From Amycolatopsis alkalitolerans (GTDB lineage Bacteria > Actinomycetota > Actinomycetes > Mycobacteriales > Pseudonocardiaceae), in NCBI RefSeq assembly GCF_006152065.1, contig NZ_VDFW01000021.1, forward strand, positions 1 to 64,000: a DNA stretch of 64,000 nt. The letters run 5' to 3'. Under the pieces are notes generated by a model. That model had not been told where the DNA came from. It made no database searches and worked only from the letters and a program-made list of their open reading frames with translations. This document shows, piece by piece, positions 1 to 64,000 of the stretch (positions are counted from its first letter, which is position 1; each line of letters opens with the position of its first letter). Made by a program: the position numbers and the translations under genes.

Positions 1-130
1 ACTCTACCACCAACCAGCGGGAGCTTGGCTCCGGGCCCTGCATCACCCGGTCACCCCGGCGACAAAAGAAAGATTACACGCGGCGAAACCCGTCTGAAAC
101 AGGGGGGTCCGTTAGCGGTGAAGTCACTGG

Positions 131-1474
131 TCAGAGCACTGGAAGCAGCGTCCTGAGCTCGTACGGCGTCACCGCGCTGCGGTAGTTGTCCCACTCTGCC
201 CGCTTGTTGCGGAGGAAGAAGTCGTACACGTGCTCGCCGAGCGCCTCGGCCAGCAACTCGGACCGCTCCATCTCCGCCAATGCTTCACCGAGATTCTGCG
301 GCAAATGGTCGTACCCGGCGGCTTTGCGCTCGGCGTCGGTCAGCGACCAGATGTTGTCCTCCGCGGGCGGCGGCAACTCGTAGCCCTTCTCGATCCCCTT
401 GAGCCCGGCGGCGAGCACCACCGAATAGGCCAGGTACGGGTTGCAGGCGGAGTCGATCGTGCGGATCTCCACGCGTCGCGAGGACGCCTTGCCGGGCGAG
501 TAGTTGGGCACGCGCACCAGCGCCGACCGGTTCGCCCGGCCCCAGGACACCGTCGTTGGCGCCTCTCCCCCGGTGATCAGCCGTTTGTACGAGTTGACCC
601 ACTGATTGGTGACGGCGGAGATCTCCCGCGCGTGGTACAGCAACCCGGCGACGAAAGCCTTCCCCGTCTCCGAGAGTTCGAACGGGTCCTCGGGGTTGTG
701 GAAGGCGTTGCGATCCCCCTCGAACAGGGAGACGTGGGTGTGCATCCCCGAGCCCGGCTGAGCGGTGAACGGCTTCGGCATGAACGTCGCGCGCACGCCC
801 TGGGTCAGCGCGACCTCCTTGATGACGTAGCGGAACGTCATCACGTTGTCGGCCATGGTCAGCGCATCGGCGTACCGCAGGTCGATCTCCTGCTGACCGG
901 GTGCGTTCTCGTGGTGGGAGAACTCGACCGAGATGCCCATCGCTTCCAGCGTCTCGATCGCATGCCGGCGGAAATGCGTCGCGGTGGCGTGGCTCGCCTG
1001 GTCGAAGTACCCGCCGTTGTCCGCGGGCTCGGGCTCGCTGCCGTCCTCGGTCACCTTCGAGAGCAGGAAGAACTCGATCTCCGGATGCACGTAGCAGGTG
1101 AACCCGGCCTCACCCGCCTTCGACAACTGGCGGCGCAGGACGTGCCGCGGATCGGCCCAGGACGGCGAACCGTCGGGCATCGCGATGTCGCAGAACATGC
1201 GCGCCGAGTAGTGCCCGCCTTCCTCGGTCTCCCAGGGCAGCACCTGGAAGGTGGACGGGTCGGGTTTGGCGATCATGTCCGATTCGTAGACGCGCGCGAA
1301 GCCCTCGATGGCCGACCCGTCGAACCCGATCCCGTCGGTGAACGCGCCCTCCAACTCGGCCGGGGCGACGGCCACCGACTTGAGAAACCCCAGGACATCG
1401 GTGAACCACAGGCGGACGAACCGAATATCCCGTTCTTCGAGCGTGCGCAGCACGAACTCCTGCTGGCGTTCCAT
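131..1474 (-). CDS. glnA: Type I glutamine synthetase, GlnA2-like
   Basis: Makes glutamine from glutamate, ammonia and ATP in the cytoplasm. The 447-residue length matches the short, non-adenylylated GSI-alpha type (M. tuberculosis GlnA2 is about 446 aa). Visible signatures are the N-terminal FDGSAIEGF (51-59), the metal-ligand strand PEIEFF (131-136), and the ATP-binding segment from KPF (234) through GSGMHTHVS (241-249). I see no NLYDLP-type adenylylation tyrosine motif near the C terminus. The ATG start is 9 bp after the stop of the upstream MFS gene, so the two are probably co-transcribed. Family assignment is firm; the GlnA2 sub-class is inferred from length and the missing tyrosine loop. 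Confidence 0.93.
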   Translation of the reverse strand: MERQQEFVLRTLEERDIRFVRLWFTDVLGFLKSVAVAPAELEGAFTDGIGFDGSAIEGFARVYESDMIAKPDPSTFQVLPWETEEGGHYSARMFCDIAMPDGSPSWADPRHVLRRQLSKAGEAGFTCYVHPEIEFFLLSKVTEDGSEPEPADNGGYFDQASHATATHFRRHAIETLEAMGISVEFSHHENAPGQQEIDLRYADALTMADNVMTFRYVIKEVALTQGVRATFMPKPFTAQPGSGMHTHVSLFEGDRNAFHNPEDPFELSETGKAFVAGLLYHAREISAVTNQWVNSYKRLITGGEAPTTVSWGRANRSALVRVPNYSPGKASSRRVEIRTIDSACNPYLAYSVVLAAGLKGIEKGYELPPPAEDNIWSLTDAERKAAGYDHLPQNLGEALAEMERSELLAEALGEHVYDFFLRNKRAEWDNYRSAVTPYELRTLLPVL

Positions 1475-1483
1475 GGCCGCACC

Positions 1484-2764
1484 TTATGCGCGTCGTGTTA
1501 ACACGATGTTTCGTGGTTCTCCCTGTGCCACGACCGAGGGAATCGCGAGCGAGAAGAGCGCAGCGAGACCGCACAAACCGCCGGCCAGATACCACGCGAG
1601 GTCGTAACTTCCGATCTCGTCGTGGATGACACCGGCACCGTACGCGGCGATCGACGCGCCGATCTGGTGCGAGGCGAAGACCCAGCCGAAGACGATCGGG
1701 CCGGTGAGGCCGAACCGTTCCCGGGCCAGCGCGACCGTGGGCGGCACCGTCGCCACCCAGTCCAGGCCGTAGAAGACGATGAACGCCCACATCGGCGGCT
1801 CGGTCGTCGGCGCGAACAGGTGCGGCAGCAGCAGGAGCGAGGCCCCGCGCAGGAAGTAGTACCCGCCGAGCAGCCACCGCGGATCGATACGGTCGGTGAA
1901 CCAGCCCGATGCGATGGTGCCCGCGACGTCGAACACCCCGACCAGCGCGAGCAGTGAAGCCGCGGTGGTCGGCGGCATTCCGTGTTCGTGGGCGGCCGGG
2001 ACGAAATGGGTACCGACCAACCCGTTCGTCGATGCGCCGCAGATCGCGAACCCGCCGGCCAGCAGCCAGAACACGCGGGTCTTGGCGGCGTCCCGAAGGA
2101 CGGTCAACGCGCGCCTCGCCGTGCCACGGGTCGGCGCGGGCTTCTCCTCCGACTCGGTCGCGCCGTAGGCCGTCGTGCCGACGTCGGTCGGGTGATCGCG
2201 CAGGAAGACCAGCACGAACGGCACGACCACGAGCGCTCCTCCGGCGACCGTGAGGGCGGCCGAGCGCCAGCCGTGGTTCGTCGCGAGCGAAGCGATGACC
2301 GGCAGGAACACCAGTTGCCCCGCCGCGCCCGCCGCCGTCAGCACGCCGCTGACGAGCCCGCGCTGCCGCACGAACCACCGGCCGGTCACCGTCGCCACGA
2401 ACGCGAGGGCCATCGATCCCGTGCCGGTACCGACGAGCACTCCCCAGCACAGCAGCAGTTGCCAGCTCGCGGTCATGAACACCGTCAGCCCGCTGCCGGC
2501 CGCGACCAGGACGAGCGCGCCCCCGACGACGCGGCGCATGCCGAGCCGTTCCATCAGCGCGGCGGCGAACGGGGAGATCAGGCCGTACAAGAGCAGGTTG
2601 ATCGAGACGGCGGCCGAGATCGTCGCGGTGGACCAGCCGAATTCCTGATGCAGGGGATCGATGAGCACGCTCGGCGCGGCACGGAAACCGGCTGCCCCGA
2701 CGAGTGCGATGAAGGCCGCGAAGGCCACGAACCAAGCGCGGTGCACCCGCGTTCCAGTTGCCAC
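1484..2764 (-). CDS. MFS transporter
   Basis: A 426-residue polytopic membrane protein with about twelve hydrophobic segments. It has the major-facilitator loop after helix 2 in the form ALMERLGMRRVVGG and a charged central loop (HPTDVGTTAYGATESEEKPAP) between the two six-helix halves. The motif layout fits the monocarboxylate/oxalate-type MFS subgroup, but the substrate cannot be read from the sequence. I chose the GTG at 2764 because upstream in-frame sequence is arginine-rich and runs into the divergent regulator gene. It lies directly upstream of glnA on the same strand, so an import role linked to nitrogen metabolism is possible but unproven. Confidence 0.82.
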   Translation of the reverse strand: MATGTRVHRAWFVAFAAFIALVGAAGFRAAPSVLIDPLHQEFGWSTATISAAVSINLLLYGLISPFAAALMERLGMRRVVGGALVLVAAGSGLTVFMTASWQLLLCWGVLVGTGTGSMALAFVATVTGRWFVRQRGLVSGVLTAAGAAGQLVFLPVIASLATNHGWRSAALTVAGGALVVVPFVLVFLRDHPTDVGTTAYGATESEEKPAPTRGTARRALTVLRDAAKTRVFWLLAGGFAICGASTNGLVGTHFVPAAHEHGMPPTTAASLLALVGVFDVAGTIASGWFTDRIDPRWLLGGYYFLRGASLLLLPHLFAPTTEPPMWAFIVFYGLDWVATVPPTVALARERFGLTGPIVFGWVFASHQIGASIAAYGAGVIHDEIGSYDLAWYLAGGLCGLAALFSLAIPSVVAQGEPRNIVLTRRA

Positions 2765-2773
2765 CTGATGAGG

Positions 2774-2826
2774 GTGCAAGATCACCGGCCGGCGAACGAG
2801 TGGCCGAAGCGCCAATATGTGCAAGA
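2774..2826 (+). promoter_or_regulatory. Direct repeat GTGCAAGA in divergent promoter region
   Basis: The octamer GTGCAAGA occurs at 2774-2781 and again at 2819-2826, 45 bp apart, in the gap between the MFS gene and the GlxA-type regulator. AraC-family regulators usually bind direct repeats, so these are candidate sites for the adjacent regulator. The second copy overlaps an AAGAAT -10-like element six bases before the regulator's ATG. Only two copies are visible, so chance is not excluded. Confidence 0.3.
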
Positions 2827-2834
2827 ATGCGGCC

Positions 2835-3785
2835 ATGCACAGGATCGTGGTGCTCGCGCTCTCCGAGGTCGTCGGATACGACCTGAACATCCCGCCGCAG
2901 GTGTTCTCCGGCGCCCGCAAGGACGGGCGGGCGCTGTACGACGTGCGAATCTGCGGGGTGGACGACCGGCCGGTGCAGGTCAGCTACGGGTACGAGGCCA
3001 AGCTCCAGCACGGGCCGGAGGCGCTCGCCGAGGCGGACACGGTGATCGTCCCGGGCACCCGCGCCACCGCGCCGCGCCATCACGGCACACTGTCCGCCGA
3101 ACTGGCCGACGCGCTCGCACTCATCCCGGATGACGCGCGGGTGATGTCGATCTGCACCGGCGCGTTCGTGCTCGCCGCCGCCGGCTACCTCGACGGGCGG
3201 CGGGCGACCACGCACTGGGCTCACGCCGGGGACTTCCGCCGCCTGTACCCGCGGGTCGAACTGGATGAGAACGTGCTGTTCGTCGACGGCGGGAAGGTGC
3301 TCACCTCGGCCGGGCTGTCCGCGGGCGTCGACCTGTGCCTGCACGTGATCCGCTCGGACCACGGCAGCGCGGTGGCCAACCGGGCGGCGCGCTACTGCGT
3401 CGTGCCGCCGTGGCGTGACGGTGGTCAGTCGCAGTACATCGAGCGGCCGCTGCCGGCCGACGAGGGCAGCACGGCGGCGACACGCGCGTGGGCGCTCGAA
3501 CGGCTCGGCGAGCAGCTCGGCCTGGAGTCGCTGGCGCGGCACGCGCGGATGAGCGTGCGGACGTTCAGCCGGCGGTTCCGGGCCGAGACCGGGATGTCGG
3601 CGCGCGCCTGGCTGAACCAGCAGCGGGTGCTGCACGCGCGGCATCTGCTCGAGACGACGACGCTGCCCGTGGACCGCGTCGCCGCCGAATCCGGGCTCGG
3701 CACGGCCGCGTCGTTGCGCCAGCATCTGAACGCCACGATCGGGGTCGCGCCGCTGGCCTACCGGCGCACCTTCGCCCGCCCCTGA
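2835..3785 (+). CDS. GlxA-type transcriptional regulator (DJ-1/PfpI plus AraC HTH)
   Basis: A 316-residue regulator with two domains. Residues 1 to about 190 form a DJ-1/PfpI glutamine amidotransferase-like sensor with the nucleophile-elbow sequence SICTGAF around Cys107. Residues from about 220 form an AraC-type double helix-turn-helix (LARHARMSVRTFSRRFRAE, then a second HTH near the C terminus). In this family the amidotransferase fold is a ligand sensor rather than an enzyme. I chose the ATG at 2835 because an AAGAAT box lies exactly six bases upstream. It is divergent from the MFS gene, which it most likely controls. Confidence 0.87.
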   Translation: MHRIVVLALSEVVGYDLNIPPQVFSGARKDGRALYDVRICGVDDRPVQVSYGYEAKLQHGPEALAEADTVIVPGTRATAPRHHGTLSAELADALALIPDDARVMSICTGAFVLAAAGYLDGRRATTHWAHAGDFRRLYPRVELDENVLFVDGGKVLTSAGLSAGVDLCLHVIRSDHGSAVANRAARYCVVPPWRDGGQSQYIERPLPADEGSTAATRAWALERLGEQLGLESLARHARMSVRTFSRRFRAETGMSARAWLNQQRVLHARHLLETTTLPVDRVAAESGLGTAASLRQHLNATIGVAPLAYRRTFARP

Positions 3786-3795
3786 CCGGCCCAGC

Positions 3796-3801
3796 TACCG
3801 T
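3796..3801 (+). promoter_or_regulatory. -10 element TACCGT, likely leaderless start
   Basis: TACCGT is followed by six bases and then the ATG of the lipoprotein gene. This spacing places the transcription start at or next to the start codon. No Shine-Dalgarno sequence is visible in the interval. Confidence 0.5.
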
Positions 3802-3807
3802 GTCGGC

Positions 3808-4491
3808 ATGCTCCGCCGCCGCACCGCGGGTGTGTTCCTGCTGATCATGGCTCTCGCCGCCGGCTGCTCGGCTTCCCCCGACACCCGCGGCCCGCTGCCC
3901 GACGCGACCGGACTCGTCACCGCCGCGGCCGCGACGCTCGCCGGTATCCGGAGCGTCCGGTTCGATCTCAGCGTCAGCGGCAGCATTCCCGGGATGGACG
4001 TGCGCGAGATCAAGGGCTGGGCGAGCCGGGACGGCACGGCGAGCGGTCAAGCGGACATGCAGGAGTCGACCAACCGGTTCGAGCTGCGGTACGAGATCGC
4101 CGGGGACAGGCTGACGCTCACCGACAAGCACGGGACGCGGACGCGCGAACCGATGCCGGCTGAGTACGCGCCGGCCGGGCTGCTGGAGCAGGGCCTGCCG
4201 AAACTGCTGACGAGCGCGACCGGGCTGAAGACGGAGACGAAGGAGAACGTCCAGGGCGTCGAGACGTACCGGGTGACCGGGGAGCTCGGCAAGGACGTGA
4301 TCGCCTCCGTCGTACCGCAGATCCAGTCCGATGTGGACGTGAAATTCTGGGTCACGCGGACCGAGCCGCGCACCCTCGTGCGGATCTGGATGCAGGTGCC
4401 GCCGCGGCAGCCGAACGAAGGCGCCGTCATGCTCGAGCTGGCGCTGTCCGGGGTGAACTCGCCGCCCCCGGCCTCGACGCCTACCGGCTAG
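3808..4491 (+). CDS. LppX/LprAFG-family lipoprotein
   Basis: A 227-residue exported lipoprotein. Positive residues are followed by a hydrophobic stretch and the lipobox LAAGC with the lipid-modified cysteine at residue 20. The mature part, from about residue 34, has the LppX_LprAFG pattern: an amphipathic start (LVTAAAATLAGIRSVRFDLSVSG), a central strand segment, and the late segment DVKFWVTRTEPRTLVRIWMQ. Proteins of this fold carry lipids such as triacylglycerides or lipoglycans across the cell-wall space in mycolata. The ligand here is unknown. The 3' end overlaps the convergent hydrolase gene by 11 bp. Confidence 0.8.
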   Translation: MLRRRTAGVFLLIMALAAGCSASPDTRGPLPDATGLVTAAAATLAGIRSVRFDLSVSGSIPGMDVREIKGWASRDGTASGQADMQESTNRFELRYEIAGDRLTLTDKHGTRTREPMPAEYAPAGLLEQGLPKLLTSATGLKTETKENVQGVETYRVTGELGKDVIASVVPQIQSDVDVKFWVTRTEPRTLVRIWMQVPPRQPNEGAVMLELALSGVNSPPPASTPTG

Positions 4492-6058
4492 GGCAGCGCG
4501 TTCCCGGCGGGGGCAGGGTGCCGTCGACCAGGTACGCGAGTCCGTTGACGTCGACGCACTGGTCGCCGTGCAGGAACGCCGTATGCTGCGCGCCCTCGTA
4601 GGTGAGCAGGCCGCCGTGCATCTGCCGCGCCAGGTTCACCCCGTCCTGGTACGGCGTCACCGGGTCGTCGACCGTCGAAATGACGAGCGGCGAGGGCACC
4701 CCCGGCCGGATCGGGTCATGCGGCTGGGCGGTACTCGGCACCGGCCAGGACCCGCAGATACCGGGCTCTCCCTCGTCCGGCCGGCCGCCGCCGAGGAACG
4801 GTGCGGCCGCGAGCATCTGCTGATACGTCGCGGCGATGGCGGCGGGCGGCTGGCGCGGGTTGTCGACGCACCGCACGGCGTAGTAGGCGGCCTGCAGGGA
4901 GGAGTAACGGCCATCGGGTCCACGCTCGTAGTAACTGTCCGCGAGCTGGAGCAGCAGGCTGCCGTCGCCGGTCGCGAGCAGGTTGAGCGCGGCGTTGAGG
5001 ATCGGCCAGGACCGCTGGGAGTACATGGCCTCGACGACACCGGTCATGGCGTCGTCGTAGGACAGCCGCCGCCCGCCGGCCGCCGTGGCCGGGGCGGTCA
5101 GCAGCGGGCGGGTCAGCTCCTCGAACCGGGCGACCGCATGCGACGGGTCGCCGCCGACCGCGCATCCGGTGTGCTTCGCGCAGGCGGCGGCGAACAGGCC
5201 GAACGCGCTGGCGAAGCCGGCACCTTGCGCGACGAGCGACCGCATCTCGTCTTCGGCCGGGTCTATCGCGCCGTCGAGCAGCAGGGCGCGGACGTTCGCC
5301 GGGAACGCTTCGGCGTACTGGAACCCGATCTGGGTGCCGTAGGAGTAACCGAGATAGGTCAGCTTCTTGTCGCCGAGCGTGGCCCGCAGGATGTCGAGAT
5401 CCTTCACCACGTCCCGGGTGCCGACGTTCGCCAGCATCCGCGCGCCGTACTGGGTGCGCTGGACGCATTTCGCCGCGAAGTCCTGGCCTTCCGCGCGCCA
5501 CGCGGCGTCCGACCCGGGCGTGGTGCCGTCGCCGAGATGGCTCGCGCGTTCGGCGTCGCGCTCGGCATCGGACAGGCAGCGCACGCGTGGCTCGCTGGCA
5601 CCGACGCCGCGAGGGTCGAAGCCGACGAGATCGAACCGGAGCCCGATCGCCTGGTTCGCGACGGTCGGCACGAGCCGCGCCGCAGCCTCCATCCCCGAAC
5701 CGCCCGGACCACCAGGATTCATCACCAGCGAACCGATCCGGTCCGCCGGATCGGACGCCTTGTGCCGCAGGACGCCGACCGTGATCGTGGGTCCCTGCGG
5801 CTGCGCGTAGTCCAGCGGGACCATCAGGCGCGCGCACTCGACGCCCGGAGTGCGGAACGCTTCCTGGCTCTGCTCCTCCGTCGCGTACGGCGCGCAGCTA
5901 CCCCAGGCGAGCTTCTGGTCGTAGAACCTGTCGAGGGCGTGGGCGTCGGACACGGGGGAAGGCCCTGGCCGCGGCAAAACCTGGTTGGGCGTGCAGGCGG
6001 TCAGCAGGCACAGCACCAGGCCGAGCGCGGCCGGCAGCCGGCTGCGACGGAAAGGCAT
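4481..6058 (-). CDS. Exported TAP-like alpha/beta-hydrolase lipoprotein (paralogue 1)
   Basis: A 525-residue serine hydrolase of the tripeptidyl-aminopeptidase/SlpD type. The signal sequence ends at a lipobox-like LLTAC with Cys22. The oxyanion loop is NPGGPGGSG (114-122), the nucleophile elbow GYSYG has Ser239, and the C-terminal TAP-like domain has the Asp region STVDDPVTPY and the His region GAQHTAFL. These enzymes release N-terminal peptides or cleave esters outside the membrane; the substrate is not predictable. It lies 22 bp after a paralogue of similar length on the same strand, which suggests tandem duplication and co-transcription. Confidence 0.88.
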   Translation of the reverse strand: MPFRRSRLPAALGLVLCLLTACTPNQVLPRPGPSPVSDAHALDRFYDQKLAWGSCAPYATEEQSQEAFRTPGVECARLMVPLDYAQPQGPTITVGVLRHKASDPADRIGSLVMNPGGPGGSGMEAAARLVPTVANQAIGLRFDLVGFDPRGVGASEPRVRCLSDAERDAERASHLGDGTTPGSDAAWRAEGQDFAAKCVQRTQYGARMLANVGTRDVVKDLDILRATLGDKKLTYLGYSYGTQIGFQYAEAFPANVRALLLDGAIDPAEDEMRSLVAQGAGFASAFGLFAAACAKHTGCAVGGDPSHAVARFEELTRPLLTAPATAAGGRRLSYDDAMTGVVEAMYSQRSWPILNAALNLLATGDGSLLLQLADSYYERGPDGRYSSLQAAYYAVRCVDNPRQPPAAIAATYQQMLAAAPFLGGGRPDEGEPGICGSWPVPSTAQPHDPIRPGVPSPLVISTVDDPVTPYQDGVNLARQMHGGLLTYEGAQHTAFLHGDQCVDVNGLAYLVDGTLPPPGTRCPSR

Positions 6059-6080
6059 CCCTCATATCGTGCCAGCCCGG

Positions 6081-7694
6081 TCACTGCGCGGCACAACGTT
6101 TACCCGCCGGTGGGAGTGTCCCGTCCACCAGATAGTCGGTGCCCGCCTGGTCGACGCACGAATTCCCTTGCAGGAACACGGTGTGCTGCGTGCCCTCGAA
6201 GGTGAGCAGTGCGCCGTGCATCGCTTGCGCCAGGTTCACCCCGGCCTGATACGGCGTGGCCGGATCGTTCGTGGTCGAGATGACCAGCACCGGCGGGATA
6301 CCGCCGACCTTCGGCTCGTGCGGCTCCGAAGTGTTGGGCACGGGCCAGTACGCGCACGCGTCGAGCGCCGCGCCGTTGGGCCTGCCGTCGTCGAGGAACG
6401 GGGCGACCTGGTCGTAGCGGTTCTCAGCGGAGAGGATCTCGGCCTTGTTCGTGACCCGCGGGTCGTCCACGCACCGGACGGCGGTGAAGGCGTCCTGCGT
6501 ATTCGTGTAGTGGCCGCCGCTGTCGCGCTCGTTGTACTGGTCCGCGAGTGCCATCAGCGTCGCGCCGCGGCCGCTCTTCAGCTCGTCGAGACCGGAGTTC
6601 AGCGACGGCCACAGCTGCTGCGAGTACAGCGCCTGGATCGCGCCGAGCGTCGCGTCGTCGAAGGTGAGCTCACGCCCGTCGGCCAGCCGCGCCGGGTTGT
6701 CGATCAACGGCCGGACCAGATCCTGGAAGGCCTTCGTGGCGCCGGCCGCGTTCTGCCCGAGCGCGCAGTCCGAACGCGCGGCACACCACGCGGCGAACCG
6801 GTTGAACGCCACGCCGAACCCGGCGCCCTGTGCGACGAGCGATTCCACCTCGTCCTGGTTCGGATCGAGCGCACCGTCGAGGACCATCGCCCGGATGTTG
6901 TCGGGGAACTCCTCGGCGTAGGTGTAGCCCAGCCGCGTGCCGTAGGAGTAGCCGAGGTAGGTCAGCTTCTGCTCGCCGAGGGCGGAGCGCAGCACGTCCA
7001 TGTCCTTCGCGACGTCGCGGCTGCCGAGATTGGCGAGCATCGCCGTGCCGTATTCGGTGCGCTGAACGCATTTGGCCGCGAAGTCCTTCGCCTCCGCTTC
7101 CTGCTTGGCCACCCCGGCGGGCGAGCCGTCGGTGTCGAGGTCCTCGGCGCGCTCGGTGTCTCGCTCCTTGTCGGTGAGACAGTTCACCTCGGGTTCGCTC
7201 GCGCCTATACCCCGCGGGTCGAAGCCGACCAGATCGAACCGCTGACCGACGTCCGTGTTCGCGACCTGCGAAGAAAGGCCGGCCGCGGCGGCCATGCCGG
7301 AGGCCCCCGGCCCGCCGGGGTTGAGCACGAGGGCGCCGATGCGGTCGCCCGAGGCCTTGTGCCGCAGCACCCCAAGACTGATCGTGGCGCCCTGCGGCGC
7401 CGCGTAGTCCAGCGGCACGGTCAGTCGCGCACACTGGAGTCCTTGCGTACCAAAGAGGGATTTCGCGTCGTCCGAAGTCGCGTAGGGTGCACAGTTGCCC
7501 CAGGTCAGCGGCTGCGCGTAGAACTTGGCCAGACCGGCGGGAACCGGACCGACCGGACCTTTCGTCTCGGTCTGGGTCTGCGGCTGCGGGGTGCTCGGCT
7601 GTGTCGAGGTGCAGGCGGCGACCGTCAGCAGGCTGACGCCGACGAGGACGGCTGCTCGCAGGGATCGGGACCGGGCACGCTGGAGGAAGGGCAC
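6081..7694 (-). CDS. Exported TAP-like alpha/beta-hydrolase lipoprotein (paralogue 2)
   Basis: A 537-residue paralogue of the downstream hydrolase. It has a signal peptide with lipobox VAAC (Cys28), a Thr/Gln/Pro-rich linker, oxyanion loop NPGGPGASG (125-133), nucleophile elbow GYSYG with Ser250, and C-terminal STTNDPATPY and GTQHTVFLQG segments carrying Asp and His. The GTG start at 7694 is supported by the basic-hydrophobic signal peptide that follows it and by a CACGAT element exactly six bases upstream. It is divergent from secA2 with an 87-bp gap. It opens a probable two-gene hydrolase operon. A role as a secreted peptidase is inferred from the family. Confidence 0.88.
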   Translation of the reverse strand: MPFLQRARSRSLRAAVLVGVSLLTVAACTSTQPSTPQPQTQTETKGPVGPVPAGLAKFYAQPLTWGNCAPYATSDDAKSLFGTQGLQCARLTVPLDYAAPQGATISLGVLRHKASGDRIGALVLNPGGPGASGMAAAAGLSSQVANTDVGQRFDLVGFDPRGIGASEPEVNCLTDKERDTERAEDLDTDGSPAGVAKQEAEAKDFAAKCVQRTEYGTAMLANLGSRDVAKDMDVLRSALGEQKLTYLGYSYGTRLGYTYAEEFPDNIRAMVLDGALDPNQDEVESLVAQGAGFGVAFNRFAAWCAARSDCALGQNAAGATKAFQDLVRPLIDNPARLADGRELTFDDATLGAIQALYSQQLWPSLNSGLDELKSGRGATLMALADQYNERDSGGHYTNTQDAFTAVRCVDDPRVTNKAEILSAENRYDQVAPFLDDGRPNGAALDACAYWPVPNTSEPHEPKVGGIPPVLVISTTNDPATPYQAGVNLAQAMHGALLTFEGTQHTVFLQGNSCVDQAGTDYLVDGTLPPAGKRCAAQ

Positions 7695-7781
7695 GGCGTG
7701 ATCGTGCCATCCTGGCGGGGAACACGGGACCACCACCACCTCGTTGGCAGGTGGACCGCAGGAAGAGACAGGAGACCAGGG

Positions 7782-10109
7782 GTGCCAGCACTGATCACCC
7801 GGATGGGCAAGCGGCTGCGCAGGCTCATCGAGCGACCGGGCAGCGCCGAGCTGACCCGCTACGAGGCGTTGCTCCCCGAGATCGGCGAGCTCGAAGCGGA
7901 GCTGGATGGGCTCTCCGACACCGAGCTCACCGAGCGCGCCGGCAAGCTCCGTCTGGAAGCCGAGTTCGCCGAAGCCCAGCTCGTCGAGCTGTGCGCGCTG
8001 GGCCGCGAGGCCGCGCGCCGCGCGCTTGACGAGCGCGCCTTCGACGTTCAGCTGCTGGGCACCATGGGCCTGCTCACCGGGCATGTCGTGCAGATGGAGA
8101 CCGGTGAGGGCAAGACGCTCTCGGGTGCGCTCGCGGCGGCCGGATACGCCCTGCAGGGCAGGCGGGTGCACGTCACGACCGTCAACGACTACCTCGCCCG
8201 GCGCGACGCCGAGTGGATGAAGCCGGTGTACGACCTGCTGGGCGTCTCCGTCGGCTGGATCGAACCGTCGCTGACCCGTGACGAGCGGCGCGAGGCCTAC
8301 GCGAACGACGTCACCTACGGCGCGGTGAGCGAGATCGGTTTCGACGTGCTGCGCGACAGGCTGATCACCCGCGTCGAGGAACTCGCGCAGCCCGAGCCCG
8401 AGGTCGCGATCATCGACGAAGCGGACTCGGTGCTCGTCGACGAGGCACGCGTGCCCCTGGTGATGGCGGGTTCGGTGGACCACGCGACCGCCGACGTCGA
8501 GGTCGCCAACGTCGTGCGGCGGCTCCGCCTCGGCCTGCACTACGAGACCGACTCCGACGGCCGCAACGCGTGGCTGACCACGGCGGGGGCGTCGGTGGTC
8601 GAGAAGGCGCTCGGCGGGATCGACCTGTACGGGGACGCCGGCTCCGAACGGCTCGCGGCGGTCAACGTGGCGCTGCACGCCCACGCACTGCTGACCCGCG
8701 ACGTCGACTACATCGTGCGCGACGGGAAGGTCCACCTCATCAACACCTCGCGCGGGCGGATCGCCGAGTTGCAGCGCTGGCCGGACGGCCTCCAGGCGGC
8801 GGTCGAGGCGAAGGAGCAACTGCCCGCGACCGACCGCGGCGAGATCCTGGACTCGATCACCGTGCAGGCGCTGATGGCGCGGTATCCGCAGGTGGCGGGC
8901 ATGACGGGCACCGCGGTGGCGGTCGCCGAGCAGCTGCGCGAGTTCTACAAGCTCGAGGTCGCGGTCATCCCGCCGAACACCCCGAACGTCCGCGAGGACC
9001 ATTCGGACCGGATCTTCGCGTCGCCGTCGCACAAGCTGCGCGCGATCGAGGCGGAGATCCGGGAGGTGCACGAGACCGGGCGGCCGATCCTGGTCGGCAC
9101 GCAGGACGTGGCCGAGTCCGAGGAGCTGGCGGAGAAGCTCGCGAAGGTGGACTTGCCGTGCGTCGTGCTCAACGCGCGCAACGACGCCGAAGAGGCCGCG
9201 ATCATCGCCGAAGCCGGGACGTACGGCGCGGTCACGGTGTCGACGCAGATGGCCGGCCGCGGTACCGACATCCGGCTCGGCGGCGCCGACGGCAAGGACC
9301 GCGAGCGGGTCGCGGAACTGGGCGGGCTGCACGTGATCGGGACCGCGCGGTACCCGTCGAGCCGCCTGGACGGGCAGCTGCGCGGCCGGTCCGGCCGCCA
9401 GGGCGACCCGGGAAGCGCGGTGTTCTTCGCTTCGCTGAACGACGAGCTGGTGCTGTCGAACGCGCCGGACGTGCCCGACGGCATCCACGCCGACGACGAC
9501 ACCGGCGAGATCAGCGACCCCGCGGCCCAGCGGCAGATCAACCACGCGCAGCGTGTCGCCGAGGGCGTGCATCTGGAGATCCACCGCAACACCTGGCGGT
9601 ACACGCGGCTGATCGAGCACCAGCGGCGCGAGCTGCTGGACCACCGCGACCAGCTGCTGCGGACGGATCTCGCCGTCACGAAGCTGAAGGAAGCGGCCGC
9701 GAAGCGGTTCGAGGAGCTGGCCGAGTCGCTCGACGAGGACGCGCTCGACCACGTGTGCCGGGAGATCATGCTGTTCCACCTGGACCAGCTGTGGTCGGAT
9801 CACCTGGCCTATCTCACCGACGTGCGGGAGAGCATCCACCTGCGCGCGATCGCGCGGGAGACGCCGCTCGACGAGTTCCACCGGCTCGCGATCCCGGAGT
9901 TCCACAAGATCATCCCGGCCATCGAAGAGCGTTCCGTGAAGACGCTCGAAGAGGCGGAGATCGGCGAAGACGGGGTCGACCTGTCGGCGTCGGGCGTGCG
10001 GCGGCCGAGTTCGACGTGGACGTATCTCGTGCACGACAGCCCGTTCGATTCGGACTTCGAGCAGACCCTGAAGCAGGTCCGCAGCCTGCTCAAGCGCGGA
10101 AAGGACTGA
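7782..10109 (+). CDS. secA2: Accessory preprotein translocase ATPase SecA2
   Basis: A 775-residue SecA homologue. The DEAD motor has Walker A METGEGKT (105-112), VNDYLARRDAEWM (134-146) and Walker B DEAD (212-215). The second motor half carries STQMAGRGTDIRLGG and GRSGRQGDPG. It ends in KRGKD with no cysteine-rich zinc tail and is shorter than housekeeping SecA (over 900 aa), as expected for actinobacterial SecA2. SecA2 powers export of a restricted protein set through SecYEG. The GTG start at 7782 follows AGGAG by eight bases. Its divergent neighbours are two exported hydrolases, which could be clients; that link is only positional. Confidence 0.94.
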   Translation: MPALITRMGKRLRRLIERPGSAELTRYEALLPEIGELEAELDGLSDTELTERAGKLRLEAEFAEAQLVELCALGREAARRALDERAFDVQLLGTMGLLTGHVVQMETGEGKTLSGALAAAGYALQGRRVHVTTVNDYLARRDAEWMKPVYDLLGVSVGWIEPSLTRDERREAYANDVTYGAVSEIGFDVLRDRLITRVEELAQPEPEVAIIDEADSVLVDEARVPLVMAGSVDHATADVEVANVVRRLRLGLHYETDSDGRNAWLTTAGASVVEKALGGIDLYGDAGSERLAAVNVALHAHALLTRDVDYIVRDGKVHLINTSRGRIAELQRWPDGLQAAVEAKEQLPATDRGEILDSITVQALMARYPQVAGMTGTAVAVAEQLREFYKLEVAVIPPNTPNVREDHSDRIFASPSHKLRAIEAEIREVHETGRPILVGTQDVAESEELAEKLAKVDLPCVVLNARNDAEEAAIIAEAGTYGAVTVSTQMAGRGTDIRLGGADGKDRERVAELGGLHVIGTARYPSSRLDGQLRGRSGRQGDPGSAVFFASLNDELVLSNAPDVPDGIHADDDTGEISDPAAQRQINHAQRVAEGVHLEIHRNTWRYTRLIEHQRRELLDHRDQLLRTDLAVTKLKEAAAKRFEELAESLDEDALDHVCREIMLFHLDQLWSDHLAYLTDVRESIHLRAIARETPLDEFHRLAIPEFHKIIPAIEERSVKTLEEAEIGEDGVDLSASGVRRPSSTWTYLVHDSPFDSDFEQTLKQVRSLLKRGKD

Positions 10110-10166
10110 CCCACCGGGCGGGTTGCGCTTGCGCACATTCCGCTGTGGACAACCGCGGCGGTGCGC

Positions 10167-10172
10167 GAGAAT
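10167..10172 (+). promoter_or_regulatory. -10-like GAGAAT, six bases before nadE start
   Basis: GAGAAT is followed by GGGTGC and the ATG at 10179. The spacing fits a leaderless transcript and supports this ATG over the GTG at 10161. Confidence 0.35.
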
Positions 10173-10178
10173 GGGTGC

Positions 10179-11909
10179 ATGCCGCAACTCAGGATCGCGC
10201 TGGCCCAGGTCAACTCGACGGTGGGCGACCTCGCGGGCAACGCGCAACTGCACGTGGACTGGGCGCGCAAGGCCGTCGAGGCGGGCGCCCACGTCGTGGT
10301 GTTCCCCGAGATGTCCCTGACCGGGTACCCGGTCGAGGATCTGACGCTGCGCGCGACCTTCGCCCAGGGCTCCCGGCAGGCTGTCGACGATCTGGCGCGT
10401 CGACTGGCCGAGGCCGGTTGCGGCGATCTGCTCGCGTACGTGGGGTATCTCGACCTCGACGAGGTCGGTCCGCGTGACGCGGCCGCGGCGCTGTACGGCG
10501 GTGAGGTGGTCGGGCGCCAGTTCAAGCACCACCTGCCGAACTACGGCGTGTTCGACGAGCACCGCTACTTCAAGCCGGGGCAGACGCTCGACGTGCTGCG
10601 GCTGCACGGGCTCGACATCGGCATGGTGATCTGCGAGGACATCTGGCAGGACGGCGGACCGGTGTCGGCGCTGGGCAAGGCTGGCGTCGATCTCGTGGTG
10701 TCGCCGAACGCCTCGCCGTACGAACGGTCGAAGGACGACGTCCGGCTGCCGCTGGCCGCCCGGCGCGCGGCCGAGGCGGGCGCGCCGCTGGTCTATGCGA
10801 ACCTCGTCGGCGGCCAGGACGACCTGGTGTTCGACGGGGATTCGTTCGTCGTGGGCGCGGACGGTGAGCTGCGGGCGCGGGCGCCACAGTTCACCGAGCA
10901 CCTGCTGGTGGTCGACCTCGACCTGCCGGCGGGCGGGCATGGTGCCGAGGGGTCGTTCGGGGGGCTGGCGGTACGGCGGCGGACGCTGAGCACCTCGCCG
11001 GTGCCGGAGTACGAGCCGGTCCCGGCGCCGATCAGCGAGCCGCTGTCCGAAGAGGCCGAGGTGTGGTCGGCGCTGGTCGTCGGGCTGCGGGACTACGTGC
11101 ACAAGAACGGCTTCCGCTCGGTGACGTTCGGGTTCTCCGGCGGGATCGACTCGGCGGTCTCGGCGGCGCTGGCGGTGGACGCGCTGGGGCGGGACGCGGT
11201 GTACGGGGTGTCGATGCCCTCGGCGTACTCGTCGAAGCATTCTCGTTCCGACGCCGCGGAACTCGCGCGGCGGCTGGGTTGCCACTTCCGGACCGAGCCG
11301 ATCGAGGACATGGTGCGGGTCTACGTCGATCGGTTGAAGCTCGCCGGGACCGGGCTCGCGGAGGAGAACATCCAGGCGCGGGTGCGCGGGATGCTGCTGA
11401 TGGCTCTGTCCAATCTGGACGGTCACCTCGTGCTGGCGACGGGGAACAAGACCGAGCTCGCGGTGGGATACTCGACGATCTACGGGGACGCGGTCGGCGG
11501 GTTCGCGCCGATCAAGGACGTGTTCAAGACCTACGTGTGGGAACTGGCGCGGTGGCGGAACGCGGAGGCCGAGAAGCGCGGTGAGATGCCGCCGATCCCG
11601 GAGAACTCGATCAGCAAGCCGCCGTCCGCGGAGCTGCGTCCTGGCCAGCTGGACACCGACTCGCTGCCGGACTACCCGCTGCTGGACGACATCCTCGACG
11701 ACTATGTCGAGGGCGACCGGGGGTACGCGGACCTGCTCGCGGCGGGATTCGACGCGGAGACGATCGACCGTGTGATCCGGATGGTGGACAGGGCCGAGTA
11801 CAAGCGCCGCCAGTACCCGATCGGCACGAAGATCACGTTCAAGGCGTTCGGCCGCGACCGGCGGCTGCCGATCACGAACGGCTGGCGTGAGGGCGATCAG
11901 CGCGGCTGA
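10179..11909 (+). CDS. nadE: Glutamine-dependent NAD+ synthetase
   Basis: A 576-residue cytoplasmic enzyme that amidates nicotinic acid adenine dinucleotide with glutamine nitrogen. The N-terminal nitrilase-type glutaminase (about 1-260) has the triad Glu44 (FPEMSLTG), Lys116 (QFKHHLPNYG) and Cys152 (VICEDIW). The C-terminal synthetase domain has the ATP-pyrophosphatase P-loop SGGIDS (320-325) and the later ATGNKTELAVGYSTIYGD segment. Length matches the shorter two-domain NadE type rather than the roughly 680-residue mycobacterial enzyme. The start at 10179 is set by the -10-like box six bases upstream. It probably stands alone. Confidence 0.94.
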   Translation: MPQLRIALAQVNSTVGDLAGNAQLHVDWARKAVEAGAHVVVFPEMSLTGYPVEDLTLRATFAQGSRQAVDDLARRLAEAGCGDLLAYVGYLDLDEVGPRDAAAALYGGEVVGRQFKHHLPNYGVFDEHRYFKPGQTLDVLRLHGLDIGMVICEDIWQDGGPVSALGKAGVDLVVSPNASPYERSKDDVRLPLAARRAAEAGAPLVYANLVGGQDDLVFDGDSFVVGADGELRARAPQFTEHLLVVDLDLPAGGHGAEGSFGGLAVRRRTLSTSPVPEYEPVPAPISEPLSEEAEVWSALVVGLRDYVHKNGFRSVTFGFSGGIDSAVSAALAVDALGRDAVYGVSMPSAYSSKHSRSDAAELARRLGCHFRTEPIEDMVRVYVDRLKLAGTGLAEENIQARVRGMLLMALSNLDGHLVLATGNKTELAVGYSTIYGDAVGGFAPIKDVFKTYVWELARWRNAEAEKRGEMPPIPENSISKPPSAELRPGQLDTDSLPDYPLLDDILDDYVEGDRGYADLLAAGFDAETIDRVIRMVDRAEYKRRQYPIGTKITFKAFGRDRRLPITNGWREGDQRG

Positions 11910-11951
11910 ACGGCCGGCGCGCCTTCGGTGTGGCGCGGTAGCCCGGCCAGA

Positions 11952-12731
11952 TCACCGGCAGGCGCTGAGCAACCGGCGCAGGGCGGCCGGGGTATGGCCG
12001 CAGTGCTCGCGGACCGTGCGGGTCAGGTGGGCCTGGTCGGCGAAGCCGAGGTCCGCGGCCAGGCCCGCAAGGTCCGCCTCGCCGCCTTCGAGCCTGTCCA
12101 GGGCGCGACCGACACGTACGCGATTGCGGTAGCGGGTCAGCGAAACTCCCAGCTGCTGGGGAAAGGCGCGACTCAGCCGGTACGGGGAGACGGCCAGCAT
12201 CTCCGCGAGCGGGAGCAACCCGCGCGACGCCGGGTGATCGGCGTGGATCGCCGCGCGGGCCCGCGCCACGAGGGTTCGGTCCGCCCTGGTCGACTCAGGG
12301 CGGTCCAGGGTCGCGGCGACGAGCGCGAGCAGCCGCTCGGCGAGCGCATAGTCGACGTCACCGTTCGTGGCGGCGGCCAGTAGCCTGCGGTGGGCGAGGT
12401 CGAGCCGGGCATCGACATAGAGGCTCGACGCCGGGCGGTTGTGCACCATCGAGTGCCAGATGCCGGGGCTGAGGCTGATCGAGGTACACACGTCGCCGCC
12501 AGCCGGATGCGCGAAACGCTCTTCGTCGCCGGGCAGGCTGAGATAGCCGAGCGTCGGATCGACGTCGGCCGTCAGGCCCGCCACCTTCCGGCGGAAACGA
12601 CCACGGCGCACGAGGACCAGCCCGTACCCCGAGCGCGGTTCGGGCGCGGACCAGTCGTGGTGGTCGTCCCGGCACGACACCAGGTGCACGGCGAACTCCG
12701 GCCTCACGGCCAGTTCGACGGCGATACGCAT
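11952..12731 (-). CDS. AraC-family transcriptional regulator
   Basis: A 259-residue regulator. The N-terminal half (1 to about 150) looks like a cupin-type effector domain, with GYGLVLVRRGRFRRKVAG and SLPGDEERFAHPAGGD. The C-terminal 95 residues form the AraC double HTH (LAEMLAVSPYRLSRAFPQQLGVS, then LAADLGFADQAHLTRTVRE). The ATG at 12731 is chosen because a TAGCGT box lies seven bases upstream. The gene is divergent from a VOC-domain protein and ogt, which are its most likely targets. An inverted repeat GATTC-N9-GAATC in the gap could be its operator, but that is weak evidence. Confidence 0.85.
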   Translation of the reverse strand: MRIAVELAVRPEFAVHLVSCRDDHHDWSAPEPRSGYGLVLVRRGRFRRKVAGLTADVDPTLGYLSLPGDEERFAHPAGGDVCTSISLSPGIWHSMVHNRPASSLYVDARLDLAHRRLLAAATNGDVDYALAERLLALVAATLDRPESTRADRTLVARARAAIHADHPASRGLLPLAEMLAVSPYRLSRAFPQQLGVSLTRYRNRVRVGRALDRLEGGEADLAGLAADLGFADQAHLTRTVREHCGHTPAALRRLLSACR

Positions 12732-12839
12732 GGCGCGCACGCTACGCCGGGGGTACGACGATTCCGGGCGCAAGAATCTTCAATACCCGTGGTGTGCGAC
12801 GCGGCAGGCTCTTGTGCACGGCAAGAGGAGGAACCGCAG

Positions 12840-13196
12840 ATGACAGCCATACTTTCCACCGTTGTGATCGACTGCGCCGACCCGGCCGGGCTCGCCGCGT
12901 TCTATGCGAAGGTCACCGGATGGGACATCACCTCCAGCGATGCGGACACCGCGTATCTGAGTGACAAGGGCGCGATCCAGCTGGGGTTCCAGCGAATCGC
13001 GGGGTACCGGTCGCCGGGCTGGCCCGACGACGCCAAGCACTTCCACCTCGACTTCGGGGTCACCGACGTCGAAGCGGCCGTGCCCGAACTGCTCGCGCTC
13101 GGCGCGGCCAAGCCCGAGTTCCAGCCGGGTGGTGCCGACTGGACGGTGCTCACCGATCCCGAGGGACACCCGTTCTGCCTCGTGCCGGAGAATTGA
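12840..13196 (+). CDS. VOC-family (glyoxalase-like) protein
   Basis: A 118-residue protein with two beta-alpha-beta-beta-beta modules of the vicinal oxygen chelate fold. The first begins LSTVVIDCADPAGLAAFYAKVTGW. The second carries KHFHLDFGVTDVEAAVPELLALG and ends with VLTDPEGHPFCLVPE, the usual VOC terminus. Members are metal-dependent lyases, dioxygenases or drug-binding proteins; the role here is unknown. The ATG is preceded by a strong GAGGAGGAA ribosome site. The next gene, ogt, starts three bases after its stop, so the two are an operon divergent from the AraC regulator. Confidence 0.85.
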   Translation: MTAILSTVVIDCADPAGLAAFYAKVTGWDITSSDADTAYLSDKGAIQLGFQRIAGYRSPGWPDDAKHFHLDFGVTDVEAAVPELLALGAAKPEFQPGGADWTVLTDPEGHPFCLVPEN

Positions 13197-13199
13197 GCG

Positions 13200-13733
13200 G
13201 TGGCACAGGGCTTCACGGTGTTCGACACCGCCATCGGGTACTGCGGAATCGCCTGGGGTGAGCGCGGTGTGGTGAGTGTGCGTTTGCCCGACGGCAGCGC
13301 CGAGCGCACCCGCGCGCGGTTGCGTGCGAGCGTCTCCGACTCGGCCGAAACCGAGCCACCGCCGCACATCCGGCAAGCGATCGCCGCGATCGTGGCGCTG
13401 TTACGCGGTGAGCCGCGCGATCTGCGGGAGGTCCGGCTCGACCTGGAGGGCGTGCCGGAGTTCCATCGCCGCGTGTACGAGGTCGCGCGCACGATCCCGC
13501 CCGGAAAGACGCTCACCTACGGCGACGTCGCGCGCCGGCTGGGCATGCCGGGTTCGGCGCAGGCAGTGGGAAGGGCGCTGGGCAGTAACCCCTTTCCGAT
13601 CGTGGTGCCCTGCCACCGGGTGCTCGGTGCCGACGGCAGGATGGTCGGGTTCTCCGCGCCTGGTGGGGTGGCCACCAAGCGCAGGATGCTGGTGATCGAA
13701 GGAGCGCGGCCCGACGAGCCGACGCTGTTCTAG
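13200..13733 (+). CDS. ogt: Methylated-DNA--protein-cysteine methyltransferase
   Basis: A 177-residue suicide repair protein that moves alkyl groups from O6-alkylguanine to its own cysteine. The active site is IVVPCHRV with Cys138. The DNA-binding HTH is PGKTLTYGDVARRLGMPGSAQAVGRALG-like (about 101-130), including the arginine finger in VGRALG. A short N-terminal domain precedes it. The length is normal for Ogt/MGMT without an Ada domain. It starts on GTG three bases after the VOC gene stop, so translation is probably coupled. Control by the divergent AraC regulator is possible. Confidence 0.94.
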   Translation: MAQGFTVFDTAIGYCGIAWGERGVVSVRLPDGSAERTRARLRASVSDSAETEPPPHIRQAIAAIVALLRGEPRDLREVRLDLEGVPEFHRRVYEVARTIPPGKTLTYGDVARRLGMPGSAQAVGRALGSNPFPIVVPCHRVLGADGRMVGFSAPGGVATKRRMLVIEGARPDEPTLF

Positions 13734-13788
13734 GCCGGGGCCGACGAGGTGGTCCGGCGGATCGGGCGTGCACCGACCTCGGGGCGCG

Positions 13789-13929
13789 GAAGTCGAGTTC
13801 GGCGTCTGGAACGTCCAGCTCAGCGTCCCCACGGTCGAACTCGCCGTCTGGAACGTCGAACTCAACGTCCCGAACGTCGAACTCGGCGTCCCCACGGTCG
13901 AACTCAACGTCTGGAAGGTAGATGTCGGC
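13789..13929. repeat. 21-bp imperfect tandem repeat, about 6.5 copies
   Basis: Six full units of 21 bp start at 13789, 13810, 13831, 13852, 13873 and 13894, followed by a decayed unit from 13915. Unit ends alternate (CTGG, CCCC, CTGG, CCCG, CCCC, CTGG), which shows a 63-bp higher-order period: units 2 and 3 match units 5 and 6. The array sits in the gap between ogt and the convergent DinB gene. All frames stay open because 21 is a multiple of three. I see no start, ribosome site or conserved protein, so I treat it as non-coding. Confidence 0.85.
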
Positions 13930-13954
13930 GGCGGGAGGCGGGCGGGGCGGGGAG

Positions 13955-14542
13955 TTAGGGCGGGGGTGGTTGCCAGGGTTGGATCCACGGGGAGGGGGGC
14001 CAGCCTTCGGCGGCGGCCAGCAGGGGGAAGGCCTGCGCGCCGTCGATGTGCTCGCGGACGATGTCGGCGTGCCCGGCGTGGCGGGCCGTCTCCTGGATGA
14101 GGTGCAACAGCACCCACCGGACCGACCAGGCGTCGACGTCGTCCGGGAACCACGGCACGCCCTTCGGCACCGGCACCGGCCGGCCCAGATCGGGGATGCC
14201 GGCGATGATCTCCTCCGTCTCACCCGCGACCTGCTCGTACTCGGCGAGCACGGCAGGCAGTGTGTCCTCCTCGGTGAACTCGAAGTCGGCCGCGTACGCG
14301 CTCGCTCTTTCCTCCACCGTGCCGACAGGCTTCCGTTGCAGGACGGTGCCCAGCCAGCCTCGTTCGGTGCGCGCGACGTGCTTGAGCAGGCCGCCGATGG
14401 TCAGCGTGCTGCGGCTGGGCGCGAGACGCGCCTGCTCGTCGGTCAGCCCGTGGGCGGCCAGCCGCAGGACGTAGCGCTGGTGAGCGAGAAACGCGAGCAG
14501 GCCCTCGCGCTCGTCACGGACAGGGCGGACATTGCCGGACAT
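13955..14542 (-). CDS. DinB/DUF664-family protein
   Basis: A 195-residue four-helix-bundle protein of the DinB superfamily. Candidate metal ligands are the histidines in GGLLKHVARTERGWL (about residue 55), in LLHLIQETARHAGHAD and in the following REHIDG. In actinobacteria many DUF664 proteins are mycothiol-dependent transferases or detoxification enzymes; the substrate here is unknown. The ATG has an AAGGAG ribosome site seven bases upstream. The gene stands alone between the 21-bp repeat array and lysX. Confidence 0.82.
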   Translation of the reverse strand: MSGNVRPVRDEREGLLAFLAHQRYVLRLAAHGLTDEQARLAPSRSTLTIGGLLKHVARTERGWLGTVLQRKPVGTVEERASAYAADFEFTEEDTLPAVLAEYEQVAGETEEIIAGIPDLGRPVPVPKGVPWFPDDVDAWSVRWVLLHLIQETARHAGHADIVREHIDGAQAFPLLAAAEGWPPSPWIQPWQPPPP

Positions 14543-14612
14543 CGGTGCTCCTTCGCTCGGATGCGGTTACCTGAGTGCATCCTCGCACCGGGGTCCGACA
14601 ATTTCGGAAAGT

Positions 14613-14629
14613 CCTTGTGCCACAAGGAG
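14613..14629. terminator. 17-bp palindrome at the 3' end of lysX
   Basis: TCCTTGTG-C-CACAAGGA has perfect 8-bp arms and begins two bases past the lysX stop codon. On the minus strand it is followed by CTTTCC rather than a T-run. It could be a weak terminator for lysX. It could also be an operator about 70 bp upstream of the DinB gene start. The sequence does not decide between them. Confidence 0.4.
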
Positions 14630-14630
14630 A

Positions 14631-17600
14631 TCAGGCGCGCGGGCGGACGAACGGGAACGGGACGATCTGGCGGATCGGCGCCCCGTTCAGCATCATCAGC
14701 AGCCGGTCGATGCCAAGGCCCAGCCCGCCCGTCGGGGGCATCCCGTGTTCGAGCGCCTGCAGGAAGTCCTCGTCCAGTTCCATCGCCTCCACATCACCGC
14801 TGGCGGCGCGCAGCGACTGGGCCTCCAGCCGCCGGCGCTGCTCCAGCGGATCGGTCAACTCCGTGTAGGCCGTCCCGATTTCGGCGCCGAACGCGACGAG
14901 GTCCCACCGTTCCGCCAGCCGCGGATCCTCGCGATGCTGCCTGGTCAGGGGCGACACGTCGGTGGGGTAGTCCGTGTAGAACGTCGGGGCGATCGTGGAA
15001 GCCTCGACGAGATGGTCGAACGCCGCGAGCACCAGGTCACCGTGACCCGCGTCGCTCGCGAACGGAACACCCGCCGCGGCGCAGTAGGAACGCAGCGCCT
15101 CCACGGAAGTCGATGGTGTGACCTCTTCCCCCAGCGCCGACGAAACCGCGTCGTGCACGGTGACGACCGGCCAGTCGCCGGAGATGTCGTGCTCACCGTC
15201 CGGCCGGCGCACCACGGGGCGCCCGTACGCGGCCACGGCGGCCTGTTGCACCAGATCCCTGGTCAGCGCCCGCATCGAGTCGTAGTCCGCGTACGCCTGG
15301 TAGGCCTCGAGCATCGTGAACTCGGGGTTGTGCGTCGCGTCGACACCTTCGTTGCGGAAGTTCCGGTTCAGCTCGAACACCCGCTCCATCCCGGCCACGC
15401 ACAACCGCTTGAGATACAGCTCCGGCGCGATACGCAGGTACATCCGCATGTCGTAGGCGTTGATGTGGGTGACGAACGGCCGCGCGTTCGCGCCACCGTG
15501 CACCCGCTGCAGCATCGGGGTCTCGACCTCGAGAAAGTCGTTGGTGTGCAACCGATCCCGGACCGCGCGGACCACCGTGCCGCGCAGCCGCAACAGCTCC
15601 GGCAGGTCCGGATCGAGGTAGCGGCGCCGCACCCGGGTGTCCGGGTCGGCGAGGCCCTTTCGCCTGTCCGGCAACGGATGCAGGCATTTCGCCGTGAGCG
15701 TCCAGTCTTCGACACGGACCGAGAGCTCGCCCCGCCGCGAAGTCACCACTTCGCCGCGCACACCCACCTGATCCCCGAGGTCGACCCCGGACCGCCACAG
15801 TTCGTCCGCCCCCAGCATCAACTGCAGCTCACCGCTGCTGTCCCGCAGGCGAGCGAAAACCAGCCCGCCGAAGTCCCGCAGCGCCACCACCCGCCCGGCC
15901 ACGCGCACCTCGCAGCCCGTCCGCGCGTCCGGCGGCAGCCAGCCGAACTTGCGCGAAACCTCGGAAAGCACGGTGTCGCGGACGAACCCGGCCGGATAGG
16001 GATCGACGCCCGCCTTCCGCAGCCGGTCCAGCTTCGCGATCCGCACCCGGACCTGTTCCGGTCGTCGCACCGCCGGCGGCTCGGACCGGATCTCGTCGAT
16101 CTCCTCGACCCCCGCCAGGAACGCCTCGCTCACCCCGCCGCCGGAGATCGACCGGCGCGGCTGCGGCAGGAAGCCCTCCAGCGCCCCCGCGACCAGGCTG
16201 ACCCGCGCGAGCCGCCGCGCCGAGCCGTAGCAGAGGAACCGCGGCTCCCATTCGGGCCCGTACTTCGCGTTCGAGCGGTACAACGACTCCAGCTGGAAGA
16301 ACCGCGACGCGACACCCAGCACGGCACGCCAGGCGCGCAGCACCGGCCCGGCGCCGATCCGCTCCCCCGCCGCGAAAACCGCGCGGAACATGGCGAAGTT
16401 CAGCGAAATCCGCTGCGCGCCGAACTTGCCGGCCACGTCGACGAGCCGCGCGACCATGAACTCGTTCAAGCCGTTCTCGGCGTCGCGGTCACGGCGCATC
16501 AGGTCGAGGGACAACCCGCGGCGCCCCCAGGGCACGAACGACAGCAGCCCGCGCAGGGTGCCGGACGCGTCGTACGCCTCGACCATCACGCACCGGCCGT
16601 CGCTCGGGTCGCCGAGCCGGGACAGCGCCATCGAGAAACCGCGTTCGGTCTCCGCGCCGCGCCACTGCTGCGCCCGCTCGACTATCTCGTCCATTTCGGA
16701 CGGTGAGATCTCGTTGTGCCGCCGGGCGACCGCGGTGTACCCGGCTCGTTCGATCCGGCTGACCGCCTGGCGCACGGTACGCCGTTCCGGGCCGGTCAGG
16801 CTGAAGTCGCGGACGTCGAGCACGGCCTCGTCACCGAGTTCGAGCGCCTTGAGCCCGGCCCGCGCATACGCCCGCGCGCCGCGCTCGCTCGCCCCCAGCG
16901 CACCGGGCGACCAGCCGTAGGTGTGCGCCTCCGCCAGCCACGCCTCGATCGCCTGCGGCCATGCTTCGGGATCCCCGATCGGATCCGCGCTGGCCACGCT
17001 GGTACCGGCGAGCACCCGGTAGGTCACCGCGGCCCGCCCGTTCGGCGCGAAGATGACGCTCTTGTCCCGCCGTGTGGCGAAGTACCCGAGCGAATCGTCT
17101 TCGCCGTACTTCGCCAGCAATGCCCGCAGCCGTAGCTCTTCGTGGTCGGTTCGGTGCCGGCGGCTGCGCACACCACGGAAGAACGTCGACAGGGTCAGCA
17201 CCGCGACGAGGCTGCCGCCCAGGTCGAGCGCCAGATCCAGCCACGGTGGGCCTTCGCGGACACCGAGCCGCCGCAATTGCACAAGCTCACCGGTCGCGTG
17301 GTTGGCCGCCCACAGGAAGGTGTCGCCGAGGCCGGTGAGCCTGCCCGGCCACGCCACGAGCAGCGCCCAGCCGCTGAAGATCACCATGAGGATCCCGGAC
17401 GCGCCCACGATCAGCCCATGCCGCCACGCACCCGGTGCGAGCCGGGCGGGAAACGCCGGGCGCAGGGCGAACAGCAGCACGATCAACCCGATCGAGAGCA
17501 GATCGCCGACGCTCAGTGCCCCGAACGGCACATGCGGATGGCGTTCCCCGAGAATCTCCGGCGCCCACAGCAGGGTCGCCTGGTAGCCCAGGTTCATCGC

Positions 17601-17885
17601 CAGGCCGCCGAACTGGAACAGGATCAGCGTGTTCAGCGCCGCGCGCTTGCGCCGCCGCAACGCCGCGCCCAGTACCACGAGCACCAGAGCGATCAGGATG
17701 TTCGAGTCGGCCGGGATGTTGACCAGGCTGAACAGCCCGACGGTCCATACGTAGAACCTGTGGTGCCCGCCCCAGATCAGCAGGGCCACAGACATCAGCG
17801 CGCCCAGTTGCACGACGGTGGCGACCACGCCACCGGCCTTACGTCGCCATCGGGGAACCATCGTCACCACCCGTGTGAAGCTCAT
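14631..17885 (-). CDS. lysX: Lysyl-phosphatidylglycerol synthase/lysyl-tRNA synthetase fusion LysX
   Basis: A 1084-residue membrane enzyme that charges tRNA with lysine and transfers it to phosphatidylglycerol, reducing surface negative charge and giving resistance to cationic peptides. Residues 1 to about 250 hold six or more hydrophobic helices. Next is a DUF2156/MprF-type aminoacyl transferase domain (including [19 protein letters not shown] and [17 protein letters not shown]). After that come an OB-fold ([21 protein letters not shown]) and a class II synthetase core ending [11 protein letters not shown] and PFPFVRPRA. The ATG at 17885 fits the usual basic start of the family. It is divergent from panB, with 103 bp between starts. 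Confidence 0.93.
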
Positions 17886-17988
17886 CGCACGCGCTTGGGC
17901 GCGCGCGTCCACCAGTGTCACGCTGGAGTTCCCAGATCCACGACCCGGGGACCCGATGAGGGCCTCGAGGGAAGGTTGGTCGACGACG

Positions 17989-18846
17989 ATGTCCACTTCT
18001 GGTGAGACCGCTGCGCCCTACGGCAGCGGGCCACGGCAAGCCGCACCCGTGAAGAAGGTGCGCATCCACCATCTGCAGGAGCTCAAGGACCGCGGTGAGC
18101 CCTGGCCGATGCTGACGGCGTACGACATGTACACCGCCGAACTGTTCGACGAGGCGGGCATTCCCGTGCTGCTCGTCGGCGACTCGGCCGCCAATAACGT
18201 ATTCGGCTACGAAACCTCGCTGCCGGTGACGGTCGACGAACTGCTCCCGCTGGTCCGCGCGGTGACGAGGGCGACCAAACGCGCCCTGGTGGTCGCCGAC
18301 CTGCCGTTCGGTTCCTACCAGCTCTCGCCGGAGCAGGGGCTCGCGACGGGCATCCGGTTCATGAAGGAGGGCCGGGCGCACGCGGTCAAGCTCGAGGGCG
18401 GGCGCCGGTTCGCGCCGCATGTCGAGGCGCTGACCAGCGCCGGTATCCCGGTGATGGGGCATATCGGGTTCACCCCGCAAAGCGAGCACAACCTCGGCGG
18501 CTACCGGGTGCAGGGCCGGGGCGAGGCCGGCGAGGCCCTGGTCGAGGACGCGCTGGCGCTGCAGGAGGCCGGGGCGTTCGCCGTCGTGATGGAGATGGTG
18601 CCGGCGGAGGTCGCGAAGCGGATCACGCATGAGCTGAAGATCCCCACCGTCGGCATCGGCGCGGGGCCGGACTGCGACGCGCAGGTGCTGGTCTGGCAGG
18701 ACATGGCGGGGCTGCGCCGCGGGAAGACCCCGCGCTTCGTCAAGCGCTACGCGGACCTGGCCGGAGTGCTCTCCGGGGCCGCGACGGCGTTCGCCGACGA
18801 GGTGCGACGAGGCGAATTCCCGGCGCCCGAGCACGCATTCCACTAG
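17989..18846 (+). CDS. panB: 3-methyl-2-oxobutanoate hydroxymethyltransferase
   Basis: A 285-residue cytoplasmic enzyme that adds a hydroxymethyl group from methylene-tetrahydrofolate to ketoisovalerate, the first committed step to pantothenate and CoA. Recognisable segments are [17 protein letters not shown], the metal-binding [32 protein letters not shown] and [21 protein letters not shown]. An extra 20-residue N-terminal tail is common in actinobacteria. The ATG at 17989 has a GAGGGAAGG ribosome site 12-20 bases upstream. PanC and PanD are not in the window. Confidence 0.95.
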
Positions 18847-18889
18847 GCCAGCCTCTCACCCGACCGCCCACCGACACGCTCCGCGTGGC

Positions 18890-19792
18890 TCACCTCCGCC
18901 GGAACCTTTCGGCGAGCTGAGGATCGTTCTCCCACCAGAGGCCGCTCGGGGCCTCGCCCTTCTCCTCCCGCTCGTCGAGTTCGCGGTCGATCCGCTTGGC
19001 CTGCCGGTCGTCGTCGCGCATCCACCGGGTGAACAGCGCGCCGACGAACGGCAGGCCGGCCACGTCGCCGCCGATCCACAGGATGCCCGCGCCGATGATC
19101 TGGTCGGTATGCGGGTCAGGGCCCCACGCCCGGGCCAGCGCATGGTAGTAGTCCGCGGCGCGCAAGGGGCCGAGCCACAGCACGAGGCCGAGCGCCGCGT
19201 CGAGGATGACCTCGGTGAGGCTGACGCCGAACGAAACCAGGTGATGGTCCTCGCGCGGCGTCGGATCGACGCGCAGCCGTGTCCAGAAGTAGACGAACCC
19301 GCAGCACAGCACGCCGAGCCGGACGATCTCGTCGACCGCGCCGTGCCGGAGCGTGAGCTCGTACAGCGGGGTCAGGTAGATCGCGAACGGCGGAATGATC
19401 AGCAGAACGGTGATCACCAGCGGGAAGGTCAGCGCCCGTGCGAAGGTGCCACGGCCGAGTTTTCGCAGCCGGTCCGCGAACGGGGCGGTCGCGAGCACGA
19501 GGGTCAGCGGGGCGCCCAGCGCCAGCAGCAGCGGGGTGACCATCAGGAACACCACGACCTGCACCGCGCGGGCCCAGAACAACTCGTCGTCGTAGACGCC
19601 CAGGAACGAGCAGGTCATCAGCAGGATCGTGGCCAGCCCGGCGAGAAACGCGGCGCGGCGCCCTCGTGGCCAGCCGGGCATCCGGTGCGCGGCCGCCAGG
19701 TAACCGGCACCGAGCACCAGCACGAAAACGACCGCCGGGACGTCGAATGTCCTGGCCGTGAACACGCGACCCCAGGAAAGCGGGACATTCAT
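18890..19792 (-). CDS. CtaG/Caa3-type cytochrome oxidase assembly membrane protein
   Basis: A 300-residue protein with about seven transmembrane helices. It fits the caa3_CtaG family, whose members help insert copper into cytochrome c oxidase. Recognisable parts are TCSFLGVYDDELFWARAVQVVVFLMVTPLLLALGAPL and the late WGPDPHTDQIIGAGILWIGGDVAGLP. A hydrophilic, charged tail of about 50 residues follows (DDDRQAKRIDRELDEREE). Its ATG overlaps the uppP stop by 4 bp, so the two are translationally coupled. The functional link between the two genes is not obvious. Confidence 0.83.
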   Translation of the reverse strand: MNVPLSWGRVFTARTFDVPAVVFVLVLGAGYLAAAHRMPGWPRGRRAAFLAGLATILLMTCSFLGVYDDELFWARAVQVVVFLMVTPLLLALGAPLTLVLATAPFADRLRKLGRGTFARALTFPLVITVLLIIPPFAIYLTPLYELTLRHGAVDEIVRLGVLCCGFVYFWTRLRVDPTPREDHHLVSFGVSLTEVILDAALGLVLWLGPLRAADYYHALARAWGPDPHTDQIIGAGILWIGGDVAGLPFVGALFTRWMRDDDRQAKRIDRELDEREEKGEAPSGLWWENDPQLAERFRRR

Positions 19793-20724
19793 ATCGAGAA
19801 ATACACCAAACTACCGATTCCGGCGACGACACAGTAGACCGCGAACGGGTTCAGCGTACGCGTCTCGAAATACCGGATCAGGAATCGCACCGAGATATAC
19901 GCCGCGATTCCCGCCACCAGGCTCCCGGCCATCGCGGGCCCGAGCGACGCCCGGTTCTCTTCGGTGAACAGGGACGGCATTTTCAGCACCCCGGCGGCCA
20001 GGATCACCGGCGTGGCGAGGAGAAACGCGAACCTGGCCGCGTCCTCGTGGTCGAGCCCGCGGCGCAGGCCCGCGACCATCGTGATGCCGGAACGGCTGAT
20101 TCCCGGGAACAGGGCCAGGATCTGCGCGGCGCCGATGAGGACGGCCTCGACCACGCCGAGCCTCGACAGGCGGATGTCGGACGCTTCCTCGAGGCTGACC
20201 GCGCGCATCGGCATAGTGGCCTCGGCGGAGAAGTCGATGGTCTCGTCAGCCGCGCGCGACTCCGTCTTTCGCGGTCTGCCGAACCGTTCGACGGCCAGCA
20301 GCACGGCGCCGTTGAGCGCCAGGAAGATCGACGTGGGCACGGGTTTGCCGAGGAAGTCGCGCAGCGGATGCTCCAGCAGCAGGCCCGCGATACCGACCGG
20401 GATGGTCGCGAGCACCAGCAGCCAGGCAAGGCGCTGATCAGGGTTCACGACCTCGCGGTCGCGGATCGAGGTCCACAGGCCGCGGATGATGCGTACCCAG
20501 TCGCGCCAGAAGAAGATCACCAGCGCGAGCGCGGTGGCCACGTGCATCGCCACAAGGACCGAAAGGTAGGGCGAACCCTTGCCGATACTCAGATCGGTTG
20601 CCCATTTTCCGCCGATCCACGCCGGCAAAAGAATACTGTGCCCGAGACTGGACACCGGGAACAATTCGGACACACCCTGCAAGGCGCCGACGACAATAGC
20701 CTCGAAATATGTCACTGCGGACAT
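19789..20724 (-). CDS. uppP: Undecaprenyl-diphosphatase
   Basis: A 311-residue polytopic membrane enzyme that dephosphorylates undecaprenyl diphosphate, recycling the lipid carrier for peptidoglycan synthesis and conferring bacitracin tolerance. Both family motifs are present: ALQGVSELFPVSSLGH near residue 14 and PGISRSGITMVAGLRRGL near residue 200. A hydrophilic insert around residues 150-185 (FGRPRKTESRAADETID) is longer than in E. coli and typical of actinobacterial members. The ATG follows a GGGAAAGG ribosome site. It leads a two-gene operon with the CtaG-like gene. Confidence 0.94.
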   Translation of the reverse strand: MSAVTYFEAIVVGALQGVSELFPVSSLGHSILLPAWIGGKWATDLSIGKGSPYLSVLVAMHVATALALVIFFWRDWVRIIRGLWTSIRDREVVNPDQRLAWLLVLATIPVGIAGLLLEHPLRDFLGKPVPTSIFLALNGAVLLAVERFGRPRKTESRAADETIDFSAEATMPMRAVSLEEASDIRLSRLGVVEAVLIGAAQILALFPGISRSGITMVAGLRRGLDHEDAARFAFLLATPVILAAGVLKMPSLFTEENRASLGPAMAGSLVAGIAAYISVRFLIRYFETRTLNPFAVYCVVAGIGSLVYFSI

Positions 20725-20811
20725 TGAGGACCTTTCCCTGGGCGCGACGCGACGAACCAGGGTCGAAGGTACCTGACCGAGTTTCGGTGTTTTCTTGGAG
20801 TCGCCCGCTCG

Positions 20812-21576
20812 TCACAACGCCCGGCGGAGCTCCCGGTGGGCAGCGACGAGTGACGGTCCGTACCACGTCAGGTAACGGCCCGAGACGAGCGCGTAGCCCA
20901 CCCCCGGGAACGCCTCGGGCCCGTCCGCGGCGGTGAACTCGTACGGTTCGTCCGGCAACACGAGCAGATCGGCCTGGTCCGAGGCGAACCACGAAAGCAT
21001 CTCCTCGAGCTTCGGGCGCGGGTACCGGTCCTCATGCTCGCCGTACACAATGGACACGCCGAGCCGCCGGAGGACATCGCCGGCGAACGTGTCCCGCCCG
21101 AGGATCACCCACGGTTTGCGCCAGACCGGGACCACCGCGTGGCGGCGGACCGGCGGCGTCTCCCGCCACAGATCCTCCGCCTGGACAAGCCATTCGGGCT
21201 CGTCGGCCTCGAAGGCCTGCGCGAGCAAGCGGCGCAGGGAGGCGAGCGCATGCGGCACGGTCGACGGCGCCTCGGTCACCCAGACCGAGAACCCGTTGGC
21301 ACGCAAGTGTTCTACGTCCTCCAGGCGGTTCTCCTCGGAGTTCGCGAGTACGAGATCCGGCCGAAGCTCGACTATCCGGTCGACTCTCGGGTACTTCGAG
21401 CCGCCGACCCGCGGCACGTCGAGATGCTCCGGATGCGTGCAGTACTCCGTCGCCCCCGCGACCACGCCAGGCATCGTGGTCTCGATCGCCTCGGTCAGGG
21501 ACGGGACCAGCGACACGACACGACGCGGCACGCCGCGCAGCGGGACGTCCTCGCCGAGGTCGTCGAACAGCGTCAT
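20812..21576 (-). CDS. Helical-backbone metal receptor (BtuF/TroA-like), apparently without export signal
   Basis: A 254-residue homologue of periplasmic cobalamin/iron-siderophore binding proteins. The order is typical: RRVVSLVPSLTEAI at the N terminus, ATEYCTHPEHLDVPRVGGSKYPRVDRIVELRPDLVLANSEENR, then the backbone helix and a C-terminal lobe with LLVLPDEPYEF. The protein starts MTLFDDLGEDVPLRG, with no signal peptide or lipobox, and no ABC permease or ATPase is nearby. It may therefore be a cytoplasmic cobalamin- or metal-binding protein. The start is 16 bases after the RNase II-like stop, so the two are probably an operon. Confidence 0.75.
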   Translation of the reverse strand: MTLFDDLGEDVPLRGVPRRVVSLVPSLTEAIETTMPGVVAGATEYCTHPEHLDVPRVGGSKYPRVDRIVELRPDLVLANSEENRLEDVEHLRANGFSVWVTEAPSTVPHALASLRRLLAQAFEADEPEWLVQAEDLWRETPPVRRHAVVPVWRKPWVILGRDTFAGDVLRRLGVSIVYGEHEDRYPRPKLEEMLSWFASDQADLLVLPDEPYEFTAADGPEAFPGVGYALVSGRYLTWYGPSLVAAHRELRRAL

Positions 21577-21592
21577 TCCAGGTGCTCCACGA

Positions 21593-23005
21593 TCATGCCC
21601 GTTCGAACGACACCTTCCGTTTCGCCACATCCACGGCCGTGAGCCGGACCGTGATCCGCTCGCCCTCCGGCAGGTTCGCGCCCGCGCATCTTCCCATCAC
21701 GGGCGGATCCTCCACCAGGATCTCCGCACGGGCCTCCTCCGCGCGAAGCACGACCGCCTCGAAGGTACCGCCGATCCGCTCGGCCAGCATCCACGCTTCG
21801 ACCTGGTCGATGCACGCCCGCTCGACCCGTGCGGCAAGCGAATCCGACGCGCTCATCAGCAGCGGCAGGTCCGGTAGCGCGGCACGCACCCAGCCCGGCA
21901 CCTCGCGATCCGCGCTCACCGACAGGCAGATCTCGGCCGCGAACCGGTCCACCAGGCGCCGGATCGGGGCGGTCACATGCGCATACGGGGCACCGATGCC
22001 CGCATGCGTCGTCGAGGGTGGCAGCTGGCCTTCGAACGACGTGTACCCCGCGCCGCGCAGCAACCTTCTGGTGCACGCGGACAGCGCCATCGACTCGGGC
22101 AACGCCGGGTCGACGCCCGCGAGCAGCCTCGCGACCGGCACTCCGTCGGGCCAGGCGATGCCCAGCGCCTGCGCGGACCGGCGCAGCCAGGCGAGCGAGT
22201 CGCCGTCCGCGTCCGGGAGCGTCCGCAACACGCCCACGCGCGCTTCGATCATGATCGAGGCGGCCGCCATGCCGGTCAGCAGCGAGATCTCCGCGTTCCA
22301 CGCGTCGACCTCGTTCCGCGGCCGCATCCCGAGCGCCCAGCCGTCCGCGGAGTCGCCGTTGATGGCCTGCTCGGGTAGCTGCAGCTCGACCGCCCCGCGT
22401 TGCACGGCCAGTTCGCGGCGCAACCGGCCTAGCTCCGGCAGCACGGTGACGGACGGGTGGGCGGCGCCCGTTTCCAGTGCGGCCTGGACGGATTCGTAGT
22501 CGAACTGCTCGGCGGACCGGACCAGCGCGCGCCGGACCCGGATCGCGGTCGGCTCGCCCCGTGAGTCCAGGTCGATCGTCCACAGCACCGCGGGCCGCGT
22601 CTCCCCCGGGAGGAGGCTGGCGGCGCCTTCGGACAGCACCGGCGGATGCAGCGGGACATTACCGTCCGGCAGGTACAGCGTCTGCCCGCGGCGGCGGGAC
22701 TCGCGGTCCACGGGACCGCCCGGTACGACGAACGCGCCCAGGTCGGCGATGGCGTACTGCACGCGGAACCCGTCGCCGCGGCGGGACAGGAGCATGGCCT
22801 GGTCGAGGTCCTTGGCGCCGGGCGGGTCGATCGTCACCAGCGGCAGGTCGGTGGCGTCCTCGCGGTCCTCTTCGCGCGGGTCCACGCCCGCCGCCTCGGC
22901 CTCGGCGAGCACCTCCGCGCGGAAGGACTCCGGCAGCTCGAACTCGGCGCGCAGGTGACCGAAGCCCCCGTCCGCCGTAGTTGCGCCGGGCACCAAACGA
23001 GGCAC
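21593..23005 (-). CDS. RNase II/RNB-domain ribonuclease
   Basis: A 470-residue protein dominated by an RNB catalytic domain, which degrades single-stranded RNA 3' to 5'. The acidic catalytic signature is IDPPGAKDLDQAM (about residues 59-71). The domain ends with HVTAPIRRLVDRFAAEI. It lacks the N-terminal cold-shock domains of E. coli RNase II, and only a short C-terminal RNA-binding region (ERITVRLTAVDVAKRKVSF) is present. This compact form is common in actinobacteria. It is divergent from the CooC-like gene and precedes the metal-receptor gene. Confidence 0.87.
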   Translation of the reverse strand: MPRLVPGATTADGGFGHLRAEFELPESFRAEVLAEAEAAGVDPREEDREDATDLPLVTIDPPGAKDLDQAMLLSRRGDGFRVQYAIADLGAFVVPGGPVDRESRRRGQTLYLPDGNVPLHPPVLSEGAASLLPGETRPAVLWTIDLDSRGEPTAIRVRRALVRSAEQFDYESVQAALETGAAHPSVTVLPELGRLRRELAVQRGAVELQLPEQAINGDSADGWALGMRPRNEVDAWNAEISLLTGMAAASIMIEARVGVLRTLPDADGDSLAWLRRSAQALGIAWPDGVPVARLLAGVDPALPESMALSACTRRLLRGAGYTSFEGQLPPSTTHAGIGAPYAHVTAPIRRLVDRFAAEICLSVSADREVPGWVRAALPDLPLLMSASDSLAARVERACIDQVEAWMLAERIGGTFEAVVLRAEEARAEILVEDPPVMGRCAGANLPEGERITVRLTAVDVAKRKVSFERA

Positions 23006-23087
23006 GTACTCACCCTAACGCGACCGGACCGGGTTGATCCCCTGTTCGTGGCTGGGCCGGCCGGGTGTACCTTGCTCGAGCAGTAAT

Positions 23088-23106
23088 GAAAATCGATATC
23101 ATTTTC
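23088..23106 (+). promoter_or_regulatory. Zur/Fur-like palindrome over the -10 region
   Basis: GAAAAT-N7-ATTTTC forms 6-bp arms, extended by T at the left (ATGAAAATCGATATCATTTTC). It stands out as AT-rich in very GC-rich DNA. The inner TATCAT (23097-23102) lies exactly six bases before the ATG at 23109, so a bound repressor would cover the -10 element. The composition resembles actinobacterial Zur sites (TGAAAATnATTTTCA-like). Which Fur-family member binds is inference. Confidence 0.55.
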
Positions 23107-23108
23107 GG

Positions 23109-24077
23109 ATGGAGCCAGCCGTGAAGGTCGCCTTCGTCGGCAAGGGCGGCAGCGGGAAGACCACGCTGACCTCCCTGTTCGCCGCTTACCTCGCCGCATC
23201 GGGGAGGCCGGTACTGGCCATCGACGCCGACATCAACCAGCATCTGGCCGCAGCGCTGGGCGCGAGCGAAGAAGAAGCCGCCGCGCTGCCGACGCTGGGC
23301 GAGCACCTGCTGCTCCTCAAGGACCACCTCCGCGGCGGCAACCCGCGGATCGCCAGTGCCGAAGCGATGATCAAGACCACCCCGCCGGGGCGAGGTTCCC
23401 GCCTGCTGCGGCCGTTCGCCGAGGACGCGGTGCTCGACCGGTGTTTCCGGATGGTCAACGGGGTGCGGCTCGGCGTCACCGGCCGGTTCACCGAGGGCGA
23501 CCTGGGCGTGGCCTGCTACCACTCGAAGGTCGGCGCGGCGGAGTTGCTGCTGAACCATTTCGCCGACGAGGCGGGCGAGTACGTGGTGATGGACATGACC
23601 GCGGGCGCCGACGCGTTCGCCTCGGGCCTGTTCACCCGCTTCGACGTGACCTTCCTGGTCTGCGAACCGACCTTGCGCAGTGTCGGCGTGTACCGCCAGT
23701 ACGCCGATTACGCACGGGACTTCGGCGTGCGGCTCGCGGTAGTGGGCAACAAGGTCACCGACGACGAGGACGCCGAGTTCCTGCGCGGCCAACTCGGTGA
23801 CGCGCTGCTGTGCTGGCTGACCGGATCGGGTCACGTCCGCGCGACCGAGCGTGGTCAGGTCCGGCCGATCGAGACGCTCGAGCCGGGCAACGTGGCGGCA
23901 CTGGAGAAGCTTGTGTCCACTGTGGACTCGGTGGAGCGGGACTGGGTGCGCTACCACCGGCAGGCCGTGCAGCTCCACCTGCGCAACGCGCGCGCGTGGG
24001 GTAACGAGCGGACCGGCCGGGACCTCGCCGAGCAGGTGGACCCGGAGTTCGTACCCGGCACGCATGCCCGGGCCTGA
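23109..24077 (+). CDS. CooC/ArsA-like P-loop ATPase (MinD/ParA superfamily)
   Basis: A 322-residue cytoplasmic deviant-Walker ATPase. KGGSGKTT (12-19) carries the P-loop with the extra lysine of the MinD/NifH/CooC group, followed by the switch segment VLAIDADINQHL. VVMDMTAGADAF holds the later aspartate, and VVGNKVTDDEDAEFL is a guanine/adenine-specificity-like NK loop. CooC-type proteins load metals into target enzymes. A Zur/Fur-like palindrome lies over the promoter, which suggests a metal link. The next gene starts 17 bases after the stop. I do not know the target protein. Confidence 0.75.
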   Translation: MEPAVKVAFVGKGGSGKTTLTSLFAAYLAASGRPVLAIDADINQHLAAALGASEEEAAALPTLGEHLLLLKDHLRGGNPRIASAEAMIKTTPPGRGSRLLRPFAEDAVLDRCFRMVNGVRLGVTGRFTEGDLGVACYHSKVGAAELLLNHFADEAGEYVVMDMTAGADAFASGLFTRFDVTFLVCEPTLRSVGVYRQYADYARDFGVRLAVVGNKVTDDEDAEFLRGQLGDALLCWLTGSGHVRATERGQVRPIETLEPGNVAALEKLVSTVDSVERDWVRYHRQAVQLHLRNARAWGNERTGRDLAEQVDPEFVPGTHARA

Positions 24078-24094
24078 GAGAGAAGGAGAAGAGC

Positions 24095-24484
24095 ATGTCC
24101 TTGGACGTACCCGCCGCGCTGCTGGAGCGCGCCTCGTCCGGCGAGGTGACCGACGCCGAGTTCGTCGCGTGCGTGCGTGACTCGCTGCCGTACGCGTGGC
24201 AGGTGATCAGCGAGGTGGCCGCGGGCCTCGCGGACGGGGCCGACTTCGCCGACCACGCGACCCCGCCGCCGAGCGAGACCGAGCGCGGCCAGTTGTTGCG
24301 GGCCCTGGCCTCGGACGCGATCCGCGGCGGTCTGGAGCGGCATTTCGGGATGAAGCTGGCGTTCCAGAACTGCCACCGCGTCGCGGCGTTCCGCCCGGCC
24401 GCCGTGGACAGTGCCGCCTATCGGGACTTCATCTCCCCCACCGGCCAGCTCCTCAACCAGACCCCCGAGCTCCGCGACTGCTAA
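24095..24484 (+). CDS. Small conserved protein paired with the CooC-like ATPase
   Basis: A 129-residue soluble protein of unknown function. Notable are a conserved-looking core (QLLRALASDAIRGGLERHFG, then KLAFQNCHRVAAF) and C-terminal cysteine in TPELRDC. From memory it resembles a conserved actinobacterial family annotated after Streptomyces SCO5389; I cannot check this here. Cys in QNCHR, His and the terminal Cys could bind a metal. It has an AGAAGGAG ribosome site. Its position just behind a CooC-like ATPase suggests it is the ATPase partner or client. The function remains unassigned. Confidence 0.7.
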   Translation: MSLDVPAALLERASSGEVTDAEFVACVRDSLPYAWQVISEVAAGLADGADFADHATPPPSETERGQLLRALASDAIRGGLERHFGMKLAFQNCHRVAAFRPAAVDSAAYRDFISPTGQLLNQTPELRDC

Positions 24485-24497
24485 CCCGCGGAGGTGG

Positions 24498-25433
24498 TCA
24501 GGGGCGGTAGCGGTAGGGGAGTTCCGTTGGTTGGCCTGTTGGGCCGAACTGCGGTGGGTCCTCGTCCGGGTAGTTGTCGAACCAGCCGCGTTCGGCGGCT
24601 GGGATGCCGCGGGGCGGGGTGTCGGTTTCGGGCTCGACGGGGTCGGGGTCCTGCGCAGGGTCGGGGTCCCGCGCAGAGTCGGAGTCGCGCACGGGATCGG
24701 GGTGGCGCACGGGGTCGGGGTCAGCCTGTGGCGCAGAGTCGGCCTGGTGTGCGGGGTCGGACTGGGGCGCGGGGGCGGGGGGCTCGAAGCCTAGCGGCGC
24801 CACCGGTGGCTTGGTTTCCTCCTCGGCGGGCGGCTTCGCCTCCGGGGGCTCTGGCAGCGGCGGCACGTCCTCGGGTGCTTTCGCCGGTGTCGTACGCCAG
24901 ACCGGTGCCGGGGGGATGTTCATCGCCGCCGCGCGCGGGCGGTCCAGGGCGGGCTCGGCCGGCGGCTGCTGGGTGCTGCGCGGCGCGATCGGGTCGAGCA
25001 CCGAGACGAGCACCCGCGTGTGCTCCGGGTCCTCGACCTTCCGGCCGCTGCGCTCGCGATAGACCATGTCCCCCTCGGCGTCGATCTCGACCAGGTAGCC
25101 CGCCTCGGCGAGCTGCTCCTCGTCCAGGTCGACCAGGTTCTCGTACCGCGAAGGCACCACGCGGTACACCGGCCACGACAGGCGCTGATGTGCCTGGTGG
25201 AACTGCGCGAGCAGCGCGGCCATCTGCTGTTGCCACGGCAGGGACATGCCCTCGGCGAGCGAGCGTGGCAGCACCACGTAGTTCTCGTCCACCCCCGGCC
25301 AGTTCGGGGCGAGGTAATCCGCCAGCGGGGTGCTCGAAGCCGGGCGCGCGGACGACCGCGGCGGCGGGGGCGTGCCGAACAGCTCCCGCGCATCGCCCGA
25401 GGAACCGCGACGTTTGCCGAATTTCTTGGCCAC
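24498..25433 (-). CDS. Proline-rich hypothetical protein, last gene of the T4SS-like operon
   Basis: A 311-residue protein I do not recognise. The N terminus is basic ([20 protein letters not shown]). A folded-looking region (about 35-150) includes [43 protein letters not shown] and a [29 protein letters not shown] segment. The last 150 residues are disordered-looking, with repeated DPVR/DPA units around 235-285. No signal peptide or membrane helix is seen, so it is probably cytoplasmic. It starts 15 bases after the NlpC/P60 gene stop in the same operon. It could be a substrate, chaperone or regulatory subunit of the system, which is speculation. Confidence 0.72.
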
Positions 25434-25448
25434 AGGACTCTCCGTTGA

Positions 25449-26447
25449 TCACACACCCGGCCGCACGGCCTGCGGCACGAGCTCGTTCTCGTCGAACGAC
25501 ACCGACCGCACGTGCACGGGCACGCCGGTCTGCTGGGCTTCGACTATCTTCCCATTGCCCAGGTACATCGCCACATGGTGAATAGTGTTCGGGTTCGACG
25601 GGTCGTAGGCCCAGAACAGCAGATCCCCAGGCTGGGCGTCGCGAACCGGCAGCATCGCGCCGTCGTGGTACTGATCCTGCGACACCCGGTCGAGCGTGAT
25701 GCCGGCGGCCTCGTACGCCCGCAGCATCAACCCCGAGCAGTCGTACGCGTTCGGCCCGGTGGCGCCCCACACGTACGGCTTTCCCTGCTCCCCCAAGGCG
25801 AACGCGATCGCCCTGGCCGCCGCCTGGTTCGCCGGCAACGCCAGCCCGACGCTCTGCCCGCACCCGACCATGTCGGCTACCTGACCGACGTGCTGCACCA
25901 GGTACGCGGCCATCGGCTCCCACCGGTGGTACCGGTCCGGGAACGCCGAGCGCTCGACGTCCTGCGCCGAGGTGCCCGGCCGCTGCTGGTCCCAGCCCGG
26001 CACGGCCAGCAGCACGTCGTAGAACTTGTTGATCTCGTACCCGACGTCCTGCAACTGGGCCACGCTGCCCCAGCCCATCGACGGCCGCATCTGGAAGACG
26101 CCCAGCGAGTCCCGGTCGCCGTAGCCGAGGTTGCGCAGGCCCGACTCCGTCATACCCGCCTGGATCGCGATCTGCCAGGCCCGCGGCGAAAGCCCGCGCT
26201 GCTTGCCGACGGCGATGATCTGCTGCACGATCTGCTGCTGCTGACCGTCGAGGTTGCTCGCCTGCCCCTGCGCGGTCTGCGCCTGCCCCGGGCTCGTCGG
26301 CCCGATCGCCGCGTCACAGCCGGTGTTCTGCACCGCCTGCGCCTGCGCGGCCTGCTGGTCGGTCACCACCTTGACCACCACGCCCGCGGTCAGCACCGCC
26401 CCGAACAGGGCGGCGACCACCACCCCGATCAGCAACCCGAGCCGCAT
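25449..26447 (-). CDS. Membrane-anchored SLT-like plus NlpC/P60 cell-wall hydrolase
   Basis: A 332-residue wall-degrading protein. Residues 4-27 form a transmembrane anchor. Residues about 65-195 resemble an actinobacterial transglycosylase-like domain, with probable catalytic Glu101 in GMTESGLRNLGYG followed by DSLGVFQMRPS. Residues about 205-330 are an NlpC/P60 endopeptidase with catalytic Cys237 (AYDCSGLM) and His291 (HVAMYLG). Bifunctional proteins of this kind open peptidoglycan for type IV secretion or conjugation channels. Its ATG is in the operon two bases after the upstream TcpC/VirB8-like stop. Confidence 0.86.
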   Translation of the reverse strand: MRLGLLIGVVVAALFGAVLTAGVVVKVVTDQQAAQAQAVQNTGCDAAIGPTSPGQAQTAQGQASNLDGQQQQIVQQIIAVGKQRGLSPRAWQIAIQAGMTESGLRNLGYGDRDSLGVFQMRPSMGWGSVAQLQDVGYEINKFYDVLLAVPGWDQQRPGTSAQDVERSAFPDRYHRWEPMAAYLVQHVGQVADMVGCGQSVGLALPANQAAARAIAFALGEQGKPYVWGATGPNAYDCSGLMLRAYEAAGITLDRVSQDQYHDGAMLPVRDAQPGDLLFWAYDPSNPNTIHHVAMYLGNGKIVEAQQTGVPVHVRSVSFDENELVPQAVRPGV

Positions 26448-26449
26448 GG

Positions 26450-27043
26450 TCAGCTCGCCTGGTCGTACTTGGCCACGCGCCAGCCGGCGGGGGTCTCCGT
26501 GACGGTGATGCTCAGCTTGGGGCCGTCCGTGGGTACGACGGCGACGACGGAACTGGTGTAGGACTGCGCGGCGACCGGTTCACCGGTCAGCTTCGTGGCC
26601 GGGATGTTCGTCGGGTCCACACTGGACATCTGCGGCAGGAACTCGTCGGTGGTGTAGGGGCGCAGGCCCGCCAGCCATTGCGCGTTCGTGATGCCGGGCG
26701 GGTGGTTGACCCACGCCTGCGCCCACAGCTTCGCGACGCCCAGCGCCTGCGGGTTCGGCGCGGCCGGGGTCGGTTGCAGGAGCGGCGCGGTCAGGCGCGT
26801 CGACATCGGCACGGGCGAGCTTCCGGGCTGCCGCGCCGCCGAAGACGAGGTGTCCGGGATCGTCGCCGGGGTGATCTTGTTCTGCTGCCGCGGCCCCAGC
26901 AACTGCGGCACGAGAAGCCCGATCGCGATGACGAGGATCGCGACGCCGATCGCCGTGCCGGCGAGATGGCGCGGCGAGCGCAACGGGAATCCCCACAGGC
27001 GGCGGTAGACCGCGGCACGCCCGCGGTTGGTCCTGATCGGCAT
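26450..27043 (-). CDS. Single-pass VirB8/TcpC-like protein of the T4SS-like operon
   Basis: A 197-residue protein with a cytoplasmic basic N terminus, one transmembrane helix (about 28-48: GTAIGVAILVIAIGLLVPQLL), a Pro/Ser/Thr linker and a compact extracytoplasmic domain (about 100-197). That domain contains KLWAQAWVNHPPGITNAQWLAGLRPYTTDEFLPQM and ends with a beta-rich stretch (LSITVTETPAGWRVAKYD). This layout is that of NTF2-like VirB8/TcpC channel subunits of Gram-positive conjugation systems. The assignment rests on topology and gene order rather than a diagnostic motif. Confidence 0.68.
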   Translation of the reverse strand: MPIRTNRGRAAVYRRLWGFPLRSPRHLAGTAIGVAILVIAIGLLVPQLLGPRQQNKITPATIPDTSSSAARQPGSSPVPMSTRLTAPLLQPTPAAPNPQALGVAKLWAQAWVNHPPGITNAQWLAGLRPYTTDEFLPQMSSVDPTNIPATKLTGEPVAAQSYTSSVVAVVPTDGPKLSITVTETPAGWRVAKYDQAS

Positions 27044-27046
27044 GGC

Positions 27047-29110
27047 TCACCTGACCACTTCGTCGGTGTCGCGCACTTCGATCCCCCGTGAGGGCCGGTA
27101 CAGCACGAAAACCGGCTTGCCGCCTACCAACTCGCGCTCGGCCCGGCGTGGTTGCGGCGCGCTCGTCCGGTGGGGCGCGGGCGGTGTGGACCGCAGCCGC
27201 GACGGCACGACGACCGAGTCGGGCAGATCGTCCCGGTTGAACACGGGCGAAGTGTCCACGCGGCGGCTCTGCGGCTGCGGCGGGACCCAGCCCGCGTCCA
27301 CCCGACGGGTTGAGCCCGGCGGCGCGGAGTACACGTACGCGTCGTCCCCAGGGGCACGAGCGGAAGGCGCGTACGCCGGGTACACCCCCGGACCGCCACC
27401 GGCCGGCAGCGCGCGCCGATTCCCGTTGCCCGGCAAGGATCCCCCGCCCGGCCACGGGGCGCCGGACCACGCGGCGGCAGGCCGCGCAGCCATCGAACCC
27501 GCGCCGTCGAGTCGCTGCGCGTTCGCGAAGATCGTCGCCTCGGGGCGGTCGCGGCGACCGCCGGCCGTCGCACCGATCGGGCCACGGGTCTCGAGATCGC
27601 TGTCGTCGGAGTCGCGGACGTTCTGCCAGAACTCGTCCTGCGGCGTCGGCCCCTGCTTCCGGCGGAACCGGGAGAAGATCCCACCGCTGGGCGCCGGGAT
27701 CGACGAGCCGACCATGCCGACGGACATCTCGACCATCTGCCACAACCGCCGCACCGGGCGGCCGACGAGGAACAGCAGTACCGTCACCAGACCGGCCATC
27801 ACCATCTGCGTGAGCATCGACAGCGAATTGCCGGCGGCGAAGATCGCCTGCAGCAGCAGGGCGTGCACCCCGGCGAGCACGGCGAGCACGATCAGGTTGA
27901 ACGCGACCCCGCCCAGTACCTTGCCCACCCGGCGGAGGATGTCGTGATGCACCAGCGCGACCAGGCCGATGAGCGGCGCGGTCAGCGCGAACAGCCGGAT
28001 CAGGACCTGCGCCAGCAGCACGGAAGCCTTGGCCAGCAACTGGAACAGCGCGTACACGAGACTCTGCAGCAGCGCCAGGAAACCTGCACCCGTTCGGCTG
28101 CCGCCTTCGCCGGTGAAGTACGGCGTGGCCGGGCCGAGCTGGCCGGCGATGTTCTTGTACGAAGCCTGTTTCGCGTCGATGACGGACTGGTTGGCGTCGT
28201 CACCGTTGCGGATCTGATCCCACGTGAACGCCTGCGCGTCGAGCAGCGGCCGGCCGAACTGCTGCGCCTGCGCGGCGTCGGACGCGCCGAACTCGCCGCG
28301 CAGCCAGTTGTCGTAGACGACCTGGGTGTGCAGTTCGGTCGGCAGGATCTCGCGGACCACCCGGTTGCCCGAATCGTCCACGAACCCGGCCTGGATGTTC
28401 GTGGTGGTCTGGACGATCGCCTTGTCTATCGGTTCGAAATAGCGCAGCATCGCGAGCGAGGACGCGGCGAGCCATACCGCGCCGAGCCCGTAGAGCGCGC
28501 GTTTCGACACCGCCGACAGGTCGCCGCGCCAGATGTTGCGGAACATCATGATCGCGAGCACGAGCGCCGCGAGACCGAACAGCTGGGCGTAGATGTTGTT
28601 GTAGACCTTCTCCGCGCCGCTCTTCACCGCGCCGTAGATCGGGTTGAGCAGGCCGCCTTCCATCACCGTGTAGTGCAGCGAGTTCGTGGCACCGACGATG
28701 TTCTTGCCGATGTTGAACAGCTCGTTGCCCGCCCACGTGTCGATGGTCGAGTTGGGGCTCGTGATGCCCGACAGCGGGCCGCAGTCGGTCTGGTAGACGT
28801 ACCAGACCATCCCGGCGTAGCCGTAGTCGAGGTACGCGCTGCCGTTCTCGCCGTGGGTGGCCGGCGGGTCGATCGCGCCGACCATGCCCGAGCCCGGCCG
28901 CTCCGGCGTCGGCGCCTGGCCGCAGGCCGCCGCCGACGCGGACGGCGCCGTCGCCACGGCCTGCAGACCGAGCAGCACCGCGACCGCGAACATGGTGGCC
29001 CAGCGGCCCGGACGCCGGCCCTTGAACCCGCCACGGCGCACGAATCCCTTGACCGCGTGCCAGCCCCAGGCGAAACCCAGCACGGCCGCGAGCGTGAGCA
29101 GGGTCGTCAT
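27047..29110 (-). CDS. Polytopic VirB6/TrbL-like membrane protein
   Basis: A 687-residue membrane protein. The N terminus has a helix (1-23) and a second hydrophobic stretch ending in an AxA-like site (TAPSASAAACG). A large extracytoplasmic region follows. Further helices are YAQLFGLAALVLAIMMF, YGLGAVWLAASSLAML and a cluster of about four between residues 345 and 455. The last 220 residues are hydrophilic and Pro/Arg-rich, probably cytoplasmic. The layout fits VirB6/TrbL/TcpH channel subunits. The stop overlaps the next gene region closely; its ATG overlaps the VirB4-like stop by 4 bp. Confidence 0.75.
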   Translation of the reverse strand: MTTLLTLAAVLGFAWGWHAVKGFVRRGGFKGRRPGRWATMFAVAVLLGLQAVATAPSASAAACGQAPTPERPGSGMVGAIDPPATHGENGSAYLDYGYAGMVWYVYQTDCGPLSGITSPNSTIDTWAGNELFNIGKNIVGATNSLHYTVMEGGLLNPIYGAVKSGAEKVYNNIYAQLFGLAALVLAIMMFRNIWRGDLSAVSKRALYGLGAVWLAASSLAMLRYFEPIDKAIVQTTTNIQAGFVDDSGNRVVREILPTELHTQVVYDNWLRGEFGASDAAQAQQFGRPLLDAQAFTWDQIRNGDDANQSVIDAKQASYKNIAGQLGPATPYFTGEGGSRTGAGFLALLQSLVYALFQLLAKASVLLAQVLIRLFALTAPLIGLVALVHHDILRRVGKVLGGVAFNLIVLAVLAGVHALLLQAIFAAGNSLSMLTQMVMAGLVTVLLFLVGRPVRRLWQMVEMSVGMVGSSIPAPSGGIFSRFRRKQGPTPQDEFWQNVRDSDDSDLETRGPIGATAGGRRDRPEATIFANAQRLDGAGSMAARPAAAWSGAPWPGGGSLPGNGNRRALPAGGGPGVYPAYAPSARAPGDDAYVYSAPPGSTRRVDAGWVPPQPQSRRVDTSPVFNRDDLPDSVVVPSRLRSTPPAPHRTSAPQPRRAERELVGGKPVFVLYRPSRGIEVRDTDEVVR

Positions 29111-32100
29111 GCGGCGTCCCGGCCGTGGCCGCCCCGCTTACCCGCGGTCGCGTGTTCCCCCTCCGGCTCGGTGCCGTTCCCGTTGCCGCCGTGGACCTCC
29201 TCGGCGAGCAACTGCTCCTCGGTCAGTCCGACCTCGCGCTCCGCCGCCAGCTCCAGGTCCTGCTCCAGTTCGTCGTCCGGCGGCGGGACGGGCACGTAGG
29301 TGGCCTCCTCGGGCTCGGCGTCGTGGTTCGCGGGCACGGTCTCCTGGGGCTGCGAGCCGGGGGTGGTGTCCATCGCGGCGCGCAGATGCTCCAGATGCGG
29401 ACCGGAGAAGTCGACGCGGATGCGCTCCACACCGCCGGCGCCGTCGCCGAAGATGAACTGCCGTGGCTCGCGGTCGCGCTCGACGTCGCGGTGCGCGCCG
29501 GGGCGGCGGCCCAGTGCGGCGACGACCTGCTCGTAGCCGACCCCGACCGGAACCTTCAGCAGCCGCAGCGCATCCGCCTGCGCTTCGTCGTCGTCCAGGC
29601 GGCCGACGAACACCGAGTCCAGCAGCGCGACGAAACCCTGGATCCGCAGAAAGTCCGCCGGGATCTGCGAGGACAGCAGCACCCGGACGTTCCACTTGCG
29701 CGAGTCACGGGCGAAGCGGTTCATCAGCACGCGCCCGGTCGGCACCTCGGACAGGAAGAACGCCTCGTCGATCCAGACGCCCTTGCGCTGGTCCTTCGGC
29801 TTCTCGTAAACCGACCGCTGGGTCAGCCAGGCCGCGAGGTTCAGCATCTCCACGCCGAGCGCCTCGGCGTCGGTCCAGTGCTCGCGGCTGACGCCGTCCT
29901 TCGGCAGGGTCAGCCCCGCCATGGTGAGCACCGTCAGGCGGTCGTCCCGGGTCTCGGAGTACGGGTCGGCGTCGTTTTCCGGGATCAGCAGGGACATTCG
30001 CTCGCGCATCTCGTCGAGGAAGTCCGCCACGACGACCGCGTGCTCGTGATGCTCGCTGGAGTCCCGGCGCAGCGCGTCGATGACCTGGCCAGGGTCGGCG
30101 TCGTAACGGCCGCCGACCGCGCGGACCGCGCGCAGCAGCACGATCCGGCTCTGCGGCATGCGCGCGACCTCGTACGGCAGGATGCCGCTCAGCACGTCGA
30201 GCACGAGCCGCCGCCGGGTGGCCCCGGCCAGCGCCCGCTCGCGACGCCACGCTCGCTCCGGGTTCTCCTCGTCGAGGAAGTGCTCGAGCAGCGGCTCGGC
30301 GACCACGCGATACGGGTTGAGGATCCCGGGCTGGGCGTTGAGCAGGTTGATCGGCCGCGCGTACGGTTTGATCTCCGGCAGCTCGCACAGCCTGGACAGC
30401 GGGCCGGACGGGTCGAGCAGCGTCCAGTACGCACCCGCGCGCAGCGTCTTGTAGACCATGCCCCCGCCGAGGAACGAGTTGTGCGTTGGGATGCACGTTT
30501 CCCCCGCGAGATACATGTGGTCGGCGTTGTCCACCTGGACACACCGCACCGGCACGGACTCCACCGGCACCACATCCGTGATATAGCGATAACGGTTCGT
30601 GTCCCGAACCCTCGGATTGAGACGCGCCAGTTTCTGGGAGAGCCGAAACACCTTGTCCGAGGTGGTGAACGACAAGATGTACGCAATCGAGGTGTGTGGA
30701 TGCCGCCCCTTCACCCGCTTCCTGCTCAACCGGACCTGGTACCCGAGACTCAACACCAGTTCGCGGACGTCGCGAGCCAGCTGCTCGTTGGTGACCGAAA
30801 ACTGGATACCACCCGTCGGCTTGCAGTACCCATCCGTGTCGAGCAGACCTGCCAGTAGGGCACGGCGTTGCCGCTCGGAGGCTCGCAAGTAGCGGGCCGG
30901 GATGTGCTTGTTCCCCAGCAGGCCCATCTGCCGCAAACGCGTCTGTACGGTGCCCGGCAAGCTGTAGTCCCGTTGCGACGGACGATAACGGCACTCTTGG
31001 CCGCCTGCCTCAATCTCCTCGATGATCTCACAATCGAACACCGTGATGGCCGCTCGGCACGATGTTCCGTCTCCGAGCCAGGCGCCAAGCAGATAGGGAT
31101 CGACGGGTAGCTCCTTGTCCGGCAACTCGAACGCCGATGCGACCGGAACCGCATGGTTGCTCTGCGGACCAGACCTGAGGGACTCGGCGATCTCGGCCGT
31201 CGTGTGCACCGTAGGACGTTGATTGGCTACCAACGAAATTTCTCCACGACGCCAGTGGCCACGAACGAAACGGGAATGGTAGAACTCGCCATCAGCACGC
31301 GCGGCAGGGGTCCGCTGGTAGTTCCATCGGGTCGTCGGCTGGTCACAACCACACGCACAGCTTCCCGGAGGCGGCAGCGGGCTGGGGACAGCAGCGGCGG
31401 CCAGCCGGACTCGTTCATCAAGGCGGTTCTGCGCCTTCCAGTCTTTCCTCGTCCGTGTCAACCACTGATGCTCTGCATCCGCGCGAATGACCGAACCGTC
31501 GGAAAACACCACGTCGAAACACGGGCGGTCGAACATGACCTCGGTTGCCGCGATCACCCGTGTCGGCTTGCCGTCCATACCCAGTAGCTGATCACCAACC
31601 TTGACCTCACCCATCGTGGTCCAGCCGGTCGCCGTGGGCAGCGGCGTGTCCAGGGCGAGCGCCTTGCCACCGCCGAGGCCCGCGACCATGGCCGTCAGGC
31701 CCGAACCGTCGCGGATCTCCTGCGCCATCCACGGGTCCCAGGCGACGGGGCGCCGCGTCGCGGTGACCGTCTCGCCGAGCAGGATCCCCCGCCGGTCACC
31801 GACCTCCGCGGTCGCCGTCGGCACCGCCGCGGCCGCCCAGACGACCGACCCGCGGCGCATGTACGCCGAGGCCGCCAGCGGCTCGCCCGGGATGAACTCA
31901 CGCGCCATCGCGTACTGCGCCTCGGGATGCTCGATCGCGATCTTCGGCTTGTACAGGTCCAGCAGCTGCTGGGCCAGGCGCAGCGCATCCCGCTCGGTCG
32001 GGCCGGAGACCGCCAGGCGCCACCATGACCGCACCCGGGTGGCGAGCGCGGTGAAGCCCGAGGTCATCTCGTCGTCGATCTCGAGCACGCGCGACGCCTG

Positions 32101-33204
32101 CCGCGACAGCGACTGCGGCGGCTCGAGTTCGTGCTCGTCGGTGTAGTGCTTGACCTGCGAGCGGACCTTGTTCATCTGCCGCTGCAGCTCCCCGGCGACC
32201 TCCTCCGGGCGGCGCACGTAGATCCGCGCCGACCATTCGACGGAGGCCGGCAGCCGGTCGGCGTGCTGCACCCACGGGTCGTCGACCTCGGGGATCTGCA
32301 GGCCGTGCATCTGCCCGACGGTCAGCACCGCGACATGCCGGCGGACCCCGGCGTTCGACCCGGTGCGCCCGCGCACGGTCAGCGTCGGCGCGTAGGGCTC
32401 GGCGTGGAAGTCCGCGGCGTCGGTGAAGCTCGCCAGGTCCTCCGGCTCCCACTCGTCGCCCGGCACGGCGGGCAGGCTGCGGGGCGCGGGCAGGCCCAGT
32501 GAACAGGACCGGTGCATCAGCCAGACCATCTCCTCGGCGTGCACCGGGCGGCCTTCCAGCCCGGAGGAGCCGATGACCTGGTCGAGGTGCTCGACCTCGG
32601 AGTCCAGCGCGGTCAGCTCCGCGTCCACGGCCTCCGGCAGGATCTTCCGCAGCAGCGGCGCGGCGCTCTCCACCGCGCGGTCCACCATCCGGCGCGTCTG
32701 TACCTGGACGCCGACGTAGACCTCCTTCTCGGCCATCGAGCGGCCCATGAGCTGCTGCTGCTCGCCGATCAGGTAATCGTCGAAGGACAGCGCGCCCGGG
32801 GTGTCCCGCGGGCGGCCGACGGCGTTGTGCACGTGGGCCTCGGCCCACATCCGGATCGGGTACGGCCGGGTGGTCACCCGCAGGTGCAGCCAGCGGCCCT
32901 GCAGCTCGGCGTACTGGCCCGCGATCGCGGCGATGAGGTCCCGGCGCTGCGAGTCCGACCGGAACGACCAGCGCTGCGGCGCCAGCCGGTACCACGCGTA
33001 GACCTCGTGCCCGGTGCGCAGCAGATGACCGTCGATGCTGCGCGCGGCGATGGACGGGGTGTAGGAGGGGATGGCCTGCTCGCCGGGCAACCGCCGGCCC
33101 TGCCTGGGTTTCTTGGCATTCGGCGACACGCCGCGGCCGGGCTGCGGCTGCCACTGCGTGGCGCCGCCCGCGTCGTGCTCCCGGTCCTTACGGCGACCGA
33201 ACAA
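29107..33204 (-). CDS. VirB4-like secretion ATPase interrupted by an intein
   Basis: The 1365-residue precursor should yield a mature protein of about 970 residues after splicing. The N-terminal third (up to about 450) is a VirB4/TraC-like domain. The Walker A GLGGGK (509-514) is cut by the intein at Lys514, and the motif resumes with Ser910. Walker B is GVWIDEAFF (1142-1150, Asp1146/Glu1147), followed by LLSSQIPADFL. The C-terminal 120 residues are acidic and disordered-looking. VirB4 ATPases energise type IV secretion. ATP binding should require intein removal, because the P-loop is split. It is the third gene of the seven-gene operon. Confidence 0.88.
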   Translation of the reverse strand: MFGRRKDREHDAGGATQWQPQPGRGVSPNAKKPRQGRRLPGEQAIPSYTPSIAARSIDGHLLRTGHEVYAWYRLAPQRWSFRSDSQRRDLIAAIAGQYAELQGRWLHLRVTTRPYPIRMWAEAHVHNAVGRPRDTPGALSFDDYLIGEQQQLMGRSMAEKEVYVGVQVQTRRMVDRAVESAAPLLRKILPEAVDAELTALDSEVEHLDQVIGSSGLEGRPVHAEEMVWLMHRSCSLGLPAPRSLPAVPGDEWEPEDLASFTDAADFHAEPYAPTLTVRGRTGSNAGVRRHVAVLTVGQMHGLQIPEVDDPWVQHADRLPASVEWSARIYVRRPEEVAGELQRQMNKVRSQVKHYTDEHELEPPQSLSRQASRVLEIDDEMTSGFTALATRVRSWWRLAVSGPTERDALRLAQQLLDLYKPKIAIEHPEAQYAMAREFIPGEPLAASAYMRRGSVVWAAAAVPTATAEVGDRRGILLGETVTATRRPVAWDPWMAQEIRDGSGLTAMVAGLGGGKALALDTPLPTATGWTTMGEVKVGDQLLGMDGKPTRVIAATEVMFDRPCFDVVFSDGSVIRADAEHQWLTRTRKDWKAQNRLDERVRLAAAAVPSPLPPPGSCACGCDQPTTRWNYQRTPAARADGEFYHSRFVRGHWRRGEISLVANQRPTVHTTAEIAESLRSGPQSNHAVPVASAFELPDKELPVDPYLLGAWLGDGTSCRAAITVFDCEIIEEIEAGGQECRYRPSQRDYSLPGTVQTRLRQMGLLGNKHIPARYLRASERQRRALLAGLLDTDGYCKPTGGIQFSVTNEQLARDVRELVLSLGYQVRLSRKRVKGRHPHTSIAYILSFTTSDKVFRLSQKLARLNPRVRDTNRYRYITDVVPVESVPVRCVQVDNADHMYLAGETCIPTHNSFLGGGMVYKTLRAGAYWTLLDPSGPLSRLCELPEIKPYARPINLLNAQPGILNPYRVVAEPLLEHFLDEENPERAWRRERALAGATRRRLVLDVLSGILPYEVARMPQSRIVLLRAVRAVGGRYDADPGQVIDALRRDSSEHHEHAVVVADFLDEMRERMSLLIPENDADPYSETRDDRLTVLTMAGLTLPKDGVSREHWTDAEALGVEMLNLAAWLTQRSVYEKPKDQRKGVWIDEAFFLSEVPTGRVLMNRFARDSRKWNVRVLLSSQIPADFLRIQGFVALLDSVFVGRLDDDEAQADALRLLKVPVGVGYEQVVAALGRRPGAHRDVERDREPRQFIFGDGAGGVERIRVDFSGPHLEHLRAAMDTTPGSQPQETVPANHDAEPEEATYVPVPPPDDELEQDLELAAEREVGLTEEQLLAEEVHGGNGNGTEPEGEHATAGKRGGHGRDAA
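30478..31662 (-). mobile_element. Class 3-type intein with LAGLIDADG endonuclease in the VirB4-like P-loop
   Basis: In-frame insert of 395 residues (515-909 of the precursor). It starts with ALALDTPLPT (Ala instead of Cys/Ser) and ends TCIPTHN before Ser910. The class 3 triad is visible: Trp581 in DAEHQWLT, Cys888 in PVRCVQVDN and Thr907 in PTHN. The endonuclease blocks are LLGAWLGDGT (Asp712) and LAGLLDTDG (784-792, Asp789/Asp791). All splicing and endonuclease residues I can check are intact. The segment 30.6-31.5 kb is visibly less GC-rich than its flanks, which supports later acquisition. Confidence 0.92.
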
Positions 33205-33207
33205 CAG

Positions 33208-33750
33208 CTACCTCCTCGCCGGAGCCGGGCTACGGCGTGGTCTCGACCTGTCAGTGTTGTCTCCGGCCACCTTCCGGGGGCCCACCCCCACCGCGTTGTC
33301 TCCGGCCCCCTTCCGGGGGCCCACCCCCACCGCGTTGTCTCCGGCCCCCTTCCGGGGGCCCACCCCCGCCGCGCGCTTGTGCTTGGGCAACGGGCGCTGC
33401 GGGCGGACCCGGAGCTTGGTGGCGGTCACCGCGCCGCCCTCACCCCGTGGCCGCTCACGCGGGGCGTGCAGCTCGCGCAGCCACATCGTGAACACCGCAC
33501 CGAGCGGGCGCTCGTGACTGATCTTTCTCGTGATCAGCCTGGTGATCAAGATGGTGGCGACGAAGGCCCACGCGGTCGAAAAGAATCCGAACCCGACGCC
33601 GAGCTGGCGCTCGACGGTCAGCACGACCAGGAAGATCGCGATGCCCAAGCCCCAGGCGACGTAGCGGGCGCGCCAGGGGAACGTGGCCTTCGGCGGGCCG
33701 AGCCAGACCGCGTCGACCCGGTAGACCTCGTCATCGGTTCGAATCCGCAC
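33208..33750 (-). CDS. PrgI-like two-helix membrane protein with a repeat tail
   Basis: A 180-residue protein. After a short N-terminal strand region (DEVYRVDAVWLGPPK) come two transmembrane helices (about 30-47 and 53-71), a basic stretch, and then a low-complexity C-terminal tail. The tail contains three 13-residue repeats of the VGVGPRKGAGDNA type, coded by the 39-bp tandem repeat. Two adjacent helices just upstream of a VirB4 ATPase are the usual layout of PrgI/VirB3-type proteins. It starts on GTG and ends three bases before the ATPase ATG. The tail is unlikely to be part of the conserved fold. Confidence 0.72.
   Translation of the reverse strand: MRIRTDDEVYRVDAVWLGPPKATFPWRARYVAWGLGIAIFLVVLTVERQLGVGFGFFSTAWAFVATILITRLITRKISHERPLGAVFTMWLRELHAPRERPRGEGGAVTATKLRVRPQRPLPKHKRAAGVGPRKGAGDNAVGVGPRKGAGDNAVGVGPRKVAGDNTDRSRPRRSPAPARR
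33256..33372. repeat. 39-bp tandem repeat, three copies, inside the PrgI-like gene
   Basis: Three 39-bp units (33256-33294, 33295-33333, 33334-33372) differ at only a few positions. Each contains TTCCGGGGGCCCACCCCC, a G/C-rich stretch with strong self-complementarity. Because 39 is a multiple of three the reading frame is kept, giving 13-residue repeats near the C terminus of the PrgI-like protein. Confidence 0.9.
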
Positions 33751-33760
33751 GAGGGCCCCG

Positions 33761-34027
33761 TCAACCGGTGAACAGGCCGGCGATCCATTCGCCGACGTTC
33801 ACGCCCAGGCCGCTGACCGCGAGACCGATGATCGCCAGTGCGATCACGACACCGGCGAGCCGGCGCATGACACCGGCGTTGTCGCCCTTGCCGCCGCCCA
33901 GCCAGAGCAGCAGCAACGCGACGGCCAGCAGTACCAGCGGGATGATGTTGTCGAGCATCCACTGCTGGACGCCTCGTGTCTTGATCTCGCCCTGTGCGAG
34001 GTGCTGCACAAGCGTCATCATGGTCAT
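33761..34027 (-). CDS. Small two-helix membrane protein, first gene of the T4SS-like operon
   Basis: An 88-residue protein with a 25-residue amphipathic start (LVQHLAQGEIKTRGVQQWMLDN), helix 1 (IIPLVLLAVALLLLWLGGG), a short basic loop (GKGDNAGVMRR) and helix 2 (LAGVVIALAIIGLAVSGLG). Size and two-helix topology resemble VirB2/TrbC-type pilins or small channel subunits, but no signal-peptidase site is clear. GGGAG lies about nine bases before the ATG; a second ATG at codon 4 is possible. Ten bases separate its stop from the PrgI-like start. Confidence 0.7.
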   Translation of the reverse strand: MTMMTLVQHLAQGEIKTRGVQQWMLDNIIPLVLLAVALLLLWLGGGKGDNAGVMRRLAGVVIALAIIGLAVSGLGVNVGEWIAGLFTG

Positions 34028-34115
34028 CGCGTACTCCCGGGTGCGAGGAGTGTGGTCGGGTGGGTCTCGCCGGGCGGGCCCACGGGGTTGGAGCTTGTCC
34101 GGTCCGGTCTACCTC

Positions 34116-34144
34116 ATCATGGCGTGACTAGCTGTAACGGTCAA
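34116..34144 (-). promoter_or_regulatory. Candidate promoter of the T4SS-like operon
   Basis: On the minus strand TTGACC (34144-34139) is followed by 17 bases and CATGAT (34121-34116). The predicted start near 34109 would give a leader of about 80 bases before the ATG at 34027. The -10 match is partial. Confidence 0.35.
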
Positions 34145-34281
34145 AGTGCGTTCCGTTGCAGTTCGTCGCTCCATGCCAGACACAGTGAGGCCACTCTCCC
34201 TGAACTCGTCGCCCTCCATCATCGCTGCAAGGCCGCTCAGGATTAACCCCGTCCACTCGTATTTCGTAGTTTGACCTATCG

Positions 34282-34298
34282 GTGAGCGGTTCGCTCAC
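34282..34298. promoter_or_regulatory. Perfect 17-bp palindrome GTGAGCG-GTT-CGCTCAC
   Basis: Seven-base arms with a three-base centre, about 140 bp upstream of the candidate operon promoter. The size and symmetry fit a dimeric repressor site, for example of TetR type. No regulator gene is adjacent. Confidence 0.4.
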
Positions 34299-34464
34299 TC
34301 TGTGTTGGTCGAACCGCCGCTCGATTCCGGCGGGACATAGTCTGGCATGCCCCGTTCGGACGCAGGAGTTCTACCCGACAATCACACCGCGCCCCGGATA
34401 GTCGATCATGAACCGGTTACCCATTCGCATGAACTCTTCCCCACGACGTCACTATCCGTGCACG

Positions 34465-35334
34465 TCAGGCGCGCGGCGCGGCGAAGAACCCGTCCGGGAA
34501 GGCGCCTGCGGCCACGGCCGTCCGGCTCAGACCGCGGCCGAGTTCGCGCAGCCGCTCCGACTTCTCGGCGCCGAGACGGCGCCATGGCGCGGCGGCGGCC
34601 GCGTTGGTCTGCTCCTCGACGCGTTCCCGCACCTGCTCGCCCTCCTCGGTGAGGCCGCCTTCGCCGTCGAGGACCCCTTCGTCGCGCAGCCGGGCGCTCG
34701 CCGCGTCCCAGTCTTCGTCGGACCAGCCGCGCAGCGTCTTCGCGGCGGCGGCGACGAAACCCTTCCCGGTCGCGGTGTGGGTGATCAGCGCTTCGAGCCC
34801 ACGGAGGCCGTTGCTCACCAGCGCCGCGATGTGCCCGTCGCCGCGGTACTCGCGCAGGAGGGTGATCGCATGCCACAGGACGAGATGCGGTTCGGCGGGC
34901 CAGTCCAGTTCGGTGTGACCGGCGTAGAGCGGGCGCCCGTCGGGCGTGCAGGCTTCGGCGGCCTCACGCGCCAGTTCGGCCGCCTCGGCGACTTCGGGGG
35001 ACGACACGGCCTCGCCGAGCAGCCGCCGCAACACGACGTCGACAGCTTCGAATCGCGCCTCGACGATCCGCGCCGGGCTGGCGAGCGTCCAGGCACGTGG
35101 GATGTGCTTGGCGACGAGGGCCGGGTTGAAGTTGTAGAAGGTGGCGGCGACCGTCCCGGCGCTGACCTCGCCCATCGGCGCCGAGCGGCTCGCGAAGTAG
35201 GTCATGCGGCCGGGCCGCAGCCCCGTGGCGGCGAGCCGCTCGTCGGTCTCGGGGGCGAAGTAGCTCGCCGAATGCAATGGATCGAGGGCTCGATGACACC
35301 GGAACGCCAGCGTGCGGGCTTCTTCGCTCTCCAC
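34465..35334 (-). CDS. SCO6745-family-like protein
   Basis: A 289-residue protein that I believe belongs to the actinobacterial family named after Streptomyces SCO6745, recognised from the opening LAFRCHRALDPLHSASYFAPETDERLAATGLRPGRMTYFASRSAPMG and the later TVAATFYNFNPALVAKHIPRAW. The last 100 residues contain a winged-helix-like stretch (WDAASARLRDEGVLDGEGGLTEEGEQVRERVEEQT). The function is unknown. The GTG at 35334 is chosen because it precedes the conserved start and leaves rnpB free; the longer ATG at 35370 would reach the rnpB 3' end. Confidence 0.72.
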   Translation of the reverse strand: MESEEARTLAFRCHRALDPLHSASYFAPETDERLAATGLRPGRMTYFASRSAPMGEVSAGTVAATFYNFNPALVAKHIPRAWTLASPARIVEARFEAVDVVLRRLLGEAVSSPEVAEAAELAREAAEACTPDGRPLYAGHTELDWPAEPHLVLWHAITLLREYRGDGHIAALVSNGLRGLEALITHTATGKGFVAAAAKTLRGWSDEDWDAASARLRDEGVLDGEGGLTEEGEQVRERVEEQTNAAAAAPWRRLGAEKSERLRELGRGLSRTAVAAGAFPDGFFAAPRA

Positions 35335-35371
35335 GCCGTCGACCTTAGGGGTGATCAGCCCGGAGCCCAAG

Positions 35372-35757
35372 AGGCGGACGAGTTGGCCTGTAAGCCGGAT
35401 CCTGTGCCGCTTGCGCGGTGGCGGCCATCCATCTAGGCCTGCCGTCGCCGGCAGGCTCGAGCGGCCTACCCGCAGGCTCGGGCGGGCAGCCCTCGAACGC
35501 CTGCGCAGGCACCGGTGAAGGTGCCCTCTTGGCCTTGCTCCGGGTGGGGTTTACCGAGCCATCCCGGTCACCCGGGATGCTGGTGGTCTCTTACACCACC
35601 GTTTCACCCTTACCCCAGCAAGCTGGGGCGGTCTGTTTTCTGTGGCACTTTCCCGCGGGTCGCCCCGGGTTGCCGTTGGCAACCACCCTGCCCTGCGGAG
35701 TCCGGACTTTCCTCGAAGGCTCGCGCCCTCGCGGCCGCCCGGCCAACTCGTCCGCCT
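35372..35757 (-). ncRNA. rnpB: RNase P RNA (bacterial type A)
   Basis: The catalytic RNA that trims tRNA 5' leaders. On the minus strand the P1 stem pairs AGGCGGACGAGTTGGCC at the 5' end (35757-35741) with its exact complement at the 3' end (35388-35372). The universal CR-I block GAGGAAAGTCCGGACTCC lies near 35720-35695, and the CR-V block with ACAGAAA is at about 35640. The P15 loop region has GGTAAGGGTGAAACGGTGG. The length, about 386 nt, is normal. The promoter must lie at about 35758-35810, overlapping the start of the divergent permease gene. Confidence 0.95.
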
Positions 35758-35765
35758 GATCAGGG

Positions 35766-35771
35766 TAGCGT
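35766..35771 (+). promoter_or_regulatory. -10 element TAGCGT, likely leaderless start
   Basis: TAGCGT is followed by six bases and the GTG of the permease gene at 35778. It lies only nine bases beyond the rnpB 5' end, so the two divergent promoters overlap. Confidence 0.5.
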
Positions 35772-35777
35772 GACGAG

Positions 35778-37010
35778 GTGCTGGCGGCGTCCGGGAGTCT
35801 TGGCCTGCTGCTCGTCGTTCTCGGCTTCGCCACCACGCGGCCGCGCGGACTGCCCGAGGCGACGGTCACGCTGCCGGCCGCCGGGCTGGTGCTGCTCGCC
35901 GGCTGGGTCTCGCCCGCCGAGGCGTGGCGCGAGACGCTGGCGCTGCTGCCGACCCTCGGCTTCCTGGCCGCGATCCTGCTGCTCGCGCATCTGGCCGACC
36001 TCGACGGCGTCTTCTCCTGGCTGGGCGCGCGGCTCGCGGTCGCCTGCCGGGGACGCCCGCGCCGCCTGCTGGCGCTGACCTTCGCCGCGGCGGCCGGGAC
36101 CACGGCGGCCCTGAGTCTCGACGCGACGGTGGTGCTGCTGACCCCGATCGTGCTGCTGACGGCCAATCGGCTGGCCCTGCCCCCGCGGCCGTATCTCTAC
36201 GCGTGCGCGCACCTGTCCAACTCGGCGTCCACACTGCTGCCGGTCTCGAACCTGACGAACCTGCTCGCCTTCACCGCGTCCGGGCTCACCTTCGCCCAGT
36301 TCGGCGCGCTCATGGCCGCCCCGTGGCTGGTGACTATCGCGATCGAACTGGCCGTGTTCCTCCGGTTCTTCAGGCCTGACCTGGACGGGTACGCGGCCGA
36401 CGCGCCCGAGATCCCGCCCGCTCCCGTATTCGCCCTCGTCGTGCTCGGCGTGACGCTCGCCGGGTTCGGGGTGGCCTCGCTCGTGCACGTCGAACCGGTG
36501 GTGGTCGCCGCGATCGCCGCGGCCGTGCTGGCGGCACGGGCGCTGTCGGCCCGGCGGATCCGGCCCGTGACCCTGATCGCCGAGGCGAACCCCTTGCTGT
36601 GCCTGTTCGTGCTCGGACTGGCCATCGTCGTCGAGGCCGTTTCCCGGCAACTGCTCGGCGCCCCGCTCCAGGCCCTGCTGCCCGATGGGACCAGCCTGCC
36701 GGAATTGCTGCTGACCGCGGCGCTCGCCGCCGTCCTGGCTAACCTGGTCAACAACCTGCCGGCGACGCTGCTGCTGTTGCCGTTGGCGGGCTCGAATCCG
36801 GGGCTCCTGCTCGCCGTGCTCCTCGGGGTGAACCTCGGCCCGAACGCCACCTACCTCGGTTCACTCGCGACGCTGCTGTGGCGCCGGGTGCTGGTGAGAA
36901 CCGGGGAACCGCCGCGGTGGCAGGAATTCCTGCGCCTCGGCGCGCTGACCGTGCCGCTCACACTCGCCGCGTCGGTCGCCGCGCTGTGGCTGGCGCTTCA
37001 GGTGAGATGA
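35778..37010 (+). CDS. ArsB/NhaD-like (ion transporter superfamily) permease
   Basis: A 410-residue membrane protein with about ten to twelve helices, related to ArsB/SLC13-type permeases. Typical features are the first repeat ending AALSLDATVVLLTPIVL (residues about 110-130), the re-entrant-like HLSNSASTLLPVSNLTNLLAF, and the second repeat with ANLVNNLPATLLLLPL and GVNLGPNATYLGSLATLLW. Two similar N-rich hairpins are the hallmark of this superfamily. The substrate could be arsenite, sodium/proton or a carboxylate; no arsenic genes are nearby. The GTG start follows a TAGCGT box by six bases. Confidence 0.83.
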   Translation: MLAASGSLGLLLVVLGFATTRPRGLPEATVTLPAAGLVLLAGWVSPAEAWRETLALLPTLGFLAAILLLAHLADLDGVFSWLGARLAVACRGRPRRLLALTFAAAAGTTAALSLDATVVLLTPIVLLTANRLALPPRPYLYACAHLSNSASTLLPVSNLTNLLAFTASGLTFAQFGALMAAPWLVTIAIELAVFLRFFRPDLDGYAADAPEIPPAPVFALVVLGVTLAGFGVASLVHVEPVVVAAIAAAVLAARALSARRIRPVTLIAEANPLLCLFVLGLAIVVEAVSRQLLGAPLQALLPDGTSLPELLLTAALAAVLANLVNNLPATLLLLPLAGSNPGLLLAVLLGVNLGPNATYLGSLATLLWRRVLVRTGEPPRWQEFLRLGALTVPLTLAASVAALWLALQVR

Positions 37011-38059
37011 CAGGTGTCGTTCACCAGGCGCACGGACGCGTTGCCGTCCGGGTAGAACTCGACGATCGACAGCGACGCGAGATCCAGGTGCAGCCGGAAC
37101 AGCAGCGACGGGCCCGCGTCCAGTCCGAGGCGCAGCAACGATTTGATCGGCGTCACGTGGCTGACCACGACCACGGTGCCCCCGGCGTGCTCCCGAGTCA
37201 GCTCGTCGCGGACCGCGAGCACCCGGCTGTGCACGCGTTCGAAGCTCTCGCCGCCCGGCGGCGGTACCGAGATGTCGCCGAGCCACCTCGCGTGCAGCTC
37301 CGGATCCCGCTCCGCGGCCTCGCGGAAGGTCAGCCCCTCCCACTCGCCGAAGTCGGTCTCCAGCAGCCCCTGGTGCGTCTCGACACGGCTACCGAGCGCG
37401 TCCGCGACCGCCTGCGCTGTCTGCTTCGCCCGCGACAGTGGCGACGCGACGACCGGGAGCGTCTCCCCGTCGGCCATCGCGGCCACGCGTTTCGCCGCGG
37501 CCTCGGCCTGCTGGCGGCCCAGTTCGGTCAGCGGGATGTCCCCGCGACCGGAGTACCGGCGCTCGACGGACAGCTCCGTCTGGCCGTGGCGTAGCAGCAA
37601 CAACCTCGTCGGTTTGCCCTGCGCCCCGGTCCAGCGGGCGGGTGTGGTGGCCGGCTCGGCCTGGGTGTCCATCGCCTCGTTGGCGAGCCGGTCGGCGTGC
37701 GCGTTCTGCGCGCGCGGGATCCACTCGTATCGCACGCGCTCGAACCGCGCGGCCAGCTCGCGAGCCTCGGCCGCGAGCGGCTGCAGCGCCGCGTGCTTGA
37801 TCTTCCACCGCCCGGACATCTGCTCGACCACGAGCTTCGAATCCATCCGGACGTCCACAGTGGACGCTCCGAGCTCGGCCGCCGCGGTCAGCCCCGCGAC
37901 GAGGCCGGTGTACTCGGCCACGTTGTTGGTGGTGACCCCGAGCCCCTGCTTCCGCTCGGCGAGCACCGCACCCGTCGCGGCGTCCTTCACCACCACGCCG
38001 TAGCCAGCGGGGCCCGGGTTGCCCCGCGAACCGCCGTCGGCTTCGACGATCACGTTCAC
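36998..38059 (-). CDS. Bifunctional RNase HI / histidine phosphatase
   Basis: A 353-residue fusion. Residues 1 to about 132 are RNase HI with the acidic site Asp8 (EADGGSRGNPG), Glu49 (NVAEYTGL), Asp73 (MDSKLVVEQ) and Asp123 (NAHADRLAN). Residues from about 152 form a phosphoglycerate-mutase-like phosphatase with RHG at 157-159 (LLLLRHGQTE). In mycobacteria the homologue Rv2228c combines RNase H with alpha-ribazole phosphatase activity. The GTG start overlaps the stop of the zinc-ribbon gene by 4 bp. It is the last gene of a three-gene operon. Its 3' end overlaps the convergent permease gene by 13 bp. Confidence 0.9.
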   Translation of the reverse strand: MNVIVEADGGSRGNPGPAGYGVVVKDAATGAVLAERKQGLGVTTNNVAEYTGLVAGLTAAAELGASTVDVRMDSKLVVEQMSGRWKIKHAALQPLAAEARELAARFERVRYEWIPRAQNAHADRLANEAMDTQAEPATTPARWTGAQGKPTRLLLLRHGQTELSVERRYSGRGDIPLTELGRQQAEAAAKRVAAMADGETLPVVASPLSRAKQTAQAVADALGSRVETHQGLLETDFGEWEGLTFREAAERDPELHARWLGDISVPPPGGESFERVHSRVLAVRDELTREHAGGTVVVVSHVTPIKSLLRLGLDAGPSLLFRLHLDLASLSIVEFYPDGNASVRLVNDTCHLT

Positions 38060-38793
38060 AGGCCGGACTCCATCGTGCGCACCATGATGGCGCCACAGTT
38101 GTCGCACTGGACGACCTCGTCTTCGGCGGTCGCCTTGATCTCCGCGATCGTGCTGCGGTCCAGCTCCAGCTGGCACGCGCCGCACCGGCGGGAGCGCAGC
38201 AGCGCGGCACCGATGCCCTTGTGCGCGCGCACCCGCTCGTACAACTTCATCAGCGGTTCGGGGAACCGCGGCGCCAGCTTGGCCCTGTCCTCCTCGCGGC
38301 GGGCCTGCGTGGTGTCGAGGTCGGCGACGCTCTCGTCGCGGCGGCGACGCGCGTCGGCCAGTTGCTGCTCGGCCTTGTCGACCTCGGCGCCCGTCCGCTG
38401 CGCGTCCATCTCCAGCGCCTCGCGGCGTTCCATCAGCTCGAGCAGGTCGTCCTCGAGCGCGGACTGGCGCCGGGCCAGCGTTTCCAGCTCGTGCTGCAGG
38501 TCGGTCATCTGCTTGGCCTGCACCGAACCGGACTCCATGAGCTTGCGGTCGCGCTCCTCGCGCGCCCGCACCGACTCGATCTCCTTCTCCTGGCGGGCGA
38601 TCTCGCGGTCGAGGTCGGAGCCCGCGGTCTGCGTCGAAACGAGCGCGTCGCGCCGGCTACGGACCAGCTTCTCGGTCTCGTCGATCTGGGCCAGTTCCGG
38701 CAGCGTTCGGCGACGGTGCTCCACGCGGGACAGCTCGGCATCCACCTTGGCGAGGTCGAGCAGCTGACGCTGGACGGCGGGGTCTGCCTTCAC
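38056..38793 (-). CDS. Coiled-coil zinc-ribbon protein (DUF164/CT398-like)
   Basis: A 245-residue protein. Residues about 5-185 are a long antiparallel coiled coil rich in heptads (LDREIARQEKEIESVRAREERDRKLM). The C-terminal domain is a four-cysteine zinc ribbon: CGAC, a 20-residue spacer, then CDNC. Members have been linked to flagellar, transcription or nucleic-acid roles in other phyla, without a settled function. The GTG start overlaps the Nif3-like stop by 4 bp, and its own stop overlaps the RNase H start by 4 bp. This tight Nif3-zinc ribbon-RNase H order is conserved in actinobacteria. Confidence 0.87.
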   Translation of the reverse strand: MKADPAVQRQLLDLAKVDAELSRVEHRRRTLPELAQIDETEKLVRSRRDALVSTQTAGSDLDREIARQEKEIESVRAREERDRKLMESGSVQAKQMTDLQHELETLARRQSALEDDLLELMERREALEMDAQRTGAEVDKAEQQLADARRRRDESVADLDTTQARREEDRAKLAPRFPEPLMKLYERVRAHKGIGAALLRSRRCGACQLELDRSTIAEIKATAEDEVVQCDNCGAIMVRTMESGL

Positions 38794-39596
38794 TCGGTGC
38801 GCTCCCTTGCGGTTCGGATGGTCCACGGGTCCGTACGGCGGGTGGACACGTGGCTGTCGACGTTACCCGTAAAGGCTCGCCGCAGGACCCCCGAGGCTTG
38901 CTCGCACCAGGGCCACTCGCTCGCCCAGTGCGTCACCCCGACGAGCGCGGGCCCGCCGGCCTCGAGATGCTCGCTCGCCGGGTGGTGGCGAAGGTCGGCG
39001 GTCACGTAGGCGTCGGCCCCGGCCGCGGTGGCCGCGGCGAGGTAGCCGTCGCCGGCGCCGCCGGACACCGCGACCGTCCTGATCGGACGGTCCGGATCGC
39101 CCGCGCCGAGGACCCCGGGTTCGGTTTCCGGCAGGGCGTCGGCGACGCGCTGCACGAATATGGCGAACGCTTCGGGCTCGGGGAGTTCCCCGATCCGGCC
39201 GATCCCGGACTGATCGTCGAGCGACCCGAGGACGCGCAGCCCGATGGCCTCGGCGAGCGCGTCGGACACCCCGGGGTTCGCGGCGTCGGCGTTCGTGTGC
39301 GCGCAGTAGAGGGCGATCCCGGCGCGGATCATCCGGTGCACGAGGCGGCCCTTGGCGGTGTCCGCCGGGACGCCGTGCACCCCGCGCAGCAGCAGCGGGT
39401 GATGCGCGACGATCAGGCCGGCGCCCAGTTCGACGGCCTCGTCGACGGTCGCCTCGACCGGGTCGACGCACACGAGCACCCGGTCCACGTCCTCGGCCGG
39501 GTCACCGCAGACGAGGCCGACGGCGTCCCAGCTCTCCGCCAGCCCGGGCGGGTAGGCCTCCTCCAGTACGGCGATGATCTGCGAAAGTGCGGGCAT
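38790..39596 (-). CDS. Nif3-like dinuclear-metal hexameric protein
   Basis: A 268-residue member of the NIF3/DUF34 family. Metal-ligand motifs are IVAHHPLLLRGV (His-His), YCAHTNAD, and the late THWASEWPW segment in place of the usual GxxE. The family forms toroidal hexamers and is linked to GTP cyclohydrolase I-like folds, but its biochemical role is not established. Length is normal for the short form without a PII-like insert. The ATG at 39596 has a GAAGAT box six bases upstream. It is divergent from the tyrosine phosphatase, with 32 bp between starts. Confidence 0.88.
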   Translation of the reverse strand: MPALSQIIAVLEEAYPPGLAESWDAVGLVCGDPAEDVDRVLVCVDPVEATVDEAVELGAGLIVAHHPLLLRGVHGVPADTAKGRLVHRMIRAGIALYCAHTNADAANPGVSDALAEAIGLRVLGSLDDQSGIGRIGELPEPEAFAIFVQRVADALPETEPGVLGAGDPDRPIRTVAVSGGAGDGYLAAATAAGADAYVTADLRHHPASEHLEAGGPALVGVTHWASEWPWCEQASGVLRRAFTGNVDSHVSTRRTDPWTIRTARERTE

Positions 39597-39628
39597 ACGG
39601 GGATCTTCGCACCCGTCACTATGGAGGC

Positions 39629-40111
39629 GTGACCACACTCCACATCTGTTTCGTCTGTTCCGGGAACATCTGCCGCTCCCCCATGGCGGCGCTCGTCTTC
39701 GGTGAGCACCTGCGCCGCGAAGGGCTTGCCGGCCGCGTGCGGGTGACCAGCGCCGGCACCGGGCCGTGGCATGTCGGCGAGCCCGCCGACGCACGCGCGC
39801 TCGCGACGCTCGAAGCGGCCGGCTACCGCGGGAAGCACATCGCCAGCCAGATCGACGAAGACCATCTCGAAGCGGATCTTCTCCTGGCCGCCGATACCGG
39901 GCACGTCCGCGACCTGCGCCGCAAGATCGACGACCCGTCGCGAGTGCGCCTACTGCGCGAGTTCGACCCGTCGGCTCCCGAAGGCGCCGAGGTGCCCGAC
40001 CCGTACTACGGCGGCGGCGACGGTTTCGACGAGGTGCTGGCGATGATCGAGCGCACGGTCCCCGCCCTGGTTGATTGGGTTCGAGACAGGCTGGGCACAC
40101 TGCACGTGTGA
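39629..40111 (+). CDS. Low-molecular-weight protein tyrosine phosphatase
   Basis: A 160-residue phosphatase. The catalytic loop is CSGNICRS with nucleophile Cys10 and Arg16. The general acid is Asp124 in VPDPYYGGGDGF. This is the PtpA type; in pathogens PtpA is secreted, but no export signal is present here. The GTG start at 39629 is chosen because it directly precedes the catalytic strand, with CACTAT six bases upstream. The fructosamine kinase gene follows with a 22-bp gap. Confidence 0.93.
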   Translation: MTTLHICFVCSGNICRSPMAALVFGEHLRREGLAGRVRVTSAGTGPWHVGEPADARALATLEAAGYRGKHIASQIDEDHLEADLLLAADTGHVRDLRRKIDDPSRVRLLREFDPSAPEGAEVPDPYYGGGDGFDEVLAMIERTVPALVDWVRDRLGTLHV

Positions 40112-40133
40112 CGAGTCACATTGGGGCCCGGCC

Positions 40134-40988
40134 GTGAACGCGCGCGACGCCGTCGAGCGGCTGTACGGCCGGCAGGTCACCGGTGTCCGCCATTGGGGCG
40201 GCTCGATCTTCCTCGTGAGCAGCGGAAACGAGACGGTGGTAGCCAAGCAGGGCGTCGGGCCGGGCGCGACCACAGCCGAGGCCGCGGGCCTGCGCTGGCT
40301 CGGCGAGTCCGGCGACGTGTCGGTGCCGCGGGTCCACGCCCACGACGATGAGTGGCTGATCATGCAGTACGTCCCGCCCACCTCGCCCACGGCGGAAGCC
40401 GCCGAGACGTTCGGGCGGAACCTCGCCAGGCTGCATCTGCGCGGCGCCGAGGGGTTCGGCAGCCCGCCGCCCGGCGGCCCGGTCGACGCGTGGATGGGCG
40501 TCGCGCCGATGCGCAACGAGACGTGCCCCGACTGGCCGTCCTTCTACGCGCAGCACCGCATCCTGCCGTACCTGCGGGAATGCGCCGACCAGAAGCTGTT
40601 CAGCGCCGACGAGGTCGAGGTCTTCGAGAAGCTGTGCGGCCGGCTGAAGGAGGTCGCCGAGCCGGAGCCGCCCGCCCGCCTGCACGGCGACGCGTGGAGC
40701 GGCAACGTCCATTGGGCGCGCGACGGCGTGTGGCTGATCGACCCCGCGGCGCACGGCGGCCACCGCGAAGGTGATCTCGCCATGCTCCAGCTGTTCGGTA
40801 CCTCACAGCTGAGCCACATCCTCGGCGGATACGCCGAAGGCGCGCAGGACGAGGGCGCCCCGCTCGCCGCGGGCTGGCAGGACCGCGTCCCGGTCCACCA
40901 GCTGTTCCCGCTGCTCATGCACGCCGCGGTGTTCGGCGGCGGATACGCCCGGCAGGCACTGATGGCGGCCCGGGCCGCGCCGCGCTGA
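40134..40988 (+). CDS. Fructosamine kinase family protein
   Basis: A 284-residue kinase with the aminoglycoside-phosphotransferase fold. The catalytic loop is RLHGDAWSGNVHW and the DFG-equivalent is IDPAAHGGHREGDLAML. The N-lobe has FLVSSGNETVVAKQ with the ATP-binding lysine. Members phosphorylate ketosamines such as fructoselysine or ribulosamine for deglycation. It follows the tyrosine phosphatase gene on the same strand by 22 bp and is probably co-transcribed. The pairing with a PtpA-type phosphatase is common in actinobacteria. Confidence 0.88.
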   Translation: MNARDAVERLYGRQVTGVRHWGGSIFLVSSGNETVVAKQGVGPGATTAEAAGLRWLGESGDVSVPRVHAHDDEWLIMQYVPPTSPTAEAAETFGRNLARLHLRGAEGFGSPPPGGPVDAWMGVAPMRNETCPDWPSFYAQHRILPYLRECADQKLFSADEVEVFEKLCGRLKEVAEPEPPARLHGDAWSGNVHWARDGVWLIDPAAHGGHREGDLAMLQLFGTSQLSHILGGYAEGAQDEGAPLAAGWQDRVPVHQLFPLLMHAAVFGGGYARQALMAARAAPR

Positions 40989-40999
40989 CCGTACGGGGC

Positions 41000-41005
41000 T
41001 ACCGT
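41000..41005 (+). promoter_or_regulatory. -10 element TACCGT, likely leaderless start
   Basis: TACCGT is followed by GGGAGC and the GTG of the SURF1 gene at 41012. The same TACCGT-N6-start arrangement precedes the lipoprotein gene at 3808. Confidence 0.5.
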
Positions 41006-41011
41006 GGGAGC

Positions 41012-41875
41012 GTGCGGTGGAAGTTCCTGCTCCGGCCCAGCTGGCTCGCGCTCGTCGCGGGTGTCCTGGCTTTCGCTTTCGCCTGCTTCTACCTGCTCTC
41101 GCCGTGGCAGTTCGGCCGCAACTCGGAGCGCGAGGCACAGAACAGCGCCATCGAAGCGTCTCTGAAGGCCGGGCCGAAGCCGCTGGACAGCGTGCTCACC
41201 CCCGGCGCCGCGCCCGACCAGCACACCGAGTGGACCCGCGTCACGATCACCGGCACGTACCTGCCGCGGGACGAGGTGGTCGCGCGGTTGCGGACCGTGC
41301 AGGGTGAACCGGCGTTCGAGGTCCTCACCCCGTTCCGCGCCTCGAACGGCGAGGTCGTGCTGATCGACCGCGGGTACGTCCGGCCTGGCGACCACGGCTC
41401 GGTGCCGCCGTATGCCGCGCCGTCCCCGGGCACGGTCACCGTGGTGGCCCGGATCCGGCAGGACGAGACCGACCAGAAGAACCGCCCCGCGTTCGCGGAC
41501 GCCTCGACCGGCGGCAAGCTGCAAAGCTATGACGTGGACTCCCGGGTCGTCGCGCGCTCGAGCGGGCTGCCCATCCGGCCGGGCTACTTCCAGCTCGGCC
41601 AGAACACGCCCGGTGTGCTGAACGCGCTGCCGCTGCCGCAACTGGACACCGGCCCGTTCTTCTCCTATGCCCTGCAGTGGATCGCGTTCGGCGTGATGGC
41701 GCTGGGTGGTCTCGCCTACTTCACGATCCGCGAGCTCAAGCCGGGCGGCGTGCTGGCCGAGATGGGCGACCGCGCCAAGGAAAAGCGGGCACGCCGGCGG
41801 AAGTCCGTGGCACAGATCCTGGCCGAGGACGAGGCTGCCGAAGACCGGTCAGAAGAGCCAGCGCGGCAGAACTGA
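41012..41875 (+). CDS. SURF1-family cytochrome oxidase biogenesis protein
   Basis: A 287-residue membrane protein. It has a transmembrane helix near each end (about 11-30 and 229-248) and an extracytoplasmic domain between. Family features are SPWQFGRNSEREAQN after helix 1, ITGTYLPRDEVVARLRTVQGEPAFEVLTPFR and VVLIDRGYV. SURF1 helps insert heme a into cytochrome c oxidase. The C-terminal 40 residues are charged and cytoplasmic. The 3' end overlaps the convergent CobD gene by 140 bp. Confidence 0.9.
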   Translation: MRWKFLLRPSWLALVAGVLAFAFACFYLLSPWQFGRNSEREAQNSAIEASLKAGPKPLDSVLTPGAAPDQHTEWTRVTITGTYLPRDEVVARLRTVQGEPAFEVLTPFRASNGEVVLIDRGYVRPGDHGSVPPYAAPSPGTVTVVARIRQDETDQKNRPAFADASTGGKLQSYDVDSRVVARSSGLPIRPGYFQLGQNTPGVLNALPLPQLDTGPFFSYALQWIAFGVMALGGLAYFTIRELKPGGVLAEMGDRAKEKRARRRKSVAQILAEDEAAEDRSEEPARQN

Positions 41876-42674
41876 TCGCGGTCAGCCACCCGATCACGCG
41901 CGAAAGCTCGACCGCCCTCGTGACGTGTCCGGCGTCGGGATTGCGCCCGTCCCCGAGCACCGGCCGTTCCTGAACCCGGTGCGGGTAGACGGTCCGGCCG
42001 CCGAGGCGAATCTCGAGCGCCCCGGCGAAGGCCGCCTCGACCCGGCCGGAGTTGGGGTCCGGATGCGCGACGGTGTCCCGCTGCCAGGCCCGCCACGCGC
42101 CGCTCGCCGAACCGCCGACGACCGGGGCGCTGGTGACGGTCAGTGCCGCGGCGACCCTCGCCGGCGCGAAACCGGCCAACCGGTCAAGGCTTCCGGTGAA
42201 GCCGGGGCCGCGCAGCAGGCTGAGCACGCGCGCGCCGACGAGCCCGGGAATCCCCGCGACCGCGCCCCAGAACATCGGCGCCACAACGGAATCCGACGTA
42301 TGCCGGGCGAGCGACTCGACCGAGGCGCGGGAAAGCCCGATGACCTCAAGGCTTTCGGCGCACCGATCGTCCAGTCCGGACAGCGTTTCACGAGCCGCCG
42401 CGAGCTCACCCTCTTCGAGATCGCGCGCGAGCGCCGTACCGTCCGCCGCGAGCCTCGCGCCACCGAGGACGGCCCACGTGGCGATGGCTGTGCCGAGCGC
42501 CTGAAAAACGGGACTGCGCCTGCTGATCCGCTCGACGACGACCGCCGCGACGACGAGCCCACCACCCGCGGCCGCGCCGGGCAGTGACCGTTCGAGTGCC
42601 CTGGGTGCGCCCCGCTCGATCACCCCGTCAGCGGCCGCGCCCAGCAGCAGCCCGATCGCCCGCGCCGCGTTCAT
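41736..42674 (-). CDS. cobD: Cobalamin biosynthesis protein CobD/CbiB
   Basis: A 312-residue membrane protein of the adenosylcobinamide-phosphate synthase family, which attaches the aminopropanol arm to cobyric acid. Typical segments are GLDDRCAESLEVIGLSRASVESLARHTSDSVVAPMFWGAVAGIPG and SGAWRAWQRDTVAHPDPNSGRVEAAFAGAL. The conserved part ends around VIGWLTAISSAALALLTGL. The last 40 residues (PRPRPGSVPRTSAG...) come from the region antisense to the SURF1 gene and look like a random extension. No other cobalamin gene is in the window. Confidence 0.9.
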   Translation of the reverse strand: MNAARAIGLLLGAAADGVIERGAPRALERSLPGAAAGGGLVVAAVVVERISRRSPVFQALGTAIATWAVLGGARLAADGTALARDLEEGELAAARETLSGLDDRCAESLEVIGLSRASVESLARHTSDSVVAPMFWGAVAGIPGLVGARVLSLLRGPGFTGSLDRLAGFAPARVAAALTVTSAPVVGGSASGAWRAWQRDTVAHPDPNSGRVEAAFAGALEIRLGGRTVYPHRVQERPVLGDGRNPDAGHVTRAVELSRVIGWLTAISSAALALLTGLRQPRPRPGSVPRTSAGVPAFPWRGRPSRPARRPA

Positions 42675-42708
42675 TTCGCCCCCGGTAGTCGTCTTCCGGG
42701 GGCGAAGA

Positions 42709-43401
42709 CTACTCGAACTGCTCGGCCACCTCGTCGCGCGCCTGCTCCATGATGCCGCGCATGGCCCGCTCGGCGGCCTCGGCGTCGCCGGCGTCCACGG
42801 CCATCGCGACCTGGACATGCATCGCGACCGCGGCGGGCTGGGGTTCCGGCGGCATCAGCCCGTGCGTGGTCCGTCCCGTGAGGACCTGGGCGACGACGTC
42901 GGAGAGCTGGCAGAACATCGCGTTACCGGACGCGGCGAGCACGACGTGATGGAAGGCGATGTCGTGTTCCAGGAACGTGGTCAGGTCCCGTGCCTTGGCC
43001 GTGGTCTGCAGCCGCGTGGCCAGCGCGCGCAACCTGCCGCGATCCTCCGGACTCGCGCGCAGCGCGGCGAAACGCGCGGCGGTGGGCTCGACGGCCCAGC
43101 GCAGTTCCATGAGCGTGCGCAACGCCTGCGCGCGGTTCTCGTTGTCGAGCTGCCAGCCGATCAAGCGCGCGTCGAAATGGTTCCACTCGCACCGGTCGCG
43201 CACGGTGATCCCGACGCGGCGCTTGCTGCTGGTCAGGCACATGACCTCGAGGGCGCGGACTACTTCTCGGGCGACCGTGCGCGAGGCGCCGTAGTCCTCC
43301 TGCAGTTCTTCGAGCCGCAGGACCGTGCCCGCCGGGAGTCGCCCGGTGACGATCGCGGTACCCAGTTCGTCGAGCATCCGCCCGTGCCTGCTGTCAGCCA
43401 C
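42709..43401 (-). CDS. GntR/FadR-family regulator (FCD domain), likely gluconate regulator
   Basis: A 230-residue regulator. The N-terminal winged HTH includes LEELQEDYGASRTVAREVVRALEVM. The C-terminal helical FCD ligand domain has LMELRWAVEPTAARFAA and the metal-binding-type histidines in LEHDIAFHHVVLAASGN. The start is either this GTG or a TTG nine bases upstream. It is divergent from gluconokinase, and two matching GTANTAC sites lie between them, so it probably represses gntK and itself, with gluconate or its phosphate as effector. No gluconate permease is in the window. Confidence 0.88.
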   Translation of the reverse strand: MADSRHGRMLDELGTAIVTGRLPAGTVLRLEELQEDYGASRTVAREVVRALEVMCLTSSKRRVGITVRDRCEWNHFDARLIGWQLDNENRAQALRTLMELRWAVEPTAARFAALRASPEDRGRLRALATRLQTTAKARDLTTFLEHDIAFHHVVLAASGNAMFCQLSDVVAQVLTGRTTHGLMPPEPQPAAVAMHVQVAMAVDAGDAEAAERAMRGIMEQARDEVAEQFE

Positions 43402-43483
43402 CTGGATCAATGTAGCGACGCGCAGCGTCTCCGTTGAGGGGGGCGGTGGGGAAGAGGCTGGCGGTTATACCTCTGTTTCGACT

Positions 43484-43516
43484 AAGTAGTACTTGTGCTC
43501 TCATCAAGTATTACTT
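43484..43516. promoter_or_regulatory. Paired GntR operators AAGTANTACTT
   Basis: Two near-perfect palindromes, AAGTAGTACTT (43484-43494) and AAGTATTACTT (43506-43516), are 22 bp apart centre to centre, two helical turns. Together they also form an 11/12-matched larger inverted repeat. The GTANTAC core is that of FadR-subfamily GntR sites. Confidence 0.72.
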
Positions 43517-43559
43517 TTAATGGGCACCGGTTCGAGGACAAGGGAGTCGTGAGGACGAG

Positions 43560-44057
43560 ATGACGGTCGTCGTGGTGATGGGTGTGGCCGGGTCGGGCAA
43601 GACGACCGTCGGGCAGGAGCTGGCCGAGCGCCTGGGTGTCGAGTACGCCGAGGCGGACGCGTTCCATCCGAAGGCGAACATCGAGAAGATGTCGTCCGGC
43701 CATCCGCTCACCGATGCCGACCGCCGGCCGTGGCTGCACGCGATCGCGGCGTGGATCCGTGCGCACCAGGCTGCCGGTGGCGTCGTCTCCTCCTCCGCGC
43801 TCAAACGCGAGTACCGCGACGTGCTGCGCACCGGGGGCGATGTCTGGTTCCTGCACCTGAACGGGCCGCGGGAGCTCATCGCCGACCGCATGCGGCACCG
43901 GCACGGTCACTTCATGCCGGTGTCCCTTTTGGACTCCCAGCTCGCCGACCTCGAACCACTGGAAACCGATGAGCGCGGTGTCGTCGCGGACATCACCAAG
44001 ACGCCCGGGGAAATCGTGCGCACCGCGCTCGACGCACTGCCAAAGAAGCCGAAGTGA
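43560..44057 (+). CDS. gntK: Gluconokinase
   Basis: A 165-residue P-loop kinase that phosphorylates gluconate to 6-phosphogluconate, feeding the pentose phosphate pathway. The P-loop is GVAGSGKTT (8-16). The substrate region has ADAFHPKANIEKMSSGHPLTDADRRPWL, and the lid region RHGHFMPVSLLDSQLADLE. Size and motifs match the GntK family closely. The ATG follows a GAGG-type ribosome site. The divergent FCD regulator and the twin operators make substrate-induced control likely. Confidence 0.95.
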   Translation: MTVVVVMGVAGSGKTTVGQELAERLGVEYAEADAFHPKANIEKMSSGHPLTDADRRPWLHAIAAWIRAHQAAGGVVSSSALKREYRDVLRTGGDVWFLHLNGPRELIADRMRHRHGHFMPVSLLDSQLADLEPLETDERGVVADITKTPGEIVRTALDALPKKPK

Positions 44058-44079
44058 ACCTCTATAACCCCCGCGGGTT
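44058..44079. terminator. Small hairpin between convergent genes
   Basis: AACCC-CCGC-GGGTT (44066-44079) sits between the gntK stop and the stop of the small minus-strand gene. It is preceded by TCTAT and could act as a short bidirectional terminator. The stem is only five pairs. Confidence 0.35.
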
Positions 44080-44263
44080 AGGGAGCGGTGACGTAGGGCT
44101 CGAGCTGGAGCTGGACGCGGTGCACCACGTCGCGGCGCTCGCGCAGCTGGCGGCGGAAGGACGGGTTGTCCGTCGCCGCGATCTCGGCCGAGTAGTCACC
44201 GAGGCGGCCGGCCAGCACCTCGTGCAGGACCTTCGCCTCTTCTGCCGTCAGCTCGAGCTTCAT
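44078..44263 (-). CDS. Small hypothetical protein (61 aa)
   Basis: A 61-residue soluble protein that I do not recognise. It reads MKLELTAEEAKVLHEVLAG at the start and is predicted to be helical and charged throughout (RRQLRERRDVVHRVQLQLE). It looks like a small conserved actinobacterial protein rather than an antisense artefact, because the opposite strand has no gene there and the composition is balanced. A GGAG-like ribosome site lies before the ATG. The function is unknown. Confidence 0.6.
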   Translation of the reverse strand: MKLELTAEEAKVLHEVLAGRLGDYSAEIAATDNPSFRRQLRERRDVVHRVQLQLEPYVTAP

Positions 44264-44292
44264 CGCTTCTCCCGCGGATTCGGTGGTTGGTG

Positions 44293-44679
44293 CTACTCAC
44301 CTTCGCGCGAAAGGGGCGGCGTCTCGATGGCCGAAGGTCCCCGGCGCCGGGGCCTTCGGACCACCGTCACGTAGCCGGTGTTGAGCACCACCAGCACAGC
44401 GAACACCACCGCGAGCACCGCATGCCCCGTCGCGAACAGGGCGGCGACCGCGGCGCCGAACACGACCGCCTTCACCACCAGCACACCCGCGACCGGCAAC
44501 CCGAAACTCGCGCGCGGCGCGGCGAACAGGCTCCAGACGACCGCGGCCAGCACGGGCGCACCGACGCCAAGCACGATCTTCAGCCCCGCGCCGTCACCGA
44601 CCGCGAAACCCCAGTGCGCCAGCGCCGCCAGGGCCAGCAGCTCGAGCAGGAACGCCAGCCCGTCGTTCACCAGCCGCAC
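44293..44679 (-). CDS. YrdB/DUF2568-family membrane protein
   Basis: A 128-residue protein with four hydrophobic helices: FLLELLALAALAHWGFAV, IVLGVGAPVLAAVVWSLFA, VAGVLVVKAVVFGAAVAALFATG and LAVVFAVLVVLNTGYVTVV. The sequence VNDGLAFLLELLALAALAHWG and the APRASF segment are typical of the DUF2568/YrdB family, whose function is unknown. The C-terminal 20 residues are basic and cytoplasmic. The GTG start lies immediately before the nudC stop region, so it is probably the next gene in that operon. Confidence 0.75.
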   Translation of the reverse strand: MRLVNDGLAFLLELLALAALAHWGFAVGDGAGLKIVLGVGAPVLAAVVWSLFAAPRASFGLPVAGVLVVKAVVFGAAVAALFATGHAVLAVVFAVLVVLNTGYVTVVRRPRRRGPSAIETPPLSREGE

Positions 44680-44680
44680 A

Positions 44681-45688
44681 TCACGCCCCCGACTCGGCGT
44701 ACGCCCAGGCTGCCAGCATCACGCGGGCGATCGAGGAGTTGCCGGGCAGCATGATCGTCGAACTCCCGTCCCCGATCGGGGTCGGCCGGCCGGCGTTCTC
44801 GAACGCGGCCCGGACATCCGCGCGGGCGACCCACAGCGCTTCCTCGATCTCCCCGTCCGCGAGAGTCAACGGGAGCGACGAGTCCGCCCGCGCGGCGAAG
44901 CCGAGCATGATCGAACGCGGGAACGGCCACGGCTGGCTGCCGAGATACCGCACATCGCGCACCTCGGCGCCGACCTCCTCCCGGATCTCGCGCGCCACGC
45001 AGCCCTCCATGGACTCCCCCGCCTCGACGAAACCGGCGAGCACCGAATACCTGCCCTCCGGCCAGACCGGTTGGCGCGCAAGGAGAACACACTCCCCGTT
45101 CACGCCGACCTCGTCATGGACCAGGCAGATGATCGCCGGGTCGGTACGCGGGTACTCCTCGTGCCCCTTCGCCTCGCAGCGGGTCGCCCAGCCGAACTGG
45201 ACCCGCCGCACCGGACTGCCGTCCCTGGCGCAGAACCGGGCCGTCCGGTGCCAGTGGCGCAGCGCCTGGGCGGTCGTGAACAGCCCAGCCGACGTGTCGT
45301 CGAGCCGGTCGCCGTACGCGCGCAGGTCGACCCACAACTCCCCGTCGTAGCGCGGGAACTGCTCGATGATGCCCCAGCTGCCGCTGGCCTCGATCAGCTC
45401 CGGCTCACCCTCGGGCTCGCCGGGCAGCGACCAGAAGTCCACGCCCTGCCACTCGCCCAGGAACACGGCCTCAGCCGGCGGGACGTCCCCGAATGTAAGC
45501 GCTTTCCGAGTGGCGAGCGCGCGCTCACCTTCACGCACGGGCGTACGCGCCTTGGCGTCCAGCAACAGCACCTGCGCTTCGCCCCAGCGTCCGATCAACC
45601 GCTCCGGGTCGGTACGCAGTGCCTCCTGACGGTCCACAGTGGATCGGGACAGGGTCGGAAGCGCACCGAGCTGGAAGGGCTCGCTCAT
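44681..45688 (-). CDS. nudC: NAD(H) pyrophosphatase NudC
   Basis: A 335-residue Nudix hydrolase that cleaves NADH or removes NAD caps from RNA. The Nudix box runs from Gly219 (GFVEAGE) through REIREEVG (233-240), and SQPWPF (251-256) is the NudC signature. The zinc-ribbon site is degenerate: Cys153 and Cys171 remain, but the partner positions are Asp156 and Lys174, with His176 nearby. Mycobacterial homologues share a weakened site. The ATG overlaps the stop of the inactive M16 subunit by 4 bp. Confidence 0.92.
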   Translation of the reverse strand: MSEPFQLGALPTLSRSTVDRQEALRTDPERLIGRWGEAQVLLLDAKARTPVREGERALATRKALTFGDVPPAEAVFLGEWQGVDFWSLPGEPEGEPELIEASGSWGIIEQFPRYDGELWVDLRAYGDRLDDTSAGLFTTAQALRHWHRTARFCARDGSPVRRVQFGWATRCEAKGHEEYPRTDPAIICLVHDEVGVNGECVLLARQPVWPEGRYSVLAGFVEAGESMEGCVAREIREEVGAEVRDVRYLGSQPWPFPRSIMLGFAARADSSLPLTLADGEIEEALWVARADVRAAFENAGRPTPIGDGSSTIMLPGNSSIARVMLAAWAYAESGA

Positions 45689-47082
45689 GACTCGGCTGGC
45701 TCTCCCACGGTGAACCCGCCCAGCGCGGCCAGTCTCGGCGCTAGACTTTCGGCGTCTCCGACGACGACCCCGGTGAACCGGGTCGGCGCGAAGAAGTCCA
45801 ATGCCGCCTGGGCGACCTCGTCCCCGGTGACGGCAGCCAGCCGCGCCGGATGCTCGGCGAGCCACTGCGCGCCCAGCCCGCTCACCGCGAGCGCCGAGAG
45901 CTGACTGGCCAGGCCCGCCTGCGAAGCGGTCGACGTGAGCAGCGAGCCGACGGCGTACTGGCGCACCGACTCGACTTCCTCGGCCGAGGGCGGCACCAGC
46001 GCGAGCCTGCCCAGCTCGTAGAACGTCTCGAGAACCGCCGCGGCGGTCACCTCGTTGGCGGTGTCGGCGTCCACCCCGACCGTCGCCGTGGCTCCGGTGA
46101 ACTCGAACCCGGAATGCGCGCTGTAGGTGTAGCCCTTGTCCTCACGGATGTTCTCCACCAGTCGCGAGGAGAAGTACCCGCCGTAGGCCAGGTTCGCCAG
46201 CTGAAGCGCGGCGTAGCGCGGATCGGTCCGGGGCAGAGCCTGCGCGATGAGCCGGATCTGCGCCTGCACGGCGCCGCCGCGCGGGACCAGCAAGACGTCT
46301 CCGCCACTCAGCGCGGGCAACTCCGGCAGCACGGCCGCTTCGGCGTCGGACTGCCAGCCCCGCAAGGCCTTTTCGATGTCGGCGACGGCAGCCTCCGGGG
46401 CGAAGTCACCGACGATCACCAGCACCGAACCCCGCGGCAGCACCGCACGGGCGTGCAGCGCGCGCACGGCTTCCGGGGTCACCTTCGCGACGTCCTCGGC
46501 CTCCGGCATCTCGCGGGTGACCGGATGCTCGCCGTACACGTGCTTCAGCAGCGCCTCGCGCGCGATGACCCGCGGCTGGGTGCGCGACACCGCGAGCCGC
46601 TCGACCAGCCGGGCGGACTCACGGCCGACCTCGTTGTCCACATAGGACGCCGAGATGAGCACGTCGGCGAGCACGTCGAGCAGCGTCGGCAGGCCGGAGG
46701 CGAGCGCGTTCCCGTTGACCGACAGCCGTTCCGGGTCCACCGACGTGTTCATCTCGCCGCCGATGAGAGCCAGCTCGGTGTCGATCTCCACGCGATCGCG
46801 CCGGGCGGTGCCGGTCAAGATCGTCTCCGCGAGCACCTCGGCCGTCGCCGAATGCAGCTGGTCCGCACCCGCGAACGGGATCCGCACGCGCAGCTCCACG
46901 AGCGGCACGTTCGCCTTGCGGACGGCCAGCACCCGCAGCCCGTTGCCGAGCGTGGTGTCCACAGAGGACAGATCGGCGGCGGCACGCTGCTCGCCAAGCT
47001 GCGGGACCGGACGCGGGCCACCGGTGGTGCGGCCGATCTCCTCGGCGGTGCGGTGGATCAGACGGTTGGTCACGGCGCTCAC
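45685..47082 (-). CDS. M16-family peptidase, non-catalytic subunit
   Basis: A 465-residue M16 homologue that lacks the HxxEH zinc motif: the corresponding helix reads QLHSATAEVLAETILTG. It keeps the family fold and the C-terminal basic/aromatic substrate-binding segment (YFSSRLVENIREDKGYTYSAHSGFE). It should pair with the catalytic M16 subunit encoded directly upstream, as in heterodimeric mitochondrial processing-like peptidases. The start overlaps the upstream stop by 4 bp. No signal peptide is evident, so the pair is probably cytoplasmic. Confidence 0.9.
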   Translation of the reverse strand: MSAVTNRLIHRTAEEIGRTTGGPRPVPQLGEQRAAADLSSVDTTLGNGLRVLAVRKANVPLVELRVRIPFAGADQLHSATAEVLAETILTGTARRDRVEIDTELALIGGEMNTSVDPERLSVNGNALASGLPTLLDVLADVLISASYVDNEVGRESARLVERLAVSRTQPRVIAREALLKHVYGEHPVTREMPEAEDVAKVTPEAVRALHARAVLPRGSVLVIVGDFAPEAAVADIEKALRGWQSDAEAAVLPELPALSGGDVLLVPRGGAVQAQIRLIAQALPRTDPRYAALQLANLAYGGYFSSRLVENIREDKGYTYSAHSGFEFTGATATVGVDADTANEVTAAAVLETFYELGRLALVPPSAEEVESVRQYAVGSLLTSTASQAGLASQLSALAVSGLGAQWLAEHPARLAAVTGDEVAQAALDFFAPTRFTGVVVGDAESLAPRLAALGGFTVGEPAES

Positions 47083-48374
47083 TTGCTCTCCCCGGTGGTC
47101 TCGGTATTGGGCTCGACCAGCAGGACGGCGCGGGAGTCGGGCCGCAGCGCCTTCGCCGCCGCCGCGACGTCCTCCGCGGTCACCGCGGCCATGCGGTCGG
47201 CCAGCCGGTACATCAAGGACGGATCGCCGTAGAGCAGCTCGAACGAGCCGAGCCCCAGCGTGCGCGAGACCAGGCGGTCATGCTCGGAGTGCAGGCTCGC
47301 GCTCCAGCGCGCCGTCACCTTCGCCAGCTCCTGCGGCTCGGGCGGGGCCGTGGCGAGCTTCTCCAGTTCCTCGTCCACCGCCGTGAGCACCCGCTCCGGC
47401 GAGACGTCCGGCGCGTGGATCGCGGTGACGGAGAACGTGTCGGGATCCCGCGCCTCGAACGGGCCGAAGAGGCCGGCGCCCGCGCCGATGTCGGTCACCA
47501 GCGGCTCGCGGTGCACGAGGCGCTGCTGCAACCGGGCCCCGTCGCCGTCGGTCAGCACCCCGGCGAGCACGAGGTTCGCCAGGTAGCCGTCCAGCTCGTT
47601 GATCGGGTCGGGCATCCGGTAGCCGATCGCCAGGGCGGGCAGCGGGGCGTGCGGATCGGTGTGGGTGCCACGCAGCTCACCGGCGGGCGGCGGCTCGGCG
47701 AACGAGCGCTTCGCCGGCGCGGGCCGGTGTGGCACGTCGCCGAAATGCTTCTCGATGAGCTCACGTGCCCGCTCCGGCTCGAAGTCACCGGCAACGGTGA
47801 GCACCGCGTTCGCGGGCGAGTAGTAGGTGTCGAAGAAGGCCGCGCAGTCGTCGAGGCTGGCCTGCTCGAGATCGGTGAAGTCGCCGTATCCGTTGTGCGC
47901 GTTGGGAAAGGTCTGGTAGAGCACCGGCGGCAGGAGGATCCACGGGAACCCGCCGTAGGGCCGGTTCAGCACGTTGAGCCGGATCTCCTCCTTGACCACG
48001 TCGATCTGGTTCGCGAGGTTCTCCCGCGTCAGCTTCGGCGCGCGCATGCGGTCGGCCTCGAGGAACAGCGCGCGCTCGAGCGCCGCGGACGGCAGCACCT
48101 CGAAGTAGTCGGTGTAGTCCGGATGCGTCGAGCCGTTGAAGGTGCCGCCGCTGGACTGCACGATCTTGAAGTGGGCGAGCTTCTCCAGGCTTTCGCTGCC
48201 CTGGAACATCAGGTGCTCGAAGAGATGCGCGAACCCGGTGCGCCCCTCCGGCTCGGAGCGGAAGCCCACGTCGTAGTGCACGGAGACGCCGACGACGGGT
48301 GCGGTCGAGTCGGGCGCCAGGACGACGCGTAAGCCGTTGTCCAGGGTGAAGCGCGAGTTCTCGGGTTCGGCCAT
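47079..48374 (-). CDS. M16-family zinc peptidase, catalytic subunit
   Basis: A 431-residue pitrilysin-type metallopeptidase. The inverted zinc motif HLFEH spans 50-54, and the third ligand should be a glutamate in the helix VKEEIRLNVLNRPYGG about 75 residues later. Such peptidases degrade short peptides inside a closed chamber. Together with the downstream inactive subunit it should form a heterodimer. The ATG has a TAAGGT box exactly six bases upstream, so the operon (M16-M16-nudC-DUF2568) may start with a leaderless mRNA. Confidence 0.92.
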   Translation of the reverse strand: MAEPENSRFTLDNGLRVVLAPDSTAPVVGVSVHYDVGFRSEPEGRTGFAHLFEHLMFQGSESLEKLAHFKIVQSSGGTFNGSTHPDYTDYFEVLPSAALERALFLEADRMRAPKLTRENLANQIDVVKEEIRLNVLNRPYGGFPWILLPPVLYQTFPNAHNGYGDFTDLEQASLDDCAAFFDTYYSPANAVLTVAGDFEPERARELIEKHFGDVPHRPAPAKRSFAEPPPAGELRGTHTDPHAPLPALAIGYRMPDPINELDGYLANLVLAGVLTDGDGARLQQRLVHREPLVTDIGAGAGLFGPFEARDPDTFSVTAIHAPDVSPERVLTAVDEELEKLATAPPEPQELAKVTARWSASLHSEHDRLVSRTLGLGSFELLYGDPSLMYRLADRMAAVTAEDVAAAAKALRPDSRAVLLVEPNTETTGESK

Positions 48375-48389
48375 GCGCCCACCTTACGG

Positions 48390-48992
48390 CTAATGTGCAT
48401 CGTCTGGTCGGCGGCCGAGCATGAGTCCGATCGCGTCGGTGATCTCGCGCGCGAGCTTCGCGTCGACCGGGGCGTGATGGTGCTGCATGCGGTACCACAT
48501 CGTGCCGAAGGCGAAGTCCACGACGAGCGGCAGCGCGACGCGCTCCTGCCAGACGCCGTTGTCCACCCCGCGCTGGAGCACTTCGCGCAGGGCATCACGG
48601 CGGGGACCGATCACGGTGTCCTGCAGGCGCTTGGACAGCCCGGGGTCGTCCTGCGCGTCGGCGAGCAGGCCGACGAGCGCCCTGCCGGTGATCTCATGCG
48701 TGAGCGCGAAGGTGACTTCGAGGAGCTGCCGCACGTCCCGCAGCGGGTCGTCGGTCTCCCAGACGCGCTTGGGCAGCTCCCGTTCACGCAGGTCGATAAG
48801 GGCGTCGAGGAGCACCTGCGCCTTGTCCGGCCACCAGCGGTACACCGTCTGGCGCCCGACGCCGGCCCCGTCGGCGATCGACTTGATGGTCACCTGCCGG
48901 TAGCCGTCGCGCGCACACAAATGCAGGGCGGTGTCGAGGATCGCGCGCCGGGCTTCCTCGCTTCTGGGCCGTCCTCGCTTCACCGGGCTCAC
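48390..48992 (-). CDS. TetR-family transcriptional regulator
   Basis: A 200-residue repressor. The N-terminal HTH includes AILDTALHLCARDGYRQVTIKSIADGAGVGRQTVYRWWPDKAQVL, a clean TetR signature. The C-terminal helical ligand domain (from about residue 60) has the TetR_C_11-like LPLVVDFAFGTMWYRM. The start is uncertain between the GTG at 48992 and another at 48983. It is divergent from an SDR gene, and a perfect 12-bp inverted repeat lies between them. It most likely represses both genes. Confidence 0.88.
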   Translation of the reverse strand: MSPVKRGRPRSEEARRAILDTALHLCARDGYRQVTIKSIADGAGVGRQTVYRWWPDKAQVLLDALIDLRERELPKRVWETDDPLRDVRQLLEVTFALTHEITGRALVGLLADAQDDPGLSKRLQDTVIGPRRDALREVLQRGVDNGVWQERVALPLVVDFAFGTMWYRMQHHHAPVDAKLAREITDAIGLMLGRRPDDAH

Positions 48993-49001
48993 TTTACAAG
49001 A

Positions 49002-49035
49002 CACTGTGCCTCGAATATATTTACGAGGCACAGTG
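49002..49035. promoter_or_regulatory. TetR operator: perfect 12-bp inverted repeat
   Basis: CACTGTGCCTCG (49002-49013) and CGAGGCACAGTG (49024-49035) are exact complements separated by AATATATTTA. The AT-rich centre probably contains -10 elements. A partial third half-site (AGTGACTCG) follows. The repeat lies in the gap between the TetR and SDR genes. Confidence 0.8.
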
Positions 49036-49057
49036 ACTCGAAAAAGGAGTGAAGATC

Positions 49058-49774
49058 GTGACGGAACGAGTCGTGATCGTGGGCGGGACCTCGGGGATCG
49101 GCCTGGCCACCGCGCAACGACTGGTCGACGCCGGCCGGGAGGTCGTTATCACCGGCCGGAACCAGGACAAACTCGACGCCGCCCTGGCACAGCTGGGCAA
49201 GAGCGCGAGCGGGCGGACGCTGGACGCGCGTGACGCCGAAGCACTGCGGGCGTTCTTCGCACAGGTCGGCCCGGTCGACCACGTGGTGGTGACGGTGACC
49301 GGCGAACCGGGCGCGAAGCCGTTCACCGAGCTGACCGTGTCCGACCTGCGGGAAGGTGTCGACGGGAAGCTGCTGCCGCACGCGGTGACCGCGCAGGCGG
49401 CGCTGCAGGCCTTGGGCGACAACGGATCCCTCACGTTCGTCAGCGCCGCGTCCGCCGGTGCCGCGATGCCGGCGACGGCCGCGCTCGCGGCGGTGAACGC
49501 GGGGATCGAGGCGATGGTGCCGGTCCTCGCGGTGGAACTCGCGCCGCGGCGGGTGAACGCCGTCTCGCCGGGTGTCGTCGACACCGGTTGGTGGGATTTT
49601 CTCGGCGACGCGCGTGACGAGACGTTCGCTCAGCTCGCGTCCGGCACTCCGGCCGGTCGCGTCGGGAAGCCCGAGGACATCGCCTCGGCGATCACGTTCC
49701 TGCTCGACAACACGTTCACCACCGGCGTGGTCCTGCGCGTCGACGGTGGAGCCAGGTTGGGGTCGGCCGCGTAG
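49058..49774 (+). CDS. SDR-fold protein with altered catalytic residues
   Basis: A 238-residue short-chain dehydrogenase/reductase homologue. The dinucleotide site GGTSGIG (9-15) and the NADP-type ITGRNQDKL are intact, and the C terminus has the usual VDGGARLG. The catalytic Ser129 is kept, but the YxxxK motif is replaced by LAAVN (Leu143, Asn147). The protein may bind the cofactor without ordinary SDR catalysis. The GTG at 49058 is chosen because AAGGAG lies eight bases upstream. It is controlled, by inference, by the divergent TetR repressor. Confidence 0.85.
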   Translation: MTERVVIVGGTSGIGLATAQRLVDAGREVVITGRNQDKLDAALAQLGKSASGRTLDARDAEALRAFFAQVGPVDHVVVTVTGEPGAKPFTELTVSDLREGVDGKLLPHAVTAQAALQALGDNGSLTFVSAASAGAAMPATAALAAVNAGIEAMVPVLAVELAPRRVNAVSPGVVDTGWWDFLGDARDETFAQLASGTPAGRVGKPEDIASAITFLLDNTFTTGVVLRVDGGARLGSAA

Positions 49775-49799
49775 TTCGCCAAGAAATCACCCGAAAGGC

Positions 49800-49844
49800 G
49801 GGCACACCCCTTATGCTCCAAGGCGCACACCGAGGGGTGTGCCC
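49800..49844. promoter_or_regulatory. Perfect 11-bp inverted repeat around a -10-like box
   Basis: GGGCACACCCC (49800-49810) and GGGGTGTGCCC (49834-49844) are exact complements with a 23-base spacer. The spacer contains TTATGCT, a -10-like box for the downstream metallopeptidase gene. The pair may be an operator or a stable mRNA stem. A terminator for the SDR gene is less likely, as no T-run follows. Confidence 0.5.
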
Positions 49845-49868
49845 GAGCACCGGGAGCGAGCGGGCGAG

Positions 49869-50897
49869 ATGAGCCAACCCCCACCAGGCCAGTGGCCGCC
49901 GCCCTGGGCTCCCTACCCGCCGCCGCGACCGCCGAAGAAGACACCCGCCGGGGCGATCGTCGCGATTTCGCTCGCCGTGGCGGTCGTGCTGACGGTGACC
50001 CTGATCATCACGCTGAACTCGGGCTCGTCCGGTTCGAGCAGCGCCGCGTCCTACGACGTGACGGACTCGCCGACGCCCACCACGACCACCACGAGCAGCA
50101 GCGCGTCGAGCACGTCCACCACGACGCGCACGACGTCCTCGTCGAGCGAAACCACGACGGCCACGGCAAGCGGACCGCACAAGATCATCGCGCTCGCCGG
50201 CCACCCGCTGATGGCCGATCCGAACGCGGGACTGTCCAACGCCGGATGCACCGTGCCGGGCTGGCCGAGCAGTCCGGCCGCTTCCCAGGCCTTCTTCACC
50301 GCCGCCGCGCAATGCCTCAACGCCCGGTGGGGCCAGCTGCTCGAAGCGATGGACCTGCCGTTCCACCCGCCGCAGCTGGAGTTCCCGGCGGGCCCGAGCT
50401 TCACCACCGCCTGCGGCACGATCAACGTCGGGCTGTCCACCGCCGCCTACTACTGCAAGGACCACCTGTACGTCCCGTACCGGGGGCTGCAGACCGACCA
50501 GTACGGCGACAAGCCCGGTGTCTATCTCGCGCTGTTCGCGCACGAGTACGGCCATCACGTGCAGGACCTGGTCGGCCTGATGGACGCCGTGTGGCAGGTG
50601 ATCTACGCCGACGGTCAGCAGAGCCAGGGCGGGCTGGAGATGTCACGCCGCAAGGAACTGCAGGCGCAGTGCTTCTCGGGCATGTTCATGGGCGCGACGG
50701 CCAACCGCGGCGGGACGATCACGCAGAACGTGTTCGACGTGGCGTGGAACGACCAGCAGACCCGCGGGGACGACACCTCCGGCAGCGACGACCACGGCAC
50801 CAACGCCCACTACGCCGAGTGGTGGCGCAAGGGCGCGGAGAGCGACCGGCTCGCCCAGTGCAACACCTTCGCCGCCCCCTCCTCCGACGTCAGCTAG
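49869..50897 (+). CDS. Membrane-anchored neutral zinc metallopeptidase (YpfJ-like, paralogue 1)
   Basis: A 342-residue protein. A Pro-rich cytoplasmic tail is followed by one transmembrane helix (about 27-49), a long Ser/Thr linker (about 50-100), and an extracytoplasmic peptidase domain. The zinc motif is HEYGHH, followed by RRKELQAQCFSGMFMGA, where the Glu is the probable third ligand. The domain is related to YpfJ/DUF2342-like zincins. Conserved cysteines (TACGTINVG, AYYCKDH) suggest disulphides outside the cell. A second copy of the same architecture is encoded at 60597-61568. Confidence 0.88.
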   Translation: MSQPPPGQWPPPWAPYPPPRPPKKTPAGAIVAISLAVAVVLTVTLIITLNSGSSGSSSAASYDVTDSPTPTTTTTSSSASSTSTTTRTTSSSSETTTATASGPHKIIALAGHPLMADPNAGLSNAGCTVPGWPSSPAASQAFFTAAAQCLNARWGQLLEAMDLPFHPPQLEFPAGPSFTTACGTINVGLSTAAYYCKDHLYVPYRGLQTDQYGDKPGVYLALFAHEYGHHVQDLVGLMDAVWQVIYADGQQSQGGLEMSRRKELQAQCFSGMFMGATANRGGTITQNVFDVAWNDQQTRGDDTSGSDDHGTNAHYAEWWRKGAESDRLAQCNTFAAPSSDVS

Positions 50898-50916
50898 TGC
50901 GATCGGCCGGCCCGGT

Positions 50917-51483
50917 TCAGGAACGCCAGACCGGATCGCGGCCGATGAACCCCATCAGCTTCTCCTGCGCGGACGCGCCTTCGGGGACGGGCACGGCGGG
51001 GCCGAACTGCCCGCTGTCGCGCAGCAGCTGCTCGATGGGCTTCATGCCTGCCAGCGCGGCGGCGCACCGTTCCTGCCCCAGGTCGGGCTCGCGGCCGAGC
51101 GCCTTGGCGAGGTCCCAGGTGTGCATCCAGATATCACCGGTGTAGAACTGGTCGATCGCCTCGTCCACGGGCTTGTCGCCGGTGTGCGGGTTGCTGAGCA
51201 CCCGCTCGGCGGGGTCGTCGAGGATGGCCTGGATGTCGGTGACGTGCTGCTTCCAGGCGGCGACCGGGTCGGCCTCGACATCCAGGGCAGGCAGGTAGAT
51301 CCCGGCGCCCGTCAGGAAGCCGCGGGACCACTCGACGAGATGCTTCACGACGTCGAGCGCAGTCCATTGCGCGACCGGCGAGGGCCGGGCCCAGTCCCCG
51401 GCCGAAGCCGACTCGACCAGCGCGGTGAACCGGGCGGCGTCGTGGGCGTGCTGCTGGGCCGGCCCCTTGGGTGCCGAAGTCAT
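50917..51483 (-). CDS. TIGR03086-family metal-binding protein
   Basis: A 188-residue DinB-like four-helix protein related to mycothiol-dependent maleylpyruvate isomerase. Candidate metal ligands are the histidine in ALDVVKHLVEWSRGF, and Asp/His in YTGDIWMHTWDLAKALG. The GDIWMHTWDLA stretch is characteristic of TIGR03086 proteins. The substrate is unknown. The ATG is one base after the SRPBCC gene stop, so it ends a three-gene ArsR-controlled operon. Confidence 0.85.
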   Translation of the reverse strand: MTSAPKGPAQQHAHDAARFTALVESASAGDWARPSPVAQWTALDVVKHLVEWSRGFLTGAGIYLPALDVEADPVAAWKQHVTDIQAILDDPAERVLSNPHTGDKPVDEAIDQFYTGDIWMHTWDLAKALGREPDLGQERCAAALAGMKPIEQLLRDSGQFGPAVPVPEGASAQEKLMGFIGRDPVWRS

Positions 51484-51484
51484 G

Positions 51485-51973
51485 TCAGGCCCCCTTCGCC
51501 AGTAGCGCGTCGAGCTTGTCGTAGCCCTCGTTGACCCCGGTGTCCATGCCGCTGGACAGGATGCCGTCGCGGGTCTCGAAGTTTTCCACCACGCTCAGCG
51601 TCCTCAGTCGCGTACGTCCGCCCTCGAGCTCTTCGAACGTCAGCGTCTCCAACGCGACCCCGTCGGGCTGGCCTTCGTAGGTGAAGGTCCACACGATCCG
51701 CTCGTTCGGCCGTACCTCGTGGAAGCTGCCGTAGAAGGCGGCGATCTCCTCACCGTCCCGGTCGTTGGCGAAGGCCCACTCACCGCCCGTGCGGGCGTCC
51801 CATCTGGTGATCCTCGTGGTCACCGAGTGCGGGCCGATCCACTGCGCGTAGAGCTCGGGATCGACGTGGGCGTGGAACACCTGCCCGGGCCTCGCGTCGA
51901 ACTCCCGGACGATCTCGATCGTGGGGACCTTCGCGTCGGCCTTGATCTCGGTCTCGTGCTTGCTCCTGGTCAT
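51485..51973 (-). CDS. SRPBCC-family (AHSA1-like) protein
   Basis: A 162-residue helix-grip protein. The family pattern is clear: IEIVREFDARPGQVFHAHVDPELYAQWIGP, then GGEWAFANDRDGEEIAAFYGSFHEVRPNERIVWTFTYEG, and a long C-terminal helix preceded by GMDTGVNEGYDKLDALL. AHSA1/ligand-binding proteins of this type are very often encoded with an ArsR regulator, as here. The ligand is unknown. The start overlaps the ArsR stop by 4 bp. Confidence 0.9.
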   Translation of the reverse strand: MTRSKHETEIKADAKVPTIEIVREFDARPGQVFHAHVDPELYAQWIGPHSVTTRITRWDARTGGEWAFANDRDGEEIAAFYGSFHEVRPNERIVWTFTYEGQPDGVALETLTFEELEGGRTRLRTLSVVENFETRDGILSSGMDTGVNEGYDKLDALLAKGA

Positions 51974-52341
51974 GATGCGTCCCTCGTTTCATCGGGTGTC
52001 TGTTCCCCGGTGCCGGTCATCCGGCCCAGCAGGGCGTCGAGGCGGCGATAACGCTCCTCGACTTCGCGCCGGTAGCGCTCGATCCATTTCGTCATCAGGT
52101 CGAACACCTCCGCGTCCAGGTGTGCGGGCCGGCGCTGGGCATCCCGGCCGCGGGTCACGAGCCCGGCCTCCTCCAGCACTTTCAGGTGCTTGGAGACGGC
52201 CTGGAGGCTCATGTCGTAGGGCTCCGCCAGCTCGCCCACCGTCGCGTCCGCGCGTGCCAGCCGGGCCACCAGATCGCGCCGGGTCGGGTCGGCCAGTGCC
52301 GCGAACACCCGGTTGAGCCGCTCCGTACTGTCGTCCACCAT
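51970..52341 (-). CDS. ArsR-family transcriptional regulator
   Basis: A 123-residue winged-helix repressor. The HTH is TVGELAEPYDMSLQAVSKHLKVLEEAGLV with the wing RGRDAQRRPAHLD. No metal-binding cysteine pair (ELCVCDL type) is present, so it is of the non-metal class usually paired with SRPBCC proteins. A GAGGAAG ribosome site precedes the ATG. Two similar 16-bp palindromes flank its promoter and are probably its own operators. Confidence 0.92.
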   Translation of the reverse strand: MVDDSTERLNRVFAALADPTRRDLVARLARADATVGELAEPYDMSLQAVSKHLKVLEEAGLVTRGRDAQRRPAHLDAEVFDLMTKWIERYRREVEERYRRLDALLGRMTGTGEQTPDETRDAS

Positions 52342-52348
52342 CGCTTCC

Positions 52349-52410
52349 TCAACCAATCGGTTGAATAAACCGTAGAGCGAGGGTGTCCGTGTAGTCAACT
52401 AGTTGGTTGA
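52349..52410 (-). promoter_or_regulatory. ArsR promoter with two 16-bp palindromic operators
   Basis: TCAACCAATCGGTTGA (52349-52364) and TCAACTAGTTGGTTGA (52395-52410) share the form TCAACYARTYGGTTGA. On the minus strand TTGACT, overlapping the distal site, is followed after 18 bases by TACGGT. The proximal site lies between the -10 and the ATG. The distal site also overlaps the 3' end of the RDD gene. Confidence 0.7.
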
Positions 52411-53160
52411 GAACGGCGGATACGACCGGTTGCGGCGTTCGGCGAGGACGGCCATCAGGTAGGCCCACGGCGGCACGCCCGGCGGCACCGGCGTGCCGAT
52501 CCGCTCTGCCACCTCCTGCGCCAGGTGCCAACCCAGGCTGTCGGCCGCTTCCGGCCGCAGCGACAGGTATCGCGCGAGGTACTGCCGCACGGCGAGCGCG
52601 AGGTCGTCCGGCAGCCCGGACAGATCGAGTTGCGCCGCCCACGAGATCAGTGGCGCCGGCATCACGATGTCCACCGCGACCTCCTGGGGCGCGCGCTCCA
52701 TCACGACGACCGTCCCGGCGAGGAAATCACCCACCCGCTTGGACTTCTCCGACACCAGCGAACAGATCAGCGCGACCGCGCCCCACACGAACACCGGCCC
52801 GAAGTCGACGATCGCCCCGGCGAGTGCTCTGGTCAGCGCGTGACGAAAGCGGATCGGCCCGCCGTCGTCGCGCACCACCCGCAGTCCGAACGCGGCCTTG
52901 CCCGGTGTCTTCCCGCGGCTGAGCGTCTCGAACAGCAGCGGATACCCGACCCGCACCAGCACGAGCAGCGACAGCAGGATCGCCGCGCGCAGGGCGTCGT
53001 CACCCGGACCGGCCACGGTGACCACGATCAGGCCGGCGAGCAGGACCACCAACTGGATGAGCGCGTCGATCGCGAGCGCGAGCCCGCGGCTGGCCACCCG
53101 GGCTAGCCGCAGGTCCAGGACGACCGCGTCACCGGTCACCAGATCGGGTTCGGGGCTCAC
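52399..53160 (-). CDS. RDD-family membrane protein
   Basis: A 253-residue protein. The RDD domain has the defining Arg in LARVASRGLALAIDALIQ, and Asp in the same helix. Three transmembrane segments follow (LIQLVVLLAGLIVVTV, AAILLSLLVLVRVGYPLLF, and IVDFGPVFVWGAVALICSLV), with the conserved GKTPGKAAFGLRVV loop between. The C-terminal 80 residues are soluble. Its role is unknown; RDD genes often sit next to spoIIM-like and MoxR/DUF58 genes in actinobacteria. The GTG start is divergent from the SpoIIM gene, with 22 bp between. Confidence 0.87.
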   Translation of the reverse strand: MSPEPDLVTGDAVVLDLRLARVASRGLALAIDALIQLVVLLAGLIVVTVAGPGDDALRAAILLSLLVLVRVGYPLLFETLSRGKTPGKAAFGLRVVRDDGGPIRFRHALTRALAGAIVDFGPVFVWGAVALICSLVSEKSKRVGDFLAGTVVVMERAPQEVAVDIVMPAPLISWAAQLDLSGLPDDLALAVRQYLARYLSLRPEAADSLGWHLAQEVAERIGTPVPPGVPPWAYLMAVLAERRNRSYPPFSTN

Positions 53161-53170
53161 CCGGTAACTG

Positions 53171-53176
53171 TAGTCT
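53171..53176 (+). promoter_or_regulatory. -10 element TAGTCT, likely leaderless start
   Basis: TAGTCT is followed by six bases and the GTG of the SpoIIM-like gene at 53183. It lies within the 22-bp divergent gap with the RDD gene. Confidence 0.5.
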
Positions 53177-53182
53177 TGCCGC

Positions 53183-54187
53183 GTGGACGTCGATCTGTTC
53201 GTCGCGGCCCATCGCGCCGAATGGGACCGGCTGACCGAGTTGCTCGACCGCCGCCGGCTGCCCGGCGCGGAAGCGGACGAGCTCATCACGCTCTATCAGC
53301 GCACCGCCACCCATCTGTCGATGGTGCGTTCGGCGGCCCCGGAACCCGCGCTGCTCTCCCGCCTCTCGTCACTGGTCGCGCGCGCCCGCTCGGCGGTGAC
53401 GGGCACGCACAACCCGGCGTGGCGCGAGATCGGCCTGTTCTTCGCGCAACGGTTCCCGGCCGCCGTCTATCGCGCCCGTCGCTGGTGGCTCTCGACGGCC
53501 CTGGCCACGATCGTGGTCTCCAGCCTGCTCGCCGCCTGGATCGCGACCAGCCCGGGCGTCCAGGCGAGCATCGCCGCACCCGAGCAGATCCGGCGCCTCA
53601 CCGAGCCGGGCGGCGAGTTCGAGACGTACTACTCGTCGAACCCCGCCGGTTCGTTCGCCGCGCAGGTCTGGACGAACAACGCGTGGGTCGCCGCGACCTG
53701 CCTGTTCTTCGGTGTCCTTGCGGGCATCCCGGTGTTCATCGCGCTGTGGGCGAACGCCGCGAACGTCGGCGTCAGCGCGGGCCTGATGTCCGCCGCCGGC
53801 CGGCTCGACATCTTCTTCGGACTCATCACACCGCACGGCCTGCTGGAGTTGACCGCGGTGTTCGTCGCCGCCGGCACCGGCCTGCGGCTCGGCTGGGCGG
53901 TGATCAACCCGGGGCCGCGCAGCCGCACGGTCGCGCTCGCGCAGGAGGGCCGCGCGACAGCGGCGATGGCGCTCGGGCTGGCCTGCGTGCTGCTCGTGTC
54001 CGGCGTGATCGAGGCGTTCGTGACCCCGTCCGGCCTGCCGACCTGGGCCCGGATCGGCATCGGTGCGGTGGCCGAGGCGGCGTTCCTGACCTACGTGTTC
54101 GTCCTCGGCAGGCGCGCCGCGCGGGCGGGCGTGACCGGCGACGTAGACGCCCGCTACGGCGGTGACGTTCGGCCGGAGGCCGGCTGA
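53183..54187 (+). CDS. SpoIIM-family (DUF95) membrane protein
   Basis: A 334-residue protein. The N-terminal 100 residues are soluble and helical (RAEWDRLTELLDRRRLPGAEADELITLYQRTATHLSMVRS, a DUF95 hallmark). About five helices follow, with NNAWVAATCLFFGVLAGIPVFIALWANAANVG and FFGLITPHGLLELTAVFVAAGTGLRLG, the core SpoIIM pattern. In Bacillus SpoIIM remodels peptidoglycan during engulfment. In non-sporulating actinobacteria its role is unknown, but it clusters with RDD, MoxR and DUF58 genes, as it does here. Confidence 0.88.
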   Translation: MDVDLFVAAHRAEWDRLTELLDRRRLPGAEADELITLYQRTATHLSMVRSAAPEPALLSRLSSLVARARSAVTGTHNPAWREIGLFFAQRFPAAVYRARRWWLSTALATIVVSSLLAAWIATSPGVQASIAAPEQIRRLTEPGGEFETYYSSNPAGSFAAQVWTNNAWVAATCLFFGVLAGIPVFIALWANAANVGVSAGLMSAAGRLDIFFGLITPHGLLELTAVFVAAGTGLRLGWAVINPGPRSRTVALAQEGRATAAMALGLACVLLVSGVIEAFVTPSGLPTWARIGIGAVAEAAFLTYVFVLGRRAARAGVTGDVDARYGGDVRPEAG

Positions 54188-54232
54188 GCGACACACCCGC
54201 GAACCTTCGGCCGACGTCGTCGCGTGACGTCG

Positions 54233-54238
54233 TAGAGT
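54233..54238 (+). promoter_or_regulatory. -10 element TAGAGT, likely leaderless start
   Basis: TAGAGT is followed by GCCGCC and the ATG of the antitoxin-like gene at 54245. Confidence 0.45.
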
Positions 54239-54244
54239 GCCGCC

Positions 54245-54496
54245 ATGGGGAAGCGGCTGGCACTGTCTCTGTCGGACGACACGCATGCCCAGGTGACGGC
54301 TCTCGCCGCCGAAGCCGGGCTTTCGGCGCACGTGTGGATCGTCGCCGCCGTCGAGCGCGAGGCGTTCCGGCAGGTATGCGAGAAGGCCGACGCCTGGTGG
54401 CGCGCGCATCCGGACGCGGCCCTCGCGGAGACCGCCGCGTATCACCGCCGCCAGGAGTGGCGTACCGAGAGCCGGCGTGGTTCCTCGGCCGCGTAG
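54245..54496 (+). CDS. Ribbon-helix-helix antitoxin-like protein
   Basis: An 83-residue protein. The N-terminal 45 residues (RLALSLSDDTHAQVTALAAEAGLSAHVWIVAAVE) read as a ribbon-helix-helix DNA-binding domain: a short beta strand followed by two helices. The C-terminal half is charged and helical, as in toxin-binding antitoxin tails. It overlaps the MazF/PemK-like gene by 20 bp. A leaderless -10 box lies six bases before the ATG. Together they form a probable type II toxin-antitoxin module in which this protein also represses its own promoter. Confidence 0.72.
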   Translation: MGKRLALSLSDDTHAQVTALAAEAGLSAHVWIVAAVEREAFRQVCEKADAWWRAHPDAALAETAAYHRRQEWRTESRRGSSAA

Positions 54497-54776
54497 AGGT
54501 CAGCTGTGGACGGTCGCCGGCCCGGACAGGCGGCGCGTGCTTGTGTACAGCGGCGACATGTTCAACGATCTCGACTCCGTCCCGTACGTGATCACGATGG
54601 ACGTCGTGGACACGCCCGACCCGCTGACCGTGGCTACTCCGGGCGGGCGGCACATCTCCTACACCCGGCTCGATCACGTGCCCAAGGCCTCGCTGGGCGA
54701 GCAGGTCGGCGAGATTTCCGCGCAGTTACTGGAAACCGTGAACACACGCCTGTTCATGGTGCTGACGACTTCCTGA
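54477..54776 (+). CDS. MazF/PemK-like toxin
   Basis: A 99-residue protein starting on GTG inside the antitoxin gene. The N terminus RRGQLWTVAGPDRRRVLVYSGDMFNDL follows the PemK/MazF opening, in which a strand begins RG-x-hydrophobic-W and is followed by RPVLV-S-x-x-x-FN. The later part is less typical. MazF-family toxins cleave single-stranded mRNA. The overlap with the antitoxin indicates translational coupling. The match is by pattern only, so the toxin activity is inferred. Confidence 0.65.
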   Translation: MVPRPRRGQLWTVAGPDRRRVLVYSGDMFNDLDSVPYVITMDVVDTPDPLTVATPGGRHISYTRLDHVPKASLGEQVGEISAQLLETVNTRLFMVLTTS

Positions 54777-54825
54777 TTGTCTTTTGTGGACACTGCCGGG
54801 AGCCCGTGGCTCCCGGCAGTTCCGG

Positions 54826-55329
54826 CTAGCAGGCGCCCCGCACGTTCGGGAGGAGGCATCCCGAACTGAATGTGCCTTCGATCGGCGCCGGGATACCGTT
54901 GGTGGTGTCGGTGAGCGTGACGTTGGTATACGTCACCTGAGCGAGTTGGAGACTTTGCCCTGGCGGGCAGGTGAGGCTGGTCGGTGGCGGCGAAACCGTC
55001 AACGACGCGGTGATTTGCCCGTTCTTCCCGGAGTTGAAGGTGCCGGTGGCACTGACGGGTCCGGAGACCTCGGTCTTGTTGGACGCGGACGGGTTGGCAC
55101 CGCCCCGGTTGACGCACACGTAGGTCGCGGTGGCGTCCGCCGACAGGACGTAGGTGATGTTCTGGTTATTCCCGAGCCCGGCTTCCTTGAACGCCACGGT
55201 CAGCGTGCCATTGGCGTTGAGCGTGGCGTCGGCTCTGATGAAATGCGGGCTGACAGCCTGGGCCGGCAGCGTGGTCAGCAGGGCGAGCAGTAACGGCAGG
55301 CCGAGGATCACCAGTAGTCGTTTCCTCAT
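54826..55329 (-). CDS. Secreted hypothetical protein
   Basis: A 167-residue exported protein that I do not recognise. The signal peptide (1-25) has a basic start, a leucine-rich core and AQA cleavage site. The mature protein is beta-rich, Thr/Asn/Ser-rich, and has four cysteines (TYVCVNRGG, LTCPPGQ, SSGCL, RGAC), probably in two disulphides. No transmembrane anchor or sorting signal follows. Codon use is less GC-extreme than in the neighbours. AGAAAGGGG precedes the ATG. The gene stands alone, and no regulator is adjacent. Confidence 0.78.
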   Translation of the reverse strand: MRKRLLVILGLPLLLALLTTLPAQAVSPHFIRADATLNANGTLTVAFKEAGLGNNQNITYVLSADATATYVCVNRGGANPSASNKTEVSGPVSATGTFNSGKNGQITASLTVSPPPTSLTCPPGQSLQLAQVTYTNVTLTDTTNGIPAPIEGTFSSGCLLPNVRGAC

Positions 55330-55547
55330 GCGATTTCCCCTTTCTCAGCCCCCCGATTCTGCGAAATATTCACCGGTGGTACGCGAATTCCGGGCGCGTC
55401 ACGTCGACATTCGCCCCGATAGTGTGAGCCCCTTGTGAGGTAAGCCAAAGAGCTTCTCACCCACCTGGGTAGTAGCGGAGTCATTCCATCTCATGAGGAC
55501 GGTTTTCCCGAAATTCCTGCCCGCGCGATCCGCATTTCCGGTGATTT

Positions 55548-56828
55548 CTAGCCGCGGCTGGCTTTCATGGCCAGGTAACGGTCCGCGAGAGCCGGGGGCA
55601 ACTCGGTCGGGGTGGCGTCGACGACCTCGACACCGTGCCGGCGCAGCAATGCCGAGACGTGGCGGCGCTCGGCGAGCGTGCGCTCGGCCGCGGCGGCGTC
55701 GTAGACCGCTTCGGCATTTCCCCTTCCCTGAGCCATTTCCGCGATGCGAGGGTCCGCGACGGACGCGACCACCAGCCGGTGCCGGGCGGTCAACGACGGC
55801 AGGACCGGCAGCAGCCCCTCTTCGAGCGGGGCCGCGTCGACCGCTGTCAGCAACACGACGAGGGACCGTTGCCGCGTGCGCCGCAGGACCTCACCGGCCA
55901 GGCCGCGGGCGTCGGTCTCCAGCAGGCTCGGCTCGAGCGTCGCGAGCGCGTTCGTCAGCGCGGGCAGGGAACCGCCGGTCACCTTCGCGCGCAACTGCCT
56001 GTCGTAGGCGAGCAGATCGACGCGATCGCCCGCACGGGAGGCGAGCGTCGCGAGCAGCAGCGCGGCTTCCATCATCGCGTCCAGCCGCGGCTCGTCGCCG
56101 ACGCGGCCCGCCGAGGTACGCCCGGTGTCGAGGACGAGCAGCACGTGCTGATCGCGCTCCGGACGCCAAGTGCGGACCATGACGTCGGACGAACGGGCTG
56201 TCGCACGCCAGTCGATGGACCGGACGTCGTCGCCGATCACGTACTCGCGCAGGGAATCGAATTCGGTGCCGGCACCGCGAACCAGCGCCGCCTGGCGCCC
56301 GTCGAGTTGCTGCAACCGCGCGAGCCGAGACGGCAGATGCCGCCGGCTGTGGAACGGCGGCAGGACCCGGACGACCCACGGCACCCGATGCGAACCCTGC
56401 CGGGCGGCGAGCCCGAGCGGACCGACCGACCGGACGGTCACGCGGGCGGCGGGCCGCTCACCGCGCCGCGAGGGCCGGAGTGTGACGGTGATGGTGCGCC
56501 GCTCCCCCGGTGGGATCGCGATCGCAGCCCGGTCCTGCTCGACCCCGGCGCTCGGCGGCCACGCGTCGCGGACCATCCCCCGAACCGGGCGGCTGCCGGG
56601 ATTCGCGACGGACAGGTGCACTTCGGCCGGTTCGCCGAGCCGCGTGGAGGTCGCGCCGGACCGGGTGAAGACCAGGCCGCGCACGCGGCCGGCGAGCGCG
56701 AGATCGGCCAGGATCAGCAGCAGGAGCACGCCCGCGACGGCCGCGATCCCGGTCCACGACGGCACACCGAGCCCCACGACCACCACGCCGATGAGCGCCA
56801 GAACCCCCGCCCGCGCGGTTATCGCCAT
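55548..56828 (-). CDS. DUF58-domain protein
   Basis: A 426-residue protein with two N-terminal transmembrane helices (about 5-45), an immunoglobulin-like extracytoplasmic or linker region, and a C-terminal DUF58/VWA-like domain. The DUF58 signature is FDSLREYVIGDDVRSIDW followed by RATARSSDVMVR. VLLVLDTGRTSAG is a degenerate MIDAS strand. DUF58 proteins work with MoxR ATPases in assembling or activating envelope complexes. The ATG lies seven bases after the MoxR stop, as the last gene of a five-gene operon. Confidence 0.9.
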   Translation of the reverse strand: MAITARAGVLALIGVVVVGLGVPSWTGIAAVAGVLLLLILADLALAGRVRGLVFTRSGATSTRLGEPAEVHLSVANPGSRPVRGMVRDAWPPSAGVEQDRAAIAIPPGERRTITVTLRPSRRGERPAARVTVRSVGPLGLAARQGSHRVPWVVRVLPPFHSRRHLPSRLARLQQLDGRQAALVRGAGTEFDSLREYVIGDDVRSIDWRATARSSDVMVRTWRPERDQHVLLVLDTGRTSAGRVGDEPRLDAMMEAALLLATLASRAGDRVDLLAYDRQLRAKVTGGSLPALTNALATLEPSLLETDARGLAGEVLRRTRQRSLVVLLTAVDAAPLEEGLLPVLPSLTARHRLVVASVADPRIAEMAQGRGNAEAVYDAAAAERTLAERRHVSALLRRHGVEVVDATPTELPPALADRYLAMKASRG

Positions 56829-56835
56829 CGTGCTC

Positions 56836-57795
56836 TCACCGCGGCACCGCGACCGTCGAGAGCACCCGGTCGAGCACCCCGTCCGCCGTCGCGCCCTCCA
56901 GCTCCGCCTCCGGCCGCAGATCCAGCCGGTGCCGCAAAGCCGGGCGCGCCAGGGACTTCACGTCGTCCGGCGTGGCGTAGTCACGCCCGGCCAGCCAAGC
57001 CCACGCTCGCGTGGCCGCCAGCAACGCCGTCGCCCCACGAGGGGAGACACCCAACCGGATCGACGGCAGCGACCGCGTCGCCCGGCACAGATCGACGATG
57101 TAGCCCAGCACCTGCGGGTTCACCACGACCGCGCCGACCGCGTCCCGCGCCGCCGCCAGCTGCGCGGCTCCCGCGACCGGGCGGAGGCCCGCCGCGCGCA
57201 GGTCACCCGGGTCGAAACCCTGGGCGTGCCGCAGCAGGATCCCGATCTCGTCCTCCCTCGACGGCGCCGGCACGTTCAGCTTCAGCAGGAACCGGTCGAG
57301 CTGCGCCTCCGGTAACGGGTAAGTGCCTTCGTACTCCACGGGATTCTGTGTCGCGATCACGATGAACGGATCCGGCAGCGCCCGCGCCGCGCCCTCGACC
57401 GAAACCTGCCGCTCCTGCATCGCCTCCAGCAGCGCCGCCTGCGTCTTCGGCGGTGTCCGGTTGATCTCGTCCGCCAGCAGCAGGTTCGTGAACACGGGCC
57501 CCTCGCGGAACGCGAACTCACCCGAGTCGTAGACGATCGAGCCCGTCACGTCCCCTGGCATCAGGTCCGGGGTGAACTGGATCCGCGCGGTGCGCAGGTC
57601 CAGCGCCGCCGCCAGCGCCCGCACCAGCAGTGTCTTCGCGACCCCCGGGACGCCCTCCAGCAGCACGTGTCCCTTGCACAGCAACGCGATGATCAACCCG
57701 GTGACCGCGGCGTCGTTGCCGACCACCGCTTTGCCGACCTCGGCTCGCAACGCGAGCAGCGCCTCCCGGGCGTCCACGGCCGCCTCAGTGGTCAA
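56836..57795 (-). CDS. MoxR-family AAA+ ATPase
   Basis: A 319-residue AAA+ chaperone-like ATPase. Walker A is GVPGVAKT (48-55), Walker B LLADEINRTPPK, sensor 1 VIATQNPVEYEGTYPLPEAQLDRF and the lid contains LGVSPRGATALL. These are standard for the MoxR clade. Such ATPases act with DUF58/VWA proteins. The start overlaps the DUF4350 stop by 4 bp. Confidence 0.94.
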   Translation of the reverse strand: MTTEAAVDAREALLALRAEVGKAVVGNDAAVTGLIIALLCKGHVLLEGVPGVAKTLLVRALAAALDLRTARIQFTPDLMPGDVTGSIVYDSGEFAFREGPVFTNLLLADEINRTPPKTQAALLEAMQERQVSVEGAARALPDPFIVIATQNPVEYEGTYPLPEAQLDRFLLKLNVPAPSREDEIGILLRHAQGFDPGDLRAAGLRPVAGAAQLAAARDAVGAVVVNPQVLGYIVDLCRATRSLPSIRLGVSPRGATALLAATRAWAWLAGRDYATPDDVKSLARPALRHRLDLRPEAELEGATADGVLDRVLSTVAVPR

Positions 57796-58898
57796 GATCC
57801 TCGTACCTCTCTTTCCAGCCTGTCGAGCTCGTCGGCGAGCCGGACCAGGGACGCGTCGTCGTCTGGAGCCGGACCGTACAGCAACGCACCCGCGTCACGG
57901 CCCGTCCGCGCGCCGATCGCGGCGAGCACCGCGGGCGGCTCGGCACCGGCACCCAGCCCGAGCACCGGCCGCAGTCGCTCGATCGCCGCCGAGCGCAGGA
58001 GCGCGGCGGCGTGGGCGGCCGAGCCCGACCGCCGGTACAGCCGGGCGCGCCCTTCAGTCGTCTCCGCGGAGCGCACGACGACCGGCAACGGCTCGGCTAC
58101 CACCGGCCCGAGCCGCCGCGCCCGCCACAGCGCGAACAGCGCGCCCGCCAGCGCGAGCTGTATCGCACCGAACAACCAGCCACGCGGCAGCAGATCCGTC
58201 AGCGACCGCTCGGTCCCCGCCGCGGCCTGATCCGCGGGCGACGGGACGTACCACACGAGCGTGCGCTGCCGGCCGAGCAGCCGCATCGCGAGCGCGGCGT
58301 CGCCCTGCTCGGCGAGCCGGCCGTTCATCAGCGGCGTGCCGTCCCCGAGCAGCGTCGTACTCCCGCTGATCTGCAGCAGTGAACCGCCGTAGCAGGGCCG
58401 CCCGCGCTCGTGCGCGAAATACTCGAGGCCGCCGATCGTGGCGTCCCCGGCGGCGACGGCGGCCGCGACCGTGCAGTCGGGCGAGCGCACCGACGGGTCA
58501 TGCCGTCCCTTGACCACGACACCGGGCAGCAACAGATCGAGCACGTTCTGGTTCGGCGCGACGAACACGGCGTCGGCCGTCCGGCCGCGCAACTGCGCCA
58601 GCAGGCCCGGCCGGACCAGGCTCGGGTCGGTGACGAGCAGCGTCGTGTCGTCGCCGAGCGCGGACTCCGTTTCGGCCAGCGTGTGCGTCGGCACGACGCG
58701 CACCCCCTGCTGGGACAGCAGGTTCGCGAGCGCCTGCGAACCGCCCGGGTCGGTCGACCCCGGGTCGAGCGCGCCGTGGTTCCCGCTGTTCCTCAGCAGC
58801 ACCAGCACGACCGCGCCCAGGACGAGCACGACCGCGATGAACACTGGTGCCCGCGCGGCGCGCCAGATCCGCCGGGCGTCCGGGGAAACCGTCGTCAC
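57792..58898 (-). CDS. DUF4350-domain membrane protein
   Basis: A 368-residue protein with an N-terminal helix (FIAVVLVLGAVVLVLL, about 17-33), an extracytoplasmic DUF4350 domain (from GSTDPGGSQALANLLSQQGVRVVPT to about residue 235), a second helix (LFGAIQLALAGALFALW) and a cytoplasmic tail of about 100 residues. DUF4350 resembles a glutamine-amidotransferase-like or Rossmann sensor fold without catalytic residues. It is coupled by 4-bp overlaps to DUF4129 upstream and MoxR downstream. Confidence 0.88.
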   Translation of the reverse strand: MTTVSPDARRIWRAARAPVFIAVVLVLGAVVLVLLRNSGNHGALDPGSTDPGGSQALANLLSQQGVRVVPTHTLAETESALGDDTTLLVTDPSLVRPGLLAQLRGRTADAVFVAPNQNVLDLLLPGVVVKGRHDPSVRSPDCTVAAAVAAGDATIGGLEYFAHERGRPCYGGSLLQISGSTTLLGDGTPLMNGRLAEQGDAALAMRLLGRQRTLVWYVPSPADQAAAGTERSLTDLLPRGWLFGAIQLALAGALFALWRARRLGPVVAEPLPVVVRSAETTEGRARLYRRSGSAAHAAALLRSAAIERLRPVLGLGAGAEPPAVLAAIGARTGRDAGALLYGPAPDDDASLVRLADELDRLEREVRGS

Positions 58899-59530
58899 GT
58901 AAGGACTCCCGGCCGTTCCCGCTGGACCTGCTCGTCGAGCGCGGACAGGCGGCGGTAGTCCTCGGGCGCCGCGGGCCGGTCGCCGTAGTGCACGTCGTCG
59001 AACAGCCTGGCCGCCGCGGCGAGTTCGGCAGCCGACCCCGGCAGCCGTGCGCCCGCGTCGCGCGCGGCCTCGTCGGCCGTGCGCCCGGACCGAACGTCCA
59101 GCACGCCGTGTTCTTCCAGGCCACGCACGATCGCACGGAACCGGTCACGCACGGCCGAACCGAAATCACCGTTCGCGAAGGCCTGGTCCGCGGCCTGCCG
59201 GTAGTCCTGCGCGCTCCGGACACGCTCCTCGAACACCGCGGCGGGCACCCGGGCATTCCTCGCGAGCTTCCCGACGCGCAACCGCACCACGACCACCACC
59301 AGCACGAGCACGGCGAGCAGCACGAGCAGGCCCAACGGCCCGCCCGGCACCGCCGTGGACGCGGCTTCGAACAGATCCGACAGCCGCTGCCCGAGCCAGT
59401 TGAGCACGCGGTCGAGCACGCCCGGCTCCGCCGCGTGGTACTGCGGGTTCGACAGCTCCGCCTGCGCCGCGTGCTGCGCGGAGTCCCGGTCGATGGTGAC
59501 CGGGACGTCGGCGAGCAGCGGCAGGATCAC
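58895..59530 (-). CDS. DUF4129-domain membrane protein
   Basis: A 211-residue protein. One transmembrane helix (about 70-86, GLLVLLAVLVLVVVVVRLRVG) separates a short extracytoplasmic part from the cytoplasmic DUF4129 domain, marked by DYRQAADQAFANGDFGSAVRDRFRAIVRGLEEHGVLD and RTADEAARDAG. DUF4129 was described next to transglutaminase and MoxR/DUF58 genes. The GTG start overlaps the upstream stop by 4 bp. Confidence 0.88.
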   Translation of the reverse strand: MILPLLADVPVTIDRDSAQHAAQAELSNPQYHAAEPGVLDRVLNWLGQRLSDLFEAASTAVPGGPLGLLVLLAVLVLVVVVVRLRVGKLARNARVPAAVFEERVRSAQDYRQAADQAFANGDFGSAVRDRFRAIVRGLEEHGVLDVRSGRTADEAARDAGARLPGSAAELAAAARLFDDVHYGDRPAAPEDYRRLSALDEQVQRERPGVLT

Positions 59531-60477
59531 TGTGCCGCGCCGGCGGAGCGGGCCAGCTGGATGTCCATGCCTTCCTTGCGCATCCGCTGATCGATGTACA
59601 GCAATGCGGTCGCCGCGGCGGTGAACGGCCCCACGAGCGTCTCGGCGACCACGCCGCCGAGCGTGGACAGCAGCTGGTTGCCGACCGACAGATCGGCCGT
59701 GCTGCCGGAGCCGACGCCGATGCCGACCCCGAACGGGATCTCGATGACCATGCTGATGATCGTGGCCGCGATCGCGGCGAGCAGCAGCACCCCGAACACG
59801 CGCCACCAGGTGCCCGACACCAGCCGCCAGGACCGTTTCAGCGACTCGCGGATCCCGCCGCGCTCGAGCACCAGCGCGGGCGCGGCGAGGCTCAGCATCG
59901 CCCACATCCAGATCCCGGGAATGATCAGGAACACCGTCGCGACCGCGACGATGATGGTGACCAGCACGGTCAGCCCGACCAGCGGCAGGAAGCGCGGGCG
60001 CAGTTCGGCGATGCCCTCGCGCAGGGTGACCGGGCGGCCGAGCACGGCCCTGCCGACGACGACCGTGATGAACCCGGCCAGGAACGTGCGGATCAGCAGG
60101 GAGATCACGACCGTCACGCCACCGCTCGCGGCCAGGCGCCCCGTCGAGTCGTACAGGAAGCGCATCTGCTCTTCCTGCGTGGCCGCCGCGCCGAGCTGGG
60201 ACGGCTCGGGAAGCCCGCTCAGCAGCCAGTAGGAGGCCGCGAACTCCAGCGCGCCCGAAACCACGGCGACGACCGCCGAAACCCCGAAGACCAGGGCCGG
60301 ATGCCGCCGCATGGTCTGCACGGCGCCGTCCAGGATCTCGCCGACCGACAGCGGCCGCAGCGGGATCACGCCGGGTTTGCCGTAGCCGCGACCGGGGCCC
60401 GGCGCGGGTGGCGGCGGGGCGGGCGGCAGATCGCTGCGTGGCTGGTCGGGGTTGGTCCAGCCGCCGGGGTCACTCAT
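59527..60477 (-). CDS. Multi-helix membrane protein opening the DUF4129-DUF58 operon
   Basis: A 316-residue protein with a Pro-rich cytoplasmic N terminus of about 40 residues and about six helices. The conserved start of the membrane domain reads IPLRPLSVGEILDGAVQTMRRHPALVFG, seen in actinobacterial glycerophosphoryl-diester-phosphodiesterase-type membrane domains (DUF7847-like). A later GGIRESLKRSWRLVSGTWWRVFGVLLL segment also fits. No catalytic residues are evident. AAGGAG precedes the ATG. It probably helps the downstream MoxR system at the membrane. Confidence 0.82.
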   Translation of the reverse strand: MSDPGGWTNPDQPRSDLPPAPPPPAPGPGRGYGKPGVIPLRPLSVGEILDGAVQTMRRHPALVFGVSAVVAVVSGALEFAASYWLLSGLPEPSQLGAAATQEEQMRFLYDSTGRLAASGGVTVVISLLIRTFLAGFITVVVGRAVLGRPVTLREGIAELRPRFLPLVGLTVLVTIIVAVATVFLIIPGIWMWAMLSLAAPALVLERGGIRESLKRSWRLVSGTWWRVFGVLLLAAIAATIISMVIEIPFGVGIGVGSGSTADLSVGNQLLSTLGGVVAETLVGPFTAAATALLYIDQRMRKEGMDIQLARSAGAAQ

Positions 60478-60596
60478 CGGGGTCTCTCCTTCAGTTTCTA
60501 CGCGCTCACTCTCGCAGAGCGCGCGTGAACCGACCATCTCGGGCGCCTCGCCATTTCCGAGTCGTGATATCCCGGCGCTGGCTATGCTTGCGGGCA

Positions 60597-61568
60597 ATGC
60601 CCGACTCGCCGACCCACTCGCACCGGGGTGCCCGACGGCATCGCAGCTCGCGGTCGTCCTCGAAACCGCTGATGGCCTTCACGCTGAGCGCGGTGGCCGT
60701 GCTGCTCGCTGGGCTCGTGGTGTTCGTGGTGGTCAACCGCTTCGGCGGCGACGGTGGCCCGAACGGCGCTTCGGGCAGCGTCGCGGTGCCCACCAGCGCG
60801 AACGGCAACGCCGGTGCCGGTGCGGGCGGCAGCCGGGCCGTGCCGGGCGAGAAGATCCTCGAACTGGCCGATCATCCGATCCTGCAGAACCCGGACGCCG
60901 GGCTGCCGAACATCGTGTGCCGGCTGCCGCCGTGGCAGCGTGACCAGGCGTCCGTCGAAGCCTTCTTCAGGGCCGCCGTGCTGTGCCTGAACCAGGCGTG
61001 GGGCCCGTTCCTGCAGGCCTACCACCTGCCGTTCGCGCCACCGGTGCTGCATTTCCCGAATGGTACGAGCTTCGTCACCGCGTGCGGCACGATCGCCGTC
61101 GGCGTCGCGACCGCGGCCTACTACTGCGACGACAACCTGTACGTGCCCTACCGAGGTCTGCAGATCGACCAGTACGGCGACAATCCCGGCGTGTACCTGG
61201 CGCTGATCGCGCACGAGTACGGCCACCACGTGCAGGAGGTGGCCGGGATCATGGACGCGGTGTGGCAGCGGATCTACCAGGTCGGGCAGAACACCCCGGC
61301 CGGGCTGGACCTCTCGCGCCGCAAGGAACTGCAGGCGCAGTGCTTTTCCGGGATGTTCCTCGGCGCGGTCGTCGACCGCGGCGGCTCGGTGACCCGGGCC
61401 ATGTACGAGAAGGCGTGGCGCGATCAGGACACCCGCGGCGACAACACCTCCGGCAGCCACGACCACGGGACGAACGCGCATTACGCGCAGTGGTGGCGGA
61501 CAGGCGCGCAGTACAACCGGATCGCTAAGTGCAACACCTTCGCCGCACCTGCCTCGGAGGTCTCCTAA
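60597..61568 (+). CDS. Membrane-anchored neutral zinc metallopeptidase (YpfJ-like, paralogue 2)
   Basis: A 323-residue paralogue of the protein encoded at 49869. It has a basic cytoplasmic tail, one transmembrane helix (about 26-47), a Gly/Ala/Ser linker, and a zincin domain with HEYGHH and RRKELQAQCFSGMFLGA. Conserved Cys positions (FVTACGTIAVG, AYYCDDN) match those of the paralogue. The two share nearly the same C terminus (CNTFAAP). A TATGCT box eight bases before the ATG suggests a leaderless or very short leader mRNA. The target is unknown. Confidence 0.88.
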   Translation: MPDSPTHSHRGARRHRSSRSSSKPLMAFTLSAVAVLLAGLVVFVVVNRFGGDGGPNGASGSVAVPTSANGNAGAGAGGSRAVPGEKILELADHPILQNPDAGLPNIVCRLPPWQRDQASVEAFFRAAVLCLNQAWGPFLQAYHLPFAPPVLHFPNGTSFVTACGTIAVGVATAAYYCDDNLYVPYRGLQIDQYGDNPGVYLALIAHEYGHHVQEVAGIMDAVWQRIYQVGQNTPAGLDLSRRKELQAQCFSGMFLGAVVDRGGSVTRAMYEKAWRDQDTRGDNTSGSHDHGTNAHYAQWWRTGAQYNRIAKCNTFAAPASEVS

Positions 61569-62008
61569 CCGGCCAGCGCCGCCCGGCGCGAGCCGCGCTG
61601 GACGAGGAACGCGTACGCGCCGCCGCTGAGGCAGCTCAGCGCCAGCAGGGCGAGGCCGACGGGGCGCCGCAGATCGGTGTGCCCGACCACGACGTCGGCC
61701 AGGTGCACGTCCGCCTGGCCGGGCCCGAGATCGGCCGGCACCGCGATCCGCACCCGGTTGTTCTTGTCGTGCCCGCAGGCGTCGAGCGAGCCGGTGCGGG
61801 TCTGCCCGCCGGCCTGGAACTGCACGGTCTCTTTGGCCGTCGGATCCGAGCACGGCGCCGGAGCGGTCACCGTGGCGTCCACGACCGTGCCGCCGCTCGA
61901 CGGCATCGGCCCGAGAATGCCCGGCCCGGCCAGCCACACGACGACCACGACGAGCACACCGGCGAAGGCCGGGACCGCCAGGCTCTGCCAGCGCAGCCAG
62001 TGTTTCAC
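61565..62008 (-). CDS. Small two-helix membrane protein
   Basis: A 147-residue protein I do not recognise. It has an N-terminal helix (LAVPAFAGVLVVVVVWLAG), an extracytoplasmic beta-rich domain with two cysteines (APAPCSDPT and LDACGHDKNNR), a second helix (VGLALLALSCLSGGAYAFLV) and a basic tail. The GTG start and positively charged ends are consistent with both termini in the cytoplasm. It is convergent with, and overlaps by 4 bp, the metallopeptidase gene. The function is unknown. Confidence 0.7.
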   Translation of the reverse strand: MKHWLRWQSLAVPAFAGVLVVVVVWLAGPGILGPMPSSGGTVVDATVTAPAPCSDPTAKETVQFQAGGQTRTGSLDACGHDKNNRVRIAVPADLGPGQADVHLADVVVGHTDLRRPVGLALLALSCLSGGAYAFLVQRGSRRAALAG

Positions 62009-62069
62009 GACCGCAATGGTTCCAGATCGTTCCCGGGATTCACAGTGAGAGCGGTGTGGCTCAGATCTA

Positions 62070-63122
62070 TCACTCGTTGCGGTCAGCGGGGGTCACTTTC
62101 CGCACATACAGCAGGCGGTCCCCCGGTTCGATGGCGTCGACCTGCGGGGAGTCGACCCGGAACAGCTGCCCGTCGCGGACCACGCCCAGCACGATGTCAC
62201 TCAGATGCCGGGGTGACCCTCCCTCTTCCGACGGCTCGACAGCACGGTCCGCAATCGCCAGCCCGGACTCGGGGGTGAGCAGATCCTCGACCATGTCGAC
62301 CACGACGGGGGTGGAAGTGGCCATCCCGAGCAGCCGGCCGGCGGTCTCGCTGGAGACGACGACCTGGTTCGCGCCGGACTGCTTGAGCAGGTGCACGTTC
62401 TCCGCCTCCCGCACGGACGCGACGATATGCGCCTTGGGGGCCAGTTCGCGGGCGGTCAGGGTCGCGAGTACGGCCGAATCGTCCCGGTTCGTCGCGATCA
62501 CCACGGCACGCGCGCGCTGCACGCCCGCGACGCGCAGCACGTCCGAGCGGGTCGCCGAGCCGTGCACGGTGACCAGGCCGAGCGCGGTGGCGCCGTCGAG
62601 CGCCTGCTGGTCGGTGTCGACGACGACGATGCGGTTCGGCTCGACGTTCTCGTCGCCCAGCAGGGTCTTGACCGAGGCCCGCCCCTTCGTGCCGAAGCCG
62701 ACGACCACCACGTGGTCCCGCACCTTGGACCTCCACTTCTGGATCCGGAACGCCTGGCGTGACCGTTCGGTGAGCACTTCCAGTGTGGTCCCGACCAGCA
62801 CGATGAGGAACAGCACGCGCAGTGGTGTGATGATGAGCACGTTGACCAGCCGCGCCGCGGCGCTCACCGGCGTGATGTCGCCATACCCGGTCGTCGAGAG
62901 CGAAACCGTCGAGTAGTAGAACGCGTCGAGCAGCGATATGCCGTCACCGTTCGTGTCGTGATAGCCGCCGCGGCCCACGTACACGATCACCACCGTCGCG
63001 ACGAGGGCGATCAGCGCGCCGAGCACGCGCCGGCCGATCGACCGCAGCGGGCTGATCGACGGCTCCGGCATCCGGATCACGCCGACGAGTTGGGAGTCCG
63101 CCGTTCGGTCTCGGTCACGCAC
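62070..63122 (-). CDS. TrkA-N/RCK-gated potassium channel
   Basis: A 350-residue channel. Two helices (about 31-50 and 93-115) surround the selectivity filter TTGYGD (77-82). The cytoplasmic RCK part has a Rossmann-type TrkA-N domain (VVVVGFGTKGRASVKTLLGD, then VVDTDQQAL) and a TrkA-C domain at the C terminus. The start is the GTG at 63122, with TTTACGAT about 13 bases upstream; an ATG at codon 18 is an alternative. The neighbour on the same strand is adnB, the same order as Rv3201c-Rv3200c in M. tuberculosis. Confidence 0.92.
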   Translation of the reverse strand: MRDRDRTADSQLVGVIRMPEPSISPLRSIGRRVLGALIALVATVVIVYVGRGGYHDTNGDGISLLDAFYYSTVSLSTTGYGDITPVSAAARLVNVLIITPLRVLFLIVLVGTTLEVLTERSRQAFRIQKWRSKVRDHVVVVGFGTKGRASVKTLLGDENVEPNRIVVVDTDQQALDGATALGLVTVHGSATRSDVLRVAGVQRARAVVIATNRDDSAVLATLTARELAPKAHIVASVREAENVHLLKQSGANQVVVSSETAGRLLGMATSTPVVVDMVEDLLTPESGLAIADRAVEPSEEGGSPRHLSDIVLGVVRDGQLFRVDSPQVDAIEPGDRLLYVRKVTPADRNE

Positions 63123-63199
63123 GCGGCGGATCGTAAAGGATCAATCCGGTCGCGGCCAGCCCGTGCTCAGGTCAGGCCAGACGCCAGACAGACCAGGGA

Positions 63200-64000
63200 C
63201 TAACCGGAAGGCACCGAGCGCAGCAGCTCTTTGAGCCCGTCCGCGTCGAGCAGATCCACCGGGCGCAGCGTGTGATCCTCGCGCACGTAGTGGAACGCGG
63301 CCCGCACCTTCTCCAGCGGCACACCCGAAAGCGACGCCCACGCGAGCCGGTACGCGGCCAGCTGGACCGCCAGCGGCGCGACCCGCGACGGCTCCGGCAC
63401 CGCGCCGGTCTTCCAGTCCACGACCGTCCACCCGCCGTCCGGATCGGCGAACACCGCATCCATCCGGCCCCGCACCAGCACACCGTCGATCTCCGTGGAG
63501 AACGGGACCTCCACCTCATGCGGGGTGCGCACCGCCCAGCCGCTCGCCTCGAAGGCGGCGCGCAGCTCGTCGAGTGCGGAGTCGGGCGCGGCGCCTTCGT
63601 CGGCCGCGCCGGGCAGGTCGTCGATCTCCAGCAGGCGCTCGCCCGAGAACCGGCGCTCGAGCCAGCCGTGGAAAGCCGTCCCGCGGCGGGCGAAGGTGTT
63701 GGGCGGCACCGGAAGCGGCCGCCGCAGCCGCCGCGCGAGCGCGCCCGGATCCGACGCGAGCTCGACCAGCTGGCTCACCGAGAGGTGCCCCGGCAGGGCC
63801 ACCTCCTCCCCCGCCCCGGCCCGCGCGGCCAGCTCCGCGAGCAGGACATCGGTGTCGGCGATCCACCCGTCCGGATCGTCCTCCTCTTCCGTAAGCGCAC
63901 CGGATTCGAGCGCGGTCAGCACCAGGTCCGCACCCTCGGCCACGGCGGGCCGCCGGTCACCGAGCGGATCGACCGGCCAGTGCGCCGTCCGCGACTGCTT
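63200..64000 (-). CDS. adnB: 3' part of AdnB-type helicase-nuclease (runs off the window)
   Basis: The last 267 residues of a UvrD-like helicase with a C-terminal PD-(D/E)XK nuclease. The frame is open to the window edge with no start. The nuclease motifs are FARRGTAFHGWLERRF, RGRMDAVF with the metal-binding Asp, VVDWKTGAV (DWK) and the downstream QLAAYRLAW. AdnAB resects double-strand breaks in mycobacteria. The AdnB choice over AdnA or another UvrD-nuclease is based on the following potassium-channel gene, which matches the M. tuberculosis order. The N-terminal motor lies outside the window. Confidence 0.85.
   Translation of the reverse strand, partial: KQSRTAHWPVDPLGDRRPAVAEGADLVLTALESGALTEEEDDPDGWIADTDVLLAELAARAGAGEEVALPGHLSVSQLVELASDPGALARRLRRPLPVPPNTFARRGTAFHGWLERRFSGERLLEIDDLPGAADEGAAPDSALDELRAAFEASGWAVRTPHEVEVPFSTEIDGVLVRGRMDAVFADPDGGWTVVDWKTGAVPEPSRVAPLAVQLAAYRLAWASLSGVPLEKVRAAFHYVREDHTLRPVDLLDADGLKELLRSVPSG

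Follow-up and report, generated by a model that had tools for sequence, protein, structure and literature searches.

A type IV secretion-type operon fixed in Pseudonocardiaceae and its possible use by mobilizable elements that lack a channel

What does a Gram-positive type IV secretion (T4SS) core do on a chromosome where neither a relaxase nor a coupling protein lies beside it? The question is raised by seven minus-strand genes at positions 24498-34027 of a 64,000-nucleotide stretch of DNA from the soil actinobacterium Amycolatopsis alkalitolerans (the window). A sequence-only reading had described them as a fixed chromosomal apparatus among housekeeping genes, which might serve to export proteins or take up DNA and not to conjugate. 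We examined the parts of this operon, its distribution, and the mobile elements that share a genome with it.

Parts of the operon

All seven genes lie at the coordinates first given and are tightly spaced: in transcription order the intervals are 10 bp, 3 bp, a 4-bp overlap (VirB4/VirB6), 3, 2 and 15 bp. The features are listed below, in the order of transcription.

34116..34144, minus strand: putative promoter-like site, TTGACC-N17-CATGAT, 88 bp upstream of the first gene
33761..34027, minus strand: two-helix membrane protein, 88 aa, first gene (open reading frame, two hydrophobic helices, 20 of 20 loci)
33208..33750, minus strand: PrgI/VirB3-like protein, 180 aa, two helices (open reading frame, hydropathy, 20 of 20 loci)
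29107..33204, minus strand: VirB4-type ATPase, exteins split by an intein (PF12846, 4ag5, 200 of 200 genomes)
30478..31662, minus strand: class-3-type intein, 395 aa, with a LAGLIDADG domain, inserted after the VirB4 Walker A lysine (GGGK/S)
27047..29110, minus strand: VirB6-like polytopic membrane protein (NCBIfam CD3337/EF1877, six hydrophobic helices, 20 of 20 loci)
26450..27043, minus strand: VirB8-like protein, one helix and an extracytoplasmic domain (position, topology, profile homology to plasmid genes)
25449..26447, minus strand: membrane-anchored cell-wall hydrolase, muramidase-like plus NlpC/P60, VirB1-like (PF00877, PDB matches)
24498..25433, minus strand: seventh protein, a conserved core of about 115 aa with a proline-rich tail and no membrane helix (20 of 20 family loci)

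Profile searches bore out the proposed protein assignments in part, and none placed a protein in another system. Two predictions are firm, namely VirB4 (PF12846, E 5e-16; the best PDB match of its alignment profile is the solved VirB4 4ag5, E 2e-8) and the hydrolase (PF00877, E 4e-23), whose muramidase-like stretch, residues 66-181, matches 8b2e and whose PDB matches include the Tn916-like hydrolases 4hpe and 9ubf. The VirB6-like protein matched NCBIfam CD3337/EF1877 with an E value of 8e-8, but its 31.6 bits lie below the curated cut-off of 120. The PrgI/VirB3-like, VirB8-like and two-helix assignments are weaker and were made from position, hydropathy and self-built profiles run against the same-position genes of plasmid T4SSs; the PrgI/VirB3-like protein is 38-40% identical to its counterparts on three plasmids. 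The two-helix protein matched no library family over the cut-off, the PrgI/VirB3-like protein had no Pfam match over the cut-off, and neither it nor the VirB8-like protein had any library match over the cut-off or any PDB sequence match. The TpcC family was matched by just 1 of 24 members of the VirB8-like set, and weakly (E 0.12).

The profile of the seventh protein found no counterpart in any of 15 T4SS loci from plasmids or from outside the family, and matched 5 of 394 genomes outside the family, one of them (G273) at E 0.005. Four of these outside-family stretches (L188, L190-L192) hold no channel, coupling protein (T4CP) or TrwC gene; in L188 an integrase-like open reading frame lies 6.6 kb from the match, and a T4SS locus of the type seen in family f19 starts about 16 kb off on the same contig. 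Of 24 upstream stretches, 8 had a promoter-like site of the same form in a similar place, and these 8 all came from near genera; the other 16 had none. A plus-strand ParA-like gene next to the operon (23034-24077) was rejected as a partner, with a profile hit in 5 of 20 loci only, and the minus-strand frame at 23010-24065, antisense to it, was taken as its shadow.

The 1365-aa length of the VirB4 reading frame is inflated by the 395-aa homing intein, which the sequence-only reading had missed. The G+C content of the intein is 0.627, against 0.716-0.733 in the VirB4 exteins. It begins with Ala1, so that position 1 offers no nucleophile, and carries HQWLT, VRC and PTHN/S, that is, the WCT triplet in blocks B, F and G and the HN end; by the class-3 definition (PMC5050341, in excerpt) these residues are those of a class-3 intein. 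Its splicing half matches solved DnaB inteins (E 2e-38), and the class-3 DnaB inteins described in that excerpt likewise lack a position-1 nucleophile, carry the WCT triplet and are inserted after the GK of Walker A, although the host protein there is DnaB and here VirB4. A search of open-access titles and abstracts yielded no description of an intein in VirB4. The Walker A and Walker B residues of the motor are kept, and VirB4 is among the most conserved parts of the operon. A working VirB4 in A. alkalitolerans would presumably require that the intein be spliced from the P-loop.

Fixation in the family

A resident VirB4 was found in all 200 sampled Pseudonocardiaceae genomes (46 genera), as a single match in 194, and named relatives are Pseudonocardiaceae. 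Synteny was compared in 20 kb around the locus in each of 20 other family genomes: all seven genes stood in the same order in every one, and the flanks were mostly the same housekeeping genes, as had been proposed for this window. For VirB4 and both small membrane proteins, dN/dS lay below the values of the housekeeping neighbours (0.03-0.20 for the two-helix protein), a sign of purifying selection. Because VirB4 is present throughout, gene order is kept and dN/dS is low, the operon is a fixed host apparatus, probably passed down vertically within Pseudonocardiaceae and no longer carried by a mobile element.

Related modules are found on plasmids. Those of Streptomyces pSM17C, the Streptomyces sp. 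891-h plasmid and Pseudonocardia sp. DSM 110487 p1 have the same order as the operon (small protein, PrgI-like, VirB4, VirB6-like, VirB8-like, NlpC/P60) and a VirB4 about 40% identical, but they comprise six genes, are extrachromosomal, and the seventh protein was not found in them. A T4CP gene lies directly upstream of the pSM17C module and an FtsK/SpoIIIE gene near that of the 891-h plasmid; neither is annotated in the 31 kb shown of p1, where gene annotation is incomplete. The Patescibacteria T4SS (PMC12102498, in excerpt) is likewise lineage-wide, chromosomal, of Gram-positive type and mostly without a relaxase. However, VirB2-like pilins are described there, as is a homologue of the T4CP close to VirB4, and neither was seen at the operon.

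Elements without a channel

Neither the operon nor the scanned flanking genes hold a relaxase or a coupling protein, and no integrase or tRNA was seen near the operon within the window. To this extent the sequence-only reading was right, but its claim does not extend to the genome. A genome-wide search for an unlinked VirD4 or relaxase found both a coupling protein and a MobF relaxase (TrwC) on contig C33, whereas the window lies on C14. Both belong to an integrated element of 24,342 bp, absent from the earlier account, with an integrase and 42-bp att repeats at tRNA-Arg. Channel genes were sought on this element and the best profile match had an E value of only 0.84; as it has an integrase, att repeats and a relaxase while no channel was detected, its sequence fits the definition of an integrative mobilizable element (IME).

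Such elements recur in the family. We counted 27 relaxase (TrwC) plus T4CP loci in 18 of 60 genomes, and a non-resident VirB4 lay within 60 kb of one of the 27. Fourteen of the 18 element-bearing genomes had no VirB4-type ATPase over the cut-off except the resident one, where the single strong AAA_10 match in G002, G004, G042 and G050 was assumed to be the resident VirB4. In this count, PF12696 matches added three loci only (G048:C116, G027:C1, G030:C2), the others being duplicates of PF02534 genes or weak (<34 bits) and left out; split matches of a single gene were counted once, and a TrwC match under the cut-off (G004:C46), AAA_10 matches under the cut-off and resident AAA_10 matches were left out. 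Att repeats were found in five of six elements tried. All five carry a T4CP and TrwC, four have an integrase like that of the C33 element, and none has a channel homologue (best E 0.81). The same channel profiles detect channel genes in plasmids and distant loci, although a too-divergent channel could escape them.

The C33-type elements resemble described IMEs (PMC5704250, PMC11389934, both in excerpt) in having an integrase, att repeats and a relaxase but no channel. Unlike canonical IMEs, they bring their own T4CP and MobF relaxase, and according to those excerpts no known canonical IME encoded MobF as of a 2017 review, and the helpers described are mobile elements rather than a host locus.

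Candidate roles of the channel

A role in DNA export must stay under consideration because an unlinked T4CP and MobF relaxase sit on a channel-less element of a kind that recurs in the family. The fixed T4SS-type apparatus proposed at the outset stands, but a use that leaves out conjugation is so far no more than a proposal. Our preferred reading, to which we give a probability of only about 0.4, is that the operon encodes a resident channel belonging to the host, and that mobilizable elements connect to it with their own coupling protein to export DNA. The VirB4 motor, the VirB6-, VirB3- and VirB8-like membrane proteins and the cell-wall hydrolase would assemble into the channel, the element T4CP would dock on the resident VirB4/VirB6 complex, and the element DNA strand would leave through it. 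In these genomes, mobile elements are often without their own channel and may therefore borrow that of the host. A PF02534 coupling protein is missing from 36 of 60 family genomes, so the primary host role of the channel should not need one. More tentatively still, the channel may be a domesticated, "public" mating apparatus of Pseudonocardiaceae, helping a whole guild of elements that shed theirs and bring only integrase, coupling protein and MobF relaxase.

Several observations speak against the helper reading. Fixation of VirB4 leaves no within-family variation for a correlation. Across the class, relatives of the element T4CPs occur in 26 of 48 genomes with a resident-type VirB4 versus 85 of 346 without a match to one (p 4e-5). 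This co-occurrence above chance speaks for the reading but is not independent evidence, as 40 of the 48 come from one family, f19, and the 85 of 346 show that such T4CPs are also frequent in genomes lacking a resident-type VirB4 match. Genome G234, from another family, is a counterexample, with the same T4CP type and TrwC but no AAA_10 match. BLAST found no match between the pSM17C coupling protein and the T4CPs of the elements, though the pSM17C channel is of the resident type.

A T4CP-independent system that exports host proteins, recruited post-Sec or via an adaptor (the seventh protein, for instance), is an unlikely but substantial alternative, under which the elements use another route or are stranded. 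The operon has no T4CP, as is true of PF02534 in the 36 genomes above, and the conserved seventh gene product is peculiar to this locus. T4SSs without VirD4 are known (Bordetella Ptl, Brucella VirB, Helicobacter pylori ComB, Bartonella Trw; PMC12857230, in excerpt), some of them protein exporters; like the operon they combine a channel and VirB4 without a coupling protein, but they span Gram-negative envelopes with outer-membrane parts, are probably not close in sequence and are likened here by description. A published proposal also holds that MOBless T4SSs export proteins for the most part (PMC3158045, in excerpt). However, no candidate secreted substrate was seen, the conserved neighbours being housekeeping genes.

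A surface or cell-contact structure (for adhesion, hyphal contact or wall remodelling) that has lost transport would agree with the hydrolase and with family-wide fixation, but appears improbable for an operon with no recognised adhesin whose VirB4 keeps its Walker residues and is so well conserved. Still harder to credit is a DNA-uptake machine, for which VirB4 as sole ATPase and the precedent of ComB, also without VirD4 (PMC12857230, in excerpt), can be cited, as neither the operon nor the scanned flanks hold a competence gene. The homologous plasmid modules would suggest an integrated conjugative element or what is left of one, but this is effectively ruled out by presence in 200/200 genomes, the conserved place, the lack of a nearby integrase or tRNA in the window and the absence of any sign of decay in the A. 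alkalitolerans operon.

If the helper reading is true, the host chromosome takes the part of helper that is otherwise played by another mobile element, which would have a bearing on how genes flow between antibiotic-producing genera, Amycolatopsis among them. Chromosomal mating occurs in Amycolatopsis mediterranei; on this we found nothing in the open-access literature. The helper reading would also go some way to explaining why relaxase elements are numerous in actinobacterial genomes and T4SSs few, a puzzle raised in PMC3158045 (in excerpt), and a fixed host channel beside channel-less relaxase and T4CP elements makes that question testable by a single gene deletion. If it is false, the operon is still a strongly conserved secretion apparatus of Pseudonocardiaceae of which we found no description in the open-access literature. 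Exported alarmone synthetases were dropped as a link, as their T4SS connection concerns Streptomyces albireticuli (PMC12691689, in excerpt). Resident cores of an equivalent kind may also be present in further actinobacterial families (f3, f19 and f22).

A conserved operon for the inner part of a secretion channel

The operon is read from 34027 to 24498 on the minus strand, with intergenic gaps of at most 15 bp between its seven genes, listed here in order of transcription:

gene 1, minus strand: two-helix protein, 88 aa
gene 2, minus strand: PrgI/VirB3-like protein
gene 3, minus strand: VirB4 ATPase
gene 4, minus strand: VirB6-like protein
gene 5, minus strand: VirB8-like protein
gene 6, minus strand: muramidase-like and NlpC/P60 hydrolase
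gene 7, minus strand: conserved core of about 115 aa followed by a proline-rich tail

The identities of VirB4 and the hydrolase are firm. Support for the VirB6-like protein came from a single NCBIfam family with a score under the cut-off, and a library family search returned no match over the cut-off for the PrgI-like, VirB8-like and small two-helix proteins, whose names rest on their position, on hydropathy and on homology, detected with profiles, to plasmid modules that share this gene order. The anatomy is that of an inner channel with a motor and a wall hydrolase, without a substrate receptor. Neighboring genes encode an RNB exonuclease, a zinc-ribbon protein, BacA, a lysyl-tRNA synthetase-type protein, NAD synthase and a phosphotyrosine phosphatase. 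A ParA/CbiA-type ATPase gene (23034-24077, plus strand) lies directly 3' of the operon on the opposite strand, with a match in only 5 of 20 family loci, and a 129-aa ORF at 24095-24484 (plus strand) matches the Pfam "NucS shadow ORF" family (PF20704, E 8e-64) and occurs in 2 of the 20.

The operon is fixed in Pseudonocardiaceae, the family of Amycolatopsis. The C-terminal VirB4 extein matched all 200 sampled family genomes, covering 46 of 46 genera, with a single match in 194 and two to four in six. In a separate scan, the best 80 of 226 matches came from Amycolatopsis, Prauserella, Saccharomonospora, Lentzea, Thermocrispum, Qaidamihabitans and Actinophytocola, plus one record labelled Nocardia sp.; the closest of these 80 was from Amycolatopsis pithecellobii (94%). 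The seven-gene set was complete and in order at 20 of 20 loci (20 kb each, from 20 genomes, one locus ending early at a contig end); 18 of them have the RNB gene on the downstream side, and 15 have the zinc-ribbon gene upstream. We calculated dN/dS for three pairs. For the closest pair, values were lowest for the small protein (0.059), PrgI-like protein (0.073), VirB4 (0.085 and 0.112) and VirB6 (0.123), followed by the flanking RNB (0.201) and zinc-ribbon (0.224) genes and then by NlpC (0.277), the seventh protein (0.299) and the VirB8-like protein (0.370). VirB4, the PrgI-like protein and the small protein fell under the RNB value in all three pairs; the VirB8-like and seventh proteins did not do so consistently.

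Beyond the family, VirB4 matches at E 1e-10 or better were found in 48 of 394 genomes of the class: three from Pseudonocardiaceae, 40 from family f19 (26-30% identity), two from f3 and one each from f21, f22 and f36. Both f3 loci have genes on either side in common, three compared f19 pairs have most of the locus and some neighbors in common, and in two genomes of one f22 genus a syntenic stretch contains a VirB4 from a different lineage. Given these loci, other families may have resident cores too. Among 72,556 plasmid records, 86 matched, every one under 60% identity. One, a Streptomyces sp. 891-h plasmid, has an FtsK/SpoIIIE-type gene near a six-gene type IV secretion system (T4SS) module; the annotation of the 23 kb displayed contains neither a relaxase gene nor one of VirD4 type. 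Unannotated proteins from other actinobacterial families (stretches L188, L190, L191 and L192) also contain the seventh-protein core, with its motif around 'YLVLPRSLLQSMP'; in L192 the core is preceded by what looks by eye like a helix-turn-helix.

Integrated elements with a coupling protein and a relaxase

In the same genome, PF02534 detected a strong coupling protein on contig C33 and a single weak match on C10, around which a search with the C33 query found no coupling protein-like ORF. The only TrwC (MobF) relaxase gene is also on C33, a PF03432 relaxase search found none, and the one VirB4-type ATPase is that of the operon. On C33, a tyrosine integrase gene beside tRNA-Arg is followed by the coupling protein and relaxase genes. 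The last 42 bp of the tRNA gene recur at C33:50706, and the element therefore spans C33:26406-50747 (24,342 bp). It gave no match to profiles of the seven operon proteins (best E 0.84). This element also carries a cytosine methylase-like gene.

Across 60 family genomes, PF02534 matched 24, PF12696 35 (many weakly), TrwC 25, PF03432 5 and the VirB4-type profile AAA_10 all 60. Pairing by coordinates gave 27 TrwC genes with a coupling protein within 15 kb, in 18 of the 60 genomes; a non-resident VirB4 lay within 60 kb of only one of the 27 loci (G030), and 14 of the 18 genomes had no further AAA_10 match over the cut-off (in four of the 18, the sole strong match was assumed to be resident). Of 20 stretches examined, 14 had the order coupling protein, 250-aa gene, TrwC, eight of these with an integrase like that on C33; one had TrwC alone, two (L146, L147) contained an NlpC gene and were of a different type, and three had none of these genes. 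Channel homologues were absent from all 14. Attachment repeats, sought at six elements, were located at five (38-47 bp, spans of 16.8 to 35.7 kb); all five bounded elements carry the coupling protein and TrwC, and profile searches found channel homologues in none (best E 0.81). Positive controls for the channel profiles were plasmid and distant loci, several of which had entered the widened profiles; narrower family-only profiles likewise detected them. In G395, which also has an unlinked T4SS locus, the set of coupling protein, 250-aa gene and TrwC occurs twice on a 24-kb contig.

Possible use of the resident channel by the elements

The host keeps the operon everywhere sampled, and mobile elements in the same genomes supply a receptor and a relaxase without a detectable channel. 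The simplest explanation joining both observations is that the two halves meet: the resident channel would serve the elements in trans and would also perform, for the host itself, a task that needs no receptor. Such use may answer the puzzle stated in section 8 of PMC3158045.

Several results count against this explanation. G234, from another family, is a counterexample. It carries a close relative (55%) of the element coupling protein together with TrwC, beside which lies an NlpC/P60 gene, and its genome has no AAA_10 match; this is a different kind of element without a channel. In G343, an element-type coupling protein occurs alongside a single VirB4 of another lineage. Relatives of the element coupling protein at E 1e-20 were found in 111 of 394 class genomes, 85 of which lack a resident-type VirB4. 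They occur in 26 of the 48 VirB4-positive genomes, which is above chance (p 4e-5), but 40 of those 48 belong to one family. The pSM17C coupling protein did not match those of the elements. Finally, PF02534 had no match in 36 of the 60 family genomes, and therefore the operon must benefit the host in some other way.

Some T4SSs that lack VirD4 are known to export proteins or to take up DNA (PMC12857230, section 20), and T4SSs that are lineage-wide and mostly relaxase-less are known from Patescibacteria (PMC12102498). A 2011 survey of actinobacterial integrative and conjugative elements (PMC3218068), with profiles including PF02534, PF12846 and PF08751, reported 17 putative elements of T4SS type; the part of it at hand does not mention a fixed orphan core.

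An intein in VirB4

The VirB4 gene of this strain is interrupted within its Walker A motif:

30478-31662, minus strand: class-3-type intein with a LAGLIDADG homing-endonuclease domain

The intein has 395 residues and is inserted past the Walker A lysine (GGGK|S). Its first residue is Ala and its end reads HN|S; Trp, Cys and Thr occupy the positions expected for class 3 under the definition in PMC5050341. Its splicing half matched the solved DnaB inteins 6rix, 6riy and 6bs8 (E 2e-38 to 3e-36), and related inteins occupy the DnaB GK|S site in other family genomes, where one such ORF was confirmed as DnaB. The VirB4 site is occupied in seven of 200 family genomes (this strain and six others), in none of 10 other genomes of the genus and in one of 80 named loci. 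The G+C content of the intein is 0.627 vs. 0.716-0.733 for the exteins. The intein looks like a recent invader, and its splicing would be a condition for VirB4 function in this strain. Relatives of the intein are encoded in 718 phage records, the best among those listed being in helicases, terminases and exonucleases.
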